DNA of 64,000 nucleotides from Fimbriimonas ginsengisoli Gsoil 348. Its GTDB lineage: Bacteria > Armatimonadota > Fimbriimonadia > Fimbriimonadales > Fimbriimonadaceae. Below, one piece after another: positions 1 through 64,000 of this stretch (within the stretch, counting starts at the first letter, position 1; each line of letters opens with the position of its first letter). The stretch is taken from contig NZ_CP007139.1 in assembly GCF_000724625.1 (NCBI RefSeq), positions 868,001-932,000 on the forward strand, read 5' to 3'. A program made the translations under genes and the position numbers. The notes beneath the pieces are model-generated. The model searched no databases and was not told where the DNA came from. It saw only the letters and a program-made list of their open reading frames with translations.

Positions 1-1749
1 GTCCCGGGTCAGCCAGATTAGTCCGTCGTCGGTGCCCGCCCAGAGCGTGCCCCTTTTTTTGGGAGAGGGCGCAAGCCAAAAGACGACGCCATGATGCGGA
101 GCGGGGTCGATGTCGGCAGCCGTCGGGCCGTCCAGATTCGTTGGTGTCGTGTGGGTTTGCCTCGTTAGGTCGGGACTGATGATCTGCCAGCTATTACCGC
201 TGTCGCCGCTTCGAAAGACGGACTGGCGACTCGTGTAAAAGACCTTGGGATCGACCGGCGAGGCGGCAATTGGGAGGGTCCACGCCTTGCGCCAGGGACC
301 GCCCGGCTTACCCTTGGTAGGATCTACCGATTTATGCCAGCCGTCATCGAGCCGCTCGATCGTTCCGCCGTCGTCGAGAAGCGTCCCCGGGTGAAGCCGG
401 TCGGCGGCGATGGTCCCGCTCTCCCCGCCTACCGACATGGGACGCCAGTCGCGCATGCTGATGTGGTCATGATTCGAACGGCTGGGGACCGCCATCGCCC
501 CCGAATCCTGCTGGGCGCCCGCCACCCAATAGGGGAAACGATTGTCCGCGATGACGTGATAGAACTGGCCGGTCGGCTGGTTCCACCAAGAGCTCCAAGT
601 TTTGCCGCCGTCGATGCTGACGATCGTCCCCTGATCGGTGGCGGAGATCATCCGTTTCGGGTCGGATGGGTTAATCCAGAGCGTGTGGTAGTCGTCGCCG
701 CCCGGAGCTCCCTTGATCGGTAGAAACGTCTTGCCGCCGTCCGTGGATCGATACATACCGGTGTTCATCACGTAGACGGCGTCGGCGTCCTTTGGATCCG
801 CGGTGATGCCGCCGAAGTACCAACCCCGTCCCCAGAGCCGCTCATCGGCCGTTGCCAACGTCCAGTTGGCGCCCTTGTCTTCGGAGACGAAGACGCCGCC
901 TCCGGTCTTGCGGTTCGTGTCCACAACGGCGTAGACGCGATTCGGATTCGCATTGGAAATGGAAAGACCGACGTGTCCGAACGCGCCCGGTAGCCCGTGG
1001 CCCGTGATCTTCGACCAGGTCTTTCCGGCGTCGGTGGACTTGTAGAGACCGCTCCCCGGGCCGCTACTCGGAGGGTAGACCTCCCATGGCGGACGCCGGG
1101 TTTGCCACATCGAAGCGATGAGGGTGTTGTGGTCTGTGGGGTCCATCACCATGTCGATGGCGCCGGTGTCCGCGTTGAGGTACAGGGATTTGGTCCACGT
1201 CGCGCCGCCGTCTACCGACTTGAAGACGCCCCGCTCCTCGTTCGGCCCGAACTGGTGGCCGAGCGCGGCCACGTAAAGTACGTTCTCGTTCTGCGGATCG
1301 ACGAGGATCTTGCCGATTTGGCGCGTGTCTTCCAGGCCGATGTGCGCCCATGTCGCGCCGCCGTCCGTCGACTTGTACATGCCGTCACCCTGCTGGATGT
1401 CCGACCGCATATCGGCCTCGCCCGAACCGACGTAGACGACCTCCGGCTTGCTTGGCGCCACCGCGATCGCTCCGATCGACGCCGCGTGCATCTGGTCGAA
1501 GATCGGCGTCCAAGTAAGCCCCGCGTTTTCGCTTACCCAAATCCCGCCGCCAACCGCCCCGAAGTAGAACTTGTCCGGATTCCCTGGCACGCCGGTGCAC
1601 GCAAGGCACCGGCCGGCACGGAATGGGCCGACCAAGCGATAGCTCAGACCGCCAAGCAGCGACGGGTCGACGCTTTGTCCAAAAGAAGCGGCAGAGAGGA
1701 GGCTCGCGAGGCCAGCCACGACCACGCGCATACGTATCGCCGAGTGCAT
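1..1749 (-). CDS. Secreted BNR/VPS10-like beta-propeller protein (C-terminus outside window)
   Basis: The frame stays open from the ATG at 1749 to the window edge, so at least 583 residues are present and the C-terminus is missing. After a hydrophobic signal-like N-terminus (VVVAGLASLLSAASFGQS) the protein has repeated BNR/Asp-box motifs such as STDGGATW and SVDGGATW. These are typical of the sortilin/VPS10-like 'BNR repeat' or 'glycosyl hydrolase' annotations of soil bacteria. The last visible residues (GLIWLTRD) fit a C-terminal propeller blade of that family. Such proteins are exported seven- to ten-bladed propellers with mostly unknown ligands; no sialidase catalytic set can be assigned here. 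The start is supported by TATGAT ending six bases before the ATG and by the absence of a Shine-Dalgarno site. A later ATG at 1731 is possible. Nothing in the context tells the substrate. Confidence 0.8.
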   Translation of the reverse strand, partial: MHSAIRMRVVVAGLASLLSAASFGQSVDPSLLGGLSYRLVGPFRAGRCLACTGVPGNPDKFYFGAVGGGIWVSENAGLTWTPIFDQMHAASIGAIAVAPSKPEVVYVGSGEADMRSDIQQGDGMYKSTDGGATWAHIGLEDTRQIGKILVDPQNENVLYVAALGHQFGPNEERGVFKSVDGGATWTKSLYLNADTGAIDMVMDPTDHNTLIASMWQTRRPPWEVYPPSSGPGSGLYKSTDAGKTWSKITGHGLPGAFGHVGLSISNANPNRVYAVVDTNRKTGGGVFVSEDKGANWTLATADERLWGRGWYFGGITADPKDADAVYVMNTGMYRSTDGGKTFLPIKGAPGGDDYHTLWINPSDPKRMISATDQGTIVSIDGGKTWSSWWNQPTGQFYHVIADNRFPYWVAGAQQDSGAMAVPSRSNHDHISMRDWRPMSVGGESGTIAADRLHPGTLLDDGGTIERLDDGWHKSVDPTKGKPGGPWRKAWTLPIAASPVDPKVFYTSRQSVFRSGDSGNSWQIISPDLTRQTHTTPTNLDGPTAADIDPAPHHGVVFWLAPSPKKRGTLWAGTDDGLIWLTRD

Positions 1750-1755
1750 GACCGA

Positions 1756-1761
1756 ATCATA
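1756..1761 (-). promoter_or_regulatory. Putative -10 element (TATGAT) of a leaderless start
   Basis: On the minus strand TATGAT is followed by six bases and then the ATG at 1749. TTACGG lies 16 bases further upstream as a weak -35. No Shine-Dalgarno sequence is present. Confidence 0.45.
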
Positions 1762-1799
1762 TCCCTTTGGTTAAACGCCGTAACCAAGGCGGCTTCTCA

Positions 1800-2780
1800 T
1801 TAATCGGTACGAGAGGGGCGGAGCCAATCGGGGATCGACTCGCCGCGTGCGGCTATTTCGGCCCGCATCGCCTCGACTTGGGGGAAGTCCGCTCCGACGA
1901 GGGCGGGGAAATGGTTGGAATCGGTGAAGCCGTTCGACACCAGACGCCGCTGGAATTCGCGCAATCCCTCGTGCATGGCGTCGTTCATGTCGTACACCAT
2001 CACGTTCAAGTAGTAGTCGAGAATCATGTCGGCCGTCCAGCCGGGGGCGTGCTTCAGCGCCCGTTCCACGAGCCTCTCGCGTACCAGCTCCACGTGCTCG
2101 TGAGAGCCTTCGTCGAGGAGGTGCCGACGATACACCAGCCGCATCAATCGGCTGATGCCGGCCTCGATTTCCAGTTTGCGACCGACACACCAGGTCTCCG
2201 CCCCCGCCATCAGCCAGCCGGCCAGTTCCGGCGTCAGCCCCTCGTTTCCGATCCACGCGGCCCACACAAACGGCTTGCCGGTGAGGCGCCGCCACTCTTC
2301 GCCGAGGTCGAGCACGTGCAGATCGGTTCCGTCGGATATCATCCCGATGTCGCCAATCAAAACGCAGGCGTCCGCCTCCTTCAGCATGTCGTGGAGGTTT
2401 GGGGCAAGCGTGACTACCTTCGGATCGGTGTCGTATCGTTCGGAAAGGATCACCCTGGCGAGGCGGTTGCTGGTCAGCGAACTGGAATCCAGCGCCAAGG
2501 ACTGGATCTCTTTTGGCGGCACCTTGGAGAAGAGGCGGACGCTCTTGACCGGGCCATGGGAGCCGATGCAGACTTCGGCCGCCATACGGCGGCCGGGGAT
2601 GCGCAAGGCGTCGAGGCTGGAGACCAGGATCGCTTGCGCCTCGCCGCTGTCGAGCAGAGCGGGCAGTCGGGACGGTACGTCGTAGATCACCCGAACCGGC
2701 GAGCTGTCACCCCAGTCTTCGAACCGCATCACCAGCGGGATTGCGTTTACATACGAAACGCACCCTACGGTATAGCTCAC
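1800..2780 (-). CDS. mqnA: Chorismate dehydratase MqnA (futalosine menaquinone pathway)
   Basis: The 326-residue product begins with the MqnA signature VGCVSYVNAIPL and keeps the periplasmic-binding-protein-like fold of the family, including LDSGEAQAILVSSLDALR and LVRERLVERAL. MqnA dehydrates chorismate to 3-enolpyruvyl-benzoate, the first step of the futalosine route to menaquinone, in the cytoplasm. The start ATG overlaps the stop of the upstream methyltransferase gene (ATGA), so the two are co-translated. No other mqn gene lies in the window, so the rest of the pathway must be elsewhere. Length is slightly above the usual 270-290 residues because of a longer C-terminal tail. The assignment is firm at family level; MqnD, a relative, is excluded by the N-terminal motif. 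Confidence 0.9.
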   Translation of the reverse strand: MSYTVGCVSYVNAIPLVMRFEDWGDSSPVRVIYDVPSRLPALLDSGEAQAILVSSLDALRIPGRRMAAEVCIGSHGPVKSVRLFSKVPPKEIQSLALDSSSLTSNRLARVILSERYDTDPKVVTLAPNLHDMLKEADACVLIGDIGMISDGTDLHVLDLGEEWRRLTGKPFVWAAWIGNEGLTPELAGWLMAGAETWCVGRKLEIEAGISRLMRLVYRRHLLDEGSHEHVELVRERLVERALKHAPGWTADMILDYYLNVMVYDMNDAMHEGLREFQRRLVSNGFTDSNHFPALVGADFPQVEAMRAEIAARGESIPDWLRPSRTD

Positions 2781-3502
2781 GGCTTCTTACCCACGGCGAT
2801 GACGCTGCTCCCCCAGGGAAGATCGAAACGCTGGATCATAGATGCTTCTACGTCTTGAACTCCCGCAAGCAGTCGGTTGCCCCACCTGGGCACGTTCACC
2901 AGCGAAGCCTTGGCCGGTCCGCGTTTCCGCTTTTCGAATATGCGCCACACCACCACGACTGGGAAAAGGAAGAAGACGGAGTAACCGACCCGCTTCGCCT
3001 CGAACCCGGCCGCCCGTAGTTTCTTCCTCACTTCGGAGGCGCGGTACCGGCGGAAGTGGTGCAGCGCGACGTCGTGCGGCCCCCACAAGGATCGGAACGC
3101 GGGCACGCTCAGCACCACTACCCCGCCCGGGCGCAACACGCGAAACGCCTCCGCGAATGCCCCCGTGTCGTCTTCGATGTGTTCGAAGATATCGAGGCCG
3201 ATGATCGCGTCGAACGAGCCATCTTTGAACGGGAGGTGCACGCCATCTCCTTTGACGAGCTGTTTCAGATCGCGCGTCTGGCAGTAGCCAAGCGCCTTCG
3301 GGCTCATATCGAGCCCCACCGGGTGGGCCCAGGTAGAGAGTTCGCGAAGGACGACACCGGTTCCGCATCCGAGGTCAAGCACGTCCGGTTTGTCGCGGGT
3401 TACGAACTTGCGCAGAAGGCGAAGCGCCAATCCGCGACGCCCGACGAACCACCAATAGTGGTCCTCGAGCTCGTACATCTTCGTGTACTCGTCCGGGTTC
3501 AC
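2777..3502 (-). CDS. Class I SAM-dependent methyltransferase
   Basis: The 241-residue protein has the Rossmann SAM-binding motif I VLDLGCGTG near residue 40, an acidic post-motif (GLDMS), motif IV around IIGLDIFEHIED and RVLRPGGVVVLSVP. This is the Methyltransf_11/23 pattern. It also has an N-terminal YELEDHYWWFVGRR stretch typical of methyltransferases found near glycosyltransferases, and a hydrophobic segment (VFFLFPVVVVW) near residue 180 that may contact the membrane. The substrate is unknown. It overlaps mqnA by four bases, which might hint at a quinone-related role, but UbiE/MenG hallmarks are not evident. The start is a GTG whose first two bases overlap the stop of an eight-codon ORF with a strong ribosome site. 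Confidence 0.82.
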   Translation of the reverse strand: MNPDEYTKMYELEDHYWWFVGRRGLALRLLRKFVTRDKPDVLDLGCGTGVVLRELSTWAHPVGLDMSPKALGYCQTRDLKQLVKGDGVHLPFKDGSFDAIIGLDIFEHIEDDTGAFAEAFRVLRPGGVVVLSVPAFRSLWGPHDVALHHFRRYRASEVRKKLRAAGFEAKRVGYSVFFLFPVVVVWRIFEKRKRGPAKASLVNVPRWGNRLLAGVQDVEASMIQRFDLPWGSSVIAVGKKP

Positions 3503-3525
3503 TGCGCCGCCATCCCGCTCAGCAT
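3499..3525 (-). other. Possible 8-codon leader ORF coupled to the methyltransferase start
   Basis: AGGAG lies five bases before an ATG at 3525 that opens an eight-codon frame (MLSGMAAQ). Its TGA overlaps the GTG start of the methyltransferase. The methyltransferase GTG has no ribosome site of its own, so translational coupling through this mini-ORF is plausible. Whether the peptide matters cannot be told. Confidence 0.35.
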
Positions 3526-3560
3526 GGTATCTCCTCTCGGCGGTAACGGCTCACTATTGG

Positions 3561-3588
3561 ATGATAAGGGCGGTAGAGCTAAGTTCAA
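3561..3588 (-). promoter_or_regulatory. Putative promoter of the methyltransferase-mqnA operon
   Basis: The minus strand reads TTGAAC, 16 bases, TATCAT. This lies about 36 bases upstream of the mini-ORF ATG, a good match to a housekeeping promoter. Confidence 0.45.
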
Positions 3589-3675
3589 CGAGATTTCCGA
3601 TGTTCAACCCCAAGGACGAGCCTCTTCACCTGACTCAATGGGCCGCCAAGACTCAATCTGTTGACGTCCGGAGGG

Positions 3676-3766
3676 TTCTGCGACCCGCTCCGGGGTCGGT
3701 TCAGACCGACCTCCGGACCCTGGGTAGGAAACCCGGGGCTAATTTCTGGCACCCTTCCAGGGTGGA
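3676..3766. repeat. REP-like palindromic repeat overlapping the 3' end of the DUF433 gene
   Basis: Three inverted repeats lie in a row: CGACC/GGTCG around 3681-3699, CTGGGT/ACCCGG around 3719-3737, and CACCCT/AGGGTG at 3750-3764. The same modules occur at 51484-51960 and 60007-60272. The repeat encodes roughly the last 22 residues of the neighbouring DUF433 reading frame. Confidence 0.7.
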
Positions 3767-3970
3767 ATGCACGGAAGGGAGAATCTCGATGAGCCGCGTC
3801 GGACTACTCAAACGCGCCGCAATCGCAAAGACGGCTAGCGGATCTTCGCGCTCTAGGTCAGGATAATCTTCAAGAATTTCCTCGATGGACATTCCGGCGC
3901 CAAGAAGCTCGAGCAGCATTCCGTGGCGAATGGAAGGGTCCATCGTGATGCGGTCTAGAAGGTCAGCCAC
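3701..3970 (-). CDS. DUF433 family protein, internally shortened and repeat-terminated
   Basis: The 89-residue frame matches the DUF433 antitoxin-like winged-helix family: DRITMDPSIRHG at the N-terminus and LLGAGMSIEEILEDYPDLER in the middle. The family normally has a conserved block of about 12-15 residues (GKP.I.GTRI-like) between these parts, and it is absent here: RHG runs straight into MLLELL. The end of the frame (from about residue 67) is translated from a REP-like repeat. DUF433 proteins usually pair with a DUF5615 PIN-like toxin, but none is found next to this gene. It starts with GTG at 3970, with GGAG upstream. It is probably a decayed antitoxin; expression is uncertain. Confidence 0.6.
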   Translation of the reverse strand: MADLLDRITMDPSIRHGMLLELLGAGMSIEEILEDYPDLEREDPLAVFAIAARLSSPTRLIEILPSVHSTLEGCQKLAPGFLPRVRRSV

Positions 3971-4040
3971 GTTTGTCGACTCCGATACTTGAGTTCATTA
4001 TGCACCCCGACATTCCACTTCAAAGCGGCGAGATGGCCGA

Positions 4041-4793
4041 CTACCCTCTTAGCGCCAGTCGCTTCCGTTTACCGGCGAGCCGGAGTTTGACGAGGTCAAG
4101 CAACATTCGCGGGCCGTCGCGCATGAGAACAACTTTCGAACCTTCCTGGTGTGACCATCGGATCGGGACTTCGTCGATTCGGAGTCCGAGGTCTCGCGCG
4201 ATCATCAACGACTCAAAGTCGAAGCCGAAGCCGTCCAGTTTGCAGCGGCGGAAGATCTCTCGGGCGGCCTCGGGGGTGAACATTTTGAAGCCGCATTGGG
4301 TGTCTTCGATTCCTCTTATCGCGAGGAGTTGGACAAGCTTGTTAAACGATCGTCCGAGCATCTCGCGGTAGAAGGGCTGGTGAACCTCGAGAGTGCTTTC
4401 GCGCAACGGGCGGCTTCCGATCGCTACGTCGGCTCCTTTCGCCATATGCTCGAGCAGCTTTTCCGTCTCTTCTTGAGGGGTTGCCAGGTCAGCGTCGCAG
4501 AATAGGATCAACTCGCCCTTCGCCTGCTCGATCCCGGTTCGGACGGCGTACCCCTTCCCATGGTTCGGCTGGTACTCGATGACGCGAAATTCAGGGTGGC
4601 CTTTCGCAAAGTCCTCCACCAGCTCGCGAGTGCGGTCGGCACTGCCGTCGCTGACGACGATCACTTCATAGCGGTACCCCTGGCCGGAGTAGTACTCGTG
4701 GAGCCGTGCCAGGGTTCTGGGCAACCGCTCCTCTTCGTTATAAGCGGGCACCACCACGGAGAGTCTGGGCACGCTGAGCTGGGGCACGGACAA
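4041..4793 (-). CDS. Family 2 glycosyltransferase, dolichyl/undecaprenyl-phosphate sugar transferase type
   Basis: The 250-residue GT-A enzyme has LSVVVPAYNEEERLP at the N-terminus, the donor-binding VSDGSADRT, the DXD-like metal site FCDADLATP, and the DPG/DPM-type motif ITDTQCGFK-like stretch (EDTQCGFKMF) with FGFDFESL after it. This is the ALG5/DPM1-like branch that moves glucose or mannose onto a polyprenyl phosphate at the inner membrane. There is no C-terminal membrane domain. The start is a TTG; a GTG two codons later is an alternative. It lies 13 bases after an EamA transporter gene on the same strand, so the two may be one transcript, though their functions are not obviously linked. 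Confidence 0.85.
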   Translation of the reverse strand: MSVPQLSVPRLSVVVPAYNEEERLPRTLARLHEYYSGQGYRYEVIVVSDGSADRTRELVEDFAKGHPEFRVIEYQPNHGKGYAVRTGIEQAKGELILFCDADLATPQEETEKLLEHMAKGADVAIGSRPLRESTLEVHQPFYREMLGRSFNKLVQLLAIRGIEDTQCGFKMFTPEAAREIFRRCKLDGFGFDFESLMIARDLGLRIDEVPIRWSHQEGSKVVLMRDGPRMLLDLVKLRLAGKRKRLALRG

Positions 4794-4806
4794 ATCAACC
4801 GGGAGT

Positions 4807-5670
4807 CTACCGCGCGGGTTCCTTTTGACCCGAACGAACGAGGATGACCACGGCCGCCAGGATGAGCGTTCCTCCGGCGTACTGGCTCGTCCCTAACGCC
4901 TCGCCAAGGAAAATAGCGGCTAGCAGCGCGGTGACGATCGGTTCGAGCGCGGAAAGAACCGACGCCTCGACGGGGCTGATCTTGGCTAAGCCGGCAAGCA
5001 GCCCACCGATCGCCACGACTGAAGCGATCGAAAGCGCCGCGCCCCACCCGAATCCGGCTAACGTGATGGGGGCGGCTCCCTTGAGAAGAACGTAGGCGAT
5101 ATAGCTGAGGGCGGTCCCGCCGGTAACTACCGCCGTAGTGGCGAGGGGGCTAACGCCAGCCGCGGCGCGACTTCCCACGAGGATATAGGCGGAATAGAGG
5201 CCGGCGGAAACCAGGGCTAGGATCACTCCGAGGGCATCGCCATGCCCCACTCGGCCGATCGTCAGGGCGGTCCCCAGCAGCGCGAGGGCAAGCGCTCCAA
5301 CCCGAACGACCGTCAGTTTTTCCTTAAAGAGGAGGATGGAGAATAGAGTGACGATGACCGGATAGAGGTACAGCAAGAGCGATACCATGGCGGCGGGAAT
5401 GTGCTGGATCGCGGCGAAGTAGGTGTACGATTGGGCGAAGTAGATCGCCACGCCCATCAGGAGCAGCATTCCCAGCTTCTTGCCGCGAGGTAGCGGTTCG
5501 CGTTTTGTCAAAACCACTGCCCAAAGGGCGAGGCTCGCCAGCCCAAACCGGAGGAGCATCAGGGTCGGGACATCCAGCCCCGCCGCGTACCCGCGGTGCG
5601 CCAACACGGACATCGTGCCAAACGCCGCGGCCGAGATGAGGACCCAAATTCTGCCAACCTTCAACGTCAA
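4807..5670 (-). CDS. EamA/DMT family transporter
   Basis: The 287-residue protein has ten hydrophobic segments arranged as two EamA repeats; the second starts near residue 140 with GVILALVSAGLYSAYILVGSR. Motifs FGTMSVLAHRGYAAG and SVLSALEPIVTALLAAIFLGE are typical of the drug/metabolite transporter superfamily (RhaT/YdcZ-like). Members export or import small metabolites across the inner membrane, but the substrate cannot be read from sequence. The start is TTG at 5670 with a GGAAGGGG ribosome site upstream. It precedes the GT2 gene by 13 bases. Confidence 0.85.
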   Translation of the reverse strand: MTLKVGRIWVLISAAAFGTMSVLAHRGYAAGLDVPTLMLLRFGLASLALWAVVLTKREPLPRGKKLGMLLLMGVAIYFAQSYTYFAAIQHIPAAMVSLLLYLYPVIVTLFSILLFKEKLTVVRVGALALALLGTALTIGRVGHGDALGVILALVSAGLYSAYILVGSRAAAGVSPLATTAVVTGGTALSYIAYVLLKGAAPITLAGFGWGAALSIASVVAIGGLLAGLAKISPVEASVLSALEPIVTALLAAIFLGEALGTSQYAGGTLILAAVVILVRSGQKEPAR

Positions 5671-5945
5671 CCGCGGCTTCCCCTTCCATTATCCAGCACC
5701 GACACATCCGCCATGGGCGCCGACAGGACCGGGTCCTCCGGCATAGTGTAATGCGGTTTGTTCGGGTTGGGATCCGCCATTTCTGGGTTCGTCTTGGCCC
5801 GGTTCAGGTTCAAATCTGGGTTCGTTCCGTATTTTTTACTTTATTCGTCGGGGCATTTATGGTCTGGCCGCATGCTCGGGCATTGCCTCTATTGTAGCCC
5901 ACATAAGTAGATTTTAGTCTACCAATGCGTAGCACTGAATTACAG
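5671..5945. other. Gene-free stretch beyond the EamA gene
   Basis: No gene is visible. The sequence is more AT-rich than its surroundings around 5820-5940 and probably holds the promoter of the EamA gene (minus strand), but no element is convincing enough to mark. Confidence 0.5.
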
Positions 5946-6088
5946 CCAGTGGGTTCCAAGGGCATCCCTGCCCTTGGAACCCACTGGCACGACCGATACG
6001 GTCGTGGGGTTCATCGGCTGGGAGCGGATGCTACGTTTACACGACCAGGATGGTCGTGATACACACGGGCTGGAAGCCCGTGCCACGT
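5946..6088. repeat. Composite element of consecutive hairpins (modular palindromic repeat)
   Basis: Five hairpins follow each other. There is a perfect 19-bp stem with a 4-base loop (5946-5987), CACGACC/GGTCGTG (5988-6006), an imperfect CATC/GATG module, CACGACC/GGTCGTG again (6040-6058), and CACGGGC/GCCCGTG (6064-6082). The same modules recur in reverse orientation at 43329-43415. The element lies between the 16S terminator and the EamA gene and does not look coding. Confidence 0.8.
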
Positions 6089-6102
6089 TAGGTCCAGAAC
6101 TG

Positions 6103-6143
6103 AAAAAGCCCCGCCGCTTCGTTGGTTAGAAGTTGCGGGGCTT
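6103..6143 (-). terminator. Rho-independent terminator of the 16S rRNA transcript
   Basis: On the minus strand GCCCCGC and GCGGGGC form a stem around a 20-base loop, followed by five Ts. It lies about 95 bases beyond the 16S 3' end and closes the rRNA transcript before any 23S gene could begin. Confidence 0.75.
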
Positions 6144-6235
6144 ATTCCTTCAAAGCCGCAGTCGAGAGATTTGTTGTTTAGATAAGTCGACCTAGAGATG
6201 TCTTCGCTCATATCGAGCAAAGAGTGCTTCTCTTT

Positions 6236-7747
<1,512 letters not shown>

Positions 7748-8006
7748 AAGTGATCTACCTAAACGTCTCTTTCGAAACGCTATGGTTGACTGATTTTTTG
7801 TTTGCGTTCTCCATGGGTAGATTAACCCCCATGGTCTCCAGTCCCACCGCGTGTAACCGCGCAGGAACCAAAGCCGCCGATTGTCTTTTCAACGGGATTC
7901 AACATCTTTCGATGACAAACCTTTCCGTCAGAACTACTTATCTGAACGTCTCTCTATGCGGCTTTCAAGGTTCCAGGCCAACCGGACTTAACCGGCGACA
8001 AGGGAT
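7748..8006 (-). other. 16S rRNA leader
   Basis: About 255 bases separate the promoter from the mature 16S 5' end. The leader holds several short palindromes, including CCATGGGGG/CCCCATGG-like pairing near 7812-7835. It also holds an ACCTTGAAAGCCG stretch (near 7960-7972) that resembles leader sequences in front of rRNA genes of several phyla. No coding sequence is seen. Confidence 0.6.
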
Positions 8007-8036
8007 ATTCTCCCTCAATTGAGTCTGCCCTGTCAA
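8007..8036 (-). promoter_or_regulatory. Strong promoter of the 16S rRNA gene
   Basis: The minus strand reads a perfect TTGACA (8031-8036), an 18-base spacer and GAGAAT (8007-8012). The position, orientation and strength fit an rRNA promoter. Confidence 0.7.
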
Positions 8037-8233
8037 CCCCTGGGTCAAAAATTCTCTCTGAATCTTGCTCCGCTTTAAGGGGCTGGGCCGTCTCTTCCTA
8101 TTTGTACGCCCCAGAAAACCGAAGCGCTGCATCCGCGGACACCTCTTCAGTCAACTGAATCGGGCGCAGCCAGTGGATGGAATAGTGGGTGGCGGGACGC
8201 CTGCCCCATAAGGCGTGCTATCGTTAGCGGTCC

Positions 8234-10420
8234 GTGCGCATCCTGTACACCCTGACGATCTTCTTGAGCTCCGCTCTGCTGTTCTTGGTGCAGCCGATGG
8301 TGGCGCGGATCATCCTTCCTTCGTATGGCGGCACCGCCAGCGTGTGGACGACCTGCGAGCTCTTTTTCCAAGCCGTCCTCCTCCTGGGTTACGGTTACGC
8401 GCACCTCTCCACGCGTAAGTTAGGCGTCCGGCGTCAACCTTGGCTGCATCTGGCGATCATGGCGGCGGCGCTTCTCACCTTGCCGTTCGTCACGCGAGTT
8501 TCCGGAGGCGCAACCGGCGAAGGCGTGCCCACCCTCCGATTGCTGGCCCAGCTCCTCGTGTTGGTTGGGCTTTCGTTCTTCGCCGTATCGGCGGGAGCCC
8601 CCCTCATCCAACGTTGGTTCGCCGATACCCGCGACCCACATGCCAAGGACCCTTACTTCTTGTATAGCGCCAGCAACCTCGGCAGCATGGTGGCGCTCCT
8701 GGCATATCCCCTGCTCGTCGAGCCACGACTCCGGCTTCCTCAGCAAACCTGGCTCTGGGCGGGCGGATTTGGCCTGCTCGTGGCTCTCATGGCTACCTGC
8801 GCGGCGGCGATGGCCCGCTCTCCCCGACCCGAGGTCGTGGCATCGGAGCCCACTGACGAAGATGTTTTAGTGGACGCAGGGGCGATCACAAACCGGATGC
8901 GCCTAAAGTGGATCGCCCTTTCCGCCGTCCCCTCCAGCCTTCTTCTCGGTGCGACCGCATATATCTCCACCAACGTCGCCCCGATTCCGCTTCTCTGGGT
9001 CGTTCCGCTCGCCCTCTACCTCCTCACCTTCATCCTCGTTTTCAAGAAGCGCCCTTTTATCGGGTCGCGACCCCTGGGCCGGATCGCGGGAATGCTGATC
9101 CCGGCGATCATCGTGATGATCGTGATGGAGGCGTTCATGCCGGCCCTCGCTATCGTCCATCTGTCGGTGTTTTTTATCGTGGCTTGGGCCTGCCACGCTC
9201 GCCTCAGCGAATCGCGCCCCGCGGCGGCGCATCTGACGGAGTTCTACTTCTGGATGTCCGTGGGAGGAGTGCTTGGCGGCGCGTTCAACGCGATCGTCGC
9301 TCCGGTCATCTTCAACACCCTGTTCGAATACCCGCTGGCGCTGATCGCCGCCGCCCTGCTGCTTCCCGCCTATCGGCCGGGGACCAAGGCGAGCATTGCC
9401 GACGCTTACTATCCGATAAGCGTCGGCGTCCTCACGTTCGCGGTCGCAATGGGGATGCTTCGATACGAAGTTCCGCCGAGCCAGATGCGGACGTTCCTCG
9501 CCGTCGGCCTCCCCGCCGTTCTATGTTTCCTAGCCGTCGACCGGCCAGTACGGTTCGGATCGTCTCTCGCCGCGATGATCCTCGTGGCCAACGCCACCGG
9601 CATCGCCTCGGCGGCGAAGGTCATTTTGAGCGAACGAAGCTTCTTCGGTGTCCACCGAGTCCTAGTCTTCGGCGTCCACGACCGATTCCACCAGCTCCTG
9701 CACGGAAACACATTGCACGGACTGCAAAACATGGAGAGACAGAGCGAGCCACTGACCTACTACCACCGAACCGGTCCGATCGGAACCGTCTTCTCCGCGT
9801 TTTCCGGCCCGACCAAGAAAGAAAACGTCGCCCTTGTGGGCCTCGGCGTCGGCTCGATCGCCGCATATGGCGAGCCCGGGCAGCGGATGACGTTCTACGA
9901 AATCGACCCGACGGTGCGGAATTTGGCGACCAATCCCAAGCTCTTCACCTTCGTGCGGAATAGCAGAGCCAAGGTGGACATCGTCATCGGAGACGCCCGG
10001 CTGCAGCTTGCGAAAGCCCCCGACCACAGCTACGGATTGATCGTTCTCGACGCGTTCAGCTCGGACTCGATCCCCGTGCACCTGCTAACCCGCGAAGCGG
10101 GAGCAATGTACCTACGAAAGCTCGCTCCCGGCGGGATCTTGGCGTACCACATCAGCAACCGATATCTGGAGCTCAGCGGAGTCCTCACCGCAATGGCCCG
10201 CGACCTTGGCCTCGTCGCCTATCTCGACGAGGACGCCCCGAGCCGCGATGAAGCCGACGAAGGCAAAACTTCCTCGATCTGGATGATCCTCGCCCGAAAG
10301 AAGGAGGACCTTGGCCCTCTCCAAAAGAACTCCAATTGGAGCGTCCGCGACCTGGATCTCGGCGACAAGGCCTGGACCGACGACTATTCGAACGTCCTGA
10401 GCGTGTTGAAGCAGGAATAG
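8234..10420 (+). CDS. Membrane protein with C-terminal spermidine-synthase-like domain
   Basis: The 728-residue protein starts with a chain of about a dozen hydrophobic segments (residues 1-470; MRILYTLTIFLSSALLFLVQP is the usual opening of this family, of which no more is quoted here). It ends in a Rossmann methyltransferase-like domain from about residue 500. The latter has VALVGLGVGSIAAYG, the acidic loop TFYEIDP and IVLDAFSSDSIPVHLLT, the pattern of the spermidine synthase fold. Proteins of this 'fused MFS/spermidine synthase' class are common in environmental bacteria; whether they make polyamines is not established. The start is a GTG without a clear ribosome site; TATCGT lies nine bases upstream. 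It is monocistronic or reads on into the CorC-like gene 59 bases later. Confidence 0.85.
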   Translation: MRILYTLTIFLSSALLFLVQPMVARIILPSYGGTASVWTTCELFFQAVLLLGYGYAHLSTRKLGVRRQPWLHLAIMAAALLTLPFVTRVSGGATGEGVPTLRLLAQLLVLVGLSFFAVSAGAPLIQRWFADTRDPHAKDPYFLYSASNLGSMVALLAYPLLVEPRLRLPQQTWLWAGGFGLLVALMATCAAAMARSPRPEVVASEPTDEDVLVDAGAITNRMRLKWIALSAVPSSLLLGATAYISTNVAPIPLLWVVPLALYLLTFILVFKKRPFIGSRPLGRIAGMLIPAIIVMIVMEAFMPALAIVHLSVFFIVAWACHARLSESRPAAAHLTEFYFWMSVGGVLGGAFNAIVAPVIFNTLFEYPLALIAAALLLPAYRPGTKASIADAYYPISVGVLTFAVAMGMLRYEVPPSQMRTFLAVGLPAVLCFLAVDRPVRFGSSLAAMILVANATGIASAAKVILSERSFFGVHRVLVFGVHDRFHQLLHGNTLHGLQNMERQSEPLTYYHRTGPIGTVFSAFSGPTKKENVALVGLGVGSIAAYGEPGQRMTFYEIDPTVRNLATNPKLFTFVRNSRAKVDIVIGDARLQLAKAPDHSYGLIVLDAFSSDSIPVHLLTREAGAMYLRKLAPGGILAYHISNRYLELSGVLTAMARDLGLVAYLDEDAPSRDEADEGKTSSIWMILARKKEDLGPLQKNSNWSVRDLDLGDKAWTDDYSNVLSVLKQE

Positions 10421-10479
10421 ATTCGGTAGCGGCTACGTTCCCGCTACAATGGTTCGGTGGAGAGGGCGAAGTTCCGCTG

Positions 10480-11796
10480 ATGTGGATCATAAGCTTGCTG
10501 CTGGTGCTGGGCAGCGTGTTCTTCGTCGCGGCGGAATACTCGATTGTTAGCGCTCGCCGGAGCCGGGTGGATGCGCTGGCGAAGCGTGGAAACAAGCGAG
10601 CGAAGGACCTTGCGAAGGAGCTCGACAACGTCTCCAGCTATGTCGCGGGAAGCCAAATCGGCATCACGATGATCAGCATCGGCGTTGGTTCGATCACCGA
10701 GCCGTTCGTCACCGATCTCTTGACCGAAACCTTCGGCAAGCTCACCTTCTTGCGCGACGCCATCGGTCCGCAAGCCACGAAGACGCTGGGGTATGCGATC
10801 TCCTTCTTTCTGGTGTCGTTCGTCCTCGTGGTCGTGGGCGAGCTTTGCCCGAAGTATTACGCCCTTCGGCGAGCCGAGGAAGTGGCCCTAATTACGTTCC
10901 GGCCGCTCCGATTTTTGTCCATCCTTCTAAGGCCGATTATCTGGCTCGCCCAAAGCACGGCGGGGCTCATTCTTCGGCTGGCCAAGATCGATATCCATGC
11001 TCACGAGGATGAATCGATTCCGAAGGAAGAGCTCCTGATGCTGGTGCAGACCGGCGGGAATGCCGGGGTGCTCGACAAGACGCACGCCGATATGGTCACG
11101 CGGGCGTTGCGGCTCGACGTCTTGGACGCGCGCGACATCATGATCCACCGGCTCGATATCAAGTGGCTGGATGTGGACCTCAATAAGCAGGAGCTCTTCG
11201 CACGCCTGCGTCAGATACCGTTCACCCGGCTCCCGGTTTGCCGCGGGGACATCGACGATATGGTGGGCCTTGCCTATCTTCATGACATCGTGAAGTACAT
11301 GGACGACCGCGACTTTTCGCTTGCCAAAGTCGTGCGTCCGATGGTCGCCATTCCCGAAAACCTCTCGATGGAGAAAATCGTGGAGACGATGCGTACCGAG
11401 AAGACGCAGATGCTCATCGTCATGGACGAATACGGCGGCACGAGCGGTCTCGTCACCTTGGAGGACGTGGTCGAAGAGGTTTTTGGCGAGCTCGAGGACC
11501 GTCTGGAGAGCGAGCGGCCTCCGATCGAGCAACTGCCCGGAAACCGAGTTTCGGCGCGGGCGGACATCCGGTTCGACGAGCTGGTGTCCCGTCTAAGTTT
11601 GCCGATCGACCCGGGGGAGAACACCGACACGCTCGCGACGATCATGATCGACGCTCTCGAACGCGTGCCGAGGCCGGGAGACAGCGTGAAGACCAATCTC
11701 GGCCTGATGCGGGTGGAGAACATGGCCAGGCGGCGGATCACCCGCGTCTCCATCCAGCTCGCCCCCGAGCTGATCCAGCCGGCCGAAGAAGAATAA
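10480..11796 (+). CDS. HlyC/CorC family protein (CNNM-CBS pair-CorC_HlyC)
   Basis: The 438-residue protein has an N-terminal CNNM/DUF21 membrane domain (about residues 1-190, with AAEYSIVSARRSRVDALAKRG and GVGSITEPF), two CBS motifs (about 205-330, HRLDIKWLDVDL and KTQMLIVMDEYGGTSGLVTLED) and a C-terminal CorC_HlyC domain (about 345-425). Members are linked to magnesium/cobalt efflux or membrane ion homeostasis; CBS domains bind adenosyl nucleotides. I start at the ATG at 10480. Longer in-frame starts upstream run into the preceding gene and lack hydrophobic character. GGTGGAGAGGG upstream can serve as ribosome site. The next gene begins four bases after its stop. Confidence 0.9.
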   Translation: MWIISLLLVLGSVFFVAAEYSIVSARRSRVDALAKRGNKRAKDLAKELDNVSSYVAGSQIGITMISIGVGSITEPFVTDLLTETFGKLTFLRDAIGPQATKTLGYAISFFLVSFVLVVVGELCPKYYALRRAEEVALITFRPLRFLSILLRPIIWLAQSTAGLILRLAKIDIHAHEDESIPKEELLMLVQTGGNAGVLDKTHADMVTRALRLDVLDARDIMIHRLDIKWLDVDLNKQELFARLRQIPFTRLPVCRGDIDDMVGLAYLHDIVKYMDDRDFSLAKVVRPMVAIPENLSMEKIVETMRTEKTQMLIVMDEYGGTSGLVTLEDVVEEVFGELEDRLESERPPIEQLPGNRVSARADIRFDELVSRLSLPIDPGENTDTLATIMIDALERVPRPGDSVKTNLGLMRVENMARRRITRVSIQLAPELIQPAEEE

Positions 11797-11800
11797 TCCC

Positions 11801-13009
11801 ATGCCCTCCATCGCCGAGATCCGCTCCTGGTTTCCCACGCTGACCGACGACTTTGCGTTCTTGGAGAACGCGGGAGGTTCTCAGGTGCCGGCGGTGGTTG
11901 CGGACGGAGTCCGGGACTACATGCTCTCGAGCTACGTGCAGCTCGGCGCCGGGTACGAGCAGTCGAAGAGGGCGACCGCGGTCAATGAAGCCGCCCATGC
12001 ATTCATCGAGACGTTCGTAAACGCGGAAGGGGTTGGCCGGGTCATTCTTGGACCCTCGACCACGGCTCTCACTACGATTCTCGCCGCTTCTTACGGGGAA
12101 ACGCTGAGACCGGGCGACGAAATCGTCATCGCGGAGACGAACCATGAAGCGAATGCCGGACCCTGGGCGCGGTTGGAACGGTACGGCGCCAAAATTCGGA
12201 TTTGGAAAGTCGACCCGACGACCTACGAGTGTCCCCTCTCGGCTCTGGAGGAGATGCTGAACGAGCGGACGCGGATCGTGGCGCTCCCCCACGTGTCAAA
12301 CCTTCTGGGCCACGTGGTGGATGTCAAAGCAGTTACCGAGGCGGCCCACCGGGTGGGAGCGAGGGTCATCGCCGACGGAGTCGCTTACGCCCCTCACCGA
12401 GCGATCGACGTGGCGGAGTGGGGCGTCGATTGGTACGTGTACTCGACCTACAAGGTGTTCGGGCCGCATATGGCGGCGCTGTTCGGCCGCCACGACGCGC
12501 TCGCCGAGCTGACCGGTCCTAACCACTTTTTCATCCCGACCTCGTCGATCCCCTACACATTTGAGCTGGGAGGCGCGTCGCATGAGGGATGCGCCGGGCT
12601 CCTGGCGGTTCAACCCTTTCTCCGCTTCTTAGCGGGCCGGGAATCTGACGATCGCGAGACGGTGGTGAAGGCTTTCGATGAGATCGAGAGGTTGGAGCTG
12701 CCGCTGCAGTACCGAGTCATGAATTACTTGCGGGAAAAACCGGGGGTGACAATCGTCGGGCCCGGGAAACCGGACCGGTCTTGCGTCGGCACCATCAGCT
12801 TCGTGAGCGACCGGGTCGCGAGCGACGCGGTCTCGGCCCACACCGACTCGCGCGGCGTCGGCATTCGCCACGGGCACATGTACGCCTATCGGCTTTGCCA
12901 ATCTTTGGGAATCCCTACCGATCCCGGCGTGGTCCGGATCAGTCTCCTTCACTACAACACCGACGCCGAGCTCGATCGGCTTTTCGCCGCCCTCGACGAA
13001 GTACTTTGA
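11801..13009 (+). CDS. Cysteine desulfurase-like class V aminotransferase
   Basis: The 402-residue PLP enzyme has the class V fold: FLENAGGSQVP at the N-terminus, STTALTTIL for phosphate binding, ADGVAYAPHRAIDV with the cofactor aspartate, and YSTYKVFGPHMAALFG with the Schiff-base lysine. This is the VC1184-like branch (TIGR01976) annotated as 'cysteine desulfurase-like'. The loop cysteine of true SufS/IscS is not evident, so sulfur transfer is doubtful; the reaction is unknown. It starts four bases after the CorC-like stop and is probably translated from the same mRNA. Confidence 0.85.
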   Translation: MPSIAEIRSWFPTLTDDFAFLENAGGSQVPAVVADGVRDYMLSSYVQLGAGYEQSKRATAVNEAAHAFIETFVNAEGVGRVILGPSTTALTTILAASYGETLRPGDEIVIAETNHEANAGPWARLERYGAKIRIWKVDPTTYECPLSALEEMLNERTRIVALPHVSNLLGHVVDVKAVTEAAHRVGARVIADGVAYAPHRAIDVAEWGVDWYVYSTYKVFGPHMAALFGRHDALAELTGPNHFFIPTSSIPYTFELGGASHEGCAGLLAVQPFLRFLAGRESDDRETVVKAFDEIERLELPLQYRVMNYLREKPGVTIVGPGKPDRSCVGTISFVSDRVASDAVSAHTDSRGVGIRHGHMYAYRLCQSLGIPTDPGVVRISLLHYNTDAELDRLFAALDEVL

Positions 13010-13047
13010 CCAACACGGTGTGATACGATGACGGCCAGGATTTTCAC

Positions 13048-13518
13048 TTGAGCGAAGTCACTCCACCGCCACCCATCGCCGTTCCGGAGCCGCCCCAATT
13101 CTATGAGGAGCCAACTCCGCTGGGGAAACTGCCGTTTCCTCCGTTCGTGAAAGTACTCGCGGCGGTTACCGCAATCGCTTTCGTGTTCGGCCTGGTTCGG
13201 GCGCCGGCCGCCATCGGAAGAGGAATCGCCTACGAACGGGTAGGGCGATTAGAGCAGGCCAAGCGTTTTGACGAAGCGGTGAAACAGCTCGAGCCGATTT
13301 TGGAGAAATATCCAACGGCGGAGGAGGTTCGGATCGACCTCATTCGAGATTACATCGGCGCGGATCGACTAGAGGACGCGGCTAAGACTCTCGATTGGTT
13401 CAGCGGCAGGCAGATCACCAACGAGCAGAAGGACACGCTCGACGGATTGGAAAAGGCGCTGATCGACAGAGCCAAGGCTGAAAACCCCGACGGATTCAGC
13501 GAGGCTGGGAAAGCATGA
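13048..13518 (+). CDS. Small membrane-anchored protein with TPR-like C-terminus
   Basis: The 156-residue product has a proline-rich cytoplasmic N-terminus (EVTPPPPIAVPEPPQF), one hydrophobic segment (VKVLAAVTAIAFVFGLV, about residues 34-50) and a helical part with TPR-like spacing (YERVGRLEQAKRFDEAVKQL). The start is a TTG at 13048 with AGGA seven bases before it; the ATG at 13028 gives only a seven-codon frame. The last four bases overlap the next gene (ATGA), so the two are co-translated and likely work together, perhaps as an anchor or scaffold for the peptidase. I do not recognise a named family. Confidence 0.65.
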   Translation: MSEVTPPPPIAVPEPPQFYEEPTPLGKLPFPPFVKVLAAVTAIAFVFGLVRAPAAIGRGIAYERVGRLEQAKRFDEAVKQLEPILEKYPTAEEVRIDLIRDYIGADRLEDAAKTLDWFSGRQITNEQKDTLDGLEKALIDRAKAENPDGFSEAGKA

Positions 13519-14054
13519 TTCCGGGATTCATTATCACTTGGTTGACCTTCCCGGGAGTCATCGTCCACGAGCTGGCCCATGCCCTCTTCTGTCGACTCTT
13601 TGGATTGGATATCTATGCGGTCCAATATTTCCAGTTCAGCACGGGATTCGGGCAACCGGCGGGTTATGTCATCCATCGCCGGGCGAAACATGCGTGGCAG
13701 GACACCCTTGTCGGCATCGGGCCATTTTTCGTTAACACGATTTTGGGAGCGGTCATTGCGGCGCCCGCGGCAATCCCGGTTCTGAAGTTCCATGGTGGCG
13801 ACGTCCTCGATTGGCTGCTCATGTGGCTGGGGGTTTCCATCGCTATGCACTCGTTTCCGAGCACCGGGGACGCCGCCTCGATATGGTCATCCGTCACCGA
13901 CAAAGAGACGCCGATTTGGACGAAGGCGTTGGGAATTCCAATCGTCGGCGTTATCTACCTTGGCGCACTGGCCTCGATTTTCTGGCTCGACCTCCTCTAC
14001 GGGGTCGCGGTTGCCGGCTTCCTTCCTGGGCTGCTCGTGAACCTGCTGGCTTAG
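13515..14054 (+). CDS. Integral membrane zinc metalloprotease (HExxH, M50-like)
   Basis: The 179-residue polytopic protein carries HELAHALFC at about residue 20 inside the first hydrophobic segment, the zinc-binding HExxH of M50/DUF3267-type membrane proteases. A later SFPSTGDAAS loop could supply the third ligand (D). About five membrane segments are present. Its substrate is unknown. It overlaps the TPR-like gene by four bases and ends facing the aldehyde dehydrogenase gene with a four-base overlap of the two stops. Confidence 0.7.
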   Translation: MIPGFIITWLTFPGVIVHELAHALFCRLFGLDIYAVQYFQFSTGFGQPAGYVIHRRAKHAWQDTLVGIGPFFVNTILGAVIAAPAAIPVLKFHGGDVLDWLLMWLGVSIAMHSFPSTGDAASIWSSVTDKETPIWTKALGIPIVGVIYLGALASIFWLDLLYGVAVAGFLPGLLVNLLA

Positions 14055-15619
14055 CGCTGCAGGGTTCCATCGATTAGGCGCCAGATACCCCGCGGATTTC
14101 CGTCCTGAAGCTCCGCCGGCAAGAACCGGTTCGGCAGGTTCTGGAAAGCGACCGGGCGGACGAAGCGGAAAATCGCCGCGGTGCCTACGCTCGTCGATCG
14201 AGAATCGGTGGTGGCCGGATACGGTCCGCCATGCTGCATCGACGGGCATACCTCGACTCCGGTAGGGAATCCGTCGACCACGACCCGGCCCGCGATTCCG
14301 GCGAGAACCGGAAGGAGGGCGGCCAGCGATTCGTCGTCGGCGTCGGACCGGTGAACGGAGGCGGTCAATTGACCGTGAAGCGCTTGGGCAACCGCCACTA
14401 GCTCGTCGAAGTCTTGGCAGCGCACCGCAATCGCGCCGGGCCCGAATAACTCCTCCGCCAGCTCCGGACGCTGGAGAAAGTGCTCGGCGGAAGTGGAAAA
14501 AAGAGCGGGGGCGGCTCGATTCTCGTTGAAAAAGAGCGCGGTCAGCGAGGAGTGTTGCGACCAGGCGGCGACCCCTTGGTCGTACCGCTCGCAGATCGCA
14601 TCGGTGAGCATTGTGCCGGGGGCAACTTCGCCGAGCTTGGCGGCCACGCTCCAAAGCATCGATTCGAATGCCTCTCCATCGATGCCGATCAAGATGCCGG
14701 GGTTGGTGCAGAACTGCCCGACCCCCATGACCAGCGAGTCCGCGTACCCTTTCGAGATCGCTTCGCCTCTCTCCGCAAGTGCGCCGGGGAGGACGAACAG
14801 AGGGTTGACGCTTCCCATCTCGGCAAAGACCGGAATCGGGCGGGGTCGAGCGGCGGCCAGGTTGTAAAGTGCCCGCCCGGCGGTGCGCGAACCGGTAAAA
14901 GCTACCGCTTCGATTTCGGGGCGCTCTACCAGCTCCCTCCCGACTTCCGCTCCGCCATGGACGAGGGAGAAGACGCCGTCCGGCATTCCGCTTGCCTCTG
15001 CGGCGGCGAGAATCGCCCGCGCCACCATCTCCGAGGTGCCGGGGTGAGCCGGGTGCCCCTTCACGATCACCGGGCATCCGGAGGCGAGCGCACTGGCGGT
15101 GTCTCCTCCCGCCACTGAGAAGGCGAGGGGAAAATTCGACGCTCCAAACACGGCCACCGGACCGATGGGCATGAGCATCCGGCGGATGTCGGGCTTGGGA
15201 ACGGGGGCTCGATCTGGCTGCGCCAAGTCGATTCGCGCGTCGACCCAAGAGCCCTCGCGGATGAGCGCGGCGAACATTCGAAGCTGGCCGCAGGTCCGGC
15301 CGCGCTCACCGGTTAGCCGCGCGAGCGGCAATCCCGATTCGGCATGGGCTCGCTCGATCAGGGGATCTCCGAGCCGCTCGATCCCCGACGCGATCGCTTC
15401 CAAAAACGACGCTCTGGCCTCCGAAGTTAAGGAAGCGTAGACCGGAAACGCGGCGGCGGCTTTCCGCGCTGCTTCCGCGACTTCCTCCGGGGTGGCAAAG
15501 ATGAACTCGGGCTCCAGCGGGCGGCCATCCTGGCGCGCGGACGCTCGGATTCGCTCCGCCCCATCCGCGGACGGCGAGGAGCCGATGAAGTTGCTACCGG
15601 AAAGTGAAACGTCAAGCAT
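14051..15619 (-). CDS. 2-oxoglutarate semialdehyde dehydrogenase (hydroxyproline pathway)
   Basis: The 522-residue NAD(P)-dependent aldehyde dehydrogenase has the cofactor motif FTGSRTAGRALY, the catalytic glutamate in FAEMGSVNPLF and the nucleophilic cysteine in GQFCTNPG. GQFCT.PG is characteristic of the type III ketoglutarate semialdehyde dehydrogenases. It oxidises 2-oxoglutarate semialdehyde, the last intermediate of 4-hydroxyproline breakdown, to 2-oxoglutarate. It is the last gene of a four-gene operon and overlaps the preceding dehydrogenase gene by eight bases. The context makes the specific substrate likely, whereas sequence alone would allow other semialdehydes. Confidence 0.87.
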   Translation of the reverse strand: MLDVSLSGSNFIGSSPSADGAERIRASARQDGRPLEPEFIFATPEEVAEAARKAAAAFPVYASLTSEARASFLEAIASGIERLGDPLIERAHAESGLPLARLTGERGRTCGQLRMFAALIREGSWVDARIDLAQPDRAPVPKPDIRRMLMPIGPVAVFGASNFPLAFSVAGGDTASALASGCPVIVKGHPAHPGTSEMVARAILAAAEASGMPDGVFSLVHGGAEVGRELVERPEIEAVAFTGSRTAGRALYNLAAARPRPIPVFAEMGSVNPLFVLPGALAERGEAISKGYADSLVMGVGQFCTNPGILIGIDGEAFESMLWSVAAKLGEVAPGTMLTDAICERYDQGVAAWSQHSSLTALFFNENRAAPALFSTSAEHFLQRPELAEELFGPGAIAVRCQDFDELVAVAQALHGQLTASVHRSDADDESLAALLPVLAGIAGRVVVDGFPTGVEVCPSMQHGGPYPATTDSRSTSVGTAAIFRFVRPVAFQNLPNRFLPAELQDGNPRGIWRLIDGTLQR

Positions 15620-16856
15620 ATCGATCGGGAGAAAGGAGGTTCAGGGCAATGGAAGGGGTGTCGTTCGCCGCGAGCTCGGCGACCAGTTTCCCACTGATGG
15701 GACCCAGACTCATCCCCATCATGGCGTGTCCCGTGGCCACGATGAGATTTCGGTATCTCTTCGGTCTTCCGATGTACGGCAGACCGTCCGGAGAACAGGG
15801 GCGCAGTCCGGTCCAAACCGGCGACTTTTCAAGGCTTCCGGGGGTGAAGTTTGGGTAGTAGCGGGGGATGCTACTTCGAATCCCCTCGACTCTCGCGGGA
15901 TTCTGGCGAAGTCCGGGAGGACCAAGTTCCATAGTCCCGACGAAACGCACTCCGTCGGTCATCGGCGTCACCGCGATGCGGGCTTCGACGAGGATCGCAG
16001 GCAGCGACGGCGTTTCCGGAGGATTGGCGACGGTCAACCCGTACCCTTTACCGGCCAGCATCGGCAATCGCAATCCGAGCTTGCGGGCGACCTGGCCCGA
16101 CCAAGCGCCGGTGGCAAGAACGAACTCGTCCGCCTCAACACCGCCGGCGGCTTGGATGTGGTTATCCGCAGTGCGAAAATCGTCTCCGGCGAGGCCGTCC
16201 CGGATTTCGCCGCCGGCCGCCAGGATGCGCCCGCGCATTTCCCGCATGAACGTGGCCGGAGTGAGGTGGGCGTCGTCCAAGAAATGGACGCCCCCGGCCA
16301 CCTCCATCCATACATTTGGTTCGACCGCCGCTACTCCTTGTCCATCGAGCACCACTGCCTTCAACCCCAGTTTGTTTGCGTCCTCGGCCAAGCGGGCTTC
16401 CGCGTCAAGCGCTTTCGCGGTCTGGCAGAGCATTAGGAGTCCACGCTCTTCGTACCCAACTTCCGGGGCCATTCCCACGACCAGCTCTTCGTAAATGGCG
16501 CGGCTCGCCAGGTTGAGATCGCGCAAGAGCGGGGCGCTCCGGGCGACATGGGCCTGGTTGGAGGCGCGCATGAAGCGTACGGTCCAGTCGAGGGCTTCCA
16601 GATTCCATGGCCGGTCAAATCCAAACGGACTGCGGCGGTTGGCCATCATCTTGATCCCCATCGCCATCATCCCGGGGGCGGCGAGCGGGACAAAGTGACT
16701 TGGGACGACGATCCCGCCGTTGCCGTATGAGCAGCCGTTGCCGGGTTCGGCATCTCGCTCCAGGATCGTCACTCGAAACCCGCGTCGCAGCATGGCTTCG
16801 GCCGCGCATAGACCGATCACGCCCGCCCCGATGACTACGACGTGCTTGCCTGCCAT
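15612..16856 (-). CDS. FAD-dependent D-amino-acid dehydrogenase, probable cis-4-hydroxy-D-proline dehydrogenase
   Basis: The 414-residue DAO-family flavoprotein begins with the FAD Rossmann motif VVVIGAGVIGLCAAEAMLRRG and an acidic end to strand 2 (ILERD). It ends with CSPDGLPYIGRP and ATGHAMMGMSLGP, the DadA-type C-terminus. It would oxidise cis-4-hydroxy-D-proline made by the epimerase to 1-pyrroline-4-hydroxy-2-carboxylate, passing electrons to the respiratory chain. I chose the ATG at 16856, which forms a TGATG overlap with the epimerase stop; a TTG 18 bases upstream is the alternative. The call as hydroxyproline rather than general D-amino-acid dehydrogenase rests on the operon. Confidence 0.85.
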   Translation of the reverse strand: MAGKHVVVIGAGVIGLCAAEAMLRRGFRVTILERDAEPGNGCSYGNGGIVVPSHFVPLAAPGMMAMGIKMMANRRSPFGFDRPWNLEALDWTVRFMRASNQAHVARSAPLLRDLNLASRAIYEELVVGMAPEVGYEERGLLMLCQTAKALDAEARLAEDANKLGLKAVVLDGQGVAAVEPNVWMEVAGGVHFLDDAHLTPATFMREMRGRILAAGGEIRDGLAGDDFRTADNHIQAAGGVEADEFVLATGAWSGQVARKLGLRLPMLAGKGYGLTVANPPETPSLPAILVEARIAVTPMTDGVRFVGTMELGPPGLRQNPARVEGIRSSIPRYYPNFTPGSLEKSPVWTGLRPCSPDGLPYIGRPKRYRNLIVATGHAMMGMSLGPISGKLVAELAANDTPSIALNLLSPDRYA

Positions 16857-17815
16857 CAGACGCCCATCCCCCAACGGAGGGGGTCTTGGTTGTCGAAATA
16901 AAGATCCGTTTGAGCGGTAATGAAGGCTCTGCCCACGACTGTCGGGATAACCCCGCCTTCAACCGCCTCGACCTTGCCCCTGAACACGGAGCCGGTGACG
17001 CTCTCCTGGGAGTACCACTCCCCTTCCTTCAATTTCCCAGCCGAGTAGAGACAAGCGAGCTTGGCGCTCGTGCCGGTACCGCAGGGTGACCGGTCATATG
17101 CGCCGCCGGGGCATAGAACAAAGTTTCTGGAATCCGAATTGGCCCCGGTCGGCTCGCCGAAGAGCTCGATGTGGTCGATCTCCGCCCCATCCGCTCCGGT
17201 GATCCCCTCGCGCTCCAGTGCGCGACGGATTCGCCAGCAGATGTCCGTCAACTCCGCCGACCGGTCCAGCTCGATTTCGAAATGAGGCTCGTGCACGATG
17301 TAGAACCAGTTCCCCCCGTAGCCTACGTCCCCCACGACCGAGCCGAGACCCGGGACGTCAATGCGGACGCCGGCCAGGTGACGGTAACTCACGACGTTCC
17401 GGATCGACACTTCCCCATTTTCGAGCAGCTCGGCAGACACCGTCCCCACCGGGGTATCGATCTTCACCTCACCAGGCTGGACGCGTTGCTGCAGTCGAAG
17501 CGTTTCGACTACCCCAATCGTACCGTGACCGCACATCCCTAGGTAGCCGACATTGTTGAAAAACACGACGCCCACCGTCGAGCCCTCGTTCACCGGTTTG
17601 GTCAGGATCGCTCCGACGAGCACATCGTTGCCTCGAGGCTCGTTCACGATCCCTGCCCGCAGGTGATCGAACCGGCGGGCAAAATCGTCCCGCCGATCGC
17701 CCATCGTCTCGCCAGCCAGCGGGATCCCGCCTTCGAGGACGACCCGCGTCGGTTCGCCGCCGGTGTGGGAATCGATGACGGCGATTCTCAACGTTTCCGC
17801 GTGGGGGAGGCTCAT
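16856..17815 (-). CDS. 4-hydroxyproline 2-epimerase (proline racemase family)
   Basis: The 319-residue protein has both catalytic cysteines of the proline racemase fold: MCGHGTIG (first Cys, about residue 88) and DRSPCGTGTSAKLA (second, about 235-240). Their presence argues for epimerase or racemase and against trans-3-hydroxyproline dehydratase, which has Thr at the second site. It interconverts trans-4-hydroxy-L-proline and cis-4-hydroxy-D-proline in the cytoplasm. The start ATG at 17815 overlaps the stop of the deaminase gene as ATGA, and these bases belong to a palindromic repeat. The frame remains open far upstream (to 18151), but that stretch is a shadow of the deaminase gene. Confidence 0.9.
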   Translation of the reverse strand: MSLPHAETLRIAVIDSHTGGEPTRVVLEGGIPLAGETMGDRRDDFARRFDHLRAGIVNEPRGNDVLVGAILTKPVNEGSTVGVVFFNNVGYLGMCGHGTIGVVETLRLQQRVQPGEVKIDTPVGTVSAELLENGEVSIRNVVSYRHLAGVRIDVPGLGSVVGDVGYGGNWFYIVHEPHFEIELDRSAELTDICWRIRRALEREGITGADGAEIDHIELFGEPTGANSDSRNFVLCPGGAYDRSPCGTGTSAKLACLYSAGKLKEGEWYSQESVTGSVFRGKVEAVEGGVIPTVVGRAFITAQTDLYFDNQDPLRWGMGV

Positions 17816-17837
17816 CGGCTGGAAGCCGATGCTACGG
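17811..17837. repeat. Palindromic repeat forming a stop/start junction
   Basis: CATCGGC (17813-17819), loop TGGAA, GCCGATG (17825-17831), followed by CTACG. The same module pattern (GTAGC-ATCGGC-TTCC) is found at 46240-46298 and in 5946-6088. Here it encodes the last residues and stop of the deaminase and the start codon of the epimerase. Confidence 0.75.
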
Positions 17838-18738
17838 CAGTGGGAACCTTTGGTCGCTCGGCCAGTCCCTTTCGGATGATTCCGAGCACACGTTCCCGCG
17901 CCGCACCGGTGAGCGGAAGGCGTGGCGAACGCACGTGCTCCGCGCCGAGCCCGACCTCTTGGATCGCCAGTTTGATGTTCTGTACGAACTTCGTTCCGAC
18001 ATCGAGGTGGAGCAGCGGGGTGTACCAGCGGTAGATTTCGCGCGCTTTCTCCCACTCGCCGGCCATCATCAAGTCCCATAGATACTGGTTCTCGGCGGGG
18101 AACGCGAGGCCGATTCCCGCGATCCAGCCAGTCGCGCCGAGCATTGCGCACTCGAGAGCCAAATCGTCGACGCCCGCGAAGATTACGTAGCGGTCGCCCA
18201 CCGCGTTGATGATATCGGTGATTCGGCGAACGTCGCCGGACGACTCTTTGATCGCCACCAGATTCCGCTCCTCGGCCAGCTCCGCGAACATCTCCGAATC
18301 GACGTCGGCATGGTAGCTGATCGGGTTGTTGTAGACGATCAGAGGGAGCGAGGTCCCGCGTGCGATCGTCCGATAGTGCGCGAGCGTTTCGTCGCGGTCC
18401 GGCCGGAACGCCATCGCCGGCATCACCATCGCCCCTTGGGCTCCCAGATCTTCCAACTCACGAACCCACGCGAGCCCGGCTGTGGTGCTCAGCTCGGCCA
18501 CTCCGCTCAAGACCGGAACCCGGCCGGCCGACGCCGAAAGGGCGGTCCGAATGACCTCGCGCTTCTCTTCCAGCGTCAACGAAACGTTCTCGCCGAGCGA
18601 CCCCAACATCACGAGGCCAGAGACGCCGGAGTCGATCAGCACCTCCAAGTGGCGGGCGGTCGCATCTAGGTCGAGGCTCAGGTCGCGGTGAAACTGAGTG
18701 GTCGCTGCGGGGAAGACCCCTTTCCAATTAACGTTCAT
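17812..18738 (-). CDS. DHDPS-family aldolase, probable 1-pyrroline-4-hydroxy-2-carboxylate deaminase
   Basis: The 308-residue protein is a TIM-barrel of the DapA/NAL superfamily. It has LGSLGENVSLT (GxxGE/T carboxylate loop), the tyrosine of YNNPIS and the Schiff-base lysine in VAIKESSGD. In a hydroxyproline operon this fold acts as the deaminase that turns 1-pyrroline-4-hydroxy-2-carboxylate into 2-oxoglutarate semialdehyde and ammonia. The ATG at 18738 is preferred over one at 18756 because the latter lies within a repeat. The C-terminal residues VASASSR and the stop codon are encoded by another palindromic repeat, so the natural end may have been replaced. It is first in the operon. Confidence 0.85.
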   Translation of the reverse strand: MNVNWKGVFPAATTQFHRDLSLDLDATARHLEVLIDSGVSGLVMLGSLGENVSLTLEEKREVIRTALSASAGRVPVLSGVAELSTTAGLAWVRELEDLGAQGAMVMPAMAFRPDRDETLAHYRTIARGTSLPLIVYNNPISYHADVDSEMFAELAEERNLVAIKESSGDVRRITDIINAVGDRYVIFAGVDDLALECAMLGATGWIAGIGLAFPAENQYLWDLMMAGEWEKAREIYRWYTPLLHLDVGTKFVQNIKLAIQEVGLGAEHVRSPRLPLTGAARERVLGIIRKGLAERPKVPTAVASASSR

Positions 18739-18746
18739 GGTCGTAA

Positions 18747-18773
18747 GTCGTGGCATGGGCGAGTCGCCCGGAA
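18747..18773. repeat. GTGGCATGGGC-type short palindrome
   Basis: GTGGCATGGGCGA followed by TCGCCC forms a hairpin of the GTGGCAYGGGC repeat family. It sits just upstream of the hydroxyproline operon start. Confidence 0.55.
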
Positions 18774-18851
18774 GAACTAAACGGCTCGGCCGTCAGGGAT
18801 GAGAATTCACCACCATTTTAAGCATAAATCGTTTAACATTCAAGTGTCTTT

Positions 18852-21106
<2,255 letters not shown>

Positions 21107-21110
<4 letters not shown>

Positions 21111-21577
21111 GCTCCGACCCGGTTGCCGCGTACGTCAGGCTAGTCCGCACGGCGGAGGCGCTTCACGCCGAGGTGAGCCGGGGACTCGCCGACGAAGGGC
21201 TTACCGCCAGCCAATTCTCCACCCTCAAAGTGTTACGGCTGAACGGACCGCTCGCCCAGAAAGACATTGCCACGTACCTTCTGAAGACCGGCGGCAACGT
21301 GACGCTCGTGGTGGATAACCTAGAAAAGGCCGGTCTCGTGGGGCGCGAACGGGTCCAGGGGGACCGGCGGATCACGATGGTACGGATCACTCCCGCCGGA
21401 GAGGAATTGTTCGACCGGGTCTATCCGCCACATCTCCAGCGAATCGCCGTCGCAATGAGCGGATTGGGAAACGAGGATCTTTCTTCGTTGCTCGCGTTGC
21501 TTAACGAGTTGTACACGACGGTCGCGGATCCGATCTGCCTACCGGTTCGGGACGCCCAAGTCCGGAGGGCAGGATGA
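21107..21577 (+). CDS. MarR family transcriptional regulator
   Basis: The 156-residue protein has the MarR winged helix: LTASQFSTLKVLRLNGPLAQKDIATYL, recognition helix TGGNVTLVVDNLEKAGLVGR and wing RVQGDRRITMVRITPAGE. The GTG start at 21107 overlaps the peptidase stop and has GAGGAG upstream; an earlier in-frame GTG at 21086 is less likely. It is translated together with the S9 peptidase and the following metalloprotease, so it may control this operon or respond to a product of it. The ligand is unknown. Confidence 0.9.
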
Positions 21578-22326
21578 TCGGCGTTGTCGCTCTCGTTGCG
21601 CTGTCGCAGACCGTCTCCGCTCCGCCTGCGGCGATGCACGCCGACCCGTTCTACGCAAAGTGCGTCTTCACCCGGGGGCTCCCGATCATGGCTTCCAAGA
21701 ATGTATCGGACGCGGCATTGGTCCAGGCAGCAGGCCTTGCGGCACACATGTTGCAAGGGGTCCGAGCGGATGCGATCGTCGCGATGCACGAGAACCACAT
21801 TCGCATCGCCATTATCGGTGCCCATGAGCAGACGACCGACATTCCCGAGTATCGCGACCTAAACACCCGTTTCCCCGGCACCGACTGGAACAAGCGGACA
21901 CGCGGCGTCGGCGCAACCTCCGAGATCCCGGTGATCAGCGGCGCGGAGGAAAACCTGCTCGCTCTGCCCGGCGACCGATACAAGGGCGAGTGCATTTTCA
22001 TCCACGAATTCGGCCACACCATCGCCGACATGGGAGTCGCCTCCGTCGATAAGAGTTTCTTGCCTTCTTTGCGAAAGGCCTATCGTCAAGCGGTGGCCGA
22101 GGGGCTTTGGAAGAAAACGTACGCCTCAAGCAACGAGAGCGAATATTGGGCGGAAGGGGTGCAGGACTACTTCGACTGCAACGCCCACGTGACTCCGCCT
22201 AACGGAATCCACAACGAGATCTGGACGCGGCGGCAGCTCGCGGCGTACGATCCGCGTCTGTACACGCTGCTTCGCCGAGTCTTCGGCGAATACCCCTGGC
22301 GCTGGTCGCCACCCACCTCGAGTTGA
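21574..22326 (+). CDS. Small secreted zinc metalloprotease-like protein
   Basis: The 250-residue product has an N-terminal signal (VVALVALSQTVSAPPAA) and a zincin motif FIHEFGHTIADMG at about residue 145. A downstream glutamate in SNESEYWAEGVQDYFDCNA could be the third zinc ligand (gluzincin-like arrangement). It resembles the catalytic domains of anthrax-toxin-lethal-factor-like proteins of environmental bacteria, but I do not assign a named family. It overlaps the MarR gene by four bases (ATGA). Confidence 0.65.
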   Translation: MIGVVALVALSQTVSAPPAAMHADPFYAKCVFTRGLPIMASKNVSDAALVQAAGLAAHMLQGVRADAIVAMHENHIRIAIIGAHEQTTDIPEYRDLNTRFPGTDWNKRTRGVGATSEIPVISGAEENLLALPGDRYKGECIFIHEFGHTIADMGVASVDKSFLPSLRKAYRQAVAEGLWKKTYASSNESEYWAEGVQDYFDCNAHVTPPNGIHNEIWTRRQLAAYDPRLYTLLRRVFGEYPWRWSPPTSS

Positions 22327-22354
22327 CGGCGAACCCTCGTCGACGCGGGTCGAT

Positions 22355-25300
22355 TTACTCGACGACATGCAGGTCGACCGGGTCGAGGTGGCGGGAGCGA
22401 TTGCTCCCCGTTCCCTTCCGGTCTCGATGCAGCCAGACGTAGAAGGTCGGTACCAAGAACCAGGTCAGCGGACGGGAGAAGGCGATGCCGCCGATAACGA
22501 CGGCGGCCAAGGGGCGCTCCACCGTTGCGCCGATGCCGGAGGTCATCAAGAAAGGAATCAAGGCGAGCACGCCGATGAGGGCGCTCAAGATTTCCGGACG
22601 CAATCTCTCCGTCGCCCCGAACGATGCCGATTCCGCGGCGGAGTATCCGGCCCGGCGCCAGCGATTGATCGATGAAACCATGATCGTGCTGTTTTGAACC
22701 TCGGTGCCGAAATTCGCGATGTATCCGATGATCGCCGGCACCGAGATCGGCAAGCCTAATGCGATCAGCAGAACGGTCCCGCCGATGATCGCCAGCGGAA
22801 TCGCGGTCAACACCACCAACGAGTCGCGCATCGACCCAAAACAGGCGTAAACGAGGACGAAGATGAGGAGCAACGAGCCGGGCACCGCCCAGTACAGAGT
22901 CTCGAGCGCATGCTGCAACTCCTCGACCGCTCCGCCGAACTCGACGCTGTAACCGGGCGGCATGACGACGTTCTTCGCGATCAACGCCTTCGCATCGGCG
23001 ACGATCGCGCCGACCGAACGCCCTTGCACGTCGGCCTTGACGGCGACGTGCCGCTTTGCATCCATGCGCCCGATCTCGGAGAGACCTTGGTGAACCTGAA
23101 TCGTCGCCAACTCGCTTAGAGGAATTTTCAGCCCGGACGATGCGGGAACCAAGAGGTTGCCGATCGCTTGGGCGTTGTTCCGGTACTGAGGCATCATGCG
23201 CACCTGAATGTCGAAGTGCTTTTCGCCTTCGTAAAAGGTGCTCGCGGCCGTGCCCGCGACGGCGGATTGCACGACGTTCATCACATCCGCGACATTGATT
23301 CCATACCGGGCGATCGCGGCGCGATTCGGAACGATGTCCAGATCGTCGATGCCCGCCACGTCTTCGACCGCCACATCCGTCGCTCCATTCACCTTTCGGA
23401 GTTGGTTCGCGATTTCGTTCGCCTTGGCGAGCAAGACGTTCGTGTCGTCGCCCTTCACGAATATCGCAATCGGAGTGTTGAAGCCGGAAATGAGCTCGTC
23501 GTTGCGCATTTCCAGCTCTTGGGAGAATTCAAGCTGGACGCCGGCAAACTGATTGAGGGCAGACCGAAGCTGTTGCTCCAACTCGGATTTGCTGTGAGCG
23601 CCAACCCAGTCCGCCGGCGGCTTTAGCGGGATGGAGATCTCGCAGTTGCTAACTTGCTCGGGGTCCCCGCCCAGCGATGCACGGCCCACGTAGCAGATAG
23701 CGTGCTCGACGTTGGGATTCTTTAGGATGACGGCCTGCATTTTCCCGGCCAGCTTCGTCGCTTCATCCAAGGAAATGCTGGTCGGAAGGGTGGCGCGAAC
23801 CCGAAAATTGTTTTCGTCGAGGCTGGGAAGGAATTCCGATCCGGTGATGGAAAAGAGAAAAACGCTGAAGACGGTTAAGAGCAGCCAGATGACCGTAATT
23901 CGGCGGGGCTTTCGGATCGACTTGTCTAACGAACGCTCGTAGTGCGACCGCATCCACTGCACGAGCTTGTTCGCCGGCTCGGGGTGGCCGCCCTTGAGCA
24001 GGACCAGGCAGAGTGCCGGCGTTACGACGAACGCCATGATCACGGAGCCGACCATCGAGAAAATGATCGACAAGGCAAGCGGGACGAACAGCCGTCCTTC
24101 GATCCCTCTGAGCGCGAGCAGCGGGATAAACGCAGCGATGACGATCAGGATTGCGAACAGGACCGGGCGGCCCGTCTGCACGACTCCTCGCAGTACGACC
24201 GAGTCGAGAGTTTCGCCCTCTTTCCAGGTCTCGCTGACGTTGCGATAGATATTTTCGGTGACGACGATGCTCGCGTCGATCATCATTCCGATGCTGATGG
24301 CGAGTCCGCCGAGCGAGAGCAGGTTCGCGGAAATCCCCGCCCGCCACATCAAGATGAATGCGGCCAACATGCAGATCGGCACCGCAAGCGCGGCGATCGT
24401 CGCCGCTCGCAGGTTGCTCAGCATAAGAAAGAGGATCAAGATCACGAGGATCTCTCCCGCGATCAAGGCGTCCCTTACCGTATCGATGCTGTGCTTGATC
24501 AGGATCGACTGGTCGTAGAGCGGCACCACGGTGACGTCGGCCGGCAGATCTTTCTTCAGGGAGGCCAGCCGTTCCTTCACGCGCTGGATGACGTCCGACG
24601 TATTCGAGCCGAGTCGCAGCACCACGATGCCGGACACCACTTCGCCCTTGGCATCTTCGCTGACCGATCCTTGCCGCTCTTCCGGTCCGATCTGGACCGT
24701 TCCAAGGTTCTTGACGAAAGTCGGAGTTCCATTTTTCGCGGCAACGACGATGTTGCCGATATCGTCCGCGGATTCCAGCATTCCGATGCCGCGAACGATG
24801 TACTGCTGGCCTCCGTGCTGAACGTAGTTGCCGCCGGTGTTCTGATTGTTCTTGCCGATCGCCCCGATAACGTCGTCGAGACTCAGGCCATGCGCTTTGA
24901 GCCGGTCCGGGTCGACCATCACCTGGTACTGCTTGACCTCACCGCCGAAGGAAAGACAATCCGCGACGCCGGGGACCGCTTTCAGCGCGGGCGTGACGGT
25001 CCAGTCTTGAAGCGTTCGAAGCTCCATGTTCGAACGGCTCGGGCTTTTGACCGCATAGATGTAGATCTGGCCCGTTCCCGTATCGTTCGGACCCATCGAC
25101 GGGGTGATGCCGGCCGGCATACTGACATCGCCGAGCGATTGGAAAACCTGGTCGCGCGCCCAATAGATATCCGCGTCGTCCTCGAAGTAGACGGTCACCA
25201 CCGAGACGCCGAACTTGGACTCCGACTTGATCTTGGTAGCCTTCGGTATCCCCTGGAGGCCGACCTCGAGTGGATGGGTGACGAGCTTTTCGACTTCTTC

Positions 25301-25474
25301 GCTGGCAAGCCCGGGCGCGCTGGTGTCGACCTCGACGCGAACCGGCGTGATGTCGGGAAACGCGTCGATGTTCAGACTCCGCATCGCCAAGATGCCGACG
25401 ACCACCAGAAGCACCCCGCACGCCAGCGACAAGAACCGCTGCTTGACGACCCCCTCGAGGAAGCGCTCGATCAT
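22355..25474 (-). CDS. Heavy-metal RND efflux pump (CzcA/CusA family)
   Basis: The 1039-residue inner-membrane pump opens with LEGVVKQRFLSLACGVLLVV and FPDITPVRVEVDTSAPGL, the HME-RND hallmark. It has twelve membrane segments in two halves with large periplasmic loops. The TM4 motif reads SIGMMIDASIVVTEN. The first Asp of the CzcA-type DFG..VDG signature is replaced by Ser, which is closer to the monovalent-cation (CusA-like) or other HME subtypes than to Zn/Co/Ni pumps. The specificity remains open. Its ATG shares one base with the adaptor stop (TAATG), so adaptor and pump are co-translated; the outer-membrane factor gene comes first in the operon. Confidence 0.92.
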   Translation of the reverse strand: MIERFLEGVVKQRFLSLACGVLLVVVGILAMRSLNIDAFPDITPVRVEVDTSAPGLASEEVEKLVTHPLEVGLQGIPKATKIKSESKFGVSVVTVYFEDDADIYWARDQVFQSLGDVSMPAGITPSMGPNDTGTGQIYIYAVKSPSRSNMELRTLQDWTVTPALKAVPGVADCLSFGGEVKQYQVMVDPDRLKAHGLSLDDVIGAIGKNNQNTGGNYVQHGGQQYIVRGIGMLESADDIGNIVVAAKNGTPTFVKNLGTVQIGPEERQGSVSEDAKGEVVSGIVVLRLGSNTSDVIQRVKERLASLKKDLPADVTVVPLYDQSILIKHSIDTVRDALIAGEILVILILFLMLSNLRAATIAALAVPICMLAAFILMWRAGISANLLSLGGLAISIGMMIDASIVVTENIYRNVSETWKEGETLDSVVLRGVVQTGRPVLFAILIVIAAFIPLLALRGIEGRLFVPLALSIIFSMVGSVIMAFVVTPALCLVLLKGGHPEPANKLVQWMRSHYERSLDKSIRKPRRITVIWLLLTVFSVFLFSITGSEFLPSLDENNFRVRATLPTSISLDEATKLAGKMQAVILKNPNVEHAICYVGRASLGGDPEQVSNCEISIPLKPPADWVGAHSKSELEQQLRSALNQFAGVQLEFSQELEMRNDELISGFNTPIAIFVKGDDTNVLLAKANEIANQLRKVNGATDVAVEDVAGIDDLDIVPNRAAIARYGINVADVMNVVQSAVAGTAASTFYEGEKHFDIQVRMMPQYRNNAQAIGNLLVPASSGLKIPLSELATIQVHQGLSEIGRMDAKRHVAVKADVQGRSVGAIVADAKALIAKNVVMPPGYSVEFGGAVEELQHALETLYWAVPGSLLLIFVLVYACFGSMRDSLVVLTAIPLAIIGGTVLLIALGLPISVPAIIGYIANFGTEVQNSTIMVSSINRWRRAGYSAAESASFGATERLRPEILSALIGVLALIPFLMTSGIGATVERPLAAVVIGGIAFSRPLTWFLVPTFYVWLHRDRKGTGSNRSRHLDPVDLHVVE

Positions 25475-27204
25475 TAGGCGCCGCTCTTCCCGCTTTCGAG
25501 TTGCTCTTGAGCCTTCAATAGAAGAACGTTGCCGCCGACCACCACCTGGTCACCGGGCGAGAGCCCGCTCACGATCGGCGTCTTTCCTCCCACCGGCGCC
25601 CCTACCCGAACCGTGCGCTTCATAAACTCGCCGGTTGCCACGCGGAGGTAGACGACTTGTTTGTCTCCATCCTGCATCACCGCGTCGGAAGGGACCGACA
25701 GAGAACGGATTTGGTGGCTGCTCCCGATCGATACCGTCGCAAACATGCCCGGGCGGAGAAGCCAGCCCGGATTGTTTAGGATGGTCCGGACCAAAATCGT
25801 ACGGGTATCCGGACTCACCTCGTGGGCCACGAACTGCACCCTTCCGGTGAACGACCTCATCGGGTAGGCCGGAACGTGGATCTTCACCGAATCGCCGATG
25901 GCGACTCCCTGGATGTCGCTTTCGTACACTTGGGCGTCGATGTATATCCGGTCAAGGTTCACGAGCCGGGCAAGCACCGTGGTTGAGTCCACGTTCTGAC
26001 CCACCACCATGCTCCGCGCCGCCACGAATCCGTCGATGGGCGAGACGATTGGAATCACCATGCGCCCACCGGCAGAGGATCCCCCGGGCCGCACGCCGTA
26101 TAGCTTGAGCGTGTTCGCCGCTCCTTGAACCGCGATCCGCGCCTCGTCGAAAGTGTCTTGCGCCGCTTGCAGCGCTTGCGAAATGGGTATTCCCGACTTA
26201 CGAACGGTCAGCGCCCGCCGGTACTGGGTATGGGCGAGCTGCTGAGCGACGAGGTCGTTCTGGTAGGTGTGCTCGTCTTGCTGAACCTTGCTTTGCGCCG
26301 CCTGTAAGGAGGAGGCCCCGTTTAAGTTCTTGTTGAAAATCGACTCTTGGCGGGTCAATTCCTCGCGGGCTAGCCGCTCCGCGGTTTTGGCTTGCGTGTC
26401 GCCCGCGCGCGCCGAGTTATAGGCGGTCTCCGCGTCTTCCAGTTGTTGCCGGGAGTAGACCCCTCCGTTGTACAGGGTCACCGCGCGGTCGTAATTCGAC
26501 TTGGTGGAGTGCAGGGTGGTGTCCGCCTGACTTGCCGCGGATTGTGCCTGGGAGTAGGCGTTTTGGGCGTCTTCTAACGGTTTCCGAGTGATCTCGCCCA
26601 TTGCCACGAGCTGCTTGGTGCTGGTGAGAGCGAGCTTGTCAACTTTGATCTGGGCTTCGTCGCTGGCGACCGCGGCATCGGCGGCCACGGAAGCTTTCCG
26701 GGCGTCTTCCACAGGCTGTTCGCTGATCGAGCCATAGCCGGCGAGCTTCTTCTGTTGAGCAAGCTGGTTGCGCGCCAGGTTAGCGTGAGAGACCGCCGTT
26801 TGATACGCCGCCTCCGCGGTTGCCAGATCGACGCTGTCGACGTGCGCGATAACTTCCCCTTTGTGGACGCGATCTCCGACTCCGATCGTGGCGTCCGTGA
26901 TCTTTCCCGGAAGTCTGGAGGTGATCTGAACGGCGCCGGTATCGGTAGCGGCGACTTCGCCCGTGGGCTGCATCGACCCGCTAAGCGCGTCGGTGGAAGC
27001 GGTCACCACGGTGATGCCGGCAAGCTGAACGGATTGCGGATCCAGGGAAACCGCCGTCCGGTCGCCCAACTTCACAAGCTTGGGCGCCGGAGACTCCTCC
27101 TTCTTCTCTGCCGGCAGCTCTCGCGAGCCGCATCCGCCGAGGGCCGAAGCAAATGCGCAGGCGACGAGGCCCTTTAGAAATGGTTTTGTTTGTTTCGACT
27201 GCAT
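25474..27204 (-). CDS. RND efflux periplasmic adaptor (lipoprotein) with an extended repeated helical hairpin
   Basis: The 576-residue protein begins with a lipoprotein signal (ASALGGC lipobox near residue 28), then a biotinyl-lipoyl half (RLPGKITDATIGVGDRVHKG, AHVDSVDLA). A very long helical region (about residues 110-350) follows, then the second lipoyl half (SPIDGFVAARSMVVGQNVD), a beta-barrel and a C-terminal membrane-proximal domain. The helical part shows about five related units with the pattern L...G..S...LEDA..AY. Usual adaptors have 350-450 residues and one hairpin. It links the pump to the TolC-like protein. I start at the ATG at 27204 with TAAGG ten bases upstream; a GTG nine bases earlier is possible. 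Confidence 0.88.
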   Translation of the reverse strand: MQSKQTKPFLKGLVACAFASALGGCGSRELPAEKKEESPAPKLVKLGDRTAVSLDPQSVQLAGITVVTASTDALSGSMQPTGEVAATDTGAVQITSRLPGKITDATIGVGDRVHKGEVIAHVDSVDLATAEAAYQTAVSHANLARNQLAQQKKLAGYGSISEQPVEDARKASVAADAAVASDEAQIKVDKLALTSTKQLVAMGEITRKPLEDAQNAYSQAQSAASQADTTLHSTKSNYDRAVTLYNGGVYSRQQLEDAETAYNSARAGDTQAKTAERLAREELTRQESIFNKNLNGASSLQAAQSKVQQDEHTYQNDLVAQQLAHTQYRRALTVRKSGIPISQALQAAQDTFDEARIAVQGAANTLKLYGVRPGGSSAGGRMVIPIVSPIDGFVAARSMVVGQNVDSTTVLARLVNLDRIYIDAQVYESDIQGVAIGDSVKIHVPAYPMRSFTGRVQFVAHEVSPDTRTILVRTILNNPGWLLRPGMFATVSIGSSHQIRSLSVPSDAVMQDGDKQVVYLRVATGEFMKRTVRVGAPVGGKTPIVSGLSPGDQVVVGGNVLLLKAQEQLESGKSGA

Positions 27205-27216
27205 TGGCGGCACGCC

Positions 27217-28485
27217 TTACTTGTTTGCGGTTTTTGGAAGCTCGCCGGTGGCGGCCAGGATCTCGTCCTGAGCTTTGAAAACCGCGAGCAAACTGTTGAT
27301 GTAGCCCACCCGGGCATTTCGAATCGTGGACTCGGCGTCGATCACCGGCAGAATGCCGGTCGCGCCCTGTTTGTATCCGAGCTGCGCCATTTCCAGCAGC
27401 GTCAGGGAAGGTTCGAGAATCTCCTTCCGGTACTCCGCGGCTGCCTGAACGGCGATGTCGAGGTCGGAGTACGCCTGCGCCACCTGCTGCTGTATTTGCT
27501 GGCGCGTCTGTTGTTGAAGCGCTTCGTTTTGTTTCCGCGTTTCCTTCGCGGCCCGGATGGAATGGCGAATACTTCCGAAGTCGAAGAGCGGCAAGCTCGC
27601 GCCGAAGATGAGGGTGTCGAACGACTCCCTCGTGGAGCGTTGATAGTCGATCGTGAGGTCGGGGAAGCGGGCTCTTTCGGCTTGCCGAACGGCGTAATCG
27701 GATGCCCGAGTCTGCTCGGCCGCCGATTTCAACAGTGGTCGGTTGGCCAGAGCCTGAGCTTGAAGTTCCTCTAGAGGAGGGACCGGCGAAGGCGGTACGG
27801 CCGCAAAGTCTCCGAGATCCACGCTCAGCACCTCGGGGGTGGAGGGGTCCCGGGCAAGTAAGGTGTTCAGAGCGATGAGCGCCGTTTTTTCCGCGCCCCG
27901 AGCGGTAAAGACGGCCTGTTTGGCATTGGCGACGTCGATCGAGGAGCGCACGACGTCGCCCCGAGGCGACGAACCGGCTTTTTCTTGGGTCACCGTTAGC
28001 TCGTGTACGCGTTGAGCTTCCGCCAGGCCCACGTCGGCGATTCGGGTTTGCGCCTGCGCCGCGGCCAGAGACCAATACGCGTCCCGGATTTGCTGCTCCA
28101 ACGTCAGCAGCGTTTCTTGAAACGTGTATCGGGTCGCTCGGAACTGCGCATTGGCGCCGGCCGCCTGGTAACGCTTTTGACCGCTCAGATCGAAGGTGTC
28201 TCCGATATCGATGAACGTGTCGTTGTTGGTTCCGTTGAGGGTGGGGGCCGTGCTCGTGCCTTGAACGTGGGAGCCGCTCAAGGTTATCGGCGACATCGCG
28301 CCGATAGATCGGTAGTTCGCATAGGCCGACGCTACGCCCGCTTTCCCGGCGGCGACCTGCGGATTCTGAGCCAGCCCGATCTTGACCGCTTCCTCCGGGC
28401 TTAGGGGAGGGTCGGCAGCAAAGGCATGTGCGCTGAGCGCAATCGTCGTCAGTATCGCCGGCAAAATCGATGCCGGACGTCTCAT
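27217..28485 (-). CDS. TolC family outer membrane efflux protein
   Basis: The 422-residue protein has a signal peptide (ILPAILTTIALSAHAFA) and two OEP repeats of long amphipathic helices, for example LTLEQQIRDAYWSLAAAQAQTR. It also has DLTIDYQRSTRESFDTLIFGASLPLFDFGSIR, typical of the CusC/CzcC branch, quoted only in part for recognition. It forms the outer-membrane channel of the tripartite metal efflux system encoded by the next two genes. The ATG at 28485 is chosen for the signal peptide; ATGs at 28512 and 28551 are in frame. Twelve bases separate it from the adaptor gene. Confidence 0.88.
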   Translation of the reverse strand: MRRPASILPAILTTIALSAHAFAADPPLSPEEAVKIGLAQNPQVAAGKAGVASAYANYRSIGAMSPITLSGSHVQGTSTAPTLNGTNNDTFIDIGDTFDLSGQKRYQAAGANAQFRATRYTFQETLLTLEQQIRDAYWSLAAAQAQTRIADVGLAEAQRVHELTVTQEKAGSSPRGDVVRSSIDVANAKQAVFTARGAEKTALIALNTLLARDPSTPEVLSVDLGDFAAVPPSPVPPLEELQAQALANRPLLKSAAEQTRASDYAVRQAERARFPDLTIDYQRSTRESFDTLIFGASLPLFDFGSIRHSIRAAKETRKQNEALQQQTRQQIQQQVAQAYSDLDIAVQAAAEYRKEILEPSLTLLEMAQLGYKQGATGILPVIDAESTIRNARVGYINSLLAVFKAQDEILAATGELPKTANK

Positions 28486-28638
28486 GTCGAAAGAGGTCGA
28501 CGCTAGTGCCATTTCGCGGAACCTGTAGCCGCGGAAACTATACCCCCCCATGGTTATTTAAAATCAATTCTCGATCTGAATTCCGTCAAGCTTTCGGGGC
28601 GAGGCTATAGTAAGTTCCTGAAAACGCCTGAGGTCAAT

Positions 28639-28650
28639 AGACCTAGGTCT
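28639..28650. promoter_or_regulatory. Perfect 12-bp palindrome between divergent genes
   Basis: AGACCTAGGTCT lies between the efflux operon (minus) and the kinase gene (plus). It may be an operator of either, but only one copy is seen. Confidence 0.25.
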
Positions 28651-28694
28651 GCGAAATCCCCACCGGAGATCGCGTCGTATAGGGACCCTCCTGA

Positions 28695-30971
28695 ATGGAA
28701 GAGCGACCAGAGAGCTTGGAGAGGAAACGCGCGCGCGACTGGGCCGTACCCTACGTGGTCTTCGGCTTGGGCTTACTCGTCACGCTCCTCATTTGGCAGG
28801 GGGCCCACAACGTCGCCGAGGCTAGCGACAAGCTGCGGTTTCAAAATTCCGTTCAGCGGGCTCGGAATTCCATACGGAATCAGATCGAACATGAGGTCGC
28901 CTTTCTACGAACGACGGCGGCGATGTTCAGCACCCAGGGGAATATCGACCGGAAACGTTTTCACGACTATTACCAGACGATCGGCGAAGAAGGGCTCTTA
29001 CAGGGAATCCCCGCTTTAGGCTTCAGCTATCGCATACCGGCCGGAGAGCGAGACCGGGTGATCGCCCGTATGCGCGCAGAGGGGCAAGCCGGCTTTAAGA
29101 TCTTTCCCCCCGGCGGTGAAGAGCACGCGATCCTCTACCTGGAACCGGAGGACGAGCGAAATCGGCGGGCGATCGGCATGAATATGCACCAGTATTCGGC
29201 CGAGCGGCGCGAGGCGATGGATAAAGCCAGGGACACCGGCAAAGAAGCCATGACCAGCGTGGTTCGCCTGATCCAGGACACCGGCCTAGCCCCTCAACCG
29301 GGATTCAACGTCTATTTCCCGGTTTACCGTCATGGGAATCCGAACACCGTAGAACTCCGCCGCCAGCAGTTGAGCGGTTTTATCTACAGCCCGTTTCGAG
29401 CCAAGGATCTCTTCGATTCCGTTCACAAAGCGGAGGAAGATCTCGATATCGGTTTCGCTATTTACGACGATGCGAAGGAGACCCCCGACCATCTCCTTTA
29501 CTCAGACTTACTATCCAGGGCGACGACGCCGACGCAGTTCGATACCCAAGAGATGGCTGGACACCAGTGGGGCATCCGCTACGCGGCGCTTCCGGCATTC
29601 CAGGAAGGTTCCAATCAAGGGATCGTCAACTGGATTCCCATTGTTGGGTTATGCATCTCGTCCCTGCTGGCGACCCTCTCAATGGCCCAGGCCCGCACGA
29701 ATCGGGAAATGGCGAAAGCGGCGGAAACGATCCACCGGAGGGAGTTCCAGCAGCGTCTGCTCGCCCATGCGGGGGCGTTGCTGACGGAGTCGCTCGACGT
29801 CGATCGCACGCTCGCTGGGGTGGCCAACCTCGCCGTTCCTTCCTTCGCCGACTGGTGCTCGGTCGATATGCTAGAGCCCGATGGAAGCATACGGCGGGTC
29901 GCGGTTGCCCACACCGACCCGGCAAAGCTGCAATGGGCGGCCGAGCTCCAAAAGAAATATCCACCCGACCCAAACGGGCTCACCGGTGTGCCGAACGTCT
30001 TGCGAACCGGGAAGGCTGAGCTCTACTCGCACGTCCCCGCCGCAATGCTGGAAAATGCGATGCGCGACGAGGAGACCCGGGAGATCGTCCGGCGGCTCCA
30101 ACTATCTTCCTTTATTGTCGTCCCGATGAAGGCACGCGACCGGACGCTTGGCGCCATCTCCTTCGTCTGGGCGGAATCGGGGAATCACTACGATCGGGAC
30201 GACCTCATGCTCGCCGAAGAGATCGGCGTTCGCGCCGGCCTCGCGGTCGACAACGCCCAGCTCTTCGAAAACCTCGAGGAGCTCGTCCGCGAGCGGACGA
30301 CCGAGTTGGAGGCTTCGAACAAGGAGCTTGAGGCGTTCTGCTATTCCGTCTCACACGACCTCCGCGCTCCTCTGCGAAGCGTCGATGGCTTCAGCAAAGC
30401 GGTCATCGACGACTACGGCCATAACTTAGACCGAGAGGCGATTGGATATCTGGAGCGGGTTCGCGCCGCCGCTCGCCGCATGGACGAGCTAATCACCGCC
30501 CTCCTGAACCTCTCGCGTCTCACGCGGGCCGAGATCCACCGGCAGGTGGTCGACGCATCCGAAATCGCCGCAAGCGCCGCGGCGGACGTCTTGGGCCAAG
30601 ACCCCGGCAAGTTCCAAGTCAGAATTCAGCCCGGCATAGAGCTCAACGGCGATCCGCGCATGGTGCATATCATCTTCGACAACCTCATCGCGAATGCGAT
30701 GAAGTTCAGCTCCCGCGCCGAGCACCCACTAATCGAGATCGGAATGAAAGATGGGGCGGTATTCGTCCGCGATAACGGAGTCGGCTTCAACCCGGAATAC
30801 GGCAACAAACTCTTCAGCCCGTTCGAGCGCCTCCACTCCCCCACCGAATTCCCCGGCTCCGGCATCGGCCTCGCCACCGTCCAGAGAATCGTCGCCCGCC
30901 ACGGCGGCAAAGTCTGGGCCGAGGGAGAGGAAGGAAAAGGGGCGACGTTCTGGTTTACGTTGGGGGGATAG
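28695..30971 (+). CDS. Hybrid-sensing histidine kinase (CHASE-GAF-HisKA-HATPase)
   Basis: The 758-residue kinase has a first membrane segment (VPYVVFGLGLLVTLLIW), a periplasmic CHASE domain (about residues 70-290, with FLRTTAAMFSTQGNIDRKRF and the family's YLEP...R.A.G.N motifs), a second membrane segment (PIVGLCISSLLATLSMA), a GAF domain (about 365-525), a HisKA domain with the phospho-acceptor in CYSVSHDLRAPLRS and a HATPase with FDNLIANAMKFS (N box) and GSGIGLATVQRIVARHGG (G box). CHASE domains bind cytokinin-like or other small ligands outside the cell. No response regulator lies next to it, so it is an orphan here. TATAGG ends 11 bases before the ATG and no Shine-Dalgarno is seen. Confidence 0.9.
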   Translation: MEERPESLERKRARDWAVPYVVFGLGLLVTLLIWQGAHNVAEASDKLRFQNSVQRARNSIRNQIEHEVAFLRTTAAMFSTQGNIDRKRFHDYYQTIGEEGLLQGIPALGFSYRIPAGERDRVIARMRAEGQAGFKIFPPGGEEHAILYLEPEDERNRRAIGMNMHQYSAERREAMDKARDTGKEAMTSVVRLIQDTGLAPQPGFNVYFPVYRHGNPNTVELRRQQLSGFIYSPFRAKDLFDSVHKAEEDLDIGFAIYDDAKETPDHLLYSDLLSRATTPTQFDTQEMAGHQWGIRYAALPAFQEGSNQGIVNWIPIVGLCISSLLATLSMAQARTNREMAKAAETIHRREFQQRLLAHAGALLTESLDVDRTLAGVANLAVPSFADWCSVDMLEPDGSIRRVAVAHTDPAKLQWAAELQKKYPPDPNGLTGVPNVLRTGKAELYSHVPAAMLENAMRDEETREIVRRLQLSSFIVVPMKARDRTLGAISFVWAESGNHYDRDDLMLAEEIGVRAGLAVDNAQLFENLEELVRERTTELEASNKELEAFCYSVSHDLRAPLRSVDGFSKAVIDDYGHNLDREAIGYLERVRAAARRMDELITALLNLSRLTRAEIHRQVVDASEIAASAAADVLGQDPGKFQVRIQPGIELNGDPRMVHIIFDNLIANAMKFSSRAEHPLIEIGMKDGAVFVRDNGVGFNPEYGNKLFSPFERLHSPTEFPGSGIGLATVQRIVARHGGKVWAEGEEGKGATFWFTLGG

Positions 30972-31096
30972 GCGTTGGGCGTTTGGCGCTAGGGATGTGG
31001 ACTGTGGCGTGTGGCTTGTGGACTGAGGGGGAAGATTGTCTTGGGCGCTAGGCGTGAAGCGCAGAGCGTGAAGGAAAGGGTAATGCATCAAGCTCT

Positions 31097-31200
31097 CAAC
31101 GCCTCAACGCCTCAACGCCTCAACGCCTCAACGCCTCAACGCCTCAACGCCTCAACGCCTCAACGCCTCAACGCCTCAACGCCTCAACGCCTCAACGCCT
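31097..31200. repeat. Thirteen perfect tandem copies of an octamer (CAACGCCT)
   Basis: From 31097 to 31200 the sequence is CAACGCCT repeated 13 times without an error. The stretch before it (30972-31090) is a degenerate mix of GGCGTT/GGCGCTAGG words on the opposite sense. It lies between the kinase stop and the E3 gene, about 45 bases before the first E3 start codon. Confidence 0.95.
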
Positions 31201-31244
31201 AGCTCCCAAGGTATCCTCTTTCTGTAAATCGGCAGGAAAGCTGG

Positions 31245-32786
31245 ATGCAAGAACAAGGCGAGTCTCCCGTCCAACCTCACTCTGGACCCGCGGCGGTTGC
31301 CGCGCCTATCGAGACCCTTATCCAGCAGATCTCGAGTATTCCTGCACCCGAGGAGAAAGAACAGCAAATGGCAGATGGCAACTTCGACGCGGACCTAGTA
31401 GTGATCGGCGCGGGCCCTGGCGGCTATGTCGCCGCGATTCGGGCGGCTCAGCTCGGCGCTAAGGTCGTCGTCGTAGAGAAGGAGTTCCTGGGCGGCACGT
31501 GCCTCAATTGGGGTTGCATCCCCAGCAAGGCGTTGATCGGCTCCGCCGAGCGGCTGAACCACGCCAAGCACGCCAAGGCGCTCGGCGTTAACGTCGCCGG
31601 CGACGTCAGCCTCGATTTCGACGCGACCATGAAGCGGAAGGACAAGATCGTCCTCGCTCAACGGGGCGGCGTCGGGATGCTCTTCAAGAAGAACGGCATC
31701 CGCCACGTAGAGGGATTCGCATCGTTCGTCGACGCCCACACGCTGGAAGTCGAGAAAGATGGAAAGAAGGAGAAGCTTACGGCCAAGAATTTCATTCTGG
31801 CGATGGGTTCCTCCGTCATCCACCTTCCGATTCCCGGACTGGAGGGAGGGCGGGACCAGAACGTCTGGACCTCCGACGACGCGGTCACGATGCCGTTCGT
31901 TCCGAAGCGGGTGGCGATCCTCGGCGGAGGCGCCGTCGGATGCGAGTTTAGCTACGTCCTCAACGCCTTCGGCAGCGAGGTTCATCTCGTCGAGATGATG
32001 CCAAGCCTGATCCCGATGATGGACAGCGACCTCGGCGCGGAGCTCGGCAAGCTGATGAACCGCCAAGGGGTTAAAGTCAAGACGGGGGCGACCATCGACA
32101 AGTGCGAGCGATCCGGCGAGGGCTGGAAGGTGCATATTAAGAAAGGGACCGAAGCCGAAGTCGTCGAGGTGGACGTGGTCCTTCTCGGAGTCGGGCGAAA
32201 GGCGAACACCGAGGGAATGAACCTCGAGAAGATCGGAGTCCAGCTTCATCGGCGAGGGGTTCAGGTCGTGGACGACACCCTCCGAACCCACGTACCGAAC
32301 ATCTGGGCCATCGGCGACGTTACCGGACGCATCCAGCTCGCCCACGTGGCCTCCCACGAGGGAATCGTCGCCGTCACCAACGCGGTTACAGGCAGCAACA
32401 AGGCGGTCGACTACAAGGTCGTCCCGAACTGCGTCTACACGATCCCGGAAGTCTCCAGCGTCGGCCTTACCGAGGGAGAGGCGAAAGAGAAGGGTTACGA
32501 CGTCGTGATCGGCAAGGCGAACTTCCGGATCTTCGGCAAGGCGATGGCGATCGGCGAGCAGGACGGCTTCGTCAAGGTCGTCGCCGAGCGAAAGTATGGC
32601 GAGGTGCTTGGCGTCCACATGATCGGCCCGCACGTGACCGACATGATCCACGAAGCGGCGGTGGCGATCAAACTCGAGGCGACGATCGACTCGATAGCCG
32701 AAACGATCCACGCCCATCCGACCCTTGCGGAGGCGGTACTCGAAGCGTTTGAGGACGCTCAGGGGCACGCCATCCATAAGATGTAG
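31245..32786 (+). CDS. lpdA: Dihydrolipoyl dehydrogenase (E3)
   Basis: The 513-residue flavoprotein has the FAD motif LVVIGAGPGGYVAAIRAAQLG, the redox-active disulfide GGTCLNWGCIPSK, the NAD motif AILGGGAVGCEFSYVL, the second FAD motif IWAIGDVTGRIQLAH and the C-terminal active-site HAHPTLAEAVLEA. It reoxidises the dihydrolipoyl groups of 2-oxoacid dehydrogenase or glycine-cleavage complexes using NAD+. An Ala/Pro-rich extension of 41 residues precedes the core. The ATG at 31245 has AGGA seven bases upstream, and the ATG at 31368, at the start of the usual core, has AGGAGA eleven bases upstream, so both forms may be made. It stands alone, with a strong terminator after it. Confidence 0.95.
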   Translation: MQEQGESPVQPHSGPAAVAAPIETLIQQISSIPAPEEKEQQMADGNFDADLVVIGAGPGGYVAAIRAAQLGAKVVVVEKEFLGGTCLNWGCIPSKALIGSAERLNHAKHAKALGVNVAGDVSLDFDATMKRKDKIVLAQRGGVGMLFKKNGIRHVEGFASFVDAHTLEVEKDGKKEKLTAKNFILAMGSSVIHLPIPGLEGGRDQNVWTSDDAVTMPFVPKRVAILGGGAVGCEFSYVLNAFGSEVHLVEMMPSLIPMMDSDLGAELGKLMNRQGVKVKTGATIDKCERSGEGWKVHIKKGTEAEVVEVDVVLLGVGRKANTEGMNLEKIGVQLHRRGVQVVDDTLRTHVPNIWAIGDVTGRIQLAHVASHEGIVAVTNAVTGSNKAVDYKVVPNCVYTIPEVSSVGLTEGEAKEKGYDVVIGKANFRIFGKAMAIGEQDGFVKVVAERKYGEVLGVHMIGPHVTDMIHEAAVAIKLEATIDSIAETIHAHPTLAEAVLEAFEDAQGHAIHKM

Positions 32787-32805
32787 GGATTTGGCGCAAT
32801 AACAA

Positions 32806-32842
32806 GGGACGGAGGGAGCAGCGCTCCCTCCGTCCCTTTTTT
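32806..32842 (+). terminator. Rho-independent terminator after lpdA
   Basis: A perfect 14-bp GC-rich stem (32806-32819 with 32823-32836), a three-base loop and six Ts. It is the strongest terminator in the window. Confidence 0.9.
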
Positions 32843-32848
32843 GGCAAG

Positions 32849-32854
32849 TACGAT
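32849..32854 (+). promoter_or_regulatory. Putative -10 element (TACGAT) of a leaderless start
   Basis: TACGAT is followed by six bases and the ATG of the phosphoesterase gene at 32861. No Shine-Dalgarno is present, and the upstream gene ends in a terminator, so transcription must begin here. Confidence 0.5.
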
Positions 32855-32860
32855 GATTCA

Positions 32861-33793
32861 ATGTTTGAGCGGCTTACTAGGCGCTCCTTGATTGCCGGTG
32901 GCCTTAGTGCGGCCGGAGCTGCCGCGATCGCCATCCCGGGGAAAGTCCACAGACCCCGGCGCTCTTTGCGCATCGTCCACCTCACGGATACCCATCTGCA
33001 GGTAAATGGGGATGCCTCGGCCCGTTTCGCCCAGTGTTTGGAGCGAATCAAATCGCGCGAGCAACCGGACGTCATTTTCCAGGGTGGGGATATCGTGATG
33101 GACGCGTTGAGCCTGGACGGGCAGGCCGTGGCGGCTCAATACGGGTTAGCGGCAAAGATGCTTCGCGACCACGTGGATGTGCCGATCTATCACTGCCTGG
33201 GTAACCACGACGTATGGGGATGGGATCGCTACGACCGCGCCGCCCTCGCCGAAAACCCTCGATTCGGTAAAGGCTGGTGGAAAGAGTGGACCGGATACGA
33301 TTCCACCTACTACAGCTTTGACCGGGCAGGCTGGCACTTCATTTTTCTAGACAGCATCGGCCAAACGCCGTTCCGAGGGTACGAGGCTCGCCTCGATCTT
33401 CCGCAGTGGCACTGGCTGCAGGCAAACATCTCGCAAGTCCCCTCGACCACTCCGATTTGCCTGGTAACGCACATCCCGATCCTGAGCGCGGGCGCTCAAT
33501 TCTTCGGCGCGTCCGAGATGAGCGGCAAGCACTGGCACATCCCCGGTACGTTGGCCCACATCGACGGCCGCCGCCTTAAGGACCTCATTGCCCGCCACCC
33601 AAACGTCAAGCTTTGCCTCAGCGGCCACATCCATATGAGCAGTCGCATCCACTACGCCGGCGTTACCCATGTCTGTAACGGCGCGGTCTGCGGCGCGTGG
33701 TGGAACGGCGACATGCAAGAAACCAAAGCCGGTTACGGCGTAGTCGACTTATTCTCGGACGGCAGACACTTCAGCCGATACGAATCGTATTAA
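32861..33793 (+). CDS. Tat-exported calcineurin-like metallophosphoesterase
   Basis: The 310-residue protein starts with a twin-arginine signal (TRRSLIAGGLSAAGAAA). It then carries the metallophosphoesterase blocks in order: DTHL (about 43), GGDIV (about 73), GNHDVW (about 112), VTHIPIL (about 205) and SGHIHMS (about 250). It hydrolyses phosphate esters outside the cytoplasm with a two-metal centre; the substrate is unknown. It is monocistronic. Confidence 0.88.
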   Translation: MFERLTRRSLIAGGLSAAGAAAIAIPGKVHRPRRSLRIVHLTDTHLQVNGDASARFAQCLERIKSREQPDVIFQGGDIVMDALSLDGQAVAAQYGLAAKMLRDHVDVPIYHCLGNHDVWGWDRYDRAALAENPRFGKGWWKEWTGYDSTYYSFDRAGWHFIFLDSIGQTPFRGYEARLDLPQWHWLQANISQVPSTTPICLVTHIPILSAGAQFFGASEMSGKHWHIPGTLAHIDGRRLKDLIARHPNVKLCLSGHIHMSSRIHYAGVTHVCNGAVCGAWWNGDMQETKAGYGVVDLFSDGRHFSRYESY

Positions 33794-34089
33794 CTCATCG
33801 TCGGGAGCGTTGGGTGCCACGGGTGCAGGCGGATGCCCGTGCCGCCGTAACCCGTGCCAAGCCCCCCCTAGGGCGGCGGTCATGTAGGCCCTTTTTGTTC
33901 ACGACCGCAAAGGTTGAAGCTGTACTTCAGCAGGTCGGCTTTAAGAGTTGAAATAAGAAGGGCTCACTACAGTACCAACCGCCTTCTGCCGATATACCAC
34001 TTGGATGCGAGGAGTCTCTCCCCAAAGAATAGGCAACGACGCCTGGCTTTTTAATATGGGCAGGCTCGGCCGCGCCCAGAGGTGGAGAC
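33794..34089. other. Gene-free stretch with a GTGGCAC-type repeat
   Basis: A repeat-like stretch with GGGTGCCACGGGT, GCCCGTGCC and ACCCGTGCC lies at 33812-33868. The rest (33880-34089) is the likely promoter region of the GGDEF-EAL gene and shows TAATAT near 34052 but no clear -35. A stem TTGAAG/CTTCA near 33915-33931 was considered as part of a riboswitch and rejected. Confidence 0.5.
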
Positions 34090-36408
34090 GTGACCGGTAG
34101 GCCTGCCGTCCCTGCCTACAGCCGGCATTCGACCCTAATGGTGGGGGCGATGTGCGCGTTGGTAGCCGCGTTGGCGTTCGTCGTCATCCACTACCTCGCG
34201 GTATCTTCGGACACCCGGCGAGTCGACGAGGTCCGTTTGGCCGAAGTTCAAGCGGACTTCTATCTGCTGCGAAACCGGCTCGGACTGGTGGAACAAGACG
34301 ACGATCAAGGCGGTTTCGACATGATCGCGGGGCGGGTCCGATCGCTCGTTCACCGGCTCAAGACCGACGGCCATGGGCACAACGTCCTAGATCTCGAAGG
34401 GAGTTTCGCCAGCTTCCTTCGTTCGGCCCACCTTCAGATGGAGGCGTCCGCACGCGGCGATACCAAGCTTGCCCGTCAGATCGAAAACGAAACGACTTTG
34501 GTCGAATCGCAACGGATGGAACGCGCGGCCAAGCAGCTCAAGGCCGAGGTTGGGCGAGAAGCCGCAGGCTGGACGGCGTACGCATCTTTTGCGACCGCGG
34601 TCGGCCTGTTCTTGGGCGCAACGCTCGTCATGGTCCTCGTCAGCGGGTATCAGCGCCGCACGATGACCCTCCTCGCCGTGCGAGCCCGCCAACAAGCGCT
34701 CGCGGCAAGCGAGCGAAGATTCCGATCGTTGGTTCAAAACAGCGCGGACGTGATCGCCGTGGCGAACGACGACGGCTATTTCACCTTGGTCAGCGACGCC
34801 TGCCGCGAAGTATGGGGTCTCGCTCCTGAACGATACATCGGTCGGTCCGTGCACAACATGGTCCACCCGGACGACGCGGTGCGCTTCCGTCAATTCTTCG
34901 AGCACGGCAAGGGTGGGCGAGAGACGCAGACCGCCACCCAGATCCGCATTTTGGCCACGGCCGGTGAGAACCGGTGCTTCCAGGTGCAGCTCAACGACCT
35001 TGCCGATGATCCGGACATTAACGGGATGCTGCTTACCTTCCACGACCTGACCGAGCGGATACGGTTCGAGGAAGAGCTAACCCACCACGCCTTCCACGAC
35101 CGCTTGACAGGAATGCCGAACCGGTCGCTGTTCATGGACCGGCTCTCTCAGCGGCTTCTCGCCGCCGGCGCGGAAAGCCAGCCGATCGCGATCTTGTTTG
35201 TCGATCTCGATAACTTCAAGGTCATCAACGACAGTCTGGGCCACCAAGCCGGCGATTCGCTTCTCGTCAAGGTTGGCGAGCGATTTCAAAGCGCTTTACG
35301 TCCAAGCGACACCGTCGCCCGGCTGGGCGGCGACGAGTTTACGATCCTGCTCGACGGCGCCGCGACCGTCGAGGGCGCGATCCGGGTCGCGCGGCGAATC
35401 ATCGCGACGTTCGAACACCCGGTCTTTCTCGGAGATCGCGAGGTGTTCTTCACCGGCAGTATCGGCATCGCCATGAGCGACGAATCGCAATCGGACGCGA
35501 ACGGCCTCCTCCGAGACGCCGACACCGCCATGTACCAGGCCAAGGCGCAGGGGAAAGGACGATTTGTCGTATTCGACCACAGCATGAACGTCCAGGCGAT
35601 GCAGCGCCTAGAGATGGAATCGGAATTGCGCACGGCGATCGAACAGGGTCAGCTCGTACTGAACTATCAGCCGATCGTCGATATCCCTACCGGGCGCCTC
35701 CGCGAAGTAGAAGTTCTTGTCCGGTGGAATCATCCACAGCGCGGATTGGTGCCGCCCGACGACTTTATTCCGCTTGCGGAGGAGACCGGATTAATCTGCC
35801 CGATCGGCTACTGGGTTCTCTATCACGCATGCGCCCAATTAAGGGAATGGCAGGTCAATTTCCGGCACTTCCGGGACCTCGGAATTAGCGTCAACGTTTC
35901 CGGCCGACAGCTCTACCAGACCGATTTCGTCGCCAGCGTCCGGGCCGTACTCGCAAAGTTCGTCATCGACCCTCACCGGTTGAAGCTCGAGATTACCGAG
36001 AGTGCGATGCTGAACGACCTTGAGAAAATGACCGAGGTGCTCCAAGAGCTGCGGAATATGGGGGTCCGGATCGCCATCGACGATTTCGGAACGGGCTACT
36101 CCTCGATGGCTTACCTGAGCCGGCTCCCGGTCGATACCCTCAAGATCGACCGCACGTTCGTCCGGCCTCTCGGCGAGGACACGCGGGTCGACGGGGTGGT
36201 ACGAGCGATGATTACGATGGCGCGTACCCTCGGTCTCGACGTGACGAGCGAAGGAATCGAAACGAACGAGCAATTGCTCGTTCTGCAGTCGCTTGGATGC
36301 GACTGCGGCCAGGGCTTCCTCTTCGCCAAACCGTTGCCGGCGTGCGAAATCACGCTTCTACTGGCATCGCCCCGTGACGAGCCGGTCTTAGCGAAAGTTA
36401 CGGTCTAG
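34090..36408 (+). CDS. Membrane PAS-GGDEF-EAL cyclic-di-GMP turnover protein
   Basis: The 772-residue protein has two membrane segments (about 17-37 and 160-183) around a helical periplasmic sensor, a PAS domain (about 208-325), a GGDEF domain (about 335-500) and an EAL domain (about 515-760). The cyclase site is intact (RLGGDEF) with an I-site RPSD five residues before it, so c-di-GMP feedback is likely. In the EAL domain the signature reads EVL instead of EAL, but the metal-binding residues in NVSGRQL, EITES, DDFGTGYSS, LKIDRTFV and SEGIET are kept, so phosphodiesterase activity is plausible. The protein may be bifunctional. It starts with GTG at 34090 with GGTGGAGA upstream. Confidence 0.9.
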   Translation: MTGRPAVPAYSRHSTLMVGAMCALVAALAFVVIHYLAVSSDTRRVDEVRLAEVQADFYLLRNRLGLVEQDDDQGGFDMIAGRVRSLVHRLKTDGHGHNVLDLEGSFASFLRSAHLQMEASARGDTKLARQIENETTLVESQRMERAAKQLKAEVGREAAGWTAYASFATAVGLFLGATLVMVLVSGYQRRTMTLLAVRARQQALAASERRFRSLVQNSADVIAVANDDGYFTLVSDACREVWGLAPERYIGRSVHNMVHPDDAVRFRQFFEHGKGGRETQTATQIRILATAGENRCFQVQLNDLADDPDINGMLLTFHDLTERIRFEEELTHHAFHDRLTGMPNRSLFMDRLSQRLLAAGAESQPIAILFVDLDNFKVINDSLGHQAGDSLLVKVGERFQSALRPSDTVARLGGDEFTILLDGAATVEGAIRVARRIIATFEHPVFLGDREVFFTGSIGIAMSDESQSDANGLLRDADTAMYQAKAQGKGRFVVFDHSMNVQAMQRLEMESELRTAIEQGQLVLNYQPIVDIPTGRLREVEVLVRWNHPQRGLVPPDDFIPLAEETGLICPIGYWVLYHACAQLREWQVNFRHFRDLGISVNVSGRQLYQTDFVASVRAVLAKFVIDPHRLKLEITESAMLNDLEKMTEVLQELRNMGVRIAIDDFGTGYSSMAYLSRLPVDTLKIDRTFVRPLGEDTRVDGVVRAMITMARTLGLDVTSEGIETNEQLLVLQSLGCDCGQGFLFAKPLPACEITLLLASPRDEPVLAKVTV

Positions 36409-36416
36409 GCGGCGGC

Positions 36417-37235
36417 TTACAATTGATCGTCCGGCACGATACGCTCCCCCGTAAGCGCGTCGATAAACACCTTAAGGTAGCTGCGAGCCCCCTTGGCCTT
36501 GACGCCGTGGGGCGAGACGATGCCCCGGTAAACCAGCCGGGCTTTCGATTCTTGCTTCCGTAGGTAATAGCCAAGTTGCGGGGTCAAATCCATCGGCGTC
36601 GGCCACTTCGGCGACAGGAGACCAATGACAGAGTCGTATTGGCCAGGATTCATGGCGTATCTAAGGAATTCCGATTTTGCGGCGGCAGAAGAGATCTTCT
36701 CTCGTTTGGCGTTCACGGCAGGCGGTAGATCCTGCCGTCCGAACCAGGTGATCTGCCTCGCGGACGGGTCGAAGGTTATGTAGTAGCCGTAGGTTGGGTT
36801 CAAGTTGAAGAATCGCTTGCCGTTCACAAGCAGAAAGAACTGCGCGCCGGCCCCACTTTCCCCCGATCCGATCGAGTCGATTTCGAGTTGCTCTCGGTGT
36901 GGTATGGCCTTGATCAGGTCCCATGCGACTCGCTCGGCGTCGACGACCTTGAGTGGCTTATGCTGGAACCCTCCAACGCAGAAGTAGCTGATCGCACCGT
37001 CTGGGCGCACGTTGGCCGAGATCCACCCACCCGACGCAGCCCGCAAACCTATCGTCCACAAGGTCACGGCGCCTTCGCCCCAGCGTTTCCCATCGACTTG
37101 GGCAACGTTGACAACTTCGAACTTATCCCGGTACCCGGCCTGCCTCGCGAACGTACGGACGCGCGCCTTGGCGGCTTCTCCGTCGATCGACTTCCCCTGG
37201 CTGTACGCAAGAACGATGATGGCGGCCGTGATCAC
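36417..37235 (-). CDS. Secreted hypothetical protein with PepSY/YcdB-like features
   Basis: The 272-residue product has a signal-like N-terminus (ITAAIIVLAYSQG) and motifs resembling YcdB/PepSY repeats (YITFDPSARQITWF; KARLVYRGIVSP; LKVFIDALTGERI). Such proteins are thought to be extracytoplasmic inhibitors or binders of peptidases, but this relation is weak here. The start is a GTG without a ribosome site. It converges with the GGDEF-EAL gene, eight bases apart. Confidence 0.55.
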   Translation of the reverse strand: MITAAIIVLAYSQGKSIDGEAAKARVRTFARQAGYRDKFEVVNVAQVDGKRWGEGAVTLWTIGLRAASGGWISANVRPDGAISYFCVGGFQHKPLKVVDAERVAWDLIKAIPHREQLEIDSIGSGESGAGAQFFLLVNGKRFFNLNPTYGYYITFDPSARQITWFGRQDLPPAVNAKREKISSAAAKSEFLRYAMNPGQYDSVIGLLSPKWPTPMDLTPQLGYYLRKQESKARLVYRGIVSPHGVKAKGARSYLKVFIDALTGERIVPDDQL

Positions 37236-37295
37236 TAACCGTCAGTCGCGCGAGGCCGCCCGATGGTTCACTGTTTTTTTATGGGATCTACGAAC

Positions 37296-37335
37296 GCGCG
37301 CATTGCGGGGGCGGCGGGCGGGACGCCCGCGCTCC
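37296..37335. repeat. Short GC palindrome
   Basis: GCGGGCG, GGA, CGCCCGC forms a hairpin (37313-37331) typical of the short repeats scattered through the window. It lies downstream of the GYF-TM2 gene. Confidence 0.5.
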
Positions 37336-37340
37336 AAGGG

Positions 37341-37805
37341 TTAGGTCAGCGGCTGGCCGGAGGCGTCGGTCAAACCGCCGGTGGCGATGAGGATGCAGTC
37401 CACCAACGCCCACACAGCCGCGATCAGGCTGGTGATGCCGCACGTGAGAAACCCGGCAATGGTTAGGACAAGAATCGCGGTGCCGGTAGCCATGTGCCCG
37501 AGATAGAACCGGTGGATGCCGAGGTATCCCAGAAAGAAGGCTAAGAGGATTCCCGCGACTTTGCTCTTGCTGGAAGCCGGCGCCGCGTACCCCCTCGGGT
37601 AGCTGGAATAGCCGGTCTGCGTGGGATACCCGGGCGCGGTAAGGAATCCGCTGAGAGCCGGGACATACGCCGCGTTCACAATCTGTCCAGACGGATCGAC
37701 CAAGCGGCTATCTGCCACGATCCTCCCTTCCTGGCACCACTGCTGCAAGGTGCCCACATCCACCGGGCCATAAATCTGGCCATCCGCTCCGATTACTTTG
37801 TACAT
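37341..37805 (-). CDS. GYF_2-TM2 domain membrane protein
   Basis: The 154-residue protein has an N-terminal GYF_2/DUF4339 domain (YKVIGADGQIYGPVDVGTLQQW) and a C-terminal TM2 domain with two membrane helices (AGILLAFFLGYLGIHRFYLG and the GTAILVLTIAGFLTC stretch). GYF_2-TM2 proteins are widespread and of unknown role. The ATG at 37805 is chosen because the GYF_2 domain begins there; an in-frame TTG reaches back to the dapF stop. Confidence 0.8.
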   Translation of the reverse strand: MYKVIGADGQIYGPVDVGTLQQWCQEGRIVADSRLVDPSGQIVNAAYVPALSGFLTAPGYPTQTGYSSYPRGYAAPASSKSKVAGILLAFFLGYLGIHRFYLGHMATGTAILVLTIAGFLTCGITSLIAAVWALVDCILIATGGLTDASGQPLT

Positions 37806-37903
37806 CCTGGGCGACCCTCGCGCACTATTATCACCGATGATCCCGGCGTCCATCAATACGATGTCCGCTCGTCCCACGTTGCCTCGCAGCCGCTCGCCAA
37901 GAA

Positions 37904-38866
37904 TCAAGCTTTAAAAGCAAATTCCCCGCGGTACACCTGCTCGGCGGTACCGGAGATTTGGATCGGTGCTGTCCAATCGGACATTTCAACCTGAAGCGTT
38001 CCGCCTTTGCTTTTGATCTCCACCGTCCCCCCCCGACCCTTGCGGCGAAGGTAGTCGGCGGCGGCCGCGGAGGAGCCGGTGCCGCAGCCTAGCGTCTCTC
38101 CGACGCCGCGCTCCCAGATCATCAGTTCGAGTTGGTTGGGGGCCACTTCTTTCGACCAGATGACGCTCGTGCGGTCCGGAAACTGCGGGTCGACTTCGAT
38201 CTTGGCGCTGACCGACTCGAAGATCTCCTGGTCCGGGAGCGCTGTCGTGGGAATCACCACGTGGGTGCTGCCGGTGGTGAGGGCGCTGCCGAAGAGACTC
38301 AGGGGCTGGCCACCATCCATGCCGCTCCAAACCGTGCGGTTAAAGATCTCGCCGAAGCCGGTATGAGGCACCTTCTTTGGATCGTAATCGGCGATGCCGA
38401 TCACCGTCGAGACCTGTCCCTCCCCGATATGGGTCGGTACCTCTCGGTCGAGATGCTTGATCGTGAAGTCGCTCCCCACCCATCCCATCGCGTGCGCGTG
38501 CACCGCCGCGCACCGAATGCCGTTTCCGCAGAAGTCTTCGGTCCCGTCCGGGTTGAACATGCGTAGGCGCACCGCCTCGCCTTCCATCCCCATCGCCAAC
38601 AGTCCGTCCCCGCCCACTCCGAAGTGCCGGTCGCAGATGGCGATCGAAAGCCGACCTAAGAATTCGGTAGCCTTGCCTGGATCCGGCAAGGCTTGATCGG
38701 GCGTTACGCTGCACTCCTTGACGACTTGGGCCGGTGCGATTTCCGGCGCTTTGGCCAGCTCCTCCTGTCGCTCGAATTCGAGAGCGGCATCTATATCGGC
38801 AAGGTGCACGAGCGGAAAATCGTTACCGACCGATTGAAGTTTCCAGAACGGGATTCGGCGGATCAT
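37904..38866 (-). CDS. dapF: Diaminopimelate epimerase
   Basis: The 320-residue enzyme has both active-site cysteines, DFCGNGIRCAAVHA and LGCGTGSSAAA, and the substrate-binding FNPDGTED. It converts LL- to meso-diaminopimelate for lysine and peptidoglycan synthesis. Between the N-terminal strand (FWKLQSVGNDFPLVH) and DRHFGVGGDGLL lies a stretch of about 55 residues where the usual enzyme has about 15. The insertion is charged and proline-containing (QEELAKAPEIAPAQ). The ATG at 38866 overlaps the preceding gene by four bases (ATGA); longer in-frame starts are shadows. Confidence 0.92.
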   Translation of the reverse strand: MIRRIPFWKLQSVGNDFPLVHLADIDAALEFERQEELAKAPEIAPAQVVKECSVTPDQALPDPGKATEFLGRLSIAICDRHFGVGGDGLLAMGMEGEAVRLRMFNPDGTEDFCGNGIRCAAVHAHAMGWVGSDFTIKHLDREVPTHIGEGQVSTVIGIADYDPKKVPHTGFGEIFNRTVWSGMDGGQPLSLFGSALTTGSTHVVIPTTALPDQEIFESVSAKIEVDPQFPDRTSVIWSKEVAPNQLELMIWERGVGETLGCGTGSSAAAADYLRRKGRGGTVEIKSKGGTLQVEMSDWTAPIQISGTAEQVYRGEFAFKA

Positions 38867-40821
38867 GACAACGGCTCTAAGTAGTACTCGGCGGTCTCGA
38901 CGGTCTCGCGGAACCACAGCCCGTCCGGACATACGATGCGGAACCACCATGCGCTGGGCCGCCGATTCGCCTGCTCCATCCCGCGCGACGCCGTGACCGC
39001 CTGGCGGATAATCCGCAGCCGCTTTAGTTCTGCCTCGAGTTCGATACTCTGGCGGCGCTCGTGGACGCGCTGAACCTCGGGGTGGCTGACCAGCGCCTGC
39101 TGCTCTCGCCGCAGCTCGTGGACGCGCCGGTCGGCATCGGTGCGAGCGTGTAAGACTTTCTCCACTTCCTGGGTAAGCCGCTCCCGCTCCGCCAAATCGC
39201 CCGGAGCCGGTTCTTTTTCAAAGATCCGTTCCCGCCAATGGCGTCCCTTCGCCATCTCGGCTTCCACCCGAAGCTTCCGAAGCTCGCGCAGCTCCGTATA
39301 GAGGGCTCGCCGCTGCTCCTTCAGCTTGGCCAAGTCCTCCTGTAGCGCCTGCAAGCGAGAATGGAGACCCTCGTATTCCTCAGCCAAACAGCGCCACGAT
39401 CCGCCCAGCCGCTGATCTAGGAACCGGATCAGCTCGATCGGACGGCGAAGCTTCCCAAGCTCGGATAAGATCCCCCGTTGCTCGTCCGCGACGTCGCGCC
39501 AGCGGTTCGAGAGGCTGGGGGCGCACACCTCTTCGGTACCGAACGGCCGTTGCAGCGGCTCCGGCAATCGAAGCCACGAGCAGCAAACCCTGAGCGCGGC
39601 CCAGGTGTCGTACCGAATCCGCAAGATAGGGTTCATCGGGAGCGGATGTCCCTTAGCGGCCAAGATCTCGTGGAGCCGCCGACTGTGCTTAACGTAGCTG
39701 CTCGCCCCTTCGTGAAAGACGAAGACATGATCCCGCGCCAGCATCCCGATGAGCGCGACCGCCTTACCCACGACGACGCAGTTCGACCCAAACTTCGCTT
39801 CGATCAGCTCGGCGAGGTCGCGAAGGCAGGTGAGCGGTTTGCGATAGGTCAGGAACTGGGGAACCGGCGTGTTGATCACCGCCGCCTTCTTGCCAAGGCG
39901 GATCGTTCCGCGCCCGAGGCCGGGAATAACAAGATCGAACGGGATCGCTCCGGTCCCGAAACGGGACACCTCATACAGCCCAGACGAGCCTTGGATCGCT
40001 TCGTCGTACGCCGCGTTCGCCATCTCGCGCGTATTGGGGTCGACGAATAGGCCGAACATCTCGAACCGAGGTAGCCCGGCCGTCGATGGGTTAAACCTCA
40101 AGAGCTCCGTCGTGCGCGTCGTCTCCAAGTCCACATGCGCGTTCGCGCAGAAGTCGTAAAAGATCGGCAGAAGCCTTTGGTAGAATTCCGAGAGCGTCGT
40201 CGCTTGGCCGTCGCTCAAATCGCAGATCTCGCCGCGGAGCTCGTCCATCAGCTTCTCCGCCATCTGGCGTCCCTCACCCGCCAACATGTCTAGCGAAACT
40301 TGGGTCGCCCAGTCGAAAGTGGACATTAGCTCGGGCAGGAGCTGCTTCAGCGGCACCTCGGCAGTGACGGGAGCGTGGTCACCCAGGGCGACGATCCCGC
40401 GCCATCCCCATGCCTCCGTAGCCTCGTCCAAGATGTTCGGCCGTGCTTGCTGAAGCCGCGAAAGCCTGAGGCCCGCGGCTAGAAGCATCTCGCGGGTGAT
40501 GACCGTCTCGCTGCCGAAAAGCGCGCTGAATTCACCGGCAGCGCTCCAGAGTCCTCGCGTCGTGGTGTCGTTATGAGGAAGCGCCTTAAATCGCCCGTTG
40601 TTGCCCCGCGATCCGCTGGGGAGTTTGGCGAAGTAATCGGTATCGTGCACGCCCGCGATCAATCGGCGAGGCTTACCGAGCCGTTTCGCCATGAGCGAGA
40701 CGCCCGCCTTCATCGGCTCGTCCCAAAACACCGTTTGCCCGAGCGCCAGAAACGGCGCGTCGCCGGCGACCTTCTGAAGGTCGTCCAGCACATCGGTCAG
40801 GGGCTTACAATTCGGCTCCAT
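38863..40821 (-). CDS. Unrecognised large protein with C-terminal coiled coil, co-translated with dapF
   Basis: The 652-residue protein has no signal peptide or membrane segment. The N-terminal part (1-110; FLALGQTVFWDEPMKAGV, AGVHDTDYFAK) and the middle (150-430; RFEMFGLFVDPNTREMANAAY, AVINTPVPQFLTYRKP, KFGSNCVVVGKAVALIGML) look like a folded enzyme. From about 470 to 600 it is a strongly charged coiled coil (LQALQEDLAKLKEQRRALYT). A short terminal domain (WWFRIVCPDGLWFRETVET) follows. I cannot assign a family. The ATGA overlap with dapF shows one transcript and possible functional coupling, which could be in cell-wall or amino-acid metabolism. Confidence 0.75.
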   Translation of the reverse strand: MEPNCKPLTDVLDDLQKVAGDAPFLALGQTVFWDEPMKAGVSLMAKRLGKPRRLIAGVHDTDYFAKLPSGSRGNNGRFKALPHNDTTTRGLWSAAGEFSALFGSETVITREMLLAAGLRLSRLQQARPNILDEATEAWGWRGIVALGDHAPVTAEVPLKQLLPELMSTFDWATQVSLDMLAGEGRQMAEKLMDELRGEICDLSDGQATTLSEFYQRLLPIFYDFCANAHVDLETTRTTELLRFNPSTAGLPRFEMFGLFVDPNTREMANAAYDEAIQGSSGLYEVSRFGTGAIPFDLVIPGLGRGTIRLGKKAAVINTPVPQFLTYRKPLTCLRDLAELIEAKFGSNCVVVGKAVALIGMLARDHVFVFHEGASSYVKHSRRLHEILAAKGHPLPMNPILRIRYDTWAALRVCCSWLRLPEPLQRPFGTEEVCAPSLSNRWRDVADEQRGILSELGKLRRPIELIRFLDQRLGGSWRCLAEEYEGLHSRLQALQEDLAKLKEQRRALYTELRELRKLRVEAEMAKGRHWRERIFEKEPAPGDLAERERLTQEVEKVLHARTDADRRVHELRREQQALVSHPEVQRVHERRQSIELEAELKRLRIIRQAVTASRGMEQANRRPSAWWFRIVCPDGLWFRETVETAEYYLEPLS

Positions 40822-40876
40822 TTGGCGATCCGCCCCTAAGCATACGGCTTGAATGCGCGCTTCGACGGCGTCGGAC

Positions 40877-41197
40877 CTACTTTCGTCTTCGTCCGCCGAG
40901 CGTTCTTTCCTGGGCTTCCCGAATTACCGCCTTTCCAACGAGGGGCGGCAGCGAGCTAAGAGCAAGAACTGCCAGCGCCCACAGCCACGAGAACCACACC
41001 GCGACGCCGGCGACGATGAATAGGATGGCCCAAGCCCAGCGCACATATCCCCAGAAGCGGGAGAAGATACGCCGAAGCGGGCCCCGCGGAATGTCGGCAT
41101 CCTCGTCATCCCCATGTTCCAACGTATGCCGCGCCCGCGCCTGCATATACGCGGCGAGCGACAGCATGGCGAGGGACCATACGAGCTTGAACAGCAC
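40877..41197 (-). CDS. Small hypothetical membrane protein
   Basis: The 106-residue product has an N-terminal hydrophobic segment (VWSLAMLSLAAYM), an acidic loop (HGDDEDADIP) and two further hydrophobic segments (WAWAILFIVAGVAVWFSW and LALSSLPPLVG). It starts with GTG. I see no family. It lies 55 bases upstream of the 652-residue gene on the same strand and may belong to the dapF transcript. Confidence 0.55.
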   Translation of the reverse strand: MLFKLVWSLAMLSLAAYMQARARHTLEHGDDEDADIPRGPLRRIFSRFWGYVRWAWAILFIVAGVAVWFSWLWALAVLALSSLPPLVGKAVIREAQERTLGGRRRK

Positions 41198-41260
41198 TTA
41201 ACTAGCGTACGTGAAGTGGAGCCGTAAGGATGCGGTCCGTTGCTAGAACGAAGACCCCTA

Positions 41261-41288
41261 GGGCAAGTCTCACGCAGTAGACTTGCCC
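41261..41288. promoter_or_regulatory. Perfect 10-bp inverted repeat ending one base before a start codon
   Basis: GGGCAAGTCT (41261-41270), eight bases, AGACTTGCCC (41279-41288), then A and the ATG at 41290. The right arm also holds TAGACT, which ends six bases before the ATG. It may be an operator over a leaderless promoter. Confidence 0.45.
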
Positions 41289-41289
41289 A

Positions 41290-43326
41290 ATGCCCAAGCG
41301 CCCCATCCGTGCCGAGGACCTGCTGCGGATCGTTTTCGTCGGTGATGCCCAGATTTCTCCTGACGGCGACCGTGTGCTGTTCGCCAAGAAGACCATCGAC
41401 GATAAGAACAAGTACATCACCAACCTGTTCACCGTCGACCTCGAAGGACGTCTCACCCAGTGGACGCAGGGCGAGGCCGGCGCCGGTCAGGGGCGATGGT
41501 CGCCGGACGGCTCTCAGATCGCGTTCGTGAGCGGCCGCGACAAGCCGAATTCGCAGATCTACCTGATCTCCGCGTCCGGCGGCGAAGCCAGAAAACTGAC
41601 GAGCCTTCCAGAAGGGTCGCTCGGGGAAATGCGGTGGTCGCCCGATGGACGAATGATCGCCTTCGGGTTTCGCGAGCAGATCCCGGACCGAACCGAGAAA
41701 GCGAAGAAGGAGCGTGAAGAGAAGGGGCTGTCTTCGCCTCCGCTGGTCACCGACGACGTATGGTACCGGCTCGACGGCGACGGCTACTTCGGAATGCAGC
41801 GGTACCGGATCTACGTGGTCGAGGCGGAGACCGGCAAGCTCGTCGGCGCGAATGGACACGACTGGCTTTACGACGAGAACTTGTACGCGGAGTTTTCGTT
41901 CGACTGGTCGCCGGATTCGAAGGAGTTGGCGGTCGCCCGCAGCGCCAGCGCCCGCCCGATGTCCGAGCCACCCAACACCCAGATCTGGCGCGTCGACCTA
42001 ACCGGTCAAGCTTGGAAACTGGAGGGGCTACCCAAGGGAGAAAAGGGATCCGTTCGCTGGTCACCGGACGGTTGGTGGATCGCGTATGCGGGCGACGTCG
42101 ACGAGAACGACCCTTGGGGTACGAGAAACACTAAGATTTACGTCGTCCGCGCCGATGGCGGCGAGCCGAAGGACCTGACCGGACACCTCGACTACGACAT
42201 GGCCGCCGGGACGCTGAGCGACACCAAAGACGCCGGCCACGGCGCCGTTCTGGAGTGGAAGCCGGACAGCACCGGGCTCTACGTGCAAGTGGGCCACCAC
42301 GGCGAGACGCAACTGGGGTTCGTCGACGTCCACGGCGGAGTCGAGCTCTTGACCGAAGGGCATGGCCACATTGGCATCGGCAACGTGTCGAGCGACGGCC
42401 GCCGCATTGGCGCGATCGTCGGCAACGCAACCCGCTTGCCGGAGGTCGCGGTCATCCAAGCCGAGCTTGGCACCGGCCGGCTGGTACCGAAGGTTCTTAC
42501 GAACCTCAACGGAGCCTTTCACGACGAGATCCAGCTCAGCGAGCCGGAAGAGGTGTGGCTCGACTCGACCGATGGCGTCAAGGTCCACGCCTGGGTGATG
42601 AAGCCGATCGACTACCTGGAGCCGCGCCGCTACCCCGCCGCACTGCAAATCCACGGTGGCCCGCACGCGCAATATGGGTGGGCGTTCTTCCACGAGTTCC
42701 AGCTCTTAGCCGCGCAAGGGTACGTGGTCGTCTTCAGCAATCCCCGCGGAAGCAAAGGGTATGGCGAGGCGTTCTGCAAGGCGATCCAAGGCGACTGGGG
42801 GAACAAGGATTGGGAGGACGTGCAAACCGTCACCCGCTGGATGCAGCACCAACCGTACATCCATCCCGGCCAGATGGCGGTGATGGGAGGCTCCTACGGC
42901 GGCTACATGACCAACTGGGTCATCGGCCACACCGACGATTTCCGGTGTGCGATCTCGGATCGTTGCGTGTCGAATATGGTCTCGATGGCCGGCAACAGCG
43001 ACTTCCCGTTCAACAAGAACGGCTACTTCAAAGGGGTTGCTTGGGGCGACCTCGACGCGATCAAAGAGCTATGGCGGCAGTCCCCGATCGCCTACTTCGA
43101 GAACGTGAAGACGCCGACGCTGATCATTCACAGCGAGGGGGATTTACGTTGCAACGTCGAGCAAAGCGAGCAGGTCTTCACCGCGCTCCAGCAGCAGGGG
43201 ATCGAGTCGCGCTTCGTCCGATACCCTAGCAACACCTCGCACGGTATGAGCCGCTCCGGCCCCCCGGACCTGCGCCTTCACCGACTGGGAGAAATGGTGT
43301 CGTGGCTCGATAAGTTCCTAAAGTAG
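41290..43326 (+). CDS. S9 family peptidase, acylaminoacyl-peptidase type
   Basis: The 678-residue protein has TolB-like propeller repeats at the N-terminus (GEAGAGQGRWSPDGSQIAFV; LGEMRWSPDGRMIAFG) and a C-terminal alpha/beta hydrolase domain. That domain has LQIHGGPHAQYGW, the nucleophile in MGGSYGGYMTNW (about residue 538), the acid in IHSEGDLRCNVEQSEQ and the base in SHGMSRSG. There is no signal peptide, so it acts on oligopeptides in the cytoplasm. No ribosome site precedes the ATG; TAGACT lies six bases upstream inside a perfect inverted repeat. Confidence 0.92.
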   Translation: MPKRPIRAEDLLRIVFVGDAQISPDGDRVLFAKKTIDDKNKYITNLFTVDLEGRLTQWTQGEAGAGQGRWSPDGSQIAFVSGRDKPNSQIYLISASGGEARKLTSLPEGSLGEMRWSPDGRMIAFGFREQIPDRTEKAKKEREEKGLSSPPLVTDDVWYRLDGDGYFGMQRYRIYVVEAETGKLVGANGHDWLYDENLYAEFSFDWSPDSKELAVARSASARPMSEPPNTQIWRVDLTGQAWKLEGLPKGEKGSVRWSPDGWWIAYAGDVDENDPWGTRNTKIYVVRADGGEPKDLTGHLDYDMAAGTLSDTKDAGHGAVLEWKPDSTGLYVQVGHHGETQLGFVDVHGGVELLTEGHGHIGIGNVSSDGRRIGAIVGNATRLPEVAVIQAELGTGRLVPKVLTNLNGAFHDEIQLSEPEEVWLDSTDGVKVHAWVMKPIDYLEPRRYPAALQIHGGPHAQYGWAFFHEFQLLAAQGYVVVFSNPRGSKGYGEAFCKAIQGDWGNKDWEDVQTVTRWMQHQPYIHPGQMAVMGGSYGGYMTNWVIGHTDDFRCAISDRCVSNMVSMAGNSDFPFNKNGYFKGVAWGDLDAIKELWRQSPIAYFENVKTPTLIIHSEGDLRCNVEQSEQVFTALQQQGIESRFVRYPSNTSHGMSRSGPPDLRLHRLGEMVSWLDKFLK

Positions 43327-43328
43327 CA

Positions 43329-43415
43329 CCGTGGCATGGGCTTCCAGCCCATGTGTATCACGACCATCCTGGTCGTGTGAAAAGGCCAAGGGCAGGCTGC
43401 CCTTGGGACCCACTG
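43329..43415. repeat. Composite hairpin element, inverted and shortened copy of 5946-6088
   Basis: CATGGGC/GCCCATG (43335-43353), CACGACC/GGTCGTG (43359-43377) and CCAAGGGCA/TGCCCTTGG (43386-43406) are followed by ACCCACTGG. The order and spacers match the reverse complement of 5946-6088, with two internal modules missing. It lies directly behind the S9 peptidase stop. Confidence 0.8.
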
Positions 43416-43427
43416 GCTAGAAGCCTA

Positions 43428-43619
43428 ATGCCATCCAGTTTTTGCCCTGGCGAACCCTCGGAGAATACAAACACAGAGGCACAGAGACACGAAGGCACGG
43501 AGTTCTTGGCAACTGGACGTGCCGGTGGAGCAAATGCCGACCGGATCTTTGTGTCTCTGTGCCTTGGCGCCTTTGTATTAACTCCGGACGGAAGGTTCGT
43601 TCGACAAACTTGATGGCAT
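43428..43619. mobile_element. 192-bp fold-back (MITE-like) element
   Basis: The ends ATGCCATC and GATGGCAT are inverted copies, and imperfect complementarity runs inwards for about 75 bases on each side. The arms include the words GAATACAAA...GGCACAGAGACAC on the left and the complement GTGTCTCTGTGCC...TTTGTATT on the right. CACAGAGGCACAGAGACAC words of this kind are common in intergenic repeats of environmental bacteria. There is no coding sequence, so mobility would need a transposase in trans. Confidence 0.6.
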
Positions 43620-43647
43620 TGGGCAAGATGCCAGTGCCACGTGCGGA

Positions 43648-44220
43648 TTACTGCGCAGGCGGAAGAAGGTCGATGACGTTGATCAGGATGCCGGGGGCGA
43701 ACAAGGGGGCGAGTCGTTCCGTGTAGGCGAGGGTTGTCACGATCCGGTAACCCTCGGGAGACGGCTCGCGGTACGCCTCTAACCTCCGCCCATCGACGTC
43801 GACAAGCCAAACCTCCCGAATTCCCGCCTTCGCGTAGAGCGGCACTTTGTAGCGGCGATCGCGATCGAGAGAGCTGTCGGAAACCTCGATAAGCATGTCG
43901 ATTTGCTCTGGGGTCGGATGACCTTTGAGGTAGTCCGCAGGACGGCCTGGTACCACCGTGAGGTCCGGCTCTGGTTCGCTGATGTCGCTGAGAGCAATCG
44001 GGGCTTGGGAACGGATGCTGTGGGTCTGGCCCACGCGTAAAATCAATAGGCGCGTAATCGCTTCGATGCAAATGACGTGCGGCGGATGGTGAGTCATCTT
44101 TTCCACGATCTGGCCGTCGACGAGTTCCAGCCGCTTGGAAGGCTCCATAAGGCCACTCTCTATCACCCGATGGAATTCATCCCGTGTCCACCGCTTAAGG
44201 TGCAAAGGCGCGACGCTCAT
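43648..44220 (-). CDS. Uma2 family endonuclease (DUF820)
   Basis: The 190-residue protein has the PD-(D/E)XK-like core of the Uma2/DUF820 family: ELVDGQIVEKMTHHPPH, EPEPDLTVVPGR, DMLIEVSDSSLDRDRRYKVPLYAKAGIREVWLVDVDGR, the last stretch holding the (D/E)XK-type motif. Uma2 proteins are abundant in cyanobacteria and other environmental groups and have no agreed function. The ATG at 44220 is chosen because AATAAT lies six bases upstream. It is divergent from the uvrA N-half. Confidence 0.87.
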   Translation of the reverse strand: MSVAPLHLKRWTRDEFHRVIESGLMEPSKRLELVDGQIVEKMTHHPPHVICIEAITRLLILRVGQTHSIRSQAPIALSDISEPEPDLTVVPGRPADYLKGHPTPEQIDMLIEVSDSSLDRDRRYKVPLYAKAGIREVWLVDVDGRRLEAYREPSPEGYRIVTTLAYTERLAPLFAPGILINVIDLLPPAQ

Positions 44221-44226
44221 GCCTCT

Positions 44227-44232
44227 ATTATT
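44227..44232 (-). promoter_or_regulatory. Putative -10 element (AATAAT) of the Uma2 gene
   Basis: On the minus strand AATAAT is followed by AGAGGC and the ATG. TTTGTG lies 18 bases further upstream as a possible -35. Confidence 0.45.
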
Positions 44233-44284
44233 CTCCAACGGTGAAAAGCCCACAAACCGTATAGAAGCGTCTACGCTTTTCTAG

Positions 44285-44290
44285 TAAACT
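44285..44290 (+). promoter_or_regulatory. Putative -10 element (TAAACT) of the uvrA N-half
   Basis: TAAACT is followed by CTCTCA and the ATG at 44297, with no Shine-Dalgarno. An imperfect palindrome (AGAAGCGT/ACGCTT) lies just upstream at 44263-44280 and could be an operator. Confidence 0.45.
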
Positions 44291-44296
44291 CTCTCA

Positions 44297-46243
44297 ATGG
44301 CCCACGAACGCAGAGGGAACGACCGGATTGTCGTTGTCGGCGCCCGAGAGAATAACCTGAAGAACGTCACGGTGGAGATCCCACGGGATCAGCTCATCGT
44401 GATCACCGGGCTCTCCGGGTCTGGCAAGTCCTCCCTTGCCTTCGACACGATCTACGCGGAAGGTCAGCGGCGATACGTGGAGTCGCTCAGCGCCTACGCT
44501 CGGCAGTTCTTGGGGCAGATGGACAAGCCGGACGTCGACCATATCGACGGTCTGTCACCGGCGGTCAGCATCGACCAAAAGAGCTCGAGCAAGAACCCGC
44601 GTTCTACCGTCGGAACCGTCACCGAGATCTACGACTATCTCCGGATTCTGTTCGCGCGCGTCGGCACGCCGTATTGCATCAATGGCCACGGCCCGATCGA
44701 ACGGCAGAGCACCGATCAGATCGTCGACGTTGCCCAATCGCTCCCCGAGGGGACGCGGATGCAGATCTTGGCGCCCGTGGTACGAGGGCGAAAGGGTGAG
44801 TTTAAGTCGGTCCTTCAAGACATCAGCAAGGCGGGTTACGTCCGCGTTCGAGTGGACGGCGAGATGTACGAGGTGACCGACGAGATCCCGATGGACCGGT
44901 ATAAGCAGCACACCATCGAAGTCATCGTCGACCGAATCGTGGTCAAAGAAGGGATCGAGCGACGGCTTTCCGACTCCATCGAAGCCGCGCTCAAGATGGG
45001 GAGTGGCCTTGTCACCCTCTCGCTGGACTTCAAGGAAGGGGCCGAGATTCCGGCGCGGGTCGTCCAGCTTTTGGAACAGCAAGCGGAGAGCGACGCGGCT
45101 TCCGATAGCGGCAGCGCGGTGGATATTCTTTTCTCCGAGGCTTACTCGTGCCCGGTCTGTGGCTACTCGCTCCCGGAACTCGAGCCGCGCCTCTTCTCCT
45201 TCAACTCGCCTTTCGGCGCGTGCCCCGAGTGCACCGGCCTAGGAACGAAGACCGAGTTCGACCCCGAGCTCATCACCCCAGACGATTCGAAGCCGCTACG
45301 CGATGGCGCGATCCTTCCGTTCGTCTACAAGTCGGGCGAGGTGAAGGACTGGTGGCCGGAGATGCTCGACGCAGTGGGCAAAGCGGTCGGCTTCGACGCC
45401 AAGTTGCAGGTCCGGGAGATCCCGCCCGAAGGGATGCACGCGGTTTGGTACGGGTTAGAGGAGCCGATCACCGTCGTGATGAAGTACTCCCGCACCGAGC
45501 GAAGCTTCAAAACGGAGTGGAAAGGGGTGCTCGCCTCGCTCCGGAAACGTTACGACGAGACGGAAAGCGAGTGGGTGAAGGGAGACCTCGAGCAGTACAT
45601 GGCCACGAAGCCATGTCCGGTTTGTCACGGCAAGCGACTCAAGCCGGAAGCGCTGAGCGTTAAGGTCGCCGGCCGGGACATGAGCGAGGTGACGAGCATG
45701 GCGATCGAAGACGCGCTCGGCTACTTCCAGGGGATGGCGGCTCAACTGAGCACTCGCCAGCTCGCCATCGGTGAGCGGGCGGTGAAAGAGGTATTGGAGC
45801 GACTCCGGTTCCTCCAGGACGTCGGGCTTGGGTATTTGACTTTGGACCGAAATGCACGCACTCTCGCGGGCGGCGAAGCTCAGCGGATTCGGCTCGCCAC
45901 CCAGATCGGATCCGGCCTGATGGGATGTCTCTACATCCTCGACGAGCCGTCGATCGGCCTTCACCAGCGCGACAACCGGAAGCTCATCGAGACGCTGAAG
46001 CGGCTCCGCGACATCGGCAACACCGTCTTGGTGGTTGAGCACGACGAGGAAACGATGCTGGAAGCCGACCATATCCTGGAGCTCGGACCCGGCGCGGGCG
46101 AGCATGGCGGCCACATCGTTGCGGAAGGAACCGTGGCGGAGTTCCTGAAGTCGGACGCGCTCACCGCGCAGTACCTAAACGGCACTCGCGAGATCGAAAT
46201 CCCCAAGGAACGTCGCGCGCCGAAAACGCCGAGCCCCGTGTAG
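44297..46243 (+). CDS. uvrA: Excinuclease ABC subunit A, N-terminal half (split UvrA)
   Basis: The 648-residue product corresponds to the first ABC half of UvrA only. It has Walker A GLSGSGKSSL, the UvrB-binding and insertion domains, the zinc cysteines of CPVCGYSL...CPECTGLG, a second pair in CPVCHGKR, signature LAGGEAQRIRLA, Walker B LYILDEPSIGLHQRD and the H-loop VVEHDEE. The signature has Ala where nearly all UvrA have Ser (LSGGE). The protein ends at IEIPKERRAPKTPSPV, which aligns to the linker between the two halves of E. coli UvrA. The missing half is encoded at 52024-53160. The stop codon TAG is part of a palindromic repeat. The two products probably associate to scan DNA for lesions and load UvrB. 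Confidence 0.95.
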   Translation: MAHERRGNDRIVVVGARENNLKNVTVEIPRDQLIVITGLSGSGKSSLAFDTIYAEGQRRYVESLSAYARQFLGQMDKPDVDHIDGLSPAVSIDQKSSSKNPRSTVGTVTEIYDYLRILFARVGTPYCINGHGPIERQSTDQIVDVAQSLPEGTRMQILAPVVRGRKGEFKSVLQDISKAGYVRVRVDGEMYEVTDEIPMDRYKQHTIEVIVDRIVVKEGIERRLSDSIEAALKMGSGLVTLSLDFKEGAEIPARVVQLLEQQAESDAASDSGSAVDILFSEAYSCPVCGYSLPELEPRLFSFNSPFGACPECTGLGTKTEFDPELITPDDSKPLRDGAILPFVYKSGEVKDWWPEMLDAVGKAVGFDAKLQVREIPPEGMHAVWYGLEEPITVVMKYSRTERSFKTEWKGVLASLRKRYDETESEWVKGDLEQYMATKPCPVCHGKRLKPEALSVKVAGRDMSEVTSMAIEDALGYFQGMAAQLSTRQLAIGERAVKEVLERLRFLQDVGLGYLTLDRNARTLAGGEAQRIRLATQIGSGLMGCLYILDEPSIGLHQRDNRKLIETLKRLRDIGNTVLVVEHDEETMLEADHILELGPGAGEHGGHIVAEGTVAEFLKSDALTAQYLNGTREIEIPKERRAPKTPSPV

Positions 46244-46298
46244 CGTCGGCTTCCCCGCCGATGACATTCGGATTCATCGGCGAGGACGCCGACGCTAC
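46240..46298. repeat. Long imperfect palindrome at the break point of uvrA
   Basis: GTAGCGTCGGC (46240-46250) pairs with GCCGACGCTAC (46288-46298), and CGCCGATGA pairs with TCATCGGCG inside. The TAG of the left arm is the stop codon of the uvrA N-half. It belongs to the GTAGC-RTCGGC repeat family also seen at 17811-17837. Confidence 0.85.
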
Positions 46299-46357
46299 GT
46301 TGAACCTTACATCCAAGGAGCGACACCCACCTCTCGGAAAACCGACGGAGGAAATCC

Positions 46358-47410
46358 ATGGGACTTGCAAATGTAACGGTTCTCGTTGTGCTGGCGCTTG
46401 GTGGCGCGCAGGCAAAGCAAACAAAGCGGGTGAAGCGGCCGGCTCAGGCGGCGAAGATGATTCAGGCCAAGCTAACGCTTGGCCAGCCGGTCCAACTCGG
46501 CTCGGTGGCGGTCGTCCCGATCGAGTCGACCCTTCCGCTGTCGCGGGAGGAATACATGACGCTCTTCGAGGCGATGAAGCTAGGAGTGGTCAAGGTCATC
46601 GAAGTCCAGGGCGGCGGAGAGGTCAACGACGTCGAGGTCGAGAACAACGGCACCCGGCCGATCTTGCTTCTGGCCGGCGAGCTGCTCCTCGGCGGCCAGC
46701 AGGATCGGATCGTGGCGAAGGACTGCATCGTCGCTCCTCACGAGCGACGCCGGGTACCCGTTTTCTGCGTCGAACACGGCCGATGGAACGGAACTCCGGC
46801 ATTCCAAGCGGCAGATACTCTTGTGGTGGCGGGCGTACGGGCGACGGCATCCGAGTCACAAGACCAAACCAAGGTCTGGGCCAAGGTCGCCGAGACGAAT
46901 GGGAAAGCCAAAGCGGCGCCCAGTACGGGCACGATCCGGGGCACTCTCAACGATCCGACGGTTAAGAAGAATGCCGATCGGCTCCTCGCGGAGATGAAGG
47001 CCAAGTTCCACCAGAGCGGCAAGACCGTCGGTATGATCTTTTGGCTCAACGGAAAGGTCGAGTCGGCGGATATCTTCGGCAACCCAAATCTGTTCGCGCA
47101 TAACCGGGACAAGCTCCTCAAGAGCTATTCGGTGGACGCGCAACTCGCGCCGCACTCGAAGAAGACGTCGGTGGACCAGAAGGTCTGCTCCCAATTCCTC
47201 GCCGACATCGTGAAGGCGGGACGGAGCCGGGGTGAGCGCTCGGCGATGGGAAATACGTTCCGGCTCCAAGACGGAGCAATCGCCGGGTATGAATCCGGAA
47301 ACCGATCCTTCAGCGGCGGTTTGGCCAGTCCAAGCTCGGTCATTGGCGGATCACCCGGCGGACTAGGTCACGGCACCTATCATCCCAAGGATAAGAAGGG
47401 AGGCGGCTAG
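46358..47410 (+). CDS. Secreted ARPP-1/DUF6569 family protein
   Basis: The 350-residue product has a signal peptide (LANVTVLVVLALGGAQA) and the ARPP-1 (DUF6569) pattern: VVPIESTLPLSREEYMTLFEA, EVENNGTRPILLLAGELLLGGQQDR, CIVAPHERRRVPVFCVEHGRW. The C-terminus is glycine-rich and probably disordered. The family occurs in many soil bacteria and its role is unknown; sequence suggests an export-associated, possibly regulatory, protein. GGAGG seven bases before the ATG marks the start. It is the first of the genes lying between the two uvrA halves. The last four bases overlap the stop of the convergent protease gene. Confidence 0.8.
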   Translation: MGLANVTVLVVLALGGAQAKQTKRVKRPAQAAKMIQAKLTLGQPVQLGSVAVVPIESTLPLSREEYMTLFEAMKLGVVKVIEVQGGGEVNDVEVENNGTRPILLLAGELLLGGQQDRIVAKDCIVAPHERRRVPVFCVEHGRWNGTPAFQAADTLVVAGVRATASESQDQTKVWAKVAETNGKAKAAPSTGTIRGTLNDPTVKKNADRLLAEMKAKFHQSGKTVGMIFWLNGKVESADIFGNPNLFAHNRDKLLKSYSVDAQLAPHSKKTSVDQKVCSQFLADIVKAGRSRGERSAMGNTFRLQDGAIAGYESGNRSFSGGLASPSSVIGGSPGGLGHGTYHPKDKKGGG

Positions 47411-49356
47411 CCACCCAATTTAACCGCTTCCTGGGCGGCCAGTTTGCGCAGAGGTACGGGAACGGATTCGTCCGTTCCCGTTCGAACAAGTGTCCGAAGG
47501 TATCGCACCCGTAACGTCCGGATCTCCGGAGATCGGGGAGGCCCCGTCCATAGTGCGCTCTCTATCGAGCCGAAGATCTCGGCGAGCCCGAGTTCGGTTA
47601 GCCGAGAAAGGCGCCCCGGGTCCAGCAGGAGGGCGAACGTCTCGTCCACGGTTTTGGCGAAGCCGGCTTCGGAAAGATGGTTGAGCATCGCGGCATCCCC
47701 CATCAAACTTCTCAAGACAAGCCTCAAGGCTTGGATCTGCTCGGCCCGCGAAACGTCGCCGGGCGGCCCGCTCACCGCCTGCGACCCCCGGCGACCGCCG
47801 ACGTAGGCGATCACATGACCAACTTCTAACGACCACTGGTTACAGACGGCGTTCCGCAGGTTGATCGGCACGGGCGAAGGCCATCCCCTCAGCATCCGGC
47901 TGACGAACCGGAGATTTCTCAGTCCAAGCTCGGTGGCGAGCATCGTCTCGCATCCTTGCTTCTCCCACTGGACGTCAGGGTCCCGCGAAGGCCCTCCCCC
48001 GCATTCGGCGAAGCGAAAATCACGATGGGTTTTTTGTTCGGCAAGCAAGGCGTCCCGGTCGATCGGTGTGGGTGAATAGGCAAACCGAAGAGCAAATCGG
48101 TCGTAGTCTCCTACCTCGGGAATCCTGACCGCTCGATCCTGTGGCTGGCCCACGTAATTAAATCTGCCGTACGACATTATCGAGGCGACGGCTCCGTGCT
48201 CGTGAACAAATGCCCGGTTGCGAAGCTGGGCAACGGTATAGACGGAACTCGCGAGCGAGTTATGGTCCAGCCCCAGCACGTGGCCGATCTCGTGCGCCAC
48301 CGTGTACTGCAATAGCCTCCCCTGGAGGTCCACCGGCAACGGCCAACGGCGCGCCGCCGGATCGCCGGGAGCGGCCTGAACGACGTAGGTTCTGGCCAGG
48401 AGTCCGATCACCCGCGATCCGATCACGACTTTCCCAGAAAGGGTCTCCCCCGTTCGCGGATCGGAAACGGCGTATCCCGTGGCGTTTTCGCCCGAGCCGT
48501 CGCTCCAGCGAATCACACTGCGTCGAATGTCGGCCGGATTCCATGTGTCGTCCGCCGTCGCATCCCGGCATCCAAGCACGTTCTCCCACCCGAGAGCCCG
48601 ATAAGCCTGGTTCCACTCCTCGACGGCCCCCCGGAGGTAAGGCCGCCAGATCTTAGGGACCTCCGGAGCGATTTCGAAGACGATCGGGTGGGCCGGGATA
48701 AAGCGGCCGTCGGCGCGCGGCTGACCTTCCAGCCGGAATTTCCTAATGTGCTTGCCGTTCGGGCCGTCGAGATCTAGATAGCCGATCCGCGGGTCGGGTG
48801 CTAAGCCAGGCATTTGATCCTTGGGCAGCCAAACGAGCGAGTGGTACACCGTGGCGACCACCGGCCTGGCTTCTTTTAGTGGGAACACGGCGTGGACGCG
48901 GGCTTGGAACCCTTCGGAATCGCCGTCAAACCGCTCTACCCGCGTCCTCTGTGAGTCAACGCCGTTGGCATGCAGTGCCCATCCGGGCGACAGTTCGGGC
49001 ACGTCGCCACGAAGGATCGGACCGACGTCGATCGATTCCCCTGGCCGCACGTCGAAGGAATGGACGAGGTGCTCCTGAAAGCGGCCGCTGGCCCGATCCT
49101 TTGTTAGACCAACCAGGTCGATCGAGCCCTCCTTCCGAACCCATCGAACTTGCAGCGATTGCGCGAGGCGAATCGTGTACTGGTTGCTCGTCTCCGGGCC
49201 CTCTAACTGCACGTTCCACAGCATCGGACGATCGAACGCGTCTGCCTTCAAATGAAGGAGCTGGCGTCCGCCTGCCGATGTTGCCGTCAACGGCCCTTGG
49301 CAGGGGACGGTCGCCGCAGAGGATAAACAGAGCGCAACAACGATTGCCCGGCACAT
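47407..49356 (-). CDS. Secreted metzincin zinc protease (DUF4953/DUF5117-like)
   Basis: The 649-residue protein has a signal peptide (AIVVALCLSSAATVPC), an N-terminal beta-rich region of the DUF5117 type and a metzincin catalytic site VAHEIGHVLGLDHN (about residue 350) with the extended HExxHxxGxxH. SIMSYGRFNY about 40 residues later serves as Met-turn. It is the 'zinc-dependent metalloprotease' type common in Bacteroidota and soil bacteria. The length is shorter than the typical 800 residues because the region after the Met-turn is reduced. Monocistronic. Confidence 0.88.
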   Translation of the reverse strand: MCRAIVVALCLSSAATVPCQGPLTATSAGGRQLLHLKADAFDRPMLWNVQLEGPETSNQYTIRLAQSLQVRWVRKEGSIDLVGLTKDRASGRFQEHLVHSFDVRPGESIDVGPILRGDVPELSPGWALHANGVDSQRTRVERFDGDSEGFQARVHAVFPLKEARPVVATVYHSLVWLPKDQMPGLAPDPRIGYLDLDGPNGKHIRKFRLEGQPRADGRFIPAHPIVFEIAPEVPKIWRPYLRGAVEEWNQAYRALGWENVLGCRDATADDTWNPADIRRSVIRWSDGSGENATGYAVSDPRTGETLSGKVVIGSRVIGLLARTYVVQAAPGDPAARRWPLPVDLQGRLLQYTVAHEIGHVLGLDHNSLASSVYTVAQLRNRAFVHEHGAVASIMSYGRFNYVGQPQDRAVRIPEVGDYDRFALRFAYSPTPIDRDALLAEQKTHRDFRFAECGGGPSRDPDVQWEKQGCETMLATELGLRNLRFVSRMLRGWPSPVPINLRNAVCNQWSLEVGHVIAYVGGRRGSQAVSGPPGDVSRAEQIQALRLVLRSLMGDAAMLNHLSEAGFAKTVDETFALLLDPGRLSRLTELGLAEIFGSIESALWTGPPRSPEIRTLRVRYLRTLVRTGTDESVPVPLRKLAAQEAVKLGG

Positions 49357-49405
49357 GATTTAAGCTGGACATGGATACAAACCGTGCGGCCGGATTGGTT
49401 CCAGC

Positions 49406-50494
49406 CTACGGTAGGTTCATTCCCAACGCTTTTGCGACCACGGGGTCTACGACGATCTTCCCGCCGACCCGATGGCGGTCAAAGCCGAATCCCTCGTCCC
49501 AACCCCAGCTAGCCCAACCGACGCGGTTTTGCTTGAGCACGCTGCCGAAGTCGCGGAACCAGTTGGCGCGATGCTCCGGCTTGGCCGCCACCGGGAAGAC
49601 CCCGAACTCCCCGCAGTAAAGCGGCGCCTTATTCTTGCGTCCCCAGTCGATCGCCTGGCGGAAATTCTCGGTCATCTTTTCCCGGTTCCATCGCTCCCTG
49701 CCATAGTTCTCGAGCATCTTCCGCGACTCTTCCGGGAGCCCCGGCAGAAGCGGCGCTACCGCCTCAGGACTCGACGGATACGGAACTCCGCGGAGTGGCT
49801 TGACGGCTTCGCCCGCCCAGGTTGCCGCCTGGTGGGTGAACGGGAAAGGATCGTAGGTGTGGAACGAGTAGACGACGTTGCGGTCCGCGAGCGGCTCCAA
49901 CTGTTGCAGTCCATAGATGCCGCCCCAATTCGCGCCGCTGGCGATGATCGTGTGGCGGGGGGCCGAGGCGCGGATCGTCTTCGCGAGCCGGGGGAGGAGC
50001 ACTTTCCACTCGGATTCCTTGTGGTCGAAAACCGGCTCGTTCACGATTTCGAGAAAGACCCGGTTCGGATCGAAGTGGCTAAGACGTTTGGCGGCGATTC
50101 CCCAGAAGTTCTGGAATTGCGACTCCCACGCCGGATCGGCCTCGTCGCGCCGGTTCTCGTTGTGCATATCGACCACCACGGCCAGTCCGTGATCGAGGAA
50201 CCGCTGGATTGCCTTCTCGATATAGCCCCACTCATGCTCCTTGGGCGCGCCGGTGACCGGAGTCATGACGAGCTGCGGAGCGATGCACAGGCGGACATGC
50301 CGAAGCCCCATCCGCCGCATCATCACCATCTCATCGTCGCCGATGTAGCCGGCCCAGTGGGCGTCGTCGGACTTCTCCGGGAACCGGAACCAACGGCATA
50401 CGTTCACTCCCGTGGCAAGGTGGGCAAGCCGCCCGGCAGGTACGCCTACGCCCGTAGAGTGGAGCAAAAGAGAGGCCAACAACGCTGTCGTCAT
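49406..50494 (-). CDS. Glycoside hydrolase family 5 (cellulase-like)
   Basis: The 362-residue protein has a short signal peptide and a GH-A TIM barrel. Acid/base glutamate lies in LEIVNEPVF (about residue 143) and the nucleophile in LYCGEFGVF (about 300); other conserved positions include DMHNENR and VYSFHTYDPF. GH5 enzymes cleave beta-1,4-glucans, mannans or related glycosides outside the cytoplasm; the subfamily and substrate are open. TATATT ends seven bases before the ATG. Confidence 0.9.
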   Translation of the reverse strand: MTTALLASLLLHSTGVGVPAGRLAHLATGVNVCRWFRFPEKSDDAHWAGYIGDDEMVMMRRMGLRHVRLCIAPQLVMTPVTGAPKEHEWGYIEKAIQRFLDHGLAVVVDMHNENRRDEADPAWESQFQNFWGIAAKRLSHFDPNRVFLEIVNEPVFDHKESEWKVLLPRLAKTIRASAPRHTIIASGANWGGIYGLQQLEPLADRNVVYSFHTYDPFPFTHQAATWAGEAVKPLRGVPYPSSPEAVAPLLPGLPEESRKMLENYGRERWNREKMTENFRQAIDWGRKNKAPLYCGEFGVFPVAAKPEHRANWFRDFGSVLKQNRVGWASWGWDEGFGFDRHRVGGKIVVDPVVAKALGMNLP

Positions 50495-50501
50495 GGCCTC
50501 T

Positions 50502-50507
50502 AATATA
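50502..50507 (-). promoter_or_regulatory. Putative -10 element (TATATT) of the GH5 gene
   Basis: The minus strand reads TATATT, AGAGGCC, ATG. The same AGAGGC word stands before the ATG of the Uma2 gene and the GH gene at 54622. Confidence 0.45.
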
Positions 50508-50582
50508 TCTGTATATCGACCATCTGGAGGAAATGATATTCGTCGGCGGGGGCAATCTTAGATCCGTCCCTGGCCGCCCTGC

Positions 50583-50613
50583 GATCCCTCCCGACGCGCC
50601 GTCGGGAGGGATC
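50583..50613. repeat. Perfect 14-bp-stem palindrome
   Basis: GATCCCTCCCGACG, loop CGC, CGTCGGGAGGGATC. It lies 36 bases behind the msrA stop and may stop transcription, but no T-run follows. GATCCCTCC also appears in the REP cluster at 60090. Confidence 0.7.
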
Positions 50614-50649
50614 GACAAGAACGGGACTTGATTGGATTGGGGACAGGGA

Positions 50650-51351
50650 CTACTGTTTCTTCAGCCGATCCGCGAATTTGTGCCGAAACTCGATCACATG
50701 CGGCTCCACGATGGCGGCGCAGTAACCGGCGTTCATCGTCATCCTTTGCGCGTCGGTCGCCTTCTCGTACTTCTCAAAGTAGTTCTGGTGATACTCCTCG
50801 GCCGGCGTGTAGTTCTTGAGCGGCTCGATCGAGGTCACGATCGGATTCTTCCAAAGCTTCGCTTTGGCGATCTCGTCACGGATCTTTATCGCCAACTCCT
50901 TCTCTTCGGGCGACGAATAGAAGATGGCCGAGCGATACTGCGTCCCGTGATCCGGCCCCTGCTGATTCAGCGTGGTCGGGTTGTGGATCGTGAAGAAGAT
51001 CCGGAGAAGGTCGGCTTCTGAAATGACCTTTGGATCGAATACGACTCGGACCGCTTCTGCATGCCCGGTCTGGCCGCTGCACACTTCCTCATAGTCGACG
51101 CCCGGATGCTGTCCCCCGGCATAGCCGCTCTCCGCGAAATAGACGCCCCGAAGCTGGTCCATCTGGCTCTCGACGCACCAGAAGCAGCCGCCCGCGACTA
51201 CCAGCGTCTTCGACCCGGCCGGCGCCGGCTTCGGCGTTCTTGGAGCCGAGACCTTCTGCAGCCCGTTCATTGGGTTCCAAGAGAACGCCATCACCACCAC
51301 CGCCACCAATCCAATTATCACCAGCGCCTTTGACATGAGCATGTTCACCAT
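50650..51351 (-). CDS. msrA: Peptide-methionine (S)-S-oxide reductase MsrA, exported or membrane-anchored
   Basis: The 233-residue enzyme has the catalytic GGCFWCVE at about residue 55 and the MsrA blocks SGYAGG, GQTGHAEAVRVVFDP, NQQGPDHGTQYRSAIFY and EEYHQNYF. It also has a C-terminal NAGYC that can act as resolving cysteine. An N-terminal hydrophobic segment (LVIIGLVAVVVMAFSW) puts it outside the cytoplasm, where it repairs methionine S-sulfoxide in secreted proteins. The fused MsrB domain of some relatives is absent. Confidence 0.93.
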   Translation of the reverse strand: MVNMLMSKALVIIGLVAVVVMAFSWNPMNGLQKVSAPRTPKPAPAGSKTLVVAGGCFWCVESQMDQLRGVYFAESGYAGGQHPGVDYEEVCSGQTGHAEAVRVVFDPKVISEADLLRIFFTIHNPTTLNQQGPDHGTQYRSAIFYSSPEEKELAIKIRDEIAKAKLWKNPIVTSIEPLKNYTPAEEYHQNYFEKYEKATDAQRMTMNAGYCAAIVEPHVIEFRHKFADRLKKQ

Positions 51352-51483
51352 TTACTACGTTTCGTAATCCCGGATGACGTCGAATGGTTCCCAGCTGATT
51401 GAATCGGTTTCGATCCTAGGCCGAGGAAGGGAGGCTAGCGGGGCAGCCCTGCTCAACCTAGATCGCTCGTTGACCTTTGTTGT

Positions 51484-51592
51484 CTGAACAAACCCTCCGC
51501 CGACCCGTAGGGTCGCAGAACTTAGCCAGGGTGTCGAAGACCCCTGGTCCCCCTGCGGCCACGTTATCGACCCCGGAGGCGGTCGCAGAGCT
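51484..51592. repeat. REP cluster left of the RAYT remnant
   Basis: Palindromes CGACCC/GGGTCG and CCAGGGGTC-type words (here in the orientation TTAGCCAGGGTGTCGAAGAC) form a unit that is the inverted copy of those at 51764-51960. CGACCCCGG follows next to the remnant. Confidence 0.7.
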
Positions 51593-51720
51593 CTAGTCGA
51601 GAAACTCCGGTTCGAAGGGAACGCCTGCGAAGCGGAGGAGATCGGCGAATTCCTCTTGGAACGACCGGACGCGATGCTGAAAACGAGGTGTACGTTTAAG
51701 CTCAGGTAAGTGGCCGGCAT
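51593..51720 (-). pseudogene. Remnant of a REP-associated tyrosine transposase (RAYT, IS200-like)
   Basis: From 51720 the minus strand encodes MPATYLSLNVHLVFS, the typical first residues of TnpA-REP proteins. At about 51676 it jumps, in another frame, to HRVRSFQEEFADLLRFAG and FEPEFLD with a stop at 51593, the usual C-terminus. The middle with the HUH and Tyr residues is deleted, so no active enzyme is possible. Inverted REPs flank the remnant on both sides. Confidence 0.75.
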
Positions 51721-51763
51721 CTCCCGGAGATTCTGCCACCTTGATGCGCTTCTCTTCTGCGAC

Positions 51764-51960
51764 CCCCTCCGGGGTCGGGAACCATGGTCGCTCCTTCCCA
51801 GGGGTCTTCGACACCCTGGCTAAGCTCTGCGACCCTTCGGGTCGGGGGAGGGTGCTGGTGTCCTCAGGCGGAGGAACGCCTTCCCAGGGGTCTTCGACCA
51901 CCCTGGCTAAGCTCTGCGACCCTTCGGGTCGGGAAACGCTCGGGCACGCTCGCGAAAGCC
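51764..51960. repeat. Two direct REP units upstream of the uvrA C-half
   Basis: Two near-identical units (CCCAGGGGTCTTCGAC, CACCCTGGCTAAGCTCTG, CGACCCTTCGGGTCGG) start at about 51798 and 51886, preceded by CGACCCCCTCCGGGGTCG at 51763-51781. Each unit can fold into two hairpins. They are inverted relative to those at 51484-51592. Confidence 0.8.
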
Positions 51961-51982
51961 TTCGCTTTCGATAGAGCAAACC

Positions 51983-52012
51983 GTGACATATGCCATGCAA
52001 ATGACGTAGACT
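51983..52012 (+). promoter_or_regulatory. Putative own promoter of the uvrA C-half
   Basis: GTGACA (51983-51988), an 18-base spacer and TAGACT (52007-52012). It has the same spacing as the 16S promoter. The ATG at 52024 would lie about five bases after the transcript start. Confidence 0.5.
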
Positions 52013-52023
52013 GCAGTGCAGGT

Positions 52024-53160
52024 ATGGCGGATGGCTGGATCGTCATAAAGAATGCGAGCGGGCATAACCTCAAAGGGGTGGATGTCGCGATTCCGCTTGG
52101 GCTTTTCGTGTGCGTTACCGGGGTTTCGGGCTCGGGAAAGTCGACGCTCGTTCAAGACACCCTATTTCCCCGCCTCATGTTCGAGGTCTACGGAACCCGA
52201 ACCGTCTGGGAGCCGCACGACTCCGTCGAAGGGCTCGAAAACTTCGATAAGGTCATCGACATCGACCAATCCCCGATTGGCCGCACCCCTCGATCGAACC
52301 CCGCTACCTACACCGGCACCTTCGACATGATTCGGGAGCTGTTCTCGATGACGCAGGACGCCAAAATCCGCGGATATAAGGTCGGTCGGTTCAGCTTCAA
52401 CGTCAAAGGCGGGCGCTGCGAGGCGTGTAAAGGTGACGGCGTTCTAAAGATCGAAATGGTCTTCCTGCCGGACGTCTACGTCCCGTGCGAGGTCTGTAAA
52501 GGAAAGCGCTACAACCGCGAGACGATGGAGGTCAAGTACAAGGGGAAGAACATCTCCGAAGTGCTGGAGATGACCATCGACGACGCGGTCGAGTTCTTCC
52601 GCCCGATACCCAAGATCTTCCGCAAGCTGGAAACGCTACAAGAGGTCGGCCTCGGCTATATCCGCATGGGGCAACCCGCCACCACGCTCTCCGGCGGCGA
52701 AGCTCAGCGAATCAAACTCGCCGCCGAGCTCAGCAAGCGCAGCACCGGCAGCACCATTTACATCCTTGATGAGCCGACGACCGGCCTCCACTTCGAGGAC
52801 GTGCGCAAACTTCTTGCTGTGCTTCACCGTCTAGTCGATCAAGGGAACTCTGTGCTGGTCATCGAGCATAACCTGGACGTGATCAAGACCGCCGACTACC
52901 TCATCGATATGGGTCCCGAGGGTGGAAACGGAGGCGGAACGGTCGTCGGCGTTGGCACCCCGGAAGAGCTCGCCCGAAACGAACGGTCGCACACCGGCCG
53001 GTACTTGAAGGAGATCTTCCAAAGGAAGAACCACCCGTACGAGGGGACGGCTACCACTCGAGAAGCGCAGTTCAACGCTCCCCGGGCGCGGACCGCCAAG
53101 TCGGATGGCGCACCCAAGCGAAAGGCTGCCGGTAAACGCCGGCAAACGGCGGCCACATGA
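52024..53160 (+). CDS. uvrA: Excinuclease ABC subunit A, C-terminal half (split UvrA)
   Basis: The 378-residue product is the second ABC half of UvrA. It begins at [20 protein letters not shown], equivalent to the first strand after the interdomain linker of E. coli UvrA. It then has Walker [30 protein letters not shown], the zinc module [10 protein letters not shown]...[10 protein letters not shown], signature [12 protein letters not shown], Walker [16 protein letters not shown] and H-loop [10 protein letters not shown]. All catalytic elements are intact. A basic tail of about 40 residues follows. The frame is open upstream to 51784, but that stretch is REP sequence, so I use the ATG at 52024. 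No Shine-Dalgarno is seen. It overlaps the next gene by four bases (ATGA). Confidence 0.95.
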
Positions 53161-53774
53161 CCGGCCCCCTCGACCCGGGTTTATGGGTCGTGATCGCGAT
53201 GGTCGCGATCGTCCACTTCACCTGGATCGGCGTGCGTCGCTTTGGGTCCCCCTTTCGACTTGGGTATCTCGCCATCGGGCTCTTGACCACCCTCATCGGC
53301 TTGCTGATGTGCGGCGCGGGTTTATTCTCCAGCAGCCCGCCAGCTCATCCGTCTCCGCTCATCTTCATCGTGCCGTTACTCTCCGGTCTTACCTGGGCGG
53401 CGTGTGCCCGTACCCCCGGCATGGCAATTGGGGCCGTGGCGATCGCCTTCTTCGCGGGCCACTGTCTAAATCTGGTGGTCACCAGCCTCGCGACGCCAAC
53501 CTATGGCGTCTCGCAAGCAGAGTTTCGCAGCATCTCGGAGAGCGTCGCCGCGATCGATCATCCGATCCCCAGGGGCTTCCTCTCTCCAGAGGAAATTCCG
53601 GGACAAGCTACTCTCACCTATTCTGAACCGGCCACCGCCTGGTATTCCCCGCTTACGGGAATCACCTCGTCCCAAATCCATCGGTACCGGATCTGGACTC
53701 CCGGCGGAACGCCGGCCGAAGCCGCCAAGCGCCTCCGTCTCGTACCGGACGACGCACCCGAGCCAAATTCCTGA
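53157..53774 (+). CDS. Membrane protein of unknown function, paralogue of the next gene
   Basis: The 205-residue protein has about four hydrophobic segments in its first 110 residues ([62 protein letters not shown]) and a soluble C-terminal part with [15 protein letters not shown] and YRIWTPGG. The same pattern occurs in the gene at 53829, so the two arose by duplication. Its ATG overlaps the uvrA C-half stop, so it is co-translated with a repair protein, though nothing links it to repair. Confidence 0.7.
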
Positions 53775-53828
53775 GCGATTCATCCGTCGCTTGAACCGCG
53801 AACGAAGAATTTAGCGTTACTTTAAAAG

Positions 53829-54602
53829 ATGGAGTTTGGCAACGATCCGGCGAAGTGGTTGGTGATCGCCCTCGTCGCGGTCGTCCATCTTGCGGTTTGG
53901 GCCGGCTACCGCTTCGGCGGGCCGTTCCGCTGGAAAGGGTTGGCCGTGGCATTGATACCGGTGCTCTTCTGTGGCCCGATTCCGATGTTCGGCCAAGATT
54001 TGCGGCAATTCTGGGTGCTCCTCACTGTTCCTTTGCTCGCCGGGGCGTACCTGGCATTGCGGCTACGCTCGAACGGCGCCTCCTTTGCCGCCGTCGCCTG
54101 TTCCATGCTCGTCGGAGGAGGCTTGGTTGGCCTCGCCTCCAATTGCGGAGCGGGCGCGACCTATATGGTCGGCCCGATAGAATGGGCGTCGAACGGACAG
54201 TCCGCTACCCCGAGCCAAATCCTGGACGACCTAGCCTATCGTTCGGAGCGTCACGGGATCGGAGCACTCAAGCCGCGCATACAGAAAGCGGGCTACATCG
54301 ACCAATGGATCTTGCCTAACAACGTTAGAGCGCCAGAAGGGACCGTCTCCTTTTTCTATCCGGTTCGAGAGTGGCACTCTTCCATCACCGGCCTATGGAC
54401 TCGCCGACTGCGAACTTTCCGGATATGGACCCCGGCTGGCCCGATCGAGCGCGCCATCGCGAACGCCCGATTAGTTGAATCGACCCCGGGCTTCCCACCC
54501 GCCTCCCCTAGCGATCCAGCGCCTGGTCTAACCAGACCCCAGTTTGAAACAGAATTCCCCCAACTAGCCGAGGCGAAAATCTCCTTGCTATCCAACGATT
54601 AA
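53829..54602 (+). CDS. Membrane protein of unknown function, paralogue of the previous gene
   Basis: The 257-residue protein repeats the plan of its neighbour: WLVIALVAVVHLAVWAGYRFG with a further three hydrophobic segments, then a soluble domain with FFYPVREWHSSITGL and FRIWTPAGP. The C-terminus is proline-rich. TACTTT ends five bases before the ATG. I recognise no family. Confidence 0.7.
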   Translation: MEFGNDPAKWLVIALVAVVHLAVWAGYRFGGPFRWKGLAVALIPVLFCGPIPMFGQDLRQFWVLLTVPLLAGAYLALRLRSNGASFAAVACSMLVGGGLVGLASNCGAGATYMVGPIEWASNGQSATPSQILDDLAYRSERHGIGALKPRIQKAGYIDQWILPNNVRAPEGTVSFFYPVREWHSSITGLWTRRLRTFRIWTPAGPIERAIANARLVESTPGFPPASPSDPAPGLTRPQFETEFPQLAEAKISLLSND

Positions 54603-54608
54603 ACGCGT

Positions 54609-54614
54609 TAACCT
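54609..54614 (+). promoter_or_regulatory. Putative -10 element (TAACCT) of the GH-A gene
   Basis: TAACCT, AGAGGCG, ATG at 54622. AGAGG is too close to the ATG for a normal ribosome site. Confidence 0.35.
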
Positions 54615-54621
54615 AGAGGCG

Positions 54622-56847
54622 ATGCTGCCCCTTCTCGTTGCGCTTGCCATCCAAACTTGGGGTGGTCCCGACACCTGGGCTTTCGCTCCGCCGCCGGACG
54701 ATTTTCGGTCCGACGCCATGCTGGACCTTCGGTACCTGAACGAAAAGGTAGCGGGAGAATCCGGATACGTCACTGCAGACGATAAGGGAGACTTCCGTCT
54801 TGGCAACGGTAAGCCGGTGCGATTCTGGGCGGTAAACAGCGGCGTTGGAAGGGACGTCCCGTTCCACCCGAGGCCGCTCGGCCGGCAAACGGAACCGGAC
54901 TTGGCCCGCCATGCCCGCTTTCTCGCCAAGCGCGGAGTCAACATGACGCGGCTCCACGCCCAACTTTCGCCCGATCTCGGCAAGCATCCGGACGCCAAGA
55001 TCACCGACGTCAACGTCGAGGAGAGGGACTGGATATGGCGATCCGTCGCGGCCATGAAGAAGGAAGGGATCTACACCACGATCTCGCCCTACTGGATGGT
55101 CCCGATGAAATTCTCCAAGGCTTGGGGCATTCCCGGCGGCGCCGACCAAAGCGCGGCCGGCCTGCTCTTCTTCGACCGTACCCTTCAAACCGGATACCGG
55201 GCCTGGCTCCGCGCTTTGCTTTCCGAAAAGAACCCGTACACCGGAATCCCCCTTGCCAAAGACCCTTCTGTCGCTCTCTTAGAGCTTCAGAACGAAGACT
55301 CGCTCCTCTTCTGGACCTTCGGAAATATCAAAGGTCCTCAGAAGCATGCCCTCGGCGCCCGATTCGGCGAATTCCTCGTGAAGCGCTACGGCTCCGTTCA
55401 GAAGACTATAACCGCTTGGCAAGGCGAAAAGCTGCCTGAAGACGACTCGGCGGCCGGCGTGTTCGACTTTTACGGCCTCTGGGAAGTACCAAACCAACTC
55501 TCGGCCGGCAAGAGCCAGCGGCTCGGGGATCAGATCGAGTTTCTGACGGAGACGATGCGGCAGTTCAACAAGGAAACCGCCGACTTCATCCGCAACGAGC
55601 TCGGATGCAAGGCGCTCGTCAACGCCGGAAACTGGCGTACCGCCGATCCGACCCGCCTTCAGGACGCGGAGCGCTATTCATATCTGCCGACCGAAGTCGA
55701 CGCCGTCAACAAATACTTCTCGGGCATCCACAAGGGCCCTAATGAAGGGTGGGCGATCGTGAACGGCGATAAGTTCACCTCCCCCTCGCTTCTACTCGAT
55801 CCACGCCCGGGACCGTTTAACCTGAAGCAGACCCACGGACGACCCATTGTTGTCACTGAAAGCAGTTGGGTGATGCCGGCCGGCTACAGCTCGGAAGGCC
55901 CCCTCATGACTGCCGCGTACCAGTCGCTAACCGGCGTCGACGCTTACTACTGGTTCGCAACCGGAGACGACGAGTGGTCCCAGCCAGGCTCGGCGAATGG
56001 GTACACGCCTTCCCAAACGAAGTGGCTTTTTGCCAATCCGGACATGCTCGGCACTTTCCCGGCCGCCGCGCTGATGTTCCGTTCCGGTTACGTGAAGCGA
56101 GGGACGCCCGCCGTATACGAGGTGCGGCGGCCGGCCGACATCTGGAAGCGGCGAACGCCGATCATCTCCGAAGAGCCGGGCTTCGATCCCAATCGCGACT
56201 CGAAGGACGTCGTTCCCGGTATGCCCGTCACCTCCGGGGTGAACCCACTTGCCTTCCTCGTCGGACCGGTAGAGGTGGCTTTCGGAGACGATCCCGCCAA
56301 ATCGCGGGTTGACTATTCCAAGTACATCGACGCCGGCACAAGCACCGTTAGAAGCAACACCGGCGAGCTCGCGCTAAATAACGACAAGGGGTTCTGCACG
56401 ATCGATACCCCTTCCGCACAGGGCGTCGCCGCCTTTTTCGGCAAGCACCCTGCGTTCAAACTCTCCGACGTCACCTTTATCTCCCGAAACGACTACGGGG
56501 CAGCGGCAGCGGTATCGATGGATGGAAAGCCGTTACGTGAATCGTCCAAGATCCTCCTCCAGTTCGGCACCCGTAGCCGGCCAACTGGCTGGCAGGAAAA
56601 GGAGACGACGATCGATCTCGGCGGTGGCAAATCGACTCCGGGTCTGGAGGTGGTTTCGTTCGGCAAAGCGCCGTGGCAGGTTGTGAACGCCGACCTGGAG
56701 ATCGCAATTCACAATCCGTCGATTACCAGGGCCAGCGTCCTCGACATGAATGGCAACGCCATCGGCGTCGTCCCTCTTAAACGCGAAGGAGAGATCGTGA
56801 GGCTGACCTTTCCAAAGAATGCGATGTATGTGATTTTAGGGCGCTAG
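54622..56847 (+). CDS. Secreted clan GH-A glycoside hydrolase, family uncertain
   Basis: The 741-residue protein has a short signal (LPLLVALAIQTWG) and a TIM-barrel glycosidase core. That core shows GKPVRFWAVNSG at the start, RGVNMTRLHAQLSPDL, a probable acid/base in LLELQNEDSLLFW (about residue 222) and a probable nucleophile in VVTESSWVMP (about 415). A C-terminal beta domain (about 560-741) completes it. It resembles large GH5-like 'cellulase-fold' proteins found in soil and gut bacteria; the substrate is unknown. The stop TAG falls in the word GGCGCTAGGC shared with the degenerate octamer-repeat region. Confidence 0.8.
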   Translation: MLPLLVALAIQTWGGPDTWAFAPPPDDFRSDAMLDLRYLNEKVAGESGYVTADDKGDFRLGNGKPVRFWAVNSGVGRDVPFHPRPLGRQTEPDLARHARFLAKRGVNMTRLHAQLSPDLGKHPDAKITDVNVEERDWIWRSVAAMKKEGIYTTISPYWMVPMKFSKAWGIPGGADQSAAGLLFFDRTLQTGYRAWLRALLSEKNPYTGIPLAKDPSVALLELQNEDSLLFWTFGNIKGPQKHALGARFGEFLVKRYGSVQKTITAWQGEKLPEDDSAAGVFDFYGLWEVPNQLSAGKSQRLGDQIEFLTETMRQFNKETADFIRNELGCKALVNAGNWRTADPTRLQDAERYSYLPTEVDAVNKYFSGIHKGPNEGWAIVNGDKFTSPSLLLDPRPGPFNLKQTHGRPIVVTESSWVMPAGYSSEGPLMTAAYQSLTGVDAYYWFATGDDEWSQPGSANGYTPSQTKWLFANPDMLGTFPAAALMFRSGYVKRGTPAVYEVRRPADIWKRRTPIISEEPGFDPNRDSKDVVPGMPVTSGVNPLAFLVGPVEVAFGDDPAKSRVDYSKYIDAGTSTVRSNTGELALNNDKGFCTIDTPSAQGVAAFFGKHPAFKLSDVTFISRNDYGAAAAVSMDGKPLRESSKILLQFGTRSRPTGWQEKETTIDLGGGKSTPGLEVVSFGKAPWQVVNADLEIAIHNPSITRASVLDMNGNAIGVVPLKREGEIVRLTFPKNAMYVILGR

Positions 56848-56905
56848 GCATCGTTCTGCCTCCAAACGCCCTAACGTCCGACGCCTTAACGCCCGCACGC
56901 CGAGC
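56842..56905. repeat. Degenerate AACGCC-type repeat
   Basis: After the GH stop the words AACGCCCTAACG, ACGCCTTAACGCC and GCACGCC follow each other with 8-10-base spacing. This looks like a decayed form of the CAACGCCT array at 31097-31200. Confidence 0.45.
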
Positions 56906-56924
56906 TCTTGTCGTCCAACGACCT

Positions 56925-57803
56925 ATGAAGGTCCACCACCTGAACTGCGGGACGATGTGTCCACTGGGCGAGTTGATGATCAACGGACATGGGAGTCCCG
57001 TCAGTCGTGGCCATCTCGTGTGTCACTGCCTGTTGATCGAGGGGCCAGACGGACTGGTTCTTATCGACACCGGGCTCGGGACCCAGGACATCATGCGGCC
57101 GAAGCACCGGATTCCGGGACCGATCCTGAACACCGTTCTCGGCCTCGCGCTCGATCAGAAGGAAACCGCGATTACCCAAGTCCGGGCGCTCGGTCTTCAC
57201 CCGCGAGACGTCCGGCACATCGTTTTGACCCACCTAGATTTTGACCATGCGGGCGGTCTGGCCGATTTTCCGGAGGCCCAGGTTCACGTCTTTACCGACG
57301 AGCTGCACAACTTCCTGAACAGCGCGAACCCGATCGACATGATCCGTTACTCACAGGAACAGATTGCCCACCAGCCGGATTGGGAAGTCCACGAATTGGA
57401 AGGCGAACGGTGGATGGAGTTCGAAGCGGTCCGGGCGATGACCGTCGGATCCTCCGACATCCTTCTCGTCCCGCTCGCCGGCCATACCCGGGGCCACTGC
57501 GGCGTGGCGATTCGCGCAGGGGACGGCTGGATCTTGCATAGCGGCGACGCGCTTTTCGACTTAAACGAGTTGGACCCCGAGGGACGGCACCTTCCGGTTG
57601 GATTGCGTACGTTCGAGAACATGCTCCAATACGATCGCGAGAAGCGGATCCAAAACGTCGAGCGGCTGCGCGAGTTGAAGAAGGCGCACGGTGATTCCAT
57701 CCACTTCATCTGCTCCCACGACCCCGACGGTTTCGAAGCCGACGCGGCGGACGGGATCAAAGAGTTTGCATCCACCCGAATCGGGCGCGCCGAGATGCTC
57801 TAA
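56925..57803 (+). CDS. MBL-fold metallohydrolase (lactonase-like)
   Basis: The 292-residue protein has the metallo-beta-lactamase motif THLDFDHAGG (about residue 105), the later ligand histidines in LAGHTRGHCGV and CSHDPDGF and the bridging aspartate in HSGDALFD. The N-terminus KVHHLNCGTMCPLG resembles AHL lactonase-like members, but quorum-quenching activity is not implied. There is no signal peptide. It is likely monocistronic. Confidence 0.87.
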   Translation: MKVHHLNCGTMCPLGELMINGHGSPVSRGHLVCHCLLIEGPDGLVLIDTGLGTQDIMRPKHRIPGPILNTVLGLALDQKETAITQVRALGLHPRDVRHIVLTHLDFDHAGGLADFPEAQVHVFTDELHNFLNSANPIDMIRYSQEQIAHQPDWEVHELEGERWMEFEAVRAMTVGSSDILLVPLAGHTRGHCGVAIRAGDGWILHSGDALFDLNELDPEGRHLPVGLRTFENMLQYDREKRIQNVERLRELKKAHGDSIHFICSHDPDGFEADAADGIKEFASTRIGRAEML

Positions 57804-57812
57804 GCAACTCGA

Positions 57813-57864
57813 AGTGGCACAGGCGGCTCGACCGTGGGTATCAGTGGCGGCCCGCCCCTGATAC
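57813..57864. repeat. GTGGCAC-type repeat with GTATCAG hairpin
   Basis: GTGGCACAGGCGG is followed by GTATCAG (57838-57844) and CTGATAC (57858-57864), which pair around a GC-rich core. It resembles the elements at 62436 and 63221. Confidence 0.65.
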
Positions 57865-57943
57865 TAAGCCATAGAAAAATTGAGCCTCTGTCTTTGGGAA
57901 GACAACGAAGAACAGCATTAGCGCCAATGCCGCGCCCCTCGAT

Positions 57944-57949
57944 CATAAT
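57944..57949 (+). promoter_or_regulatory. Putative -10 element (CATAAT) of the SDR gene
   Basis: CATAAT, six bases, ATG at 57956. No Shine-Dalgarno is present. Confidence 0.4.
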
Positions 57950-57955
57950 TTGGCC

Positions 57956-58564
57956 ATGAAGATCATCGTGATTGGAGCGAGCGGCACTATCGGTTCGGCG
58001 GTGGTCGACCTGTTGTCGGAAAGGCATACGGTCGTTCGCGTCGCAAGGACGGCGGGTGACTACCACGCCGATCTCACCAATCCGGATTCCATTCGGTCGC
58101 TTTACGAGAAAGTCGCTCCGTTCGATGCGGTCGTGAGCTGCGCTGGATCGGCACGATTCAAGCCGCTGGAGGCGCTGACGGACGACGACTTCACCGCCAG
58201 TCTCTCGAACAAGCTGATGGGGCAGGTCAACCTCGTCCGTCTCGGGCAGAGGTACATCCAGGACGGCGGCTCCTTCACCCTCACCAGCGGCGTACTCGCG
58301 AACGAGCCGATGCACGGCAGCGCGGCGATCAGCCTGGTCAACGCAGGCCTCGAGGGTTTCGCCCGCGCGGCGGCTCTTGAACTTCTACCGCGAAAGATCC
58401 GCGTAAATGTGGTCAGTCCGCCGTGGGTTAGCGAGACGTTGGTTGCGATGGGCAAGGAAGCGTCGGGCGGAATGCCAGCCGCCGAGGTGGCCAAAGCGTA
58501 CGTGGAAAGCGTGGAAAACCGATCCAAAGACGGCGAAGTCCTCGACGCCCGAAAGTTCGCGTAA
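57956..58564 (+). CDS. Atypical short-chain dehydrogenase without the YxxxK motif
   Basis: The 202-residue protein has the NAD(P)-binding motif IIVIGASGTIGSAVVDLL and DAVVSCAGSARF (NNAG-like). In place of the catalytic YxxxK it has SAAISLVNAGLEGFARAAALEL, so Tyr and Lys are both absent. RVNVVSPPWVSETL follows as in other short members. This shortened SDR subgroup is widespread and may bind NADPH without classical catalysis. I start at the ATG at 57956; a TTG two codons earlier is open. Confidence 0.85.
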   Translation: MKIIVIGASGTIGSAVVDLLSERHTVVRVARTAGDYHADLTNPDSIRSLYEKVAPFDAVVSCAGSARFKPLEALTDDDFTASLSNKLMGQVNLVRLGQRYIQDGGSFTLTSGVLANEPMHGSAAISLVNAGLEGFARAAALELLPRKIRVNVVSPPWVSETLVAMGKEASGGMPAAEVAKAYVESVENRSKDGEVLDARKFA

Positions 58565-58611
58565 AGGCTGCCATCGCCACTTGTAGACCAGCCTCCCCTA
58601 CGGCAAAGCCG

Positions 58612-58716
58612 TGTAGACGCAGGTTGGCTCGTACCTGCGGACAGCCCCCATCGATCCGCATGTTGGGTCAATACGCGAAACTCACTCGCGCAGGTACGAG
58701 CCAACCTGCATCTACA
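58612..58716. repeat. 28-bp near-perfect inverted repeat upstream of nadA
   Basis: The arms 58612-58639 and 58689-58716 are complementary except at one position; the core word is GCAGGTTGGCTCGTACCTGC. The loop of 49 bases has no coding potential. The arms each hold a further internal palindrome (GCAGGT/ACCTGC). Confidence 0.8.
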
Positions 58717-58765
58717 ACGCTTCGCGTTAAAGGGAAACGCTTTCGCACCGGTACGAACCATCCTA

Positions 58766-58796
58766 TTGAACACCATCCGGAGGAAATGCGTAGAAT
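58766..58796 (+). promoter_or_regulatory. Putative nadA promoter
   Basis: TTGAAC (58766-58771), 19 bases, TAGAAT (58791-58796). Transcription would start near 58803, only a few bases before the RNA fold at 58806-58849. Confidence 0.45.
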
Positions 58797-58805
58797 AGAG
58801 ACGGA

Positions 58806-58849
58806 GGCAGTTACAACATCCCCGTCGGAGAACCCCGACTGTAACCGCC
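58806..58849 (+). promoter_or_regulatory. Candidate NAD+-I (nadA-motif) riboswitch aptamer
   Basis: P1 is formed by GGC-A-GUUAC (58806-58814) and GUAAC-C-GCC (58841-58849). A nine-base bulge AACAUCCCC (58815-58823) follows on the 5' side only. P2 is GUCGG (58824-58828) with CCGAC (58835-58839), closed by a six-base loop, and one U (58840) joins P2 back to P1. From memory, the crystallised ADP-binding domain of the NAD+-I riboswitch has the same plan: P1, bulge AACAACCCC, P2 starting GU and ending AC, a single U, P1. The gene behind it is nadA, the known target. The P2 loop is shorter than in the crystallised RNA, and a second aptamer copy is not seen; a GGGC-CUCG/CGAG-GCCC hairpin lies just before the ribosome site instead. 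Confidence 0.6.
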
Positions 58850-58886
58850 GCCAAGGGCACTCGCGACGAGGCCCGTCAAGGAAAAT

Positions 58887-59987
58887 ATGTACCAGGCACC
58901 TCTCCCGAAGGAGTACGCCGACCTCTCGCCAGAAGAGGCCGATGCAAGGATCGAAGCCGCCAAGCGGACGCTGGGCAACCGACTGGTCATTTTAGGCCAC
59001 CACTATCAACGCGACGGGATCATCAAGCACGCCGACTACCGCGGCGACAGCTACAAGCTGGCCAAAGACGCGAACCTCTGCCCTGACGCCGAGTTCATCG
59101 TCTTCTGCGGCGTGCACTTCATGGCCGAAAGCGCGGACATCCTGACTCCCGACCACCAGCACGTCATCCTGCCGAATATGGCGGCCGGATGCTCGATGGC
59201 CGATATGGCGAGCCTGTTCCAGGTGCGCAACTGCTGGAAGCAGATCGAGGAAGTTTTGGGCGCGAACGGCCCCCGGGTCGTCCCGGTTACGTACATCAAC
59301 TCCGCGGCCAACCTCAAGGCATTCGTCGGTGAGAGGGGCGGCACGGTTTGCACCTCGACCAACGCGCCGACCGCGGTGAAGTGGGCGTTGGAGCAGGGCG
59401 AGAAGGTGCTCTTCTTCCCGGACCAACACCTGGGACGCAATACCGGCGTTAAGCTCGGGTACGACCCGGACAAGGACATGATCGTTTGGGACCCGTTCCA
59501 GCCGTACGGCGGAAACAGTCCCGAGCGAATCCGCGAAGCGACCTTCATTCTTTGGAAGGGGCATTGCTCGGTACACAAACGGTTCACGGTGGAGCAGATC
59601 GAAGAAGCCCGCCAGACTCATCCCGGCGTCACCGTATTGGTTCACCCGGAATGCCCGCTCGAAGTGGTCGAAGCCGCCGATCTGAACGGCTCGACCGAAT
59701 ACATCATCAAGCAGGTGGAAGCGTCACCGCCTGGTTCGGTTTGGGCGATCGGCACCGAGATCAACCTCGTGAGCCGCCTGGCCAACGAGAACCCGGACAA
59801 AACGATCTTCTGTCTGGACCCCCAAGTTTGCCCGTGCTCGACGATGTACCGGATCCACCCCAGCTTCCTCGCCTGGACCCTGGAGAATCTCGTCGCCGGC
59901 AACGTCGTCAACGAGGTGATCGTGCCACCGAAGGTCAAGTATTTCGCCAAGATGGCGTTGGACCGGATGTTGACGGTCTGTGCGTAG
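58887..59987 (+). CDS. nadA: Quinolinate synthase
   Basis: The 366-residue enzyme condenses iminoaspartate with dihydroxyacetone phosphate to quinolinate in de novo NAD synthesis, using a [4Fe-4S] cluster. Cluster cysteines are in FCGVHFMAES, VHPECPLEV and QVCPCSTMYRIHP; other family motifs are LGHHYQRDGI, NSAANLKAF, CTSTNAP and FPDQHLGRNT. AAGGA lies four bases before the ATG. It is monocistronic, with a candidate NAD-sensing leader. nadB and nadC are not in the window. Confidence 0.96.
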   Translation: MYQAPLPKEYADLSPEEADARIEAAKRTLGNRLVILGHHYQRDGIIKHADYRGDSYKLAKDANLCPDAEFIVFCGVHFMAESADILTPDHQHVILPNMAAGCSMADMASLFQVRNCWKQIEEVLGANGPRVVPVTYINSAANLKAFVGERGGTVCTSTNAPTAVKWALEQGEKVLFFPDQHLGRNTGVKLGYDPDKDMIVWDPFQPYGGNSPERIREATFILWKGHCSVHKRFTVEQIEEARQTHPGVTVLVHPECPLEVVEAADLNGSTEYIIKQVEASPPGSVWAIGTEINLVSRLANENPDKTIFCLDPQVCPCSTMYRIHPSFLAWTLENLVAGNVVNEVIVPPKVKYFAKMALDRMLTVCA

Positions 59988-60006
59988 TCTGGAGCCCCAA
60001 CTGATC

Positions 60007-60272
60007 TGGCACCCCTTCAGGGTGCCAGGGAACTCCGAACCTGGTCCCCGGGGTCTTCGACCACCGGGCTAACTTCCGACGATCCCTCCGGGATCGATGA
60101 GAACTGTTCGGCCCTCGCTTCGCAGTAGGGATATCGTGGGGGACTGATGCAAGAGGTCGAAGATCTGCGTCCCGGAACCTGATCCCGGAGGGATCTTTTG
60201 AAATTAGCCCGGTGGTCGCTCCGGCGACCCCGGGGTTAGCGGCGCCTCCTCTCCGCACCCTGAAGGGGTGCC
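60007..60272. repeat. REP pair in inverted arrangement (BIME-like)
   Basis: The outer words TGGCACCCCTTCAGGGTGCC (60007-) and its complement (60254-60272) bracket two inner units, CCCCGGGGTCTTCGACCACCGGGCTAA... and its inverted copy. GATCCCTCCGGGATC-type hairpins lie between. The whole 266 bp is one large imperfect inverted repeat. It fills most of the gap between nadA and uvrB. Confidence 0.8.
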
Positions 60273-60312
60273 AGAATCCCCGCGTAGCCCCACCGGAGGC
60301 ACTAGTATATAA

Positions 60313-60340
60313 TTGTCTATGTATTCGGCGCCGCTAGAAT
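60313..60340 (+). promoter_or_regulatory. Putative uvrB promoter
   Basis: TTGTCT (60313-60318), 16 bases, TAGAAT (60335-60340). A second candidate, TAGGTT, ends six bases before the ATG, so a leaderless transcript is also possible. No LexA-type palindrome of a known class was seen. Confidence 0.45.
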
Positions 60341-60358
60341 ACGTAGTAGGTTAGAGAG

Positions 60359-62434
60359 ATGTCGATCGTCAAATTCAATGAGCCGCTGCGATTGGCGCAG
60401 GATTTTGCGCCGAAGGGGGACCAGGCGACGGCGATCGCGGGGCTGGTCGAGGGGCTCGAATCCGGTTACCGATTCCAAACCCTCCTCGGCGCCACTGGGA
60501 CTGGAAAGACCTACACGATGGCGAGCGTTATCAACGAGACGCAGCGCCCGGCGCTGATCCTGGCGCATAACAAGACGCTCGCGGCCCAGCTTTGCCAAGA
60601 ATTCCGGGCGTTCTTCCCGGAGAACTCGGTTCAGTACTTCATCTCGTATTACGACTACTACCAGCCCGAAGCGTACGTCCCGGGCGCCGACCTGTACATC
60701 GAGAAAGACTCGAGCGTCAACGACGAGATCGAGCGGCTGCGCCATGCGGCCACCCATGCTTTGCTCGAGCGGCGCGACGTCATCGTCGTCGCCTCCGTCT
60801 CGTGCATCTACGGCCTCGGCTCGCCGAGCGAGTATGCGGAAGCGGTCATCACCTTTGAGACTAACGGCACGTTCGACTTGGACGAGGCGCTGAAGAAGCT
60901 GGTCGCGATGCAGTTCTCGCGGAATGAAGTCGCCCTCGACCGCGGAACGTTCCGGGTCCGCGGCGACACGCTAGAGATTCAGCCGAAAGACGAGGAGATC
61001 GTCACCCGAGTGGAGTTCTTCGGTGACACCGTGGAGCGCATCCGCCTCTTCGACCCGCTCACCGGCGAAGTAATCGACGAGCCGACCAAGGTCTCCGTCT
61101 TCCCCGCTACCCACTACGTCACCCCTTGGGAGCGGATGGAGGACGTGCTGGAGATGATCAACGCGGAGAAGGAGGCGCAGTGCGAGCTGTTCGTCGCGCA
61201 AGGAAAGTTACTGGAAGCGCAACGCCTCCGCCAGCGAGTCGACTTCGACGTCGAGATGATGAAGGAGGTCGGCTACTGCAACGGCATCGAGAACTACAGC
61301 CGGTACTTTGACGGACGGGCCCCCGGCACCCCGCCTTACACCTTGCTTGACTTCTTGCCGAGCGACGCCATCATCTTCGTCGACGAAAGCCACCAGACCC
61401 TCCCGCAGGTGCGGGCGATGTTCAATGGGGACAAGGCGCGCAAGTCGATTCTCGTCGATTACGGATTCCGGCTGCCCAGCGCTCTCGACAACCGTCCACT
61501 TAAGTTCGAGGAGTTCCTGGAGCGGGTGCCGCAAGTGGTCTATGTGTCGGCGACGCCCGGTCCGTTCGAGCAGGAGACGCAGAGCCAGATTGTCGAGCAG
61601 ATCATTCGACCCACCTACGTCGTCGACCCGGAAATCGACATCCGTCCCACCAAAGGGCAGATCGACGATCTGATCGGCGAGATTCAGAAGCGGGTGGAGC
61701 GCGGCGAGCGGACGCTGGTCACGACCTTGACGAAGAAGATGTCGGAGGACCTGACCGGCTACTTGCAGGACCTTAACGTGAAGGTTCAGTACATCCACTC
61801 CAACGTCCACTCGCTCGAGCGCCCCGAAATCCTGCGCGACCTGCGGCTCGGCGTCTACGACGTGATCGTCGGCGTCAACCTCCTGCGGGAAGGTCTCGAC
61901 CTCCCCGAGGTCACGCTGGTGGCGATCCTCGACGCCGATAAGGAAGGGTTCCTCCGCTCTGAAACTTCCCTAATTCAAACCATCGGCCGCGCCGCCCGGA
62001 ACGCCGGAGGGCGGGTCATCATGTACGCCGACAACATCACCGGCTCGATGCAGCGGGCGATCGACGAGACCGACCGGCGTCGTGAAACGCAGCGTCGATA
62101 CAACGAGGAGCACGGGACCCTGCCGCAGACGGTTAACAAGATGGTCCGGGAGACGGTTCGCTCTTACGAATCGGTAAAGGAAGTCGTCGACCAATACAGC
62201 GCGGAAACCCGAGCCAAGCTCGGCGCCGACGGCGGCGCCATCCGGCTCGACGAGCTGCCGATCTTGATCTCCAACCTGGAGCGGGATATGAAGGATCTGG
62301 CGAAGGCGATGGAGTTCGAAAAAGCCGCCCAAGTCCGAGACGAAATCGAATCGCTCCGCGCCCTAATGGGCACCAGCTCAGGGCGGTTGGGCCAAGACAA
62401 ACGGCGAGTCAAACGCTTCGCCGGCAAGCGGTAA
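60359..62434 (+). CDS. uvrB: Excinuclease ABC subunit B
   Basis: The 691-residue helicase-like protein has Walker A GATGTGKTYTMA, the beta-hairpin YYQPEAYVPG that opens DNA around lesions, the DEXH-like FVDESHQTLPQ, helicase motifs V/VI in GVNLLREGLDLPEV and QTIGRAARN, and a C-terminal UVR domain (NLERDMKDLAKAMEFEKAA) that binds UvrC. It accepts damaged DNA from UvrA and forms the pre-incision complex. Here its partner UvrA is encoded in two pieces about 8 and 16 kb upstream. It is monocistronic. Confidence 0.97.
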   Translation: MSIVKFNEPLRLAQDFAPKGDQATAIAGLVEGLESGYRFQTLLGATGTGKTYTMASVINETQRPALILAHNKTLAAQLCQEFRAFFPENSVQYFISYYDYYQPEAYVPGADLYIEKDSSVNDEIERLRHAATHALLERRDVIVVASVSCIYGLGSPSEYAEAVITFETNGTFDLDEALKKLVAMQFSRNEVALDRGTFRVRGDTLEIQPKDEEIVTRVEFFGDTVERIRLFDPLTGEVIDEPTKVSVFPATHYVTPWERMEDVLEMINAEKEAQCELFVAQGKLLEAQRLRQRVDFDVEMMKEVGYCNGIENYSRYFDGRAPGTPPYTLLDFLPSDAIIFVDESHQTLPQVRAMFNGDKARKSILVDYGFRLPSALDNRPLKFEEFLERVPQVVYVSATPGPFEQETQSQIVEQIIRPTYVVDPEIDIRPTKGQIDDLIGEIQKRVERGERTLVTTLTKKMSEDLTGYLQDLNVKVQYIHSNVHSLERPEILRDLRLGVYDVIVGVNLLREGLDLPEVTLVAILDADKEGFLRSETSLIQTIGRAARNAGGRVIMYADNITGSMQRAIDETDRRRETQRRYNEEHGTLPQTVNKMVRETVRSYESVKEVVDQYSAETRAKLGADGGAIRLDELPILISNLERDMKDLAKAMEFEKAAQVRDEIESLRALMGTSSGRLGQDKRRVKRFAGKR

Positions 62435-62435
62435 C

Positions 62436-62548
62436 GTGGCACGGGCGGCTCGCCCATGATCTGCTGTACCAAAGGTACAGCAGAATCTCCCTCACCCCCA
62501 ACCCCCTCTCCCTCGTTCGGCACATACATCCGAAGGAGGGAGAGGGGG
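62436..62548. repeat. Mixed palindromic repeats downstream of uvrB
   Basis: GTGGCACGGGCGGCTCGCCC (62436-62455) is followed by CTGCTGTACC, AAA, GGTACAGCAG (62461-62483). Then CCCTCTCCCTCGTTCGG (62504-62520) pairs with CCGAAGGAGGGAGAGGG (62530-62546). No T-run follows any of them. Confidence 0.75.
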
Positions 62549-62557
62549 CTCCGGAGG

Positions 62558-63112
62558 TTACTTTGCCGCCCACGAGCGCAAACGGGTCCGTAGCCGCGCT
62601 CCCTCCCGGCGGTTCCCAAGCAGAGTCGGCAACTCTCGCGGCTCGACCATGAGGCGGATCGGCTTCTCCCCGACTTTTCCTTCCACCGACACCCACCGAC
62701 CCAAACCTAGCAAGGAATGGACGTTGGCGCGGAAACGCACCTCGCTCACGTCCGCCCGCAAGACCTCTACTGTTCGCGACTCGGAGAGGAAGCGGAGACG
62801 GTCGTCGGTTACTTCGAGAAATCCGATGTCCTCGTGAGGGTCGACGGTGCTGGAATAGCGGGGGGTGGCGAAACCGACGAACCATTTTTCACCGGCGAGC
62901 GTTTCTCCGTTCGCATGGAGGATTCTTTCGAGCTGGGCGCGCATGCGGCGGTTCTCGAACAAGCCAAACCGGTTCAGGGCGAACCAACCGACAACGGTGC
63001 CGGTCACCAAAAGCGCAAGCCCCCCGCCTAGAACCTCACTTTTGACCGCCATCCACGCCAAGCCCGAGACCGCGAAGGGGAGCCAGAACAGCGCGGGCAC
63101 AAGGTTGCCCAT
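62558..63112 (-). CDS. Hypothetical membrane protein
   Basis: The 184-residue product has two N-terminal hydrophobic segments (LVPALFWLPFAVSGLAWM and LGGGLALLVTGTVVGWFAL) and a soluble C-terminal part with a PH-like pattern (IGFLEVTDDRLRFLSES; VSEVRFRANVHSLLGL). I recognise no family. The ATG at 63112 is used; a GTG 39 bases upstream is open. Confidence 0.6.
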   Translation of the reverse strand: MGNLVPALFWLPFAVSGLAWMAVKSEVLGGGLALLVTGTVVGWFALNRFGLFENRRMRAQLERILHANGETLAGEKWFVGFATPRYSSTVDPHEDIGFLEVTDDRLRFLSESRTVEVLRADVSEVRFRANVHSLLGLGRWVSVEGKVGEKPIRLMVEPRELPTLLGNRREGARLRTRLRSWAAK

Positions 63113-63220
63113 GATCTTTCGCCGCGAGGTCCAGACTGTGGGAGGAGCCACCCGCGCATGTTACACTCATAGGGTCTTCTATGAAAGCCGACGGGGTTAC
63201 ACGGCTTTAAGGGATTTTGA

Positions 63221-63270
63221 CTCGGGCGGGCCGCCCGAGATACTCATGGGCGAGCCGCCCATGCCACGGG
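63221..63270. repeat. Two adjacent GC palindromes before the last gene
   Basis: CTCGGGCGG-G-CCGCCCGAG (63221-63239) and CATGGGCG-AGC-CGCCCATG (63245-63263) are followed by CCACGGG. The same modules lie after uvrB at 62436. Confidence 0.8.
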
Positions 63271-63282
63271 AGAGGGACTGAA

Positions 63283-64000
63283 TTGGGATTGAAAGTACTT
63301 AGCGCGGTCCCCGGCCCTACCAGCGTCGGACCGATTATCCGGCAGTTCTGCGGCCGTGGTGAAGGGGTGGTTACCGCGTTTTCGGACTCCGCGCTGCCGG
63401 TCTGCAAGCGGTTCGTTCAGGAGGACGACGCGGTCGAGGTGCTCGCCTTGGGCGAGGTGGTTTCCCGATTCCTGAGAATGTGCGGCGAGAGCGCCCAGCC
63501 GCTATCCCAAGCTGGGCAGGTGGAAGCCGCCATTGCTCGCGCCTGCCTAGAACTTCCCGCGGAGTCGCCGTTCTCGCGAACGGCGCGGTATCCGGGTCTG
63601 CATAAGGCGCTCAATCGGACCCTGAAAGAGCTGCACGAGTGGGAGATCGACCGCGATGAGATGCTGGATCTTGCGTCCGTCGCCACTCCCCGCCTCTCCG
63701 CCAAGCTCCAGTCGCTGGCGGAGATCGACAAGGAAGTCGATTCGGTGATGTTGGCGCTCGGACGCCAGAGCCACTCGGCCCAATTGCGGGCATGCTTCGA
63801 TTCCCTGCCGGAGCGGGACGGAAGCTTCGATCGGCTGCTGATTCTCGCCGGGTCGGAAGAGTCGCCGTTGCGGCTGCGCTGGATCCAGTGGGCGGTGGAC
63901 CAGGGAACGGATATCACGCTCATCGTGGAGCGTCACGCCGCCGATGCGCCGATATTTGCGGGCTCTCGCCGAACGTTGGAAGCGCTTGGCTTTCCCGGCA
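63283..64000 (+). CDS. Probable AddB-like nuclease/helicase-family protein, N-terminal part
   Basis: A frame of 239 residues opens at a TTG at 63283 (GGGAGAGGG lies seven bases upstream) and runs off the window. Its sequence (GPIIRQFCGRGEGVVTAFSD; QVEAAIARACLELPAESPFSRTARYPGL; LNRTLKELHEWEID) resembles N-terminal domains of PD-(D/E)XK nuclease-family proteins of the AddB type. No Walker A motif is visible in this part. The function would be double-strand-break end processing if the call is right. It follows uvrB on the same strand but beyond an opposite-strand gene. Confidence 0.45.
   Translation, partial: MGLKVLSAVPGPTSVGPIIRQFCGRGEGVVTAFSDSALPVCKRFVQEDDAVEVLALGEVVSRFLRMCGESAQPLSQAGQVEAAIARACLELPAESPFSRTARYPGLHKALNRTLKELHEWEIDRDEMLDLASVATPRLSAKLQSLAEIDKEVDSVMLALGRQSHSAQLRACFDSLPERDGSFDRLLILAGSEESPLRLRWIQWAVDQGTDITLIVERHAADAPIFAGSRRTLEALGFPG

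Follow-up and report, generated by a model that had tools for sequence, protein, structure and literature searches.

A single-domain variant of the nadA-motif RNA upstream of nadA in Armatimonadota

Introduction

NAD+-I riboswitches (the nadA motif) have been described as rare, as confined to Acidobacteria, where 101 representatives are counted (PMC7749635), and as always built from two aptamers (PMC9481103). The full-length RNA binds one ligand and accepts ADP and ATP at least as well as NAD+ (PMC10702441). In the crystal structure of domain 1, the C6–G47 pair contacts ADP (PMC7297122). The literature is divided on the role of domain 2: ligand binding by the isolated acidobacterial domain II was undetectable by ITC (PMC10702441), while the results of another group, as quoted in that paper, place binding by domain 2 in the millimolar range (3.4 mM for ADP; PMC7708056). 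A search of the literature on Fimbriimonas or Armatimonadetes found no report of such an NAD riboswitch.

Here, we describe an RNA element from Fimbriimonas ginsengisoli Gsoil 348 that combines a defined, covarying fold and a near-invariant core with a single copy and a near-exclusive association with nadA. It lies in a stretch of 64 000 nucleotides, referred to below as the window, to which all coordinates refer unless stated otherwise. The host belongs to the Fimbriimonadales, phylum Armatimonadota, and thus lies outside Acidobacteria, as the initial annotation of the window had supposed.

Structure and genomic context

The features of the locus, with the evidence for each in parentheses, are as follows.

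58767–58796, forward strand: promoter-like site, TGAACA, 18 nt, TAGAAT (consensus scan; predicted transcript start at about 58803)
58806–58815, forward strand: 5' strand of P1, GGCAGUUACA (minimum-free-energy fold, alignment of relatives, covariation)
58816–58823, forward strand: bulge of 8 nt, ACAUCCCC, the ACANCCCC of the nadA motif (Rfam match; near-invariant in 44 sequences)
58824–58839, forward strand: P1a hairpin of 5 bp, GUCGG, AGAACC loop, CCGAC (fold, covariation, comparison with acidobacterial domains)
58840–58849, forward strand: 3' strand of P1, UGUAACCGCC (minimum-free-energy fold, alignment of relatives, covariation)
58855–58874, forward strand: second hairpin, GGGC-A-CUCG-CGA-CGAG-GCCC, directly 5' of the ribosome site (fold)
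58878–58882, forward strand: Shine–Dalgarno-like AAGGA, outside P1 and the second hairpin (sequence)
58887–59987, forward strand: nadA, quinolinate synthase, 366 amino acids (open reading frame; PF02445, E = 6.3e-97 at 58947–59972, genome coordinates G000:C1:926947–927972)

The whole element (58806–58849, forward strand) ends 37 nt 5' of the nadA start. P1 pairs 58806–58815 with 58840–58849, with a single A–C mismatch, and P1a pairs 58824–58828 with 58835–58839; neither a GYG internal loop nor a P1b was found in P1a by sequence and fold comparison. The minimum-free-energy structure is this P1/bulge/P1a fold, with a stability z-score of -5.1 against 200 shuffled sequences. The initial annotation had rightly put the RNA directly 5' of nadA, an assignment now secured by the start codon at 58887 and the PF02445 match (E = 6e-97), and its location and helices in the order P1, bulge, P2, P1 agree with the present model. 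Its nine-base bulge (AACAUCCCC) and single U do not: the bulge has 8 nt, because the columns of A58815 and U58840 are A–U in 44 of 44 relatives and close P1. Among the P1a loops of the relatives, a UNNAAC-type hexaloop is frequent (GUCCCG-UNNAAC-CGGGAC), to which the AGAACC of the window is similar; it is possible that this loop makes a tertiary contact in place of GYG.

The -10-like TAGAAT occupies 58791–58796 and P1 begins about 10 nt later; the predicted start falls about 3 nt 5' of P1, and the 5'-terminal place of the element in the transcript is itself a prediction, taken from the promoter assignment. In relatives, a -10-like box lies 5–26 nt 5' of P1 in nearly all motif-bearing leaders, often so close that the RNA would start a few nucleotides 5' of P1, which excludes an upstream domain if the promoters are real.

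On the 3' side, AAGGA begins 28 nt beyond the end of P1, whereas the P1 of acidobacterial domain 2 contains ribosome-site bases. The second hairpin, offered in the initial annotation as a possible expression platform, shows no pairing with the Shine–Dalgarno bases in the fold prediction. Counterparts of this hairpin occur in many relatives with different sequences, and the mean z-score of the linkers is about -1. It was considered as a candidate domain 2 and rejected, as it has no ACANCCCC and no conserved sequence and leaves the ribosome-site bases outside. No intrinsic terminator was found on the coding strand. The distance from P1 to the start codon is 27–97 nt in the family of the window, often with a second hairpin in between; in families f3 and f19 the Shine–Dalgarno sequence mostly follows P1 by 5–10 nt and the start codon by 15–26 nt. 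Several leaders of relatives have no clear Shine–Dalgarno sequence. In several f3 genomes, a GCC-like stretch 5' of P1 can pair with GGC just 5' of the ribosome site, possibly as an outer helix.

A -10-like box 3–18 nt 5' of the nadA start codon is present in 12 of 33 motif-free relatives and in one of 27 with the motif, suggesting that several motif-free relatives (such a box is frequent in L036, L045, L048, L063, L087, L093, L094, L099 and others) probably make a leaderless nadA mRNA. The presence of the element tracks that of a 5' UTR.

The gene is also flanked by repeats. Directly 5' of the nadA promoter (58595–58735) lies one member of a large interspersed repeat family; it measures about 140 bp, and its inverted ends are imperfect, their 37-nt arms being 89% complementary. 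A genome search lists 105 matches to it, about 30 of them near full length. Nested inverted repeats 3' of nadA (60005–60275), with perfect 21-nt outer arms (60005–60025 and 60255–60275) and 38-nt inner arms (60058–60095 and 60181–60218), are perhaps another repeat element.

Conservation and distribution

A search with the Rfam NAD+-I model (RF03013, nadA), as the initial annotation had proposed, gave a match to 58809–58846 over the full model length with 34.7 bits (E = 1.4e-5 for a 2.7 kb query against 4227 Rfam families), below the gathering score of 37.5 bits; the list of a gathering-level Rfam scan of the window contains 16S rRNA only and not the nadA element. The published representatives behind the model are acidobacterial. 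The match is the only one in the genome (one contig, 5.23 Mb). Four further nadA leaders in the same family match below threshold, and none of the 113 genomes of the order reaches the gathering score; that the order-wide search found only five of 113 reflects the low scores of compact forms. Model R2, trained on other families only with that of the window left out, ranked the window site first in the 5.2 Mb genome with 40.3 bits (E = 3.9e-7), and the next site scored 20.2 bits. A weak R2 match in the window at 63701–63761 (reverse strand; 21.7 bits, bulge ACAUCACC) is probably due to chance.

Within the order (113 genomes), nadA was located and the leaders were retrieved and scanned. An unbiased descriptor fixing only ACANCCCC and the two helices, with flanking bases left free, matched 35 of 98 nadA leaders. 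Dinucleotide shuffles gave 0.15 matches and the reverse strand gave none. Although the descriptor requires neither, CA precedes the bulge and UG follows P1a in all 35 matches. The first P1a pair, also unrequired, is G–C in the same 35 and in all 44 sequences of alignment A1 (see below), as is the penultimate P1 pair C–G; both pairs belong to the ADP pocket of NAD+-I, and the invariant C–G corresponds to the ADP-contacting C6–G47 of domain 1. A wider descriptor extended the set to 47 leaders, not counting L026 and L096, which matched poorly, and element-bearing sequences span five families of the order.

Alignment A1 holds the 44 sequences with structure, selected for at least five of ten P1 pairs and for CA/UG, so that some of its invariance is a selection effect of which the unbiased scan is free. 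Of its cells, 92.5% are paired. Double-change cells number 179, against 64 in shuffles. The covariation among relatives that had been sought is present, since 12 of the 15 pairs of P1 and P1a are changed on both sides and the covariation score is 0.67, compared with 0.06–0.16 when the partners are slid by 1–3 columns. The invariant pairs (C9–G43, A10–U42 and G19–C41) all flank the bulge. Chance resemblance is ruled out by the stability z-score, the covariation and the excess of unbiased matches over shuffles.

Model R1 matched 61 of 291 Armatimonadota genomes, with at most one strong site per genome: 49 of the 113 in the order, ten of one other genus (family f19) and one each in f13 and f10. 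The element lies at nadA in 60 of the 61, the f10 match being the exception. A weak match in genome G124 (L173) is not at nadA. A scan of named genomes with the pattern ACAACATCCCCGTC-N4–34-GACTGT (20 bases plus a gap of 4–34 nt) returned 25 loci, of which 15 are from Armatimonadota, every one at nadA. The other ten (Bacteroidales/Rikenellaceae, Clostridia, Terriglobales, Anaerolineales and Desulfuromonadaceae) were set aside as chance matches because they lie away from nadA and their P1 is mostly poor. In the phyla of three of these, R1 matched one of 350 genomes (Anaerolineales; not at nadA), six of 347 (Terriglobales; two canonical tandem loci, the rest not at nadA where readable) and none of 297 (Desulfuromonadaceae). 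No compact nadA-linked form was confirmed in these three phyla, for sampled genomes under strict filters, a setting in which such scans do not prove absence elsewhere.

The element is not tied to one kind of NadA. The protein of family f3 is about 31% identical to the type found in the family of the window and has about 32 extra N-terminal residues, yet the same RNA element lies upstream of its gene (L006–L021 and L025). This sharing indicates that the element is tied to NadA synthesis and not to one gene lineage. Between the NadA of Acidobacteria and that of the window, the identity is about 55%.

Comparison with acidobacterial NAD+-I

RF03013 matched 103 of 150 sampled Terriglobales genomes, with two tandem matches in each of the 103; the Armatimonadota have one motif domain per nadA locus, and no second copy of the motif was found in the nadA leader of the window. 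A 7 bp P1a with an opposite GYG is present in 30 of 30 acidobacterial first domains and in two of 59 Armatimonadota elements, and P1a plus its loop measures 30–52 nt in acidobacterial domain 1 versus 12–23 nt in Armatimonadota. The two exceptions are the near-identical L003 and L004 (about 1498–1548), which have a longer P1a arm and GUG exactly seven positions from the bulge, with five of seven pairs; they are possibly intermediate between the compact and domain-1 forms. In the 30 acidobacterial second domains that were read, P1 is nearly fixed (UGCUUUCA/UGAAGGCGG) and holds ribosome-site bases. R1 also detects acidobacterial domains, second domains included, and the acidobacterial and Armatimonadota models each match some of the other's sequences, weakly.

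The kinship to the nadA motif proposed in the initial annotation is therefore upheld by the RF03013 match, the ACANCCCC bulge and the invariant flanking pairs. Its identification of the RNA simply as NAD+-I is not supported, since the tandem second domain is missing. Nor is its assignment to the ADP-binding domain-1 plan, as the 7 bp P1a, GYG and P1b are missing and the element is domain-2-like in those respects. The alternative that it had offered, a related variant, describes the single domain without GYG and P1b well. Since features that define NAD+-I are missing, the element was classed as a single-domain nadA-motif variant and not as a member of that class.

Functional implications

That the element is a genuine structured RNA of the leader, and akin to the nadA motif, we regard as almost certain. 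On balance, we favour the reading that it is a stand-alone, compact, domain-2-like relative of NAD+-I, a cis-regulatory element at the head of the nadA mRNA that probably responds to NAD+, or to a different nucleotide containing ADP, by repressing NadA synthesis. Sensing of an adenine nucleotide, be it NAD+ or another, seems fairly likely. By inference from the NAD+-I family, the bulge would bind the ADP part of an ADP-containing nucleotide, most likely NAD+; the ligand-bound, stiffened stem would make it harder for 30S to load at the ribosome site close by; and plentiful NAD+ would lower NadA synthesis by translational repression. The 30S step is the least certain in the window because the second hairpin sits between the element and the Shine–Dalgarno sequence. 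Against this reading, P1 is predicted to be stable without ligand and, in the window, leaves the ribosome site uncovered; the element also lacks the GYG contact, which completes the ADP pocket in domain 1.

A working lone element on the domain-2 plan is unexpected, because domain II in isolation binds ligand either not detectably or in the millimolar range (PMC10702441). Binding may be weak but sufficient at millimolar NAD+, the pocket may be completed in some other way or the ligand may be a different one. It is almost as likely as not that a lone domain-2-type RNA does the sensing of NAD+ (or of another adenine nucleotide) with neither domain 1 nor GYG. The tandem form of Acidobacteria would then have been elaborated later or have arisen separately, in either case from an older bulge common to both. 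The element makes it easy to ask what one half of NAD+-I can do alone. By keeping one domain-2-like unit, under strong selection, upstream of nadA genes of two very different subtypes, the phylum provides a natural experiment on domain 2, and the shortest leaders, at about 75–85 nt, are easy to make and probe.

Among the alternatives, the one that survives best, if at rather long odds, is a distinct riboswitch class that uses the same bulge for another ligand or with another binding mode, for example through an RNA dimer or through pairing of ribosome-site bases with the C-rich bulge, where they would stand in for GYG. The poor binding of NAD+ by domain-2-type folds alone (PMC10702441) fits such a class, as does the strict conservation of the C4 run despite the loss of GYG and the tandem partner; the nadA association and identical core, however, make NAD+ the simplest ligand. 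For the pairing version, covariation is uninformative because both partners are invariant, and the leaders that have no clear Shine–Dalgarno sequence count against it.

Short stems with an invariant bulge are common in protein-binding RNA sites, and a site for NadA or another regulator, with no metabolite involved, would account for this architecture. We consider it improbable, since the occurrence of the element under two divergent NadA types speaks against autoregulation by the NadA protein and the core equals the crystallized nucleotide-binding bulge (PMC7297122).

Slightly less probable still is an ordinary full NAD+-I riboswitch in a second phylum, with domain 1 binding the ADP part and domain 2 acting as the platform. 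The RF03013 similarity, the identical bulge and the nadA association all suit this explanation, but it is largely refuted by the missing second ACANCCCC domain: each locus carries one domain, a start about 3 nt 5' of P1 leaves no upstream room, all 103 motif-positive Terriglobales have two matches and the 7 bp P1a with GYG that is universal in the acidobacterial first domains read is nearly lacking in Armatimonadota. A mere 5'-end-stabilizing or ribosome-standby hairpin, although in keeping with the stability and predicted 5'-end location, is hardly credible, as a generic hairpin does not require that an 8-nt bulge and the pairs on either side of it be invariant.

Comparison with known systems

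Of the known systems, domain 2 of NAD+-I comes closest to the element in plan. Both have P1, the ACANCCCC bulge and a P1a that begins with G–C, have no GYG loop and lie directly 5' of nadA. However, the acidobacterial form comes after domain 1, whereas the Armatimonadota element stands alone with a P1 that is freely variable in sequence and ends 5' of the ribosome site. With domain 1 the element shares the bulge, the penultimate C–G, the closing A–U pair and the first P1a G–C, but not the 7 bp P1a, the opposite GYG or P1b. The ubiB-associated RNA (PMC7297122) is also a variant of the nadA motif; its 5' domain resembles domain 1 and is joined by a second stem without interruption, and it is neither single nor located at nadA. 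The NAD+-II riboswitch (pnuC motif) resembles the element in its proposed ligand and differs in its fold, which is unrelated and includes a pseudoknot and a triple helix (PMC10085692), and in binding the nicotinamide side (PMC7749635). A precedent for a single-aptamer form of a normally tandem class comes from singlet glycine riboswitches (PMC9481103), although these are a different RNA with a different ligand and are often assisted by a ghost aptamer.
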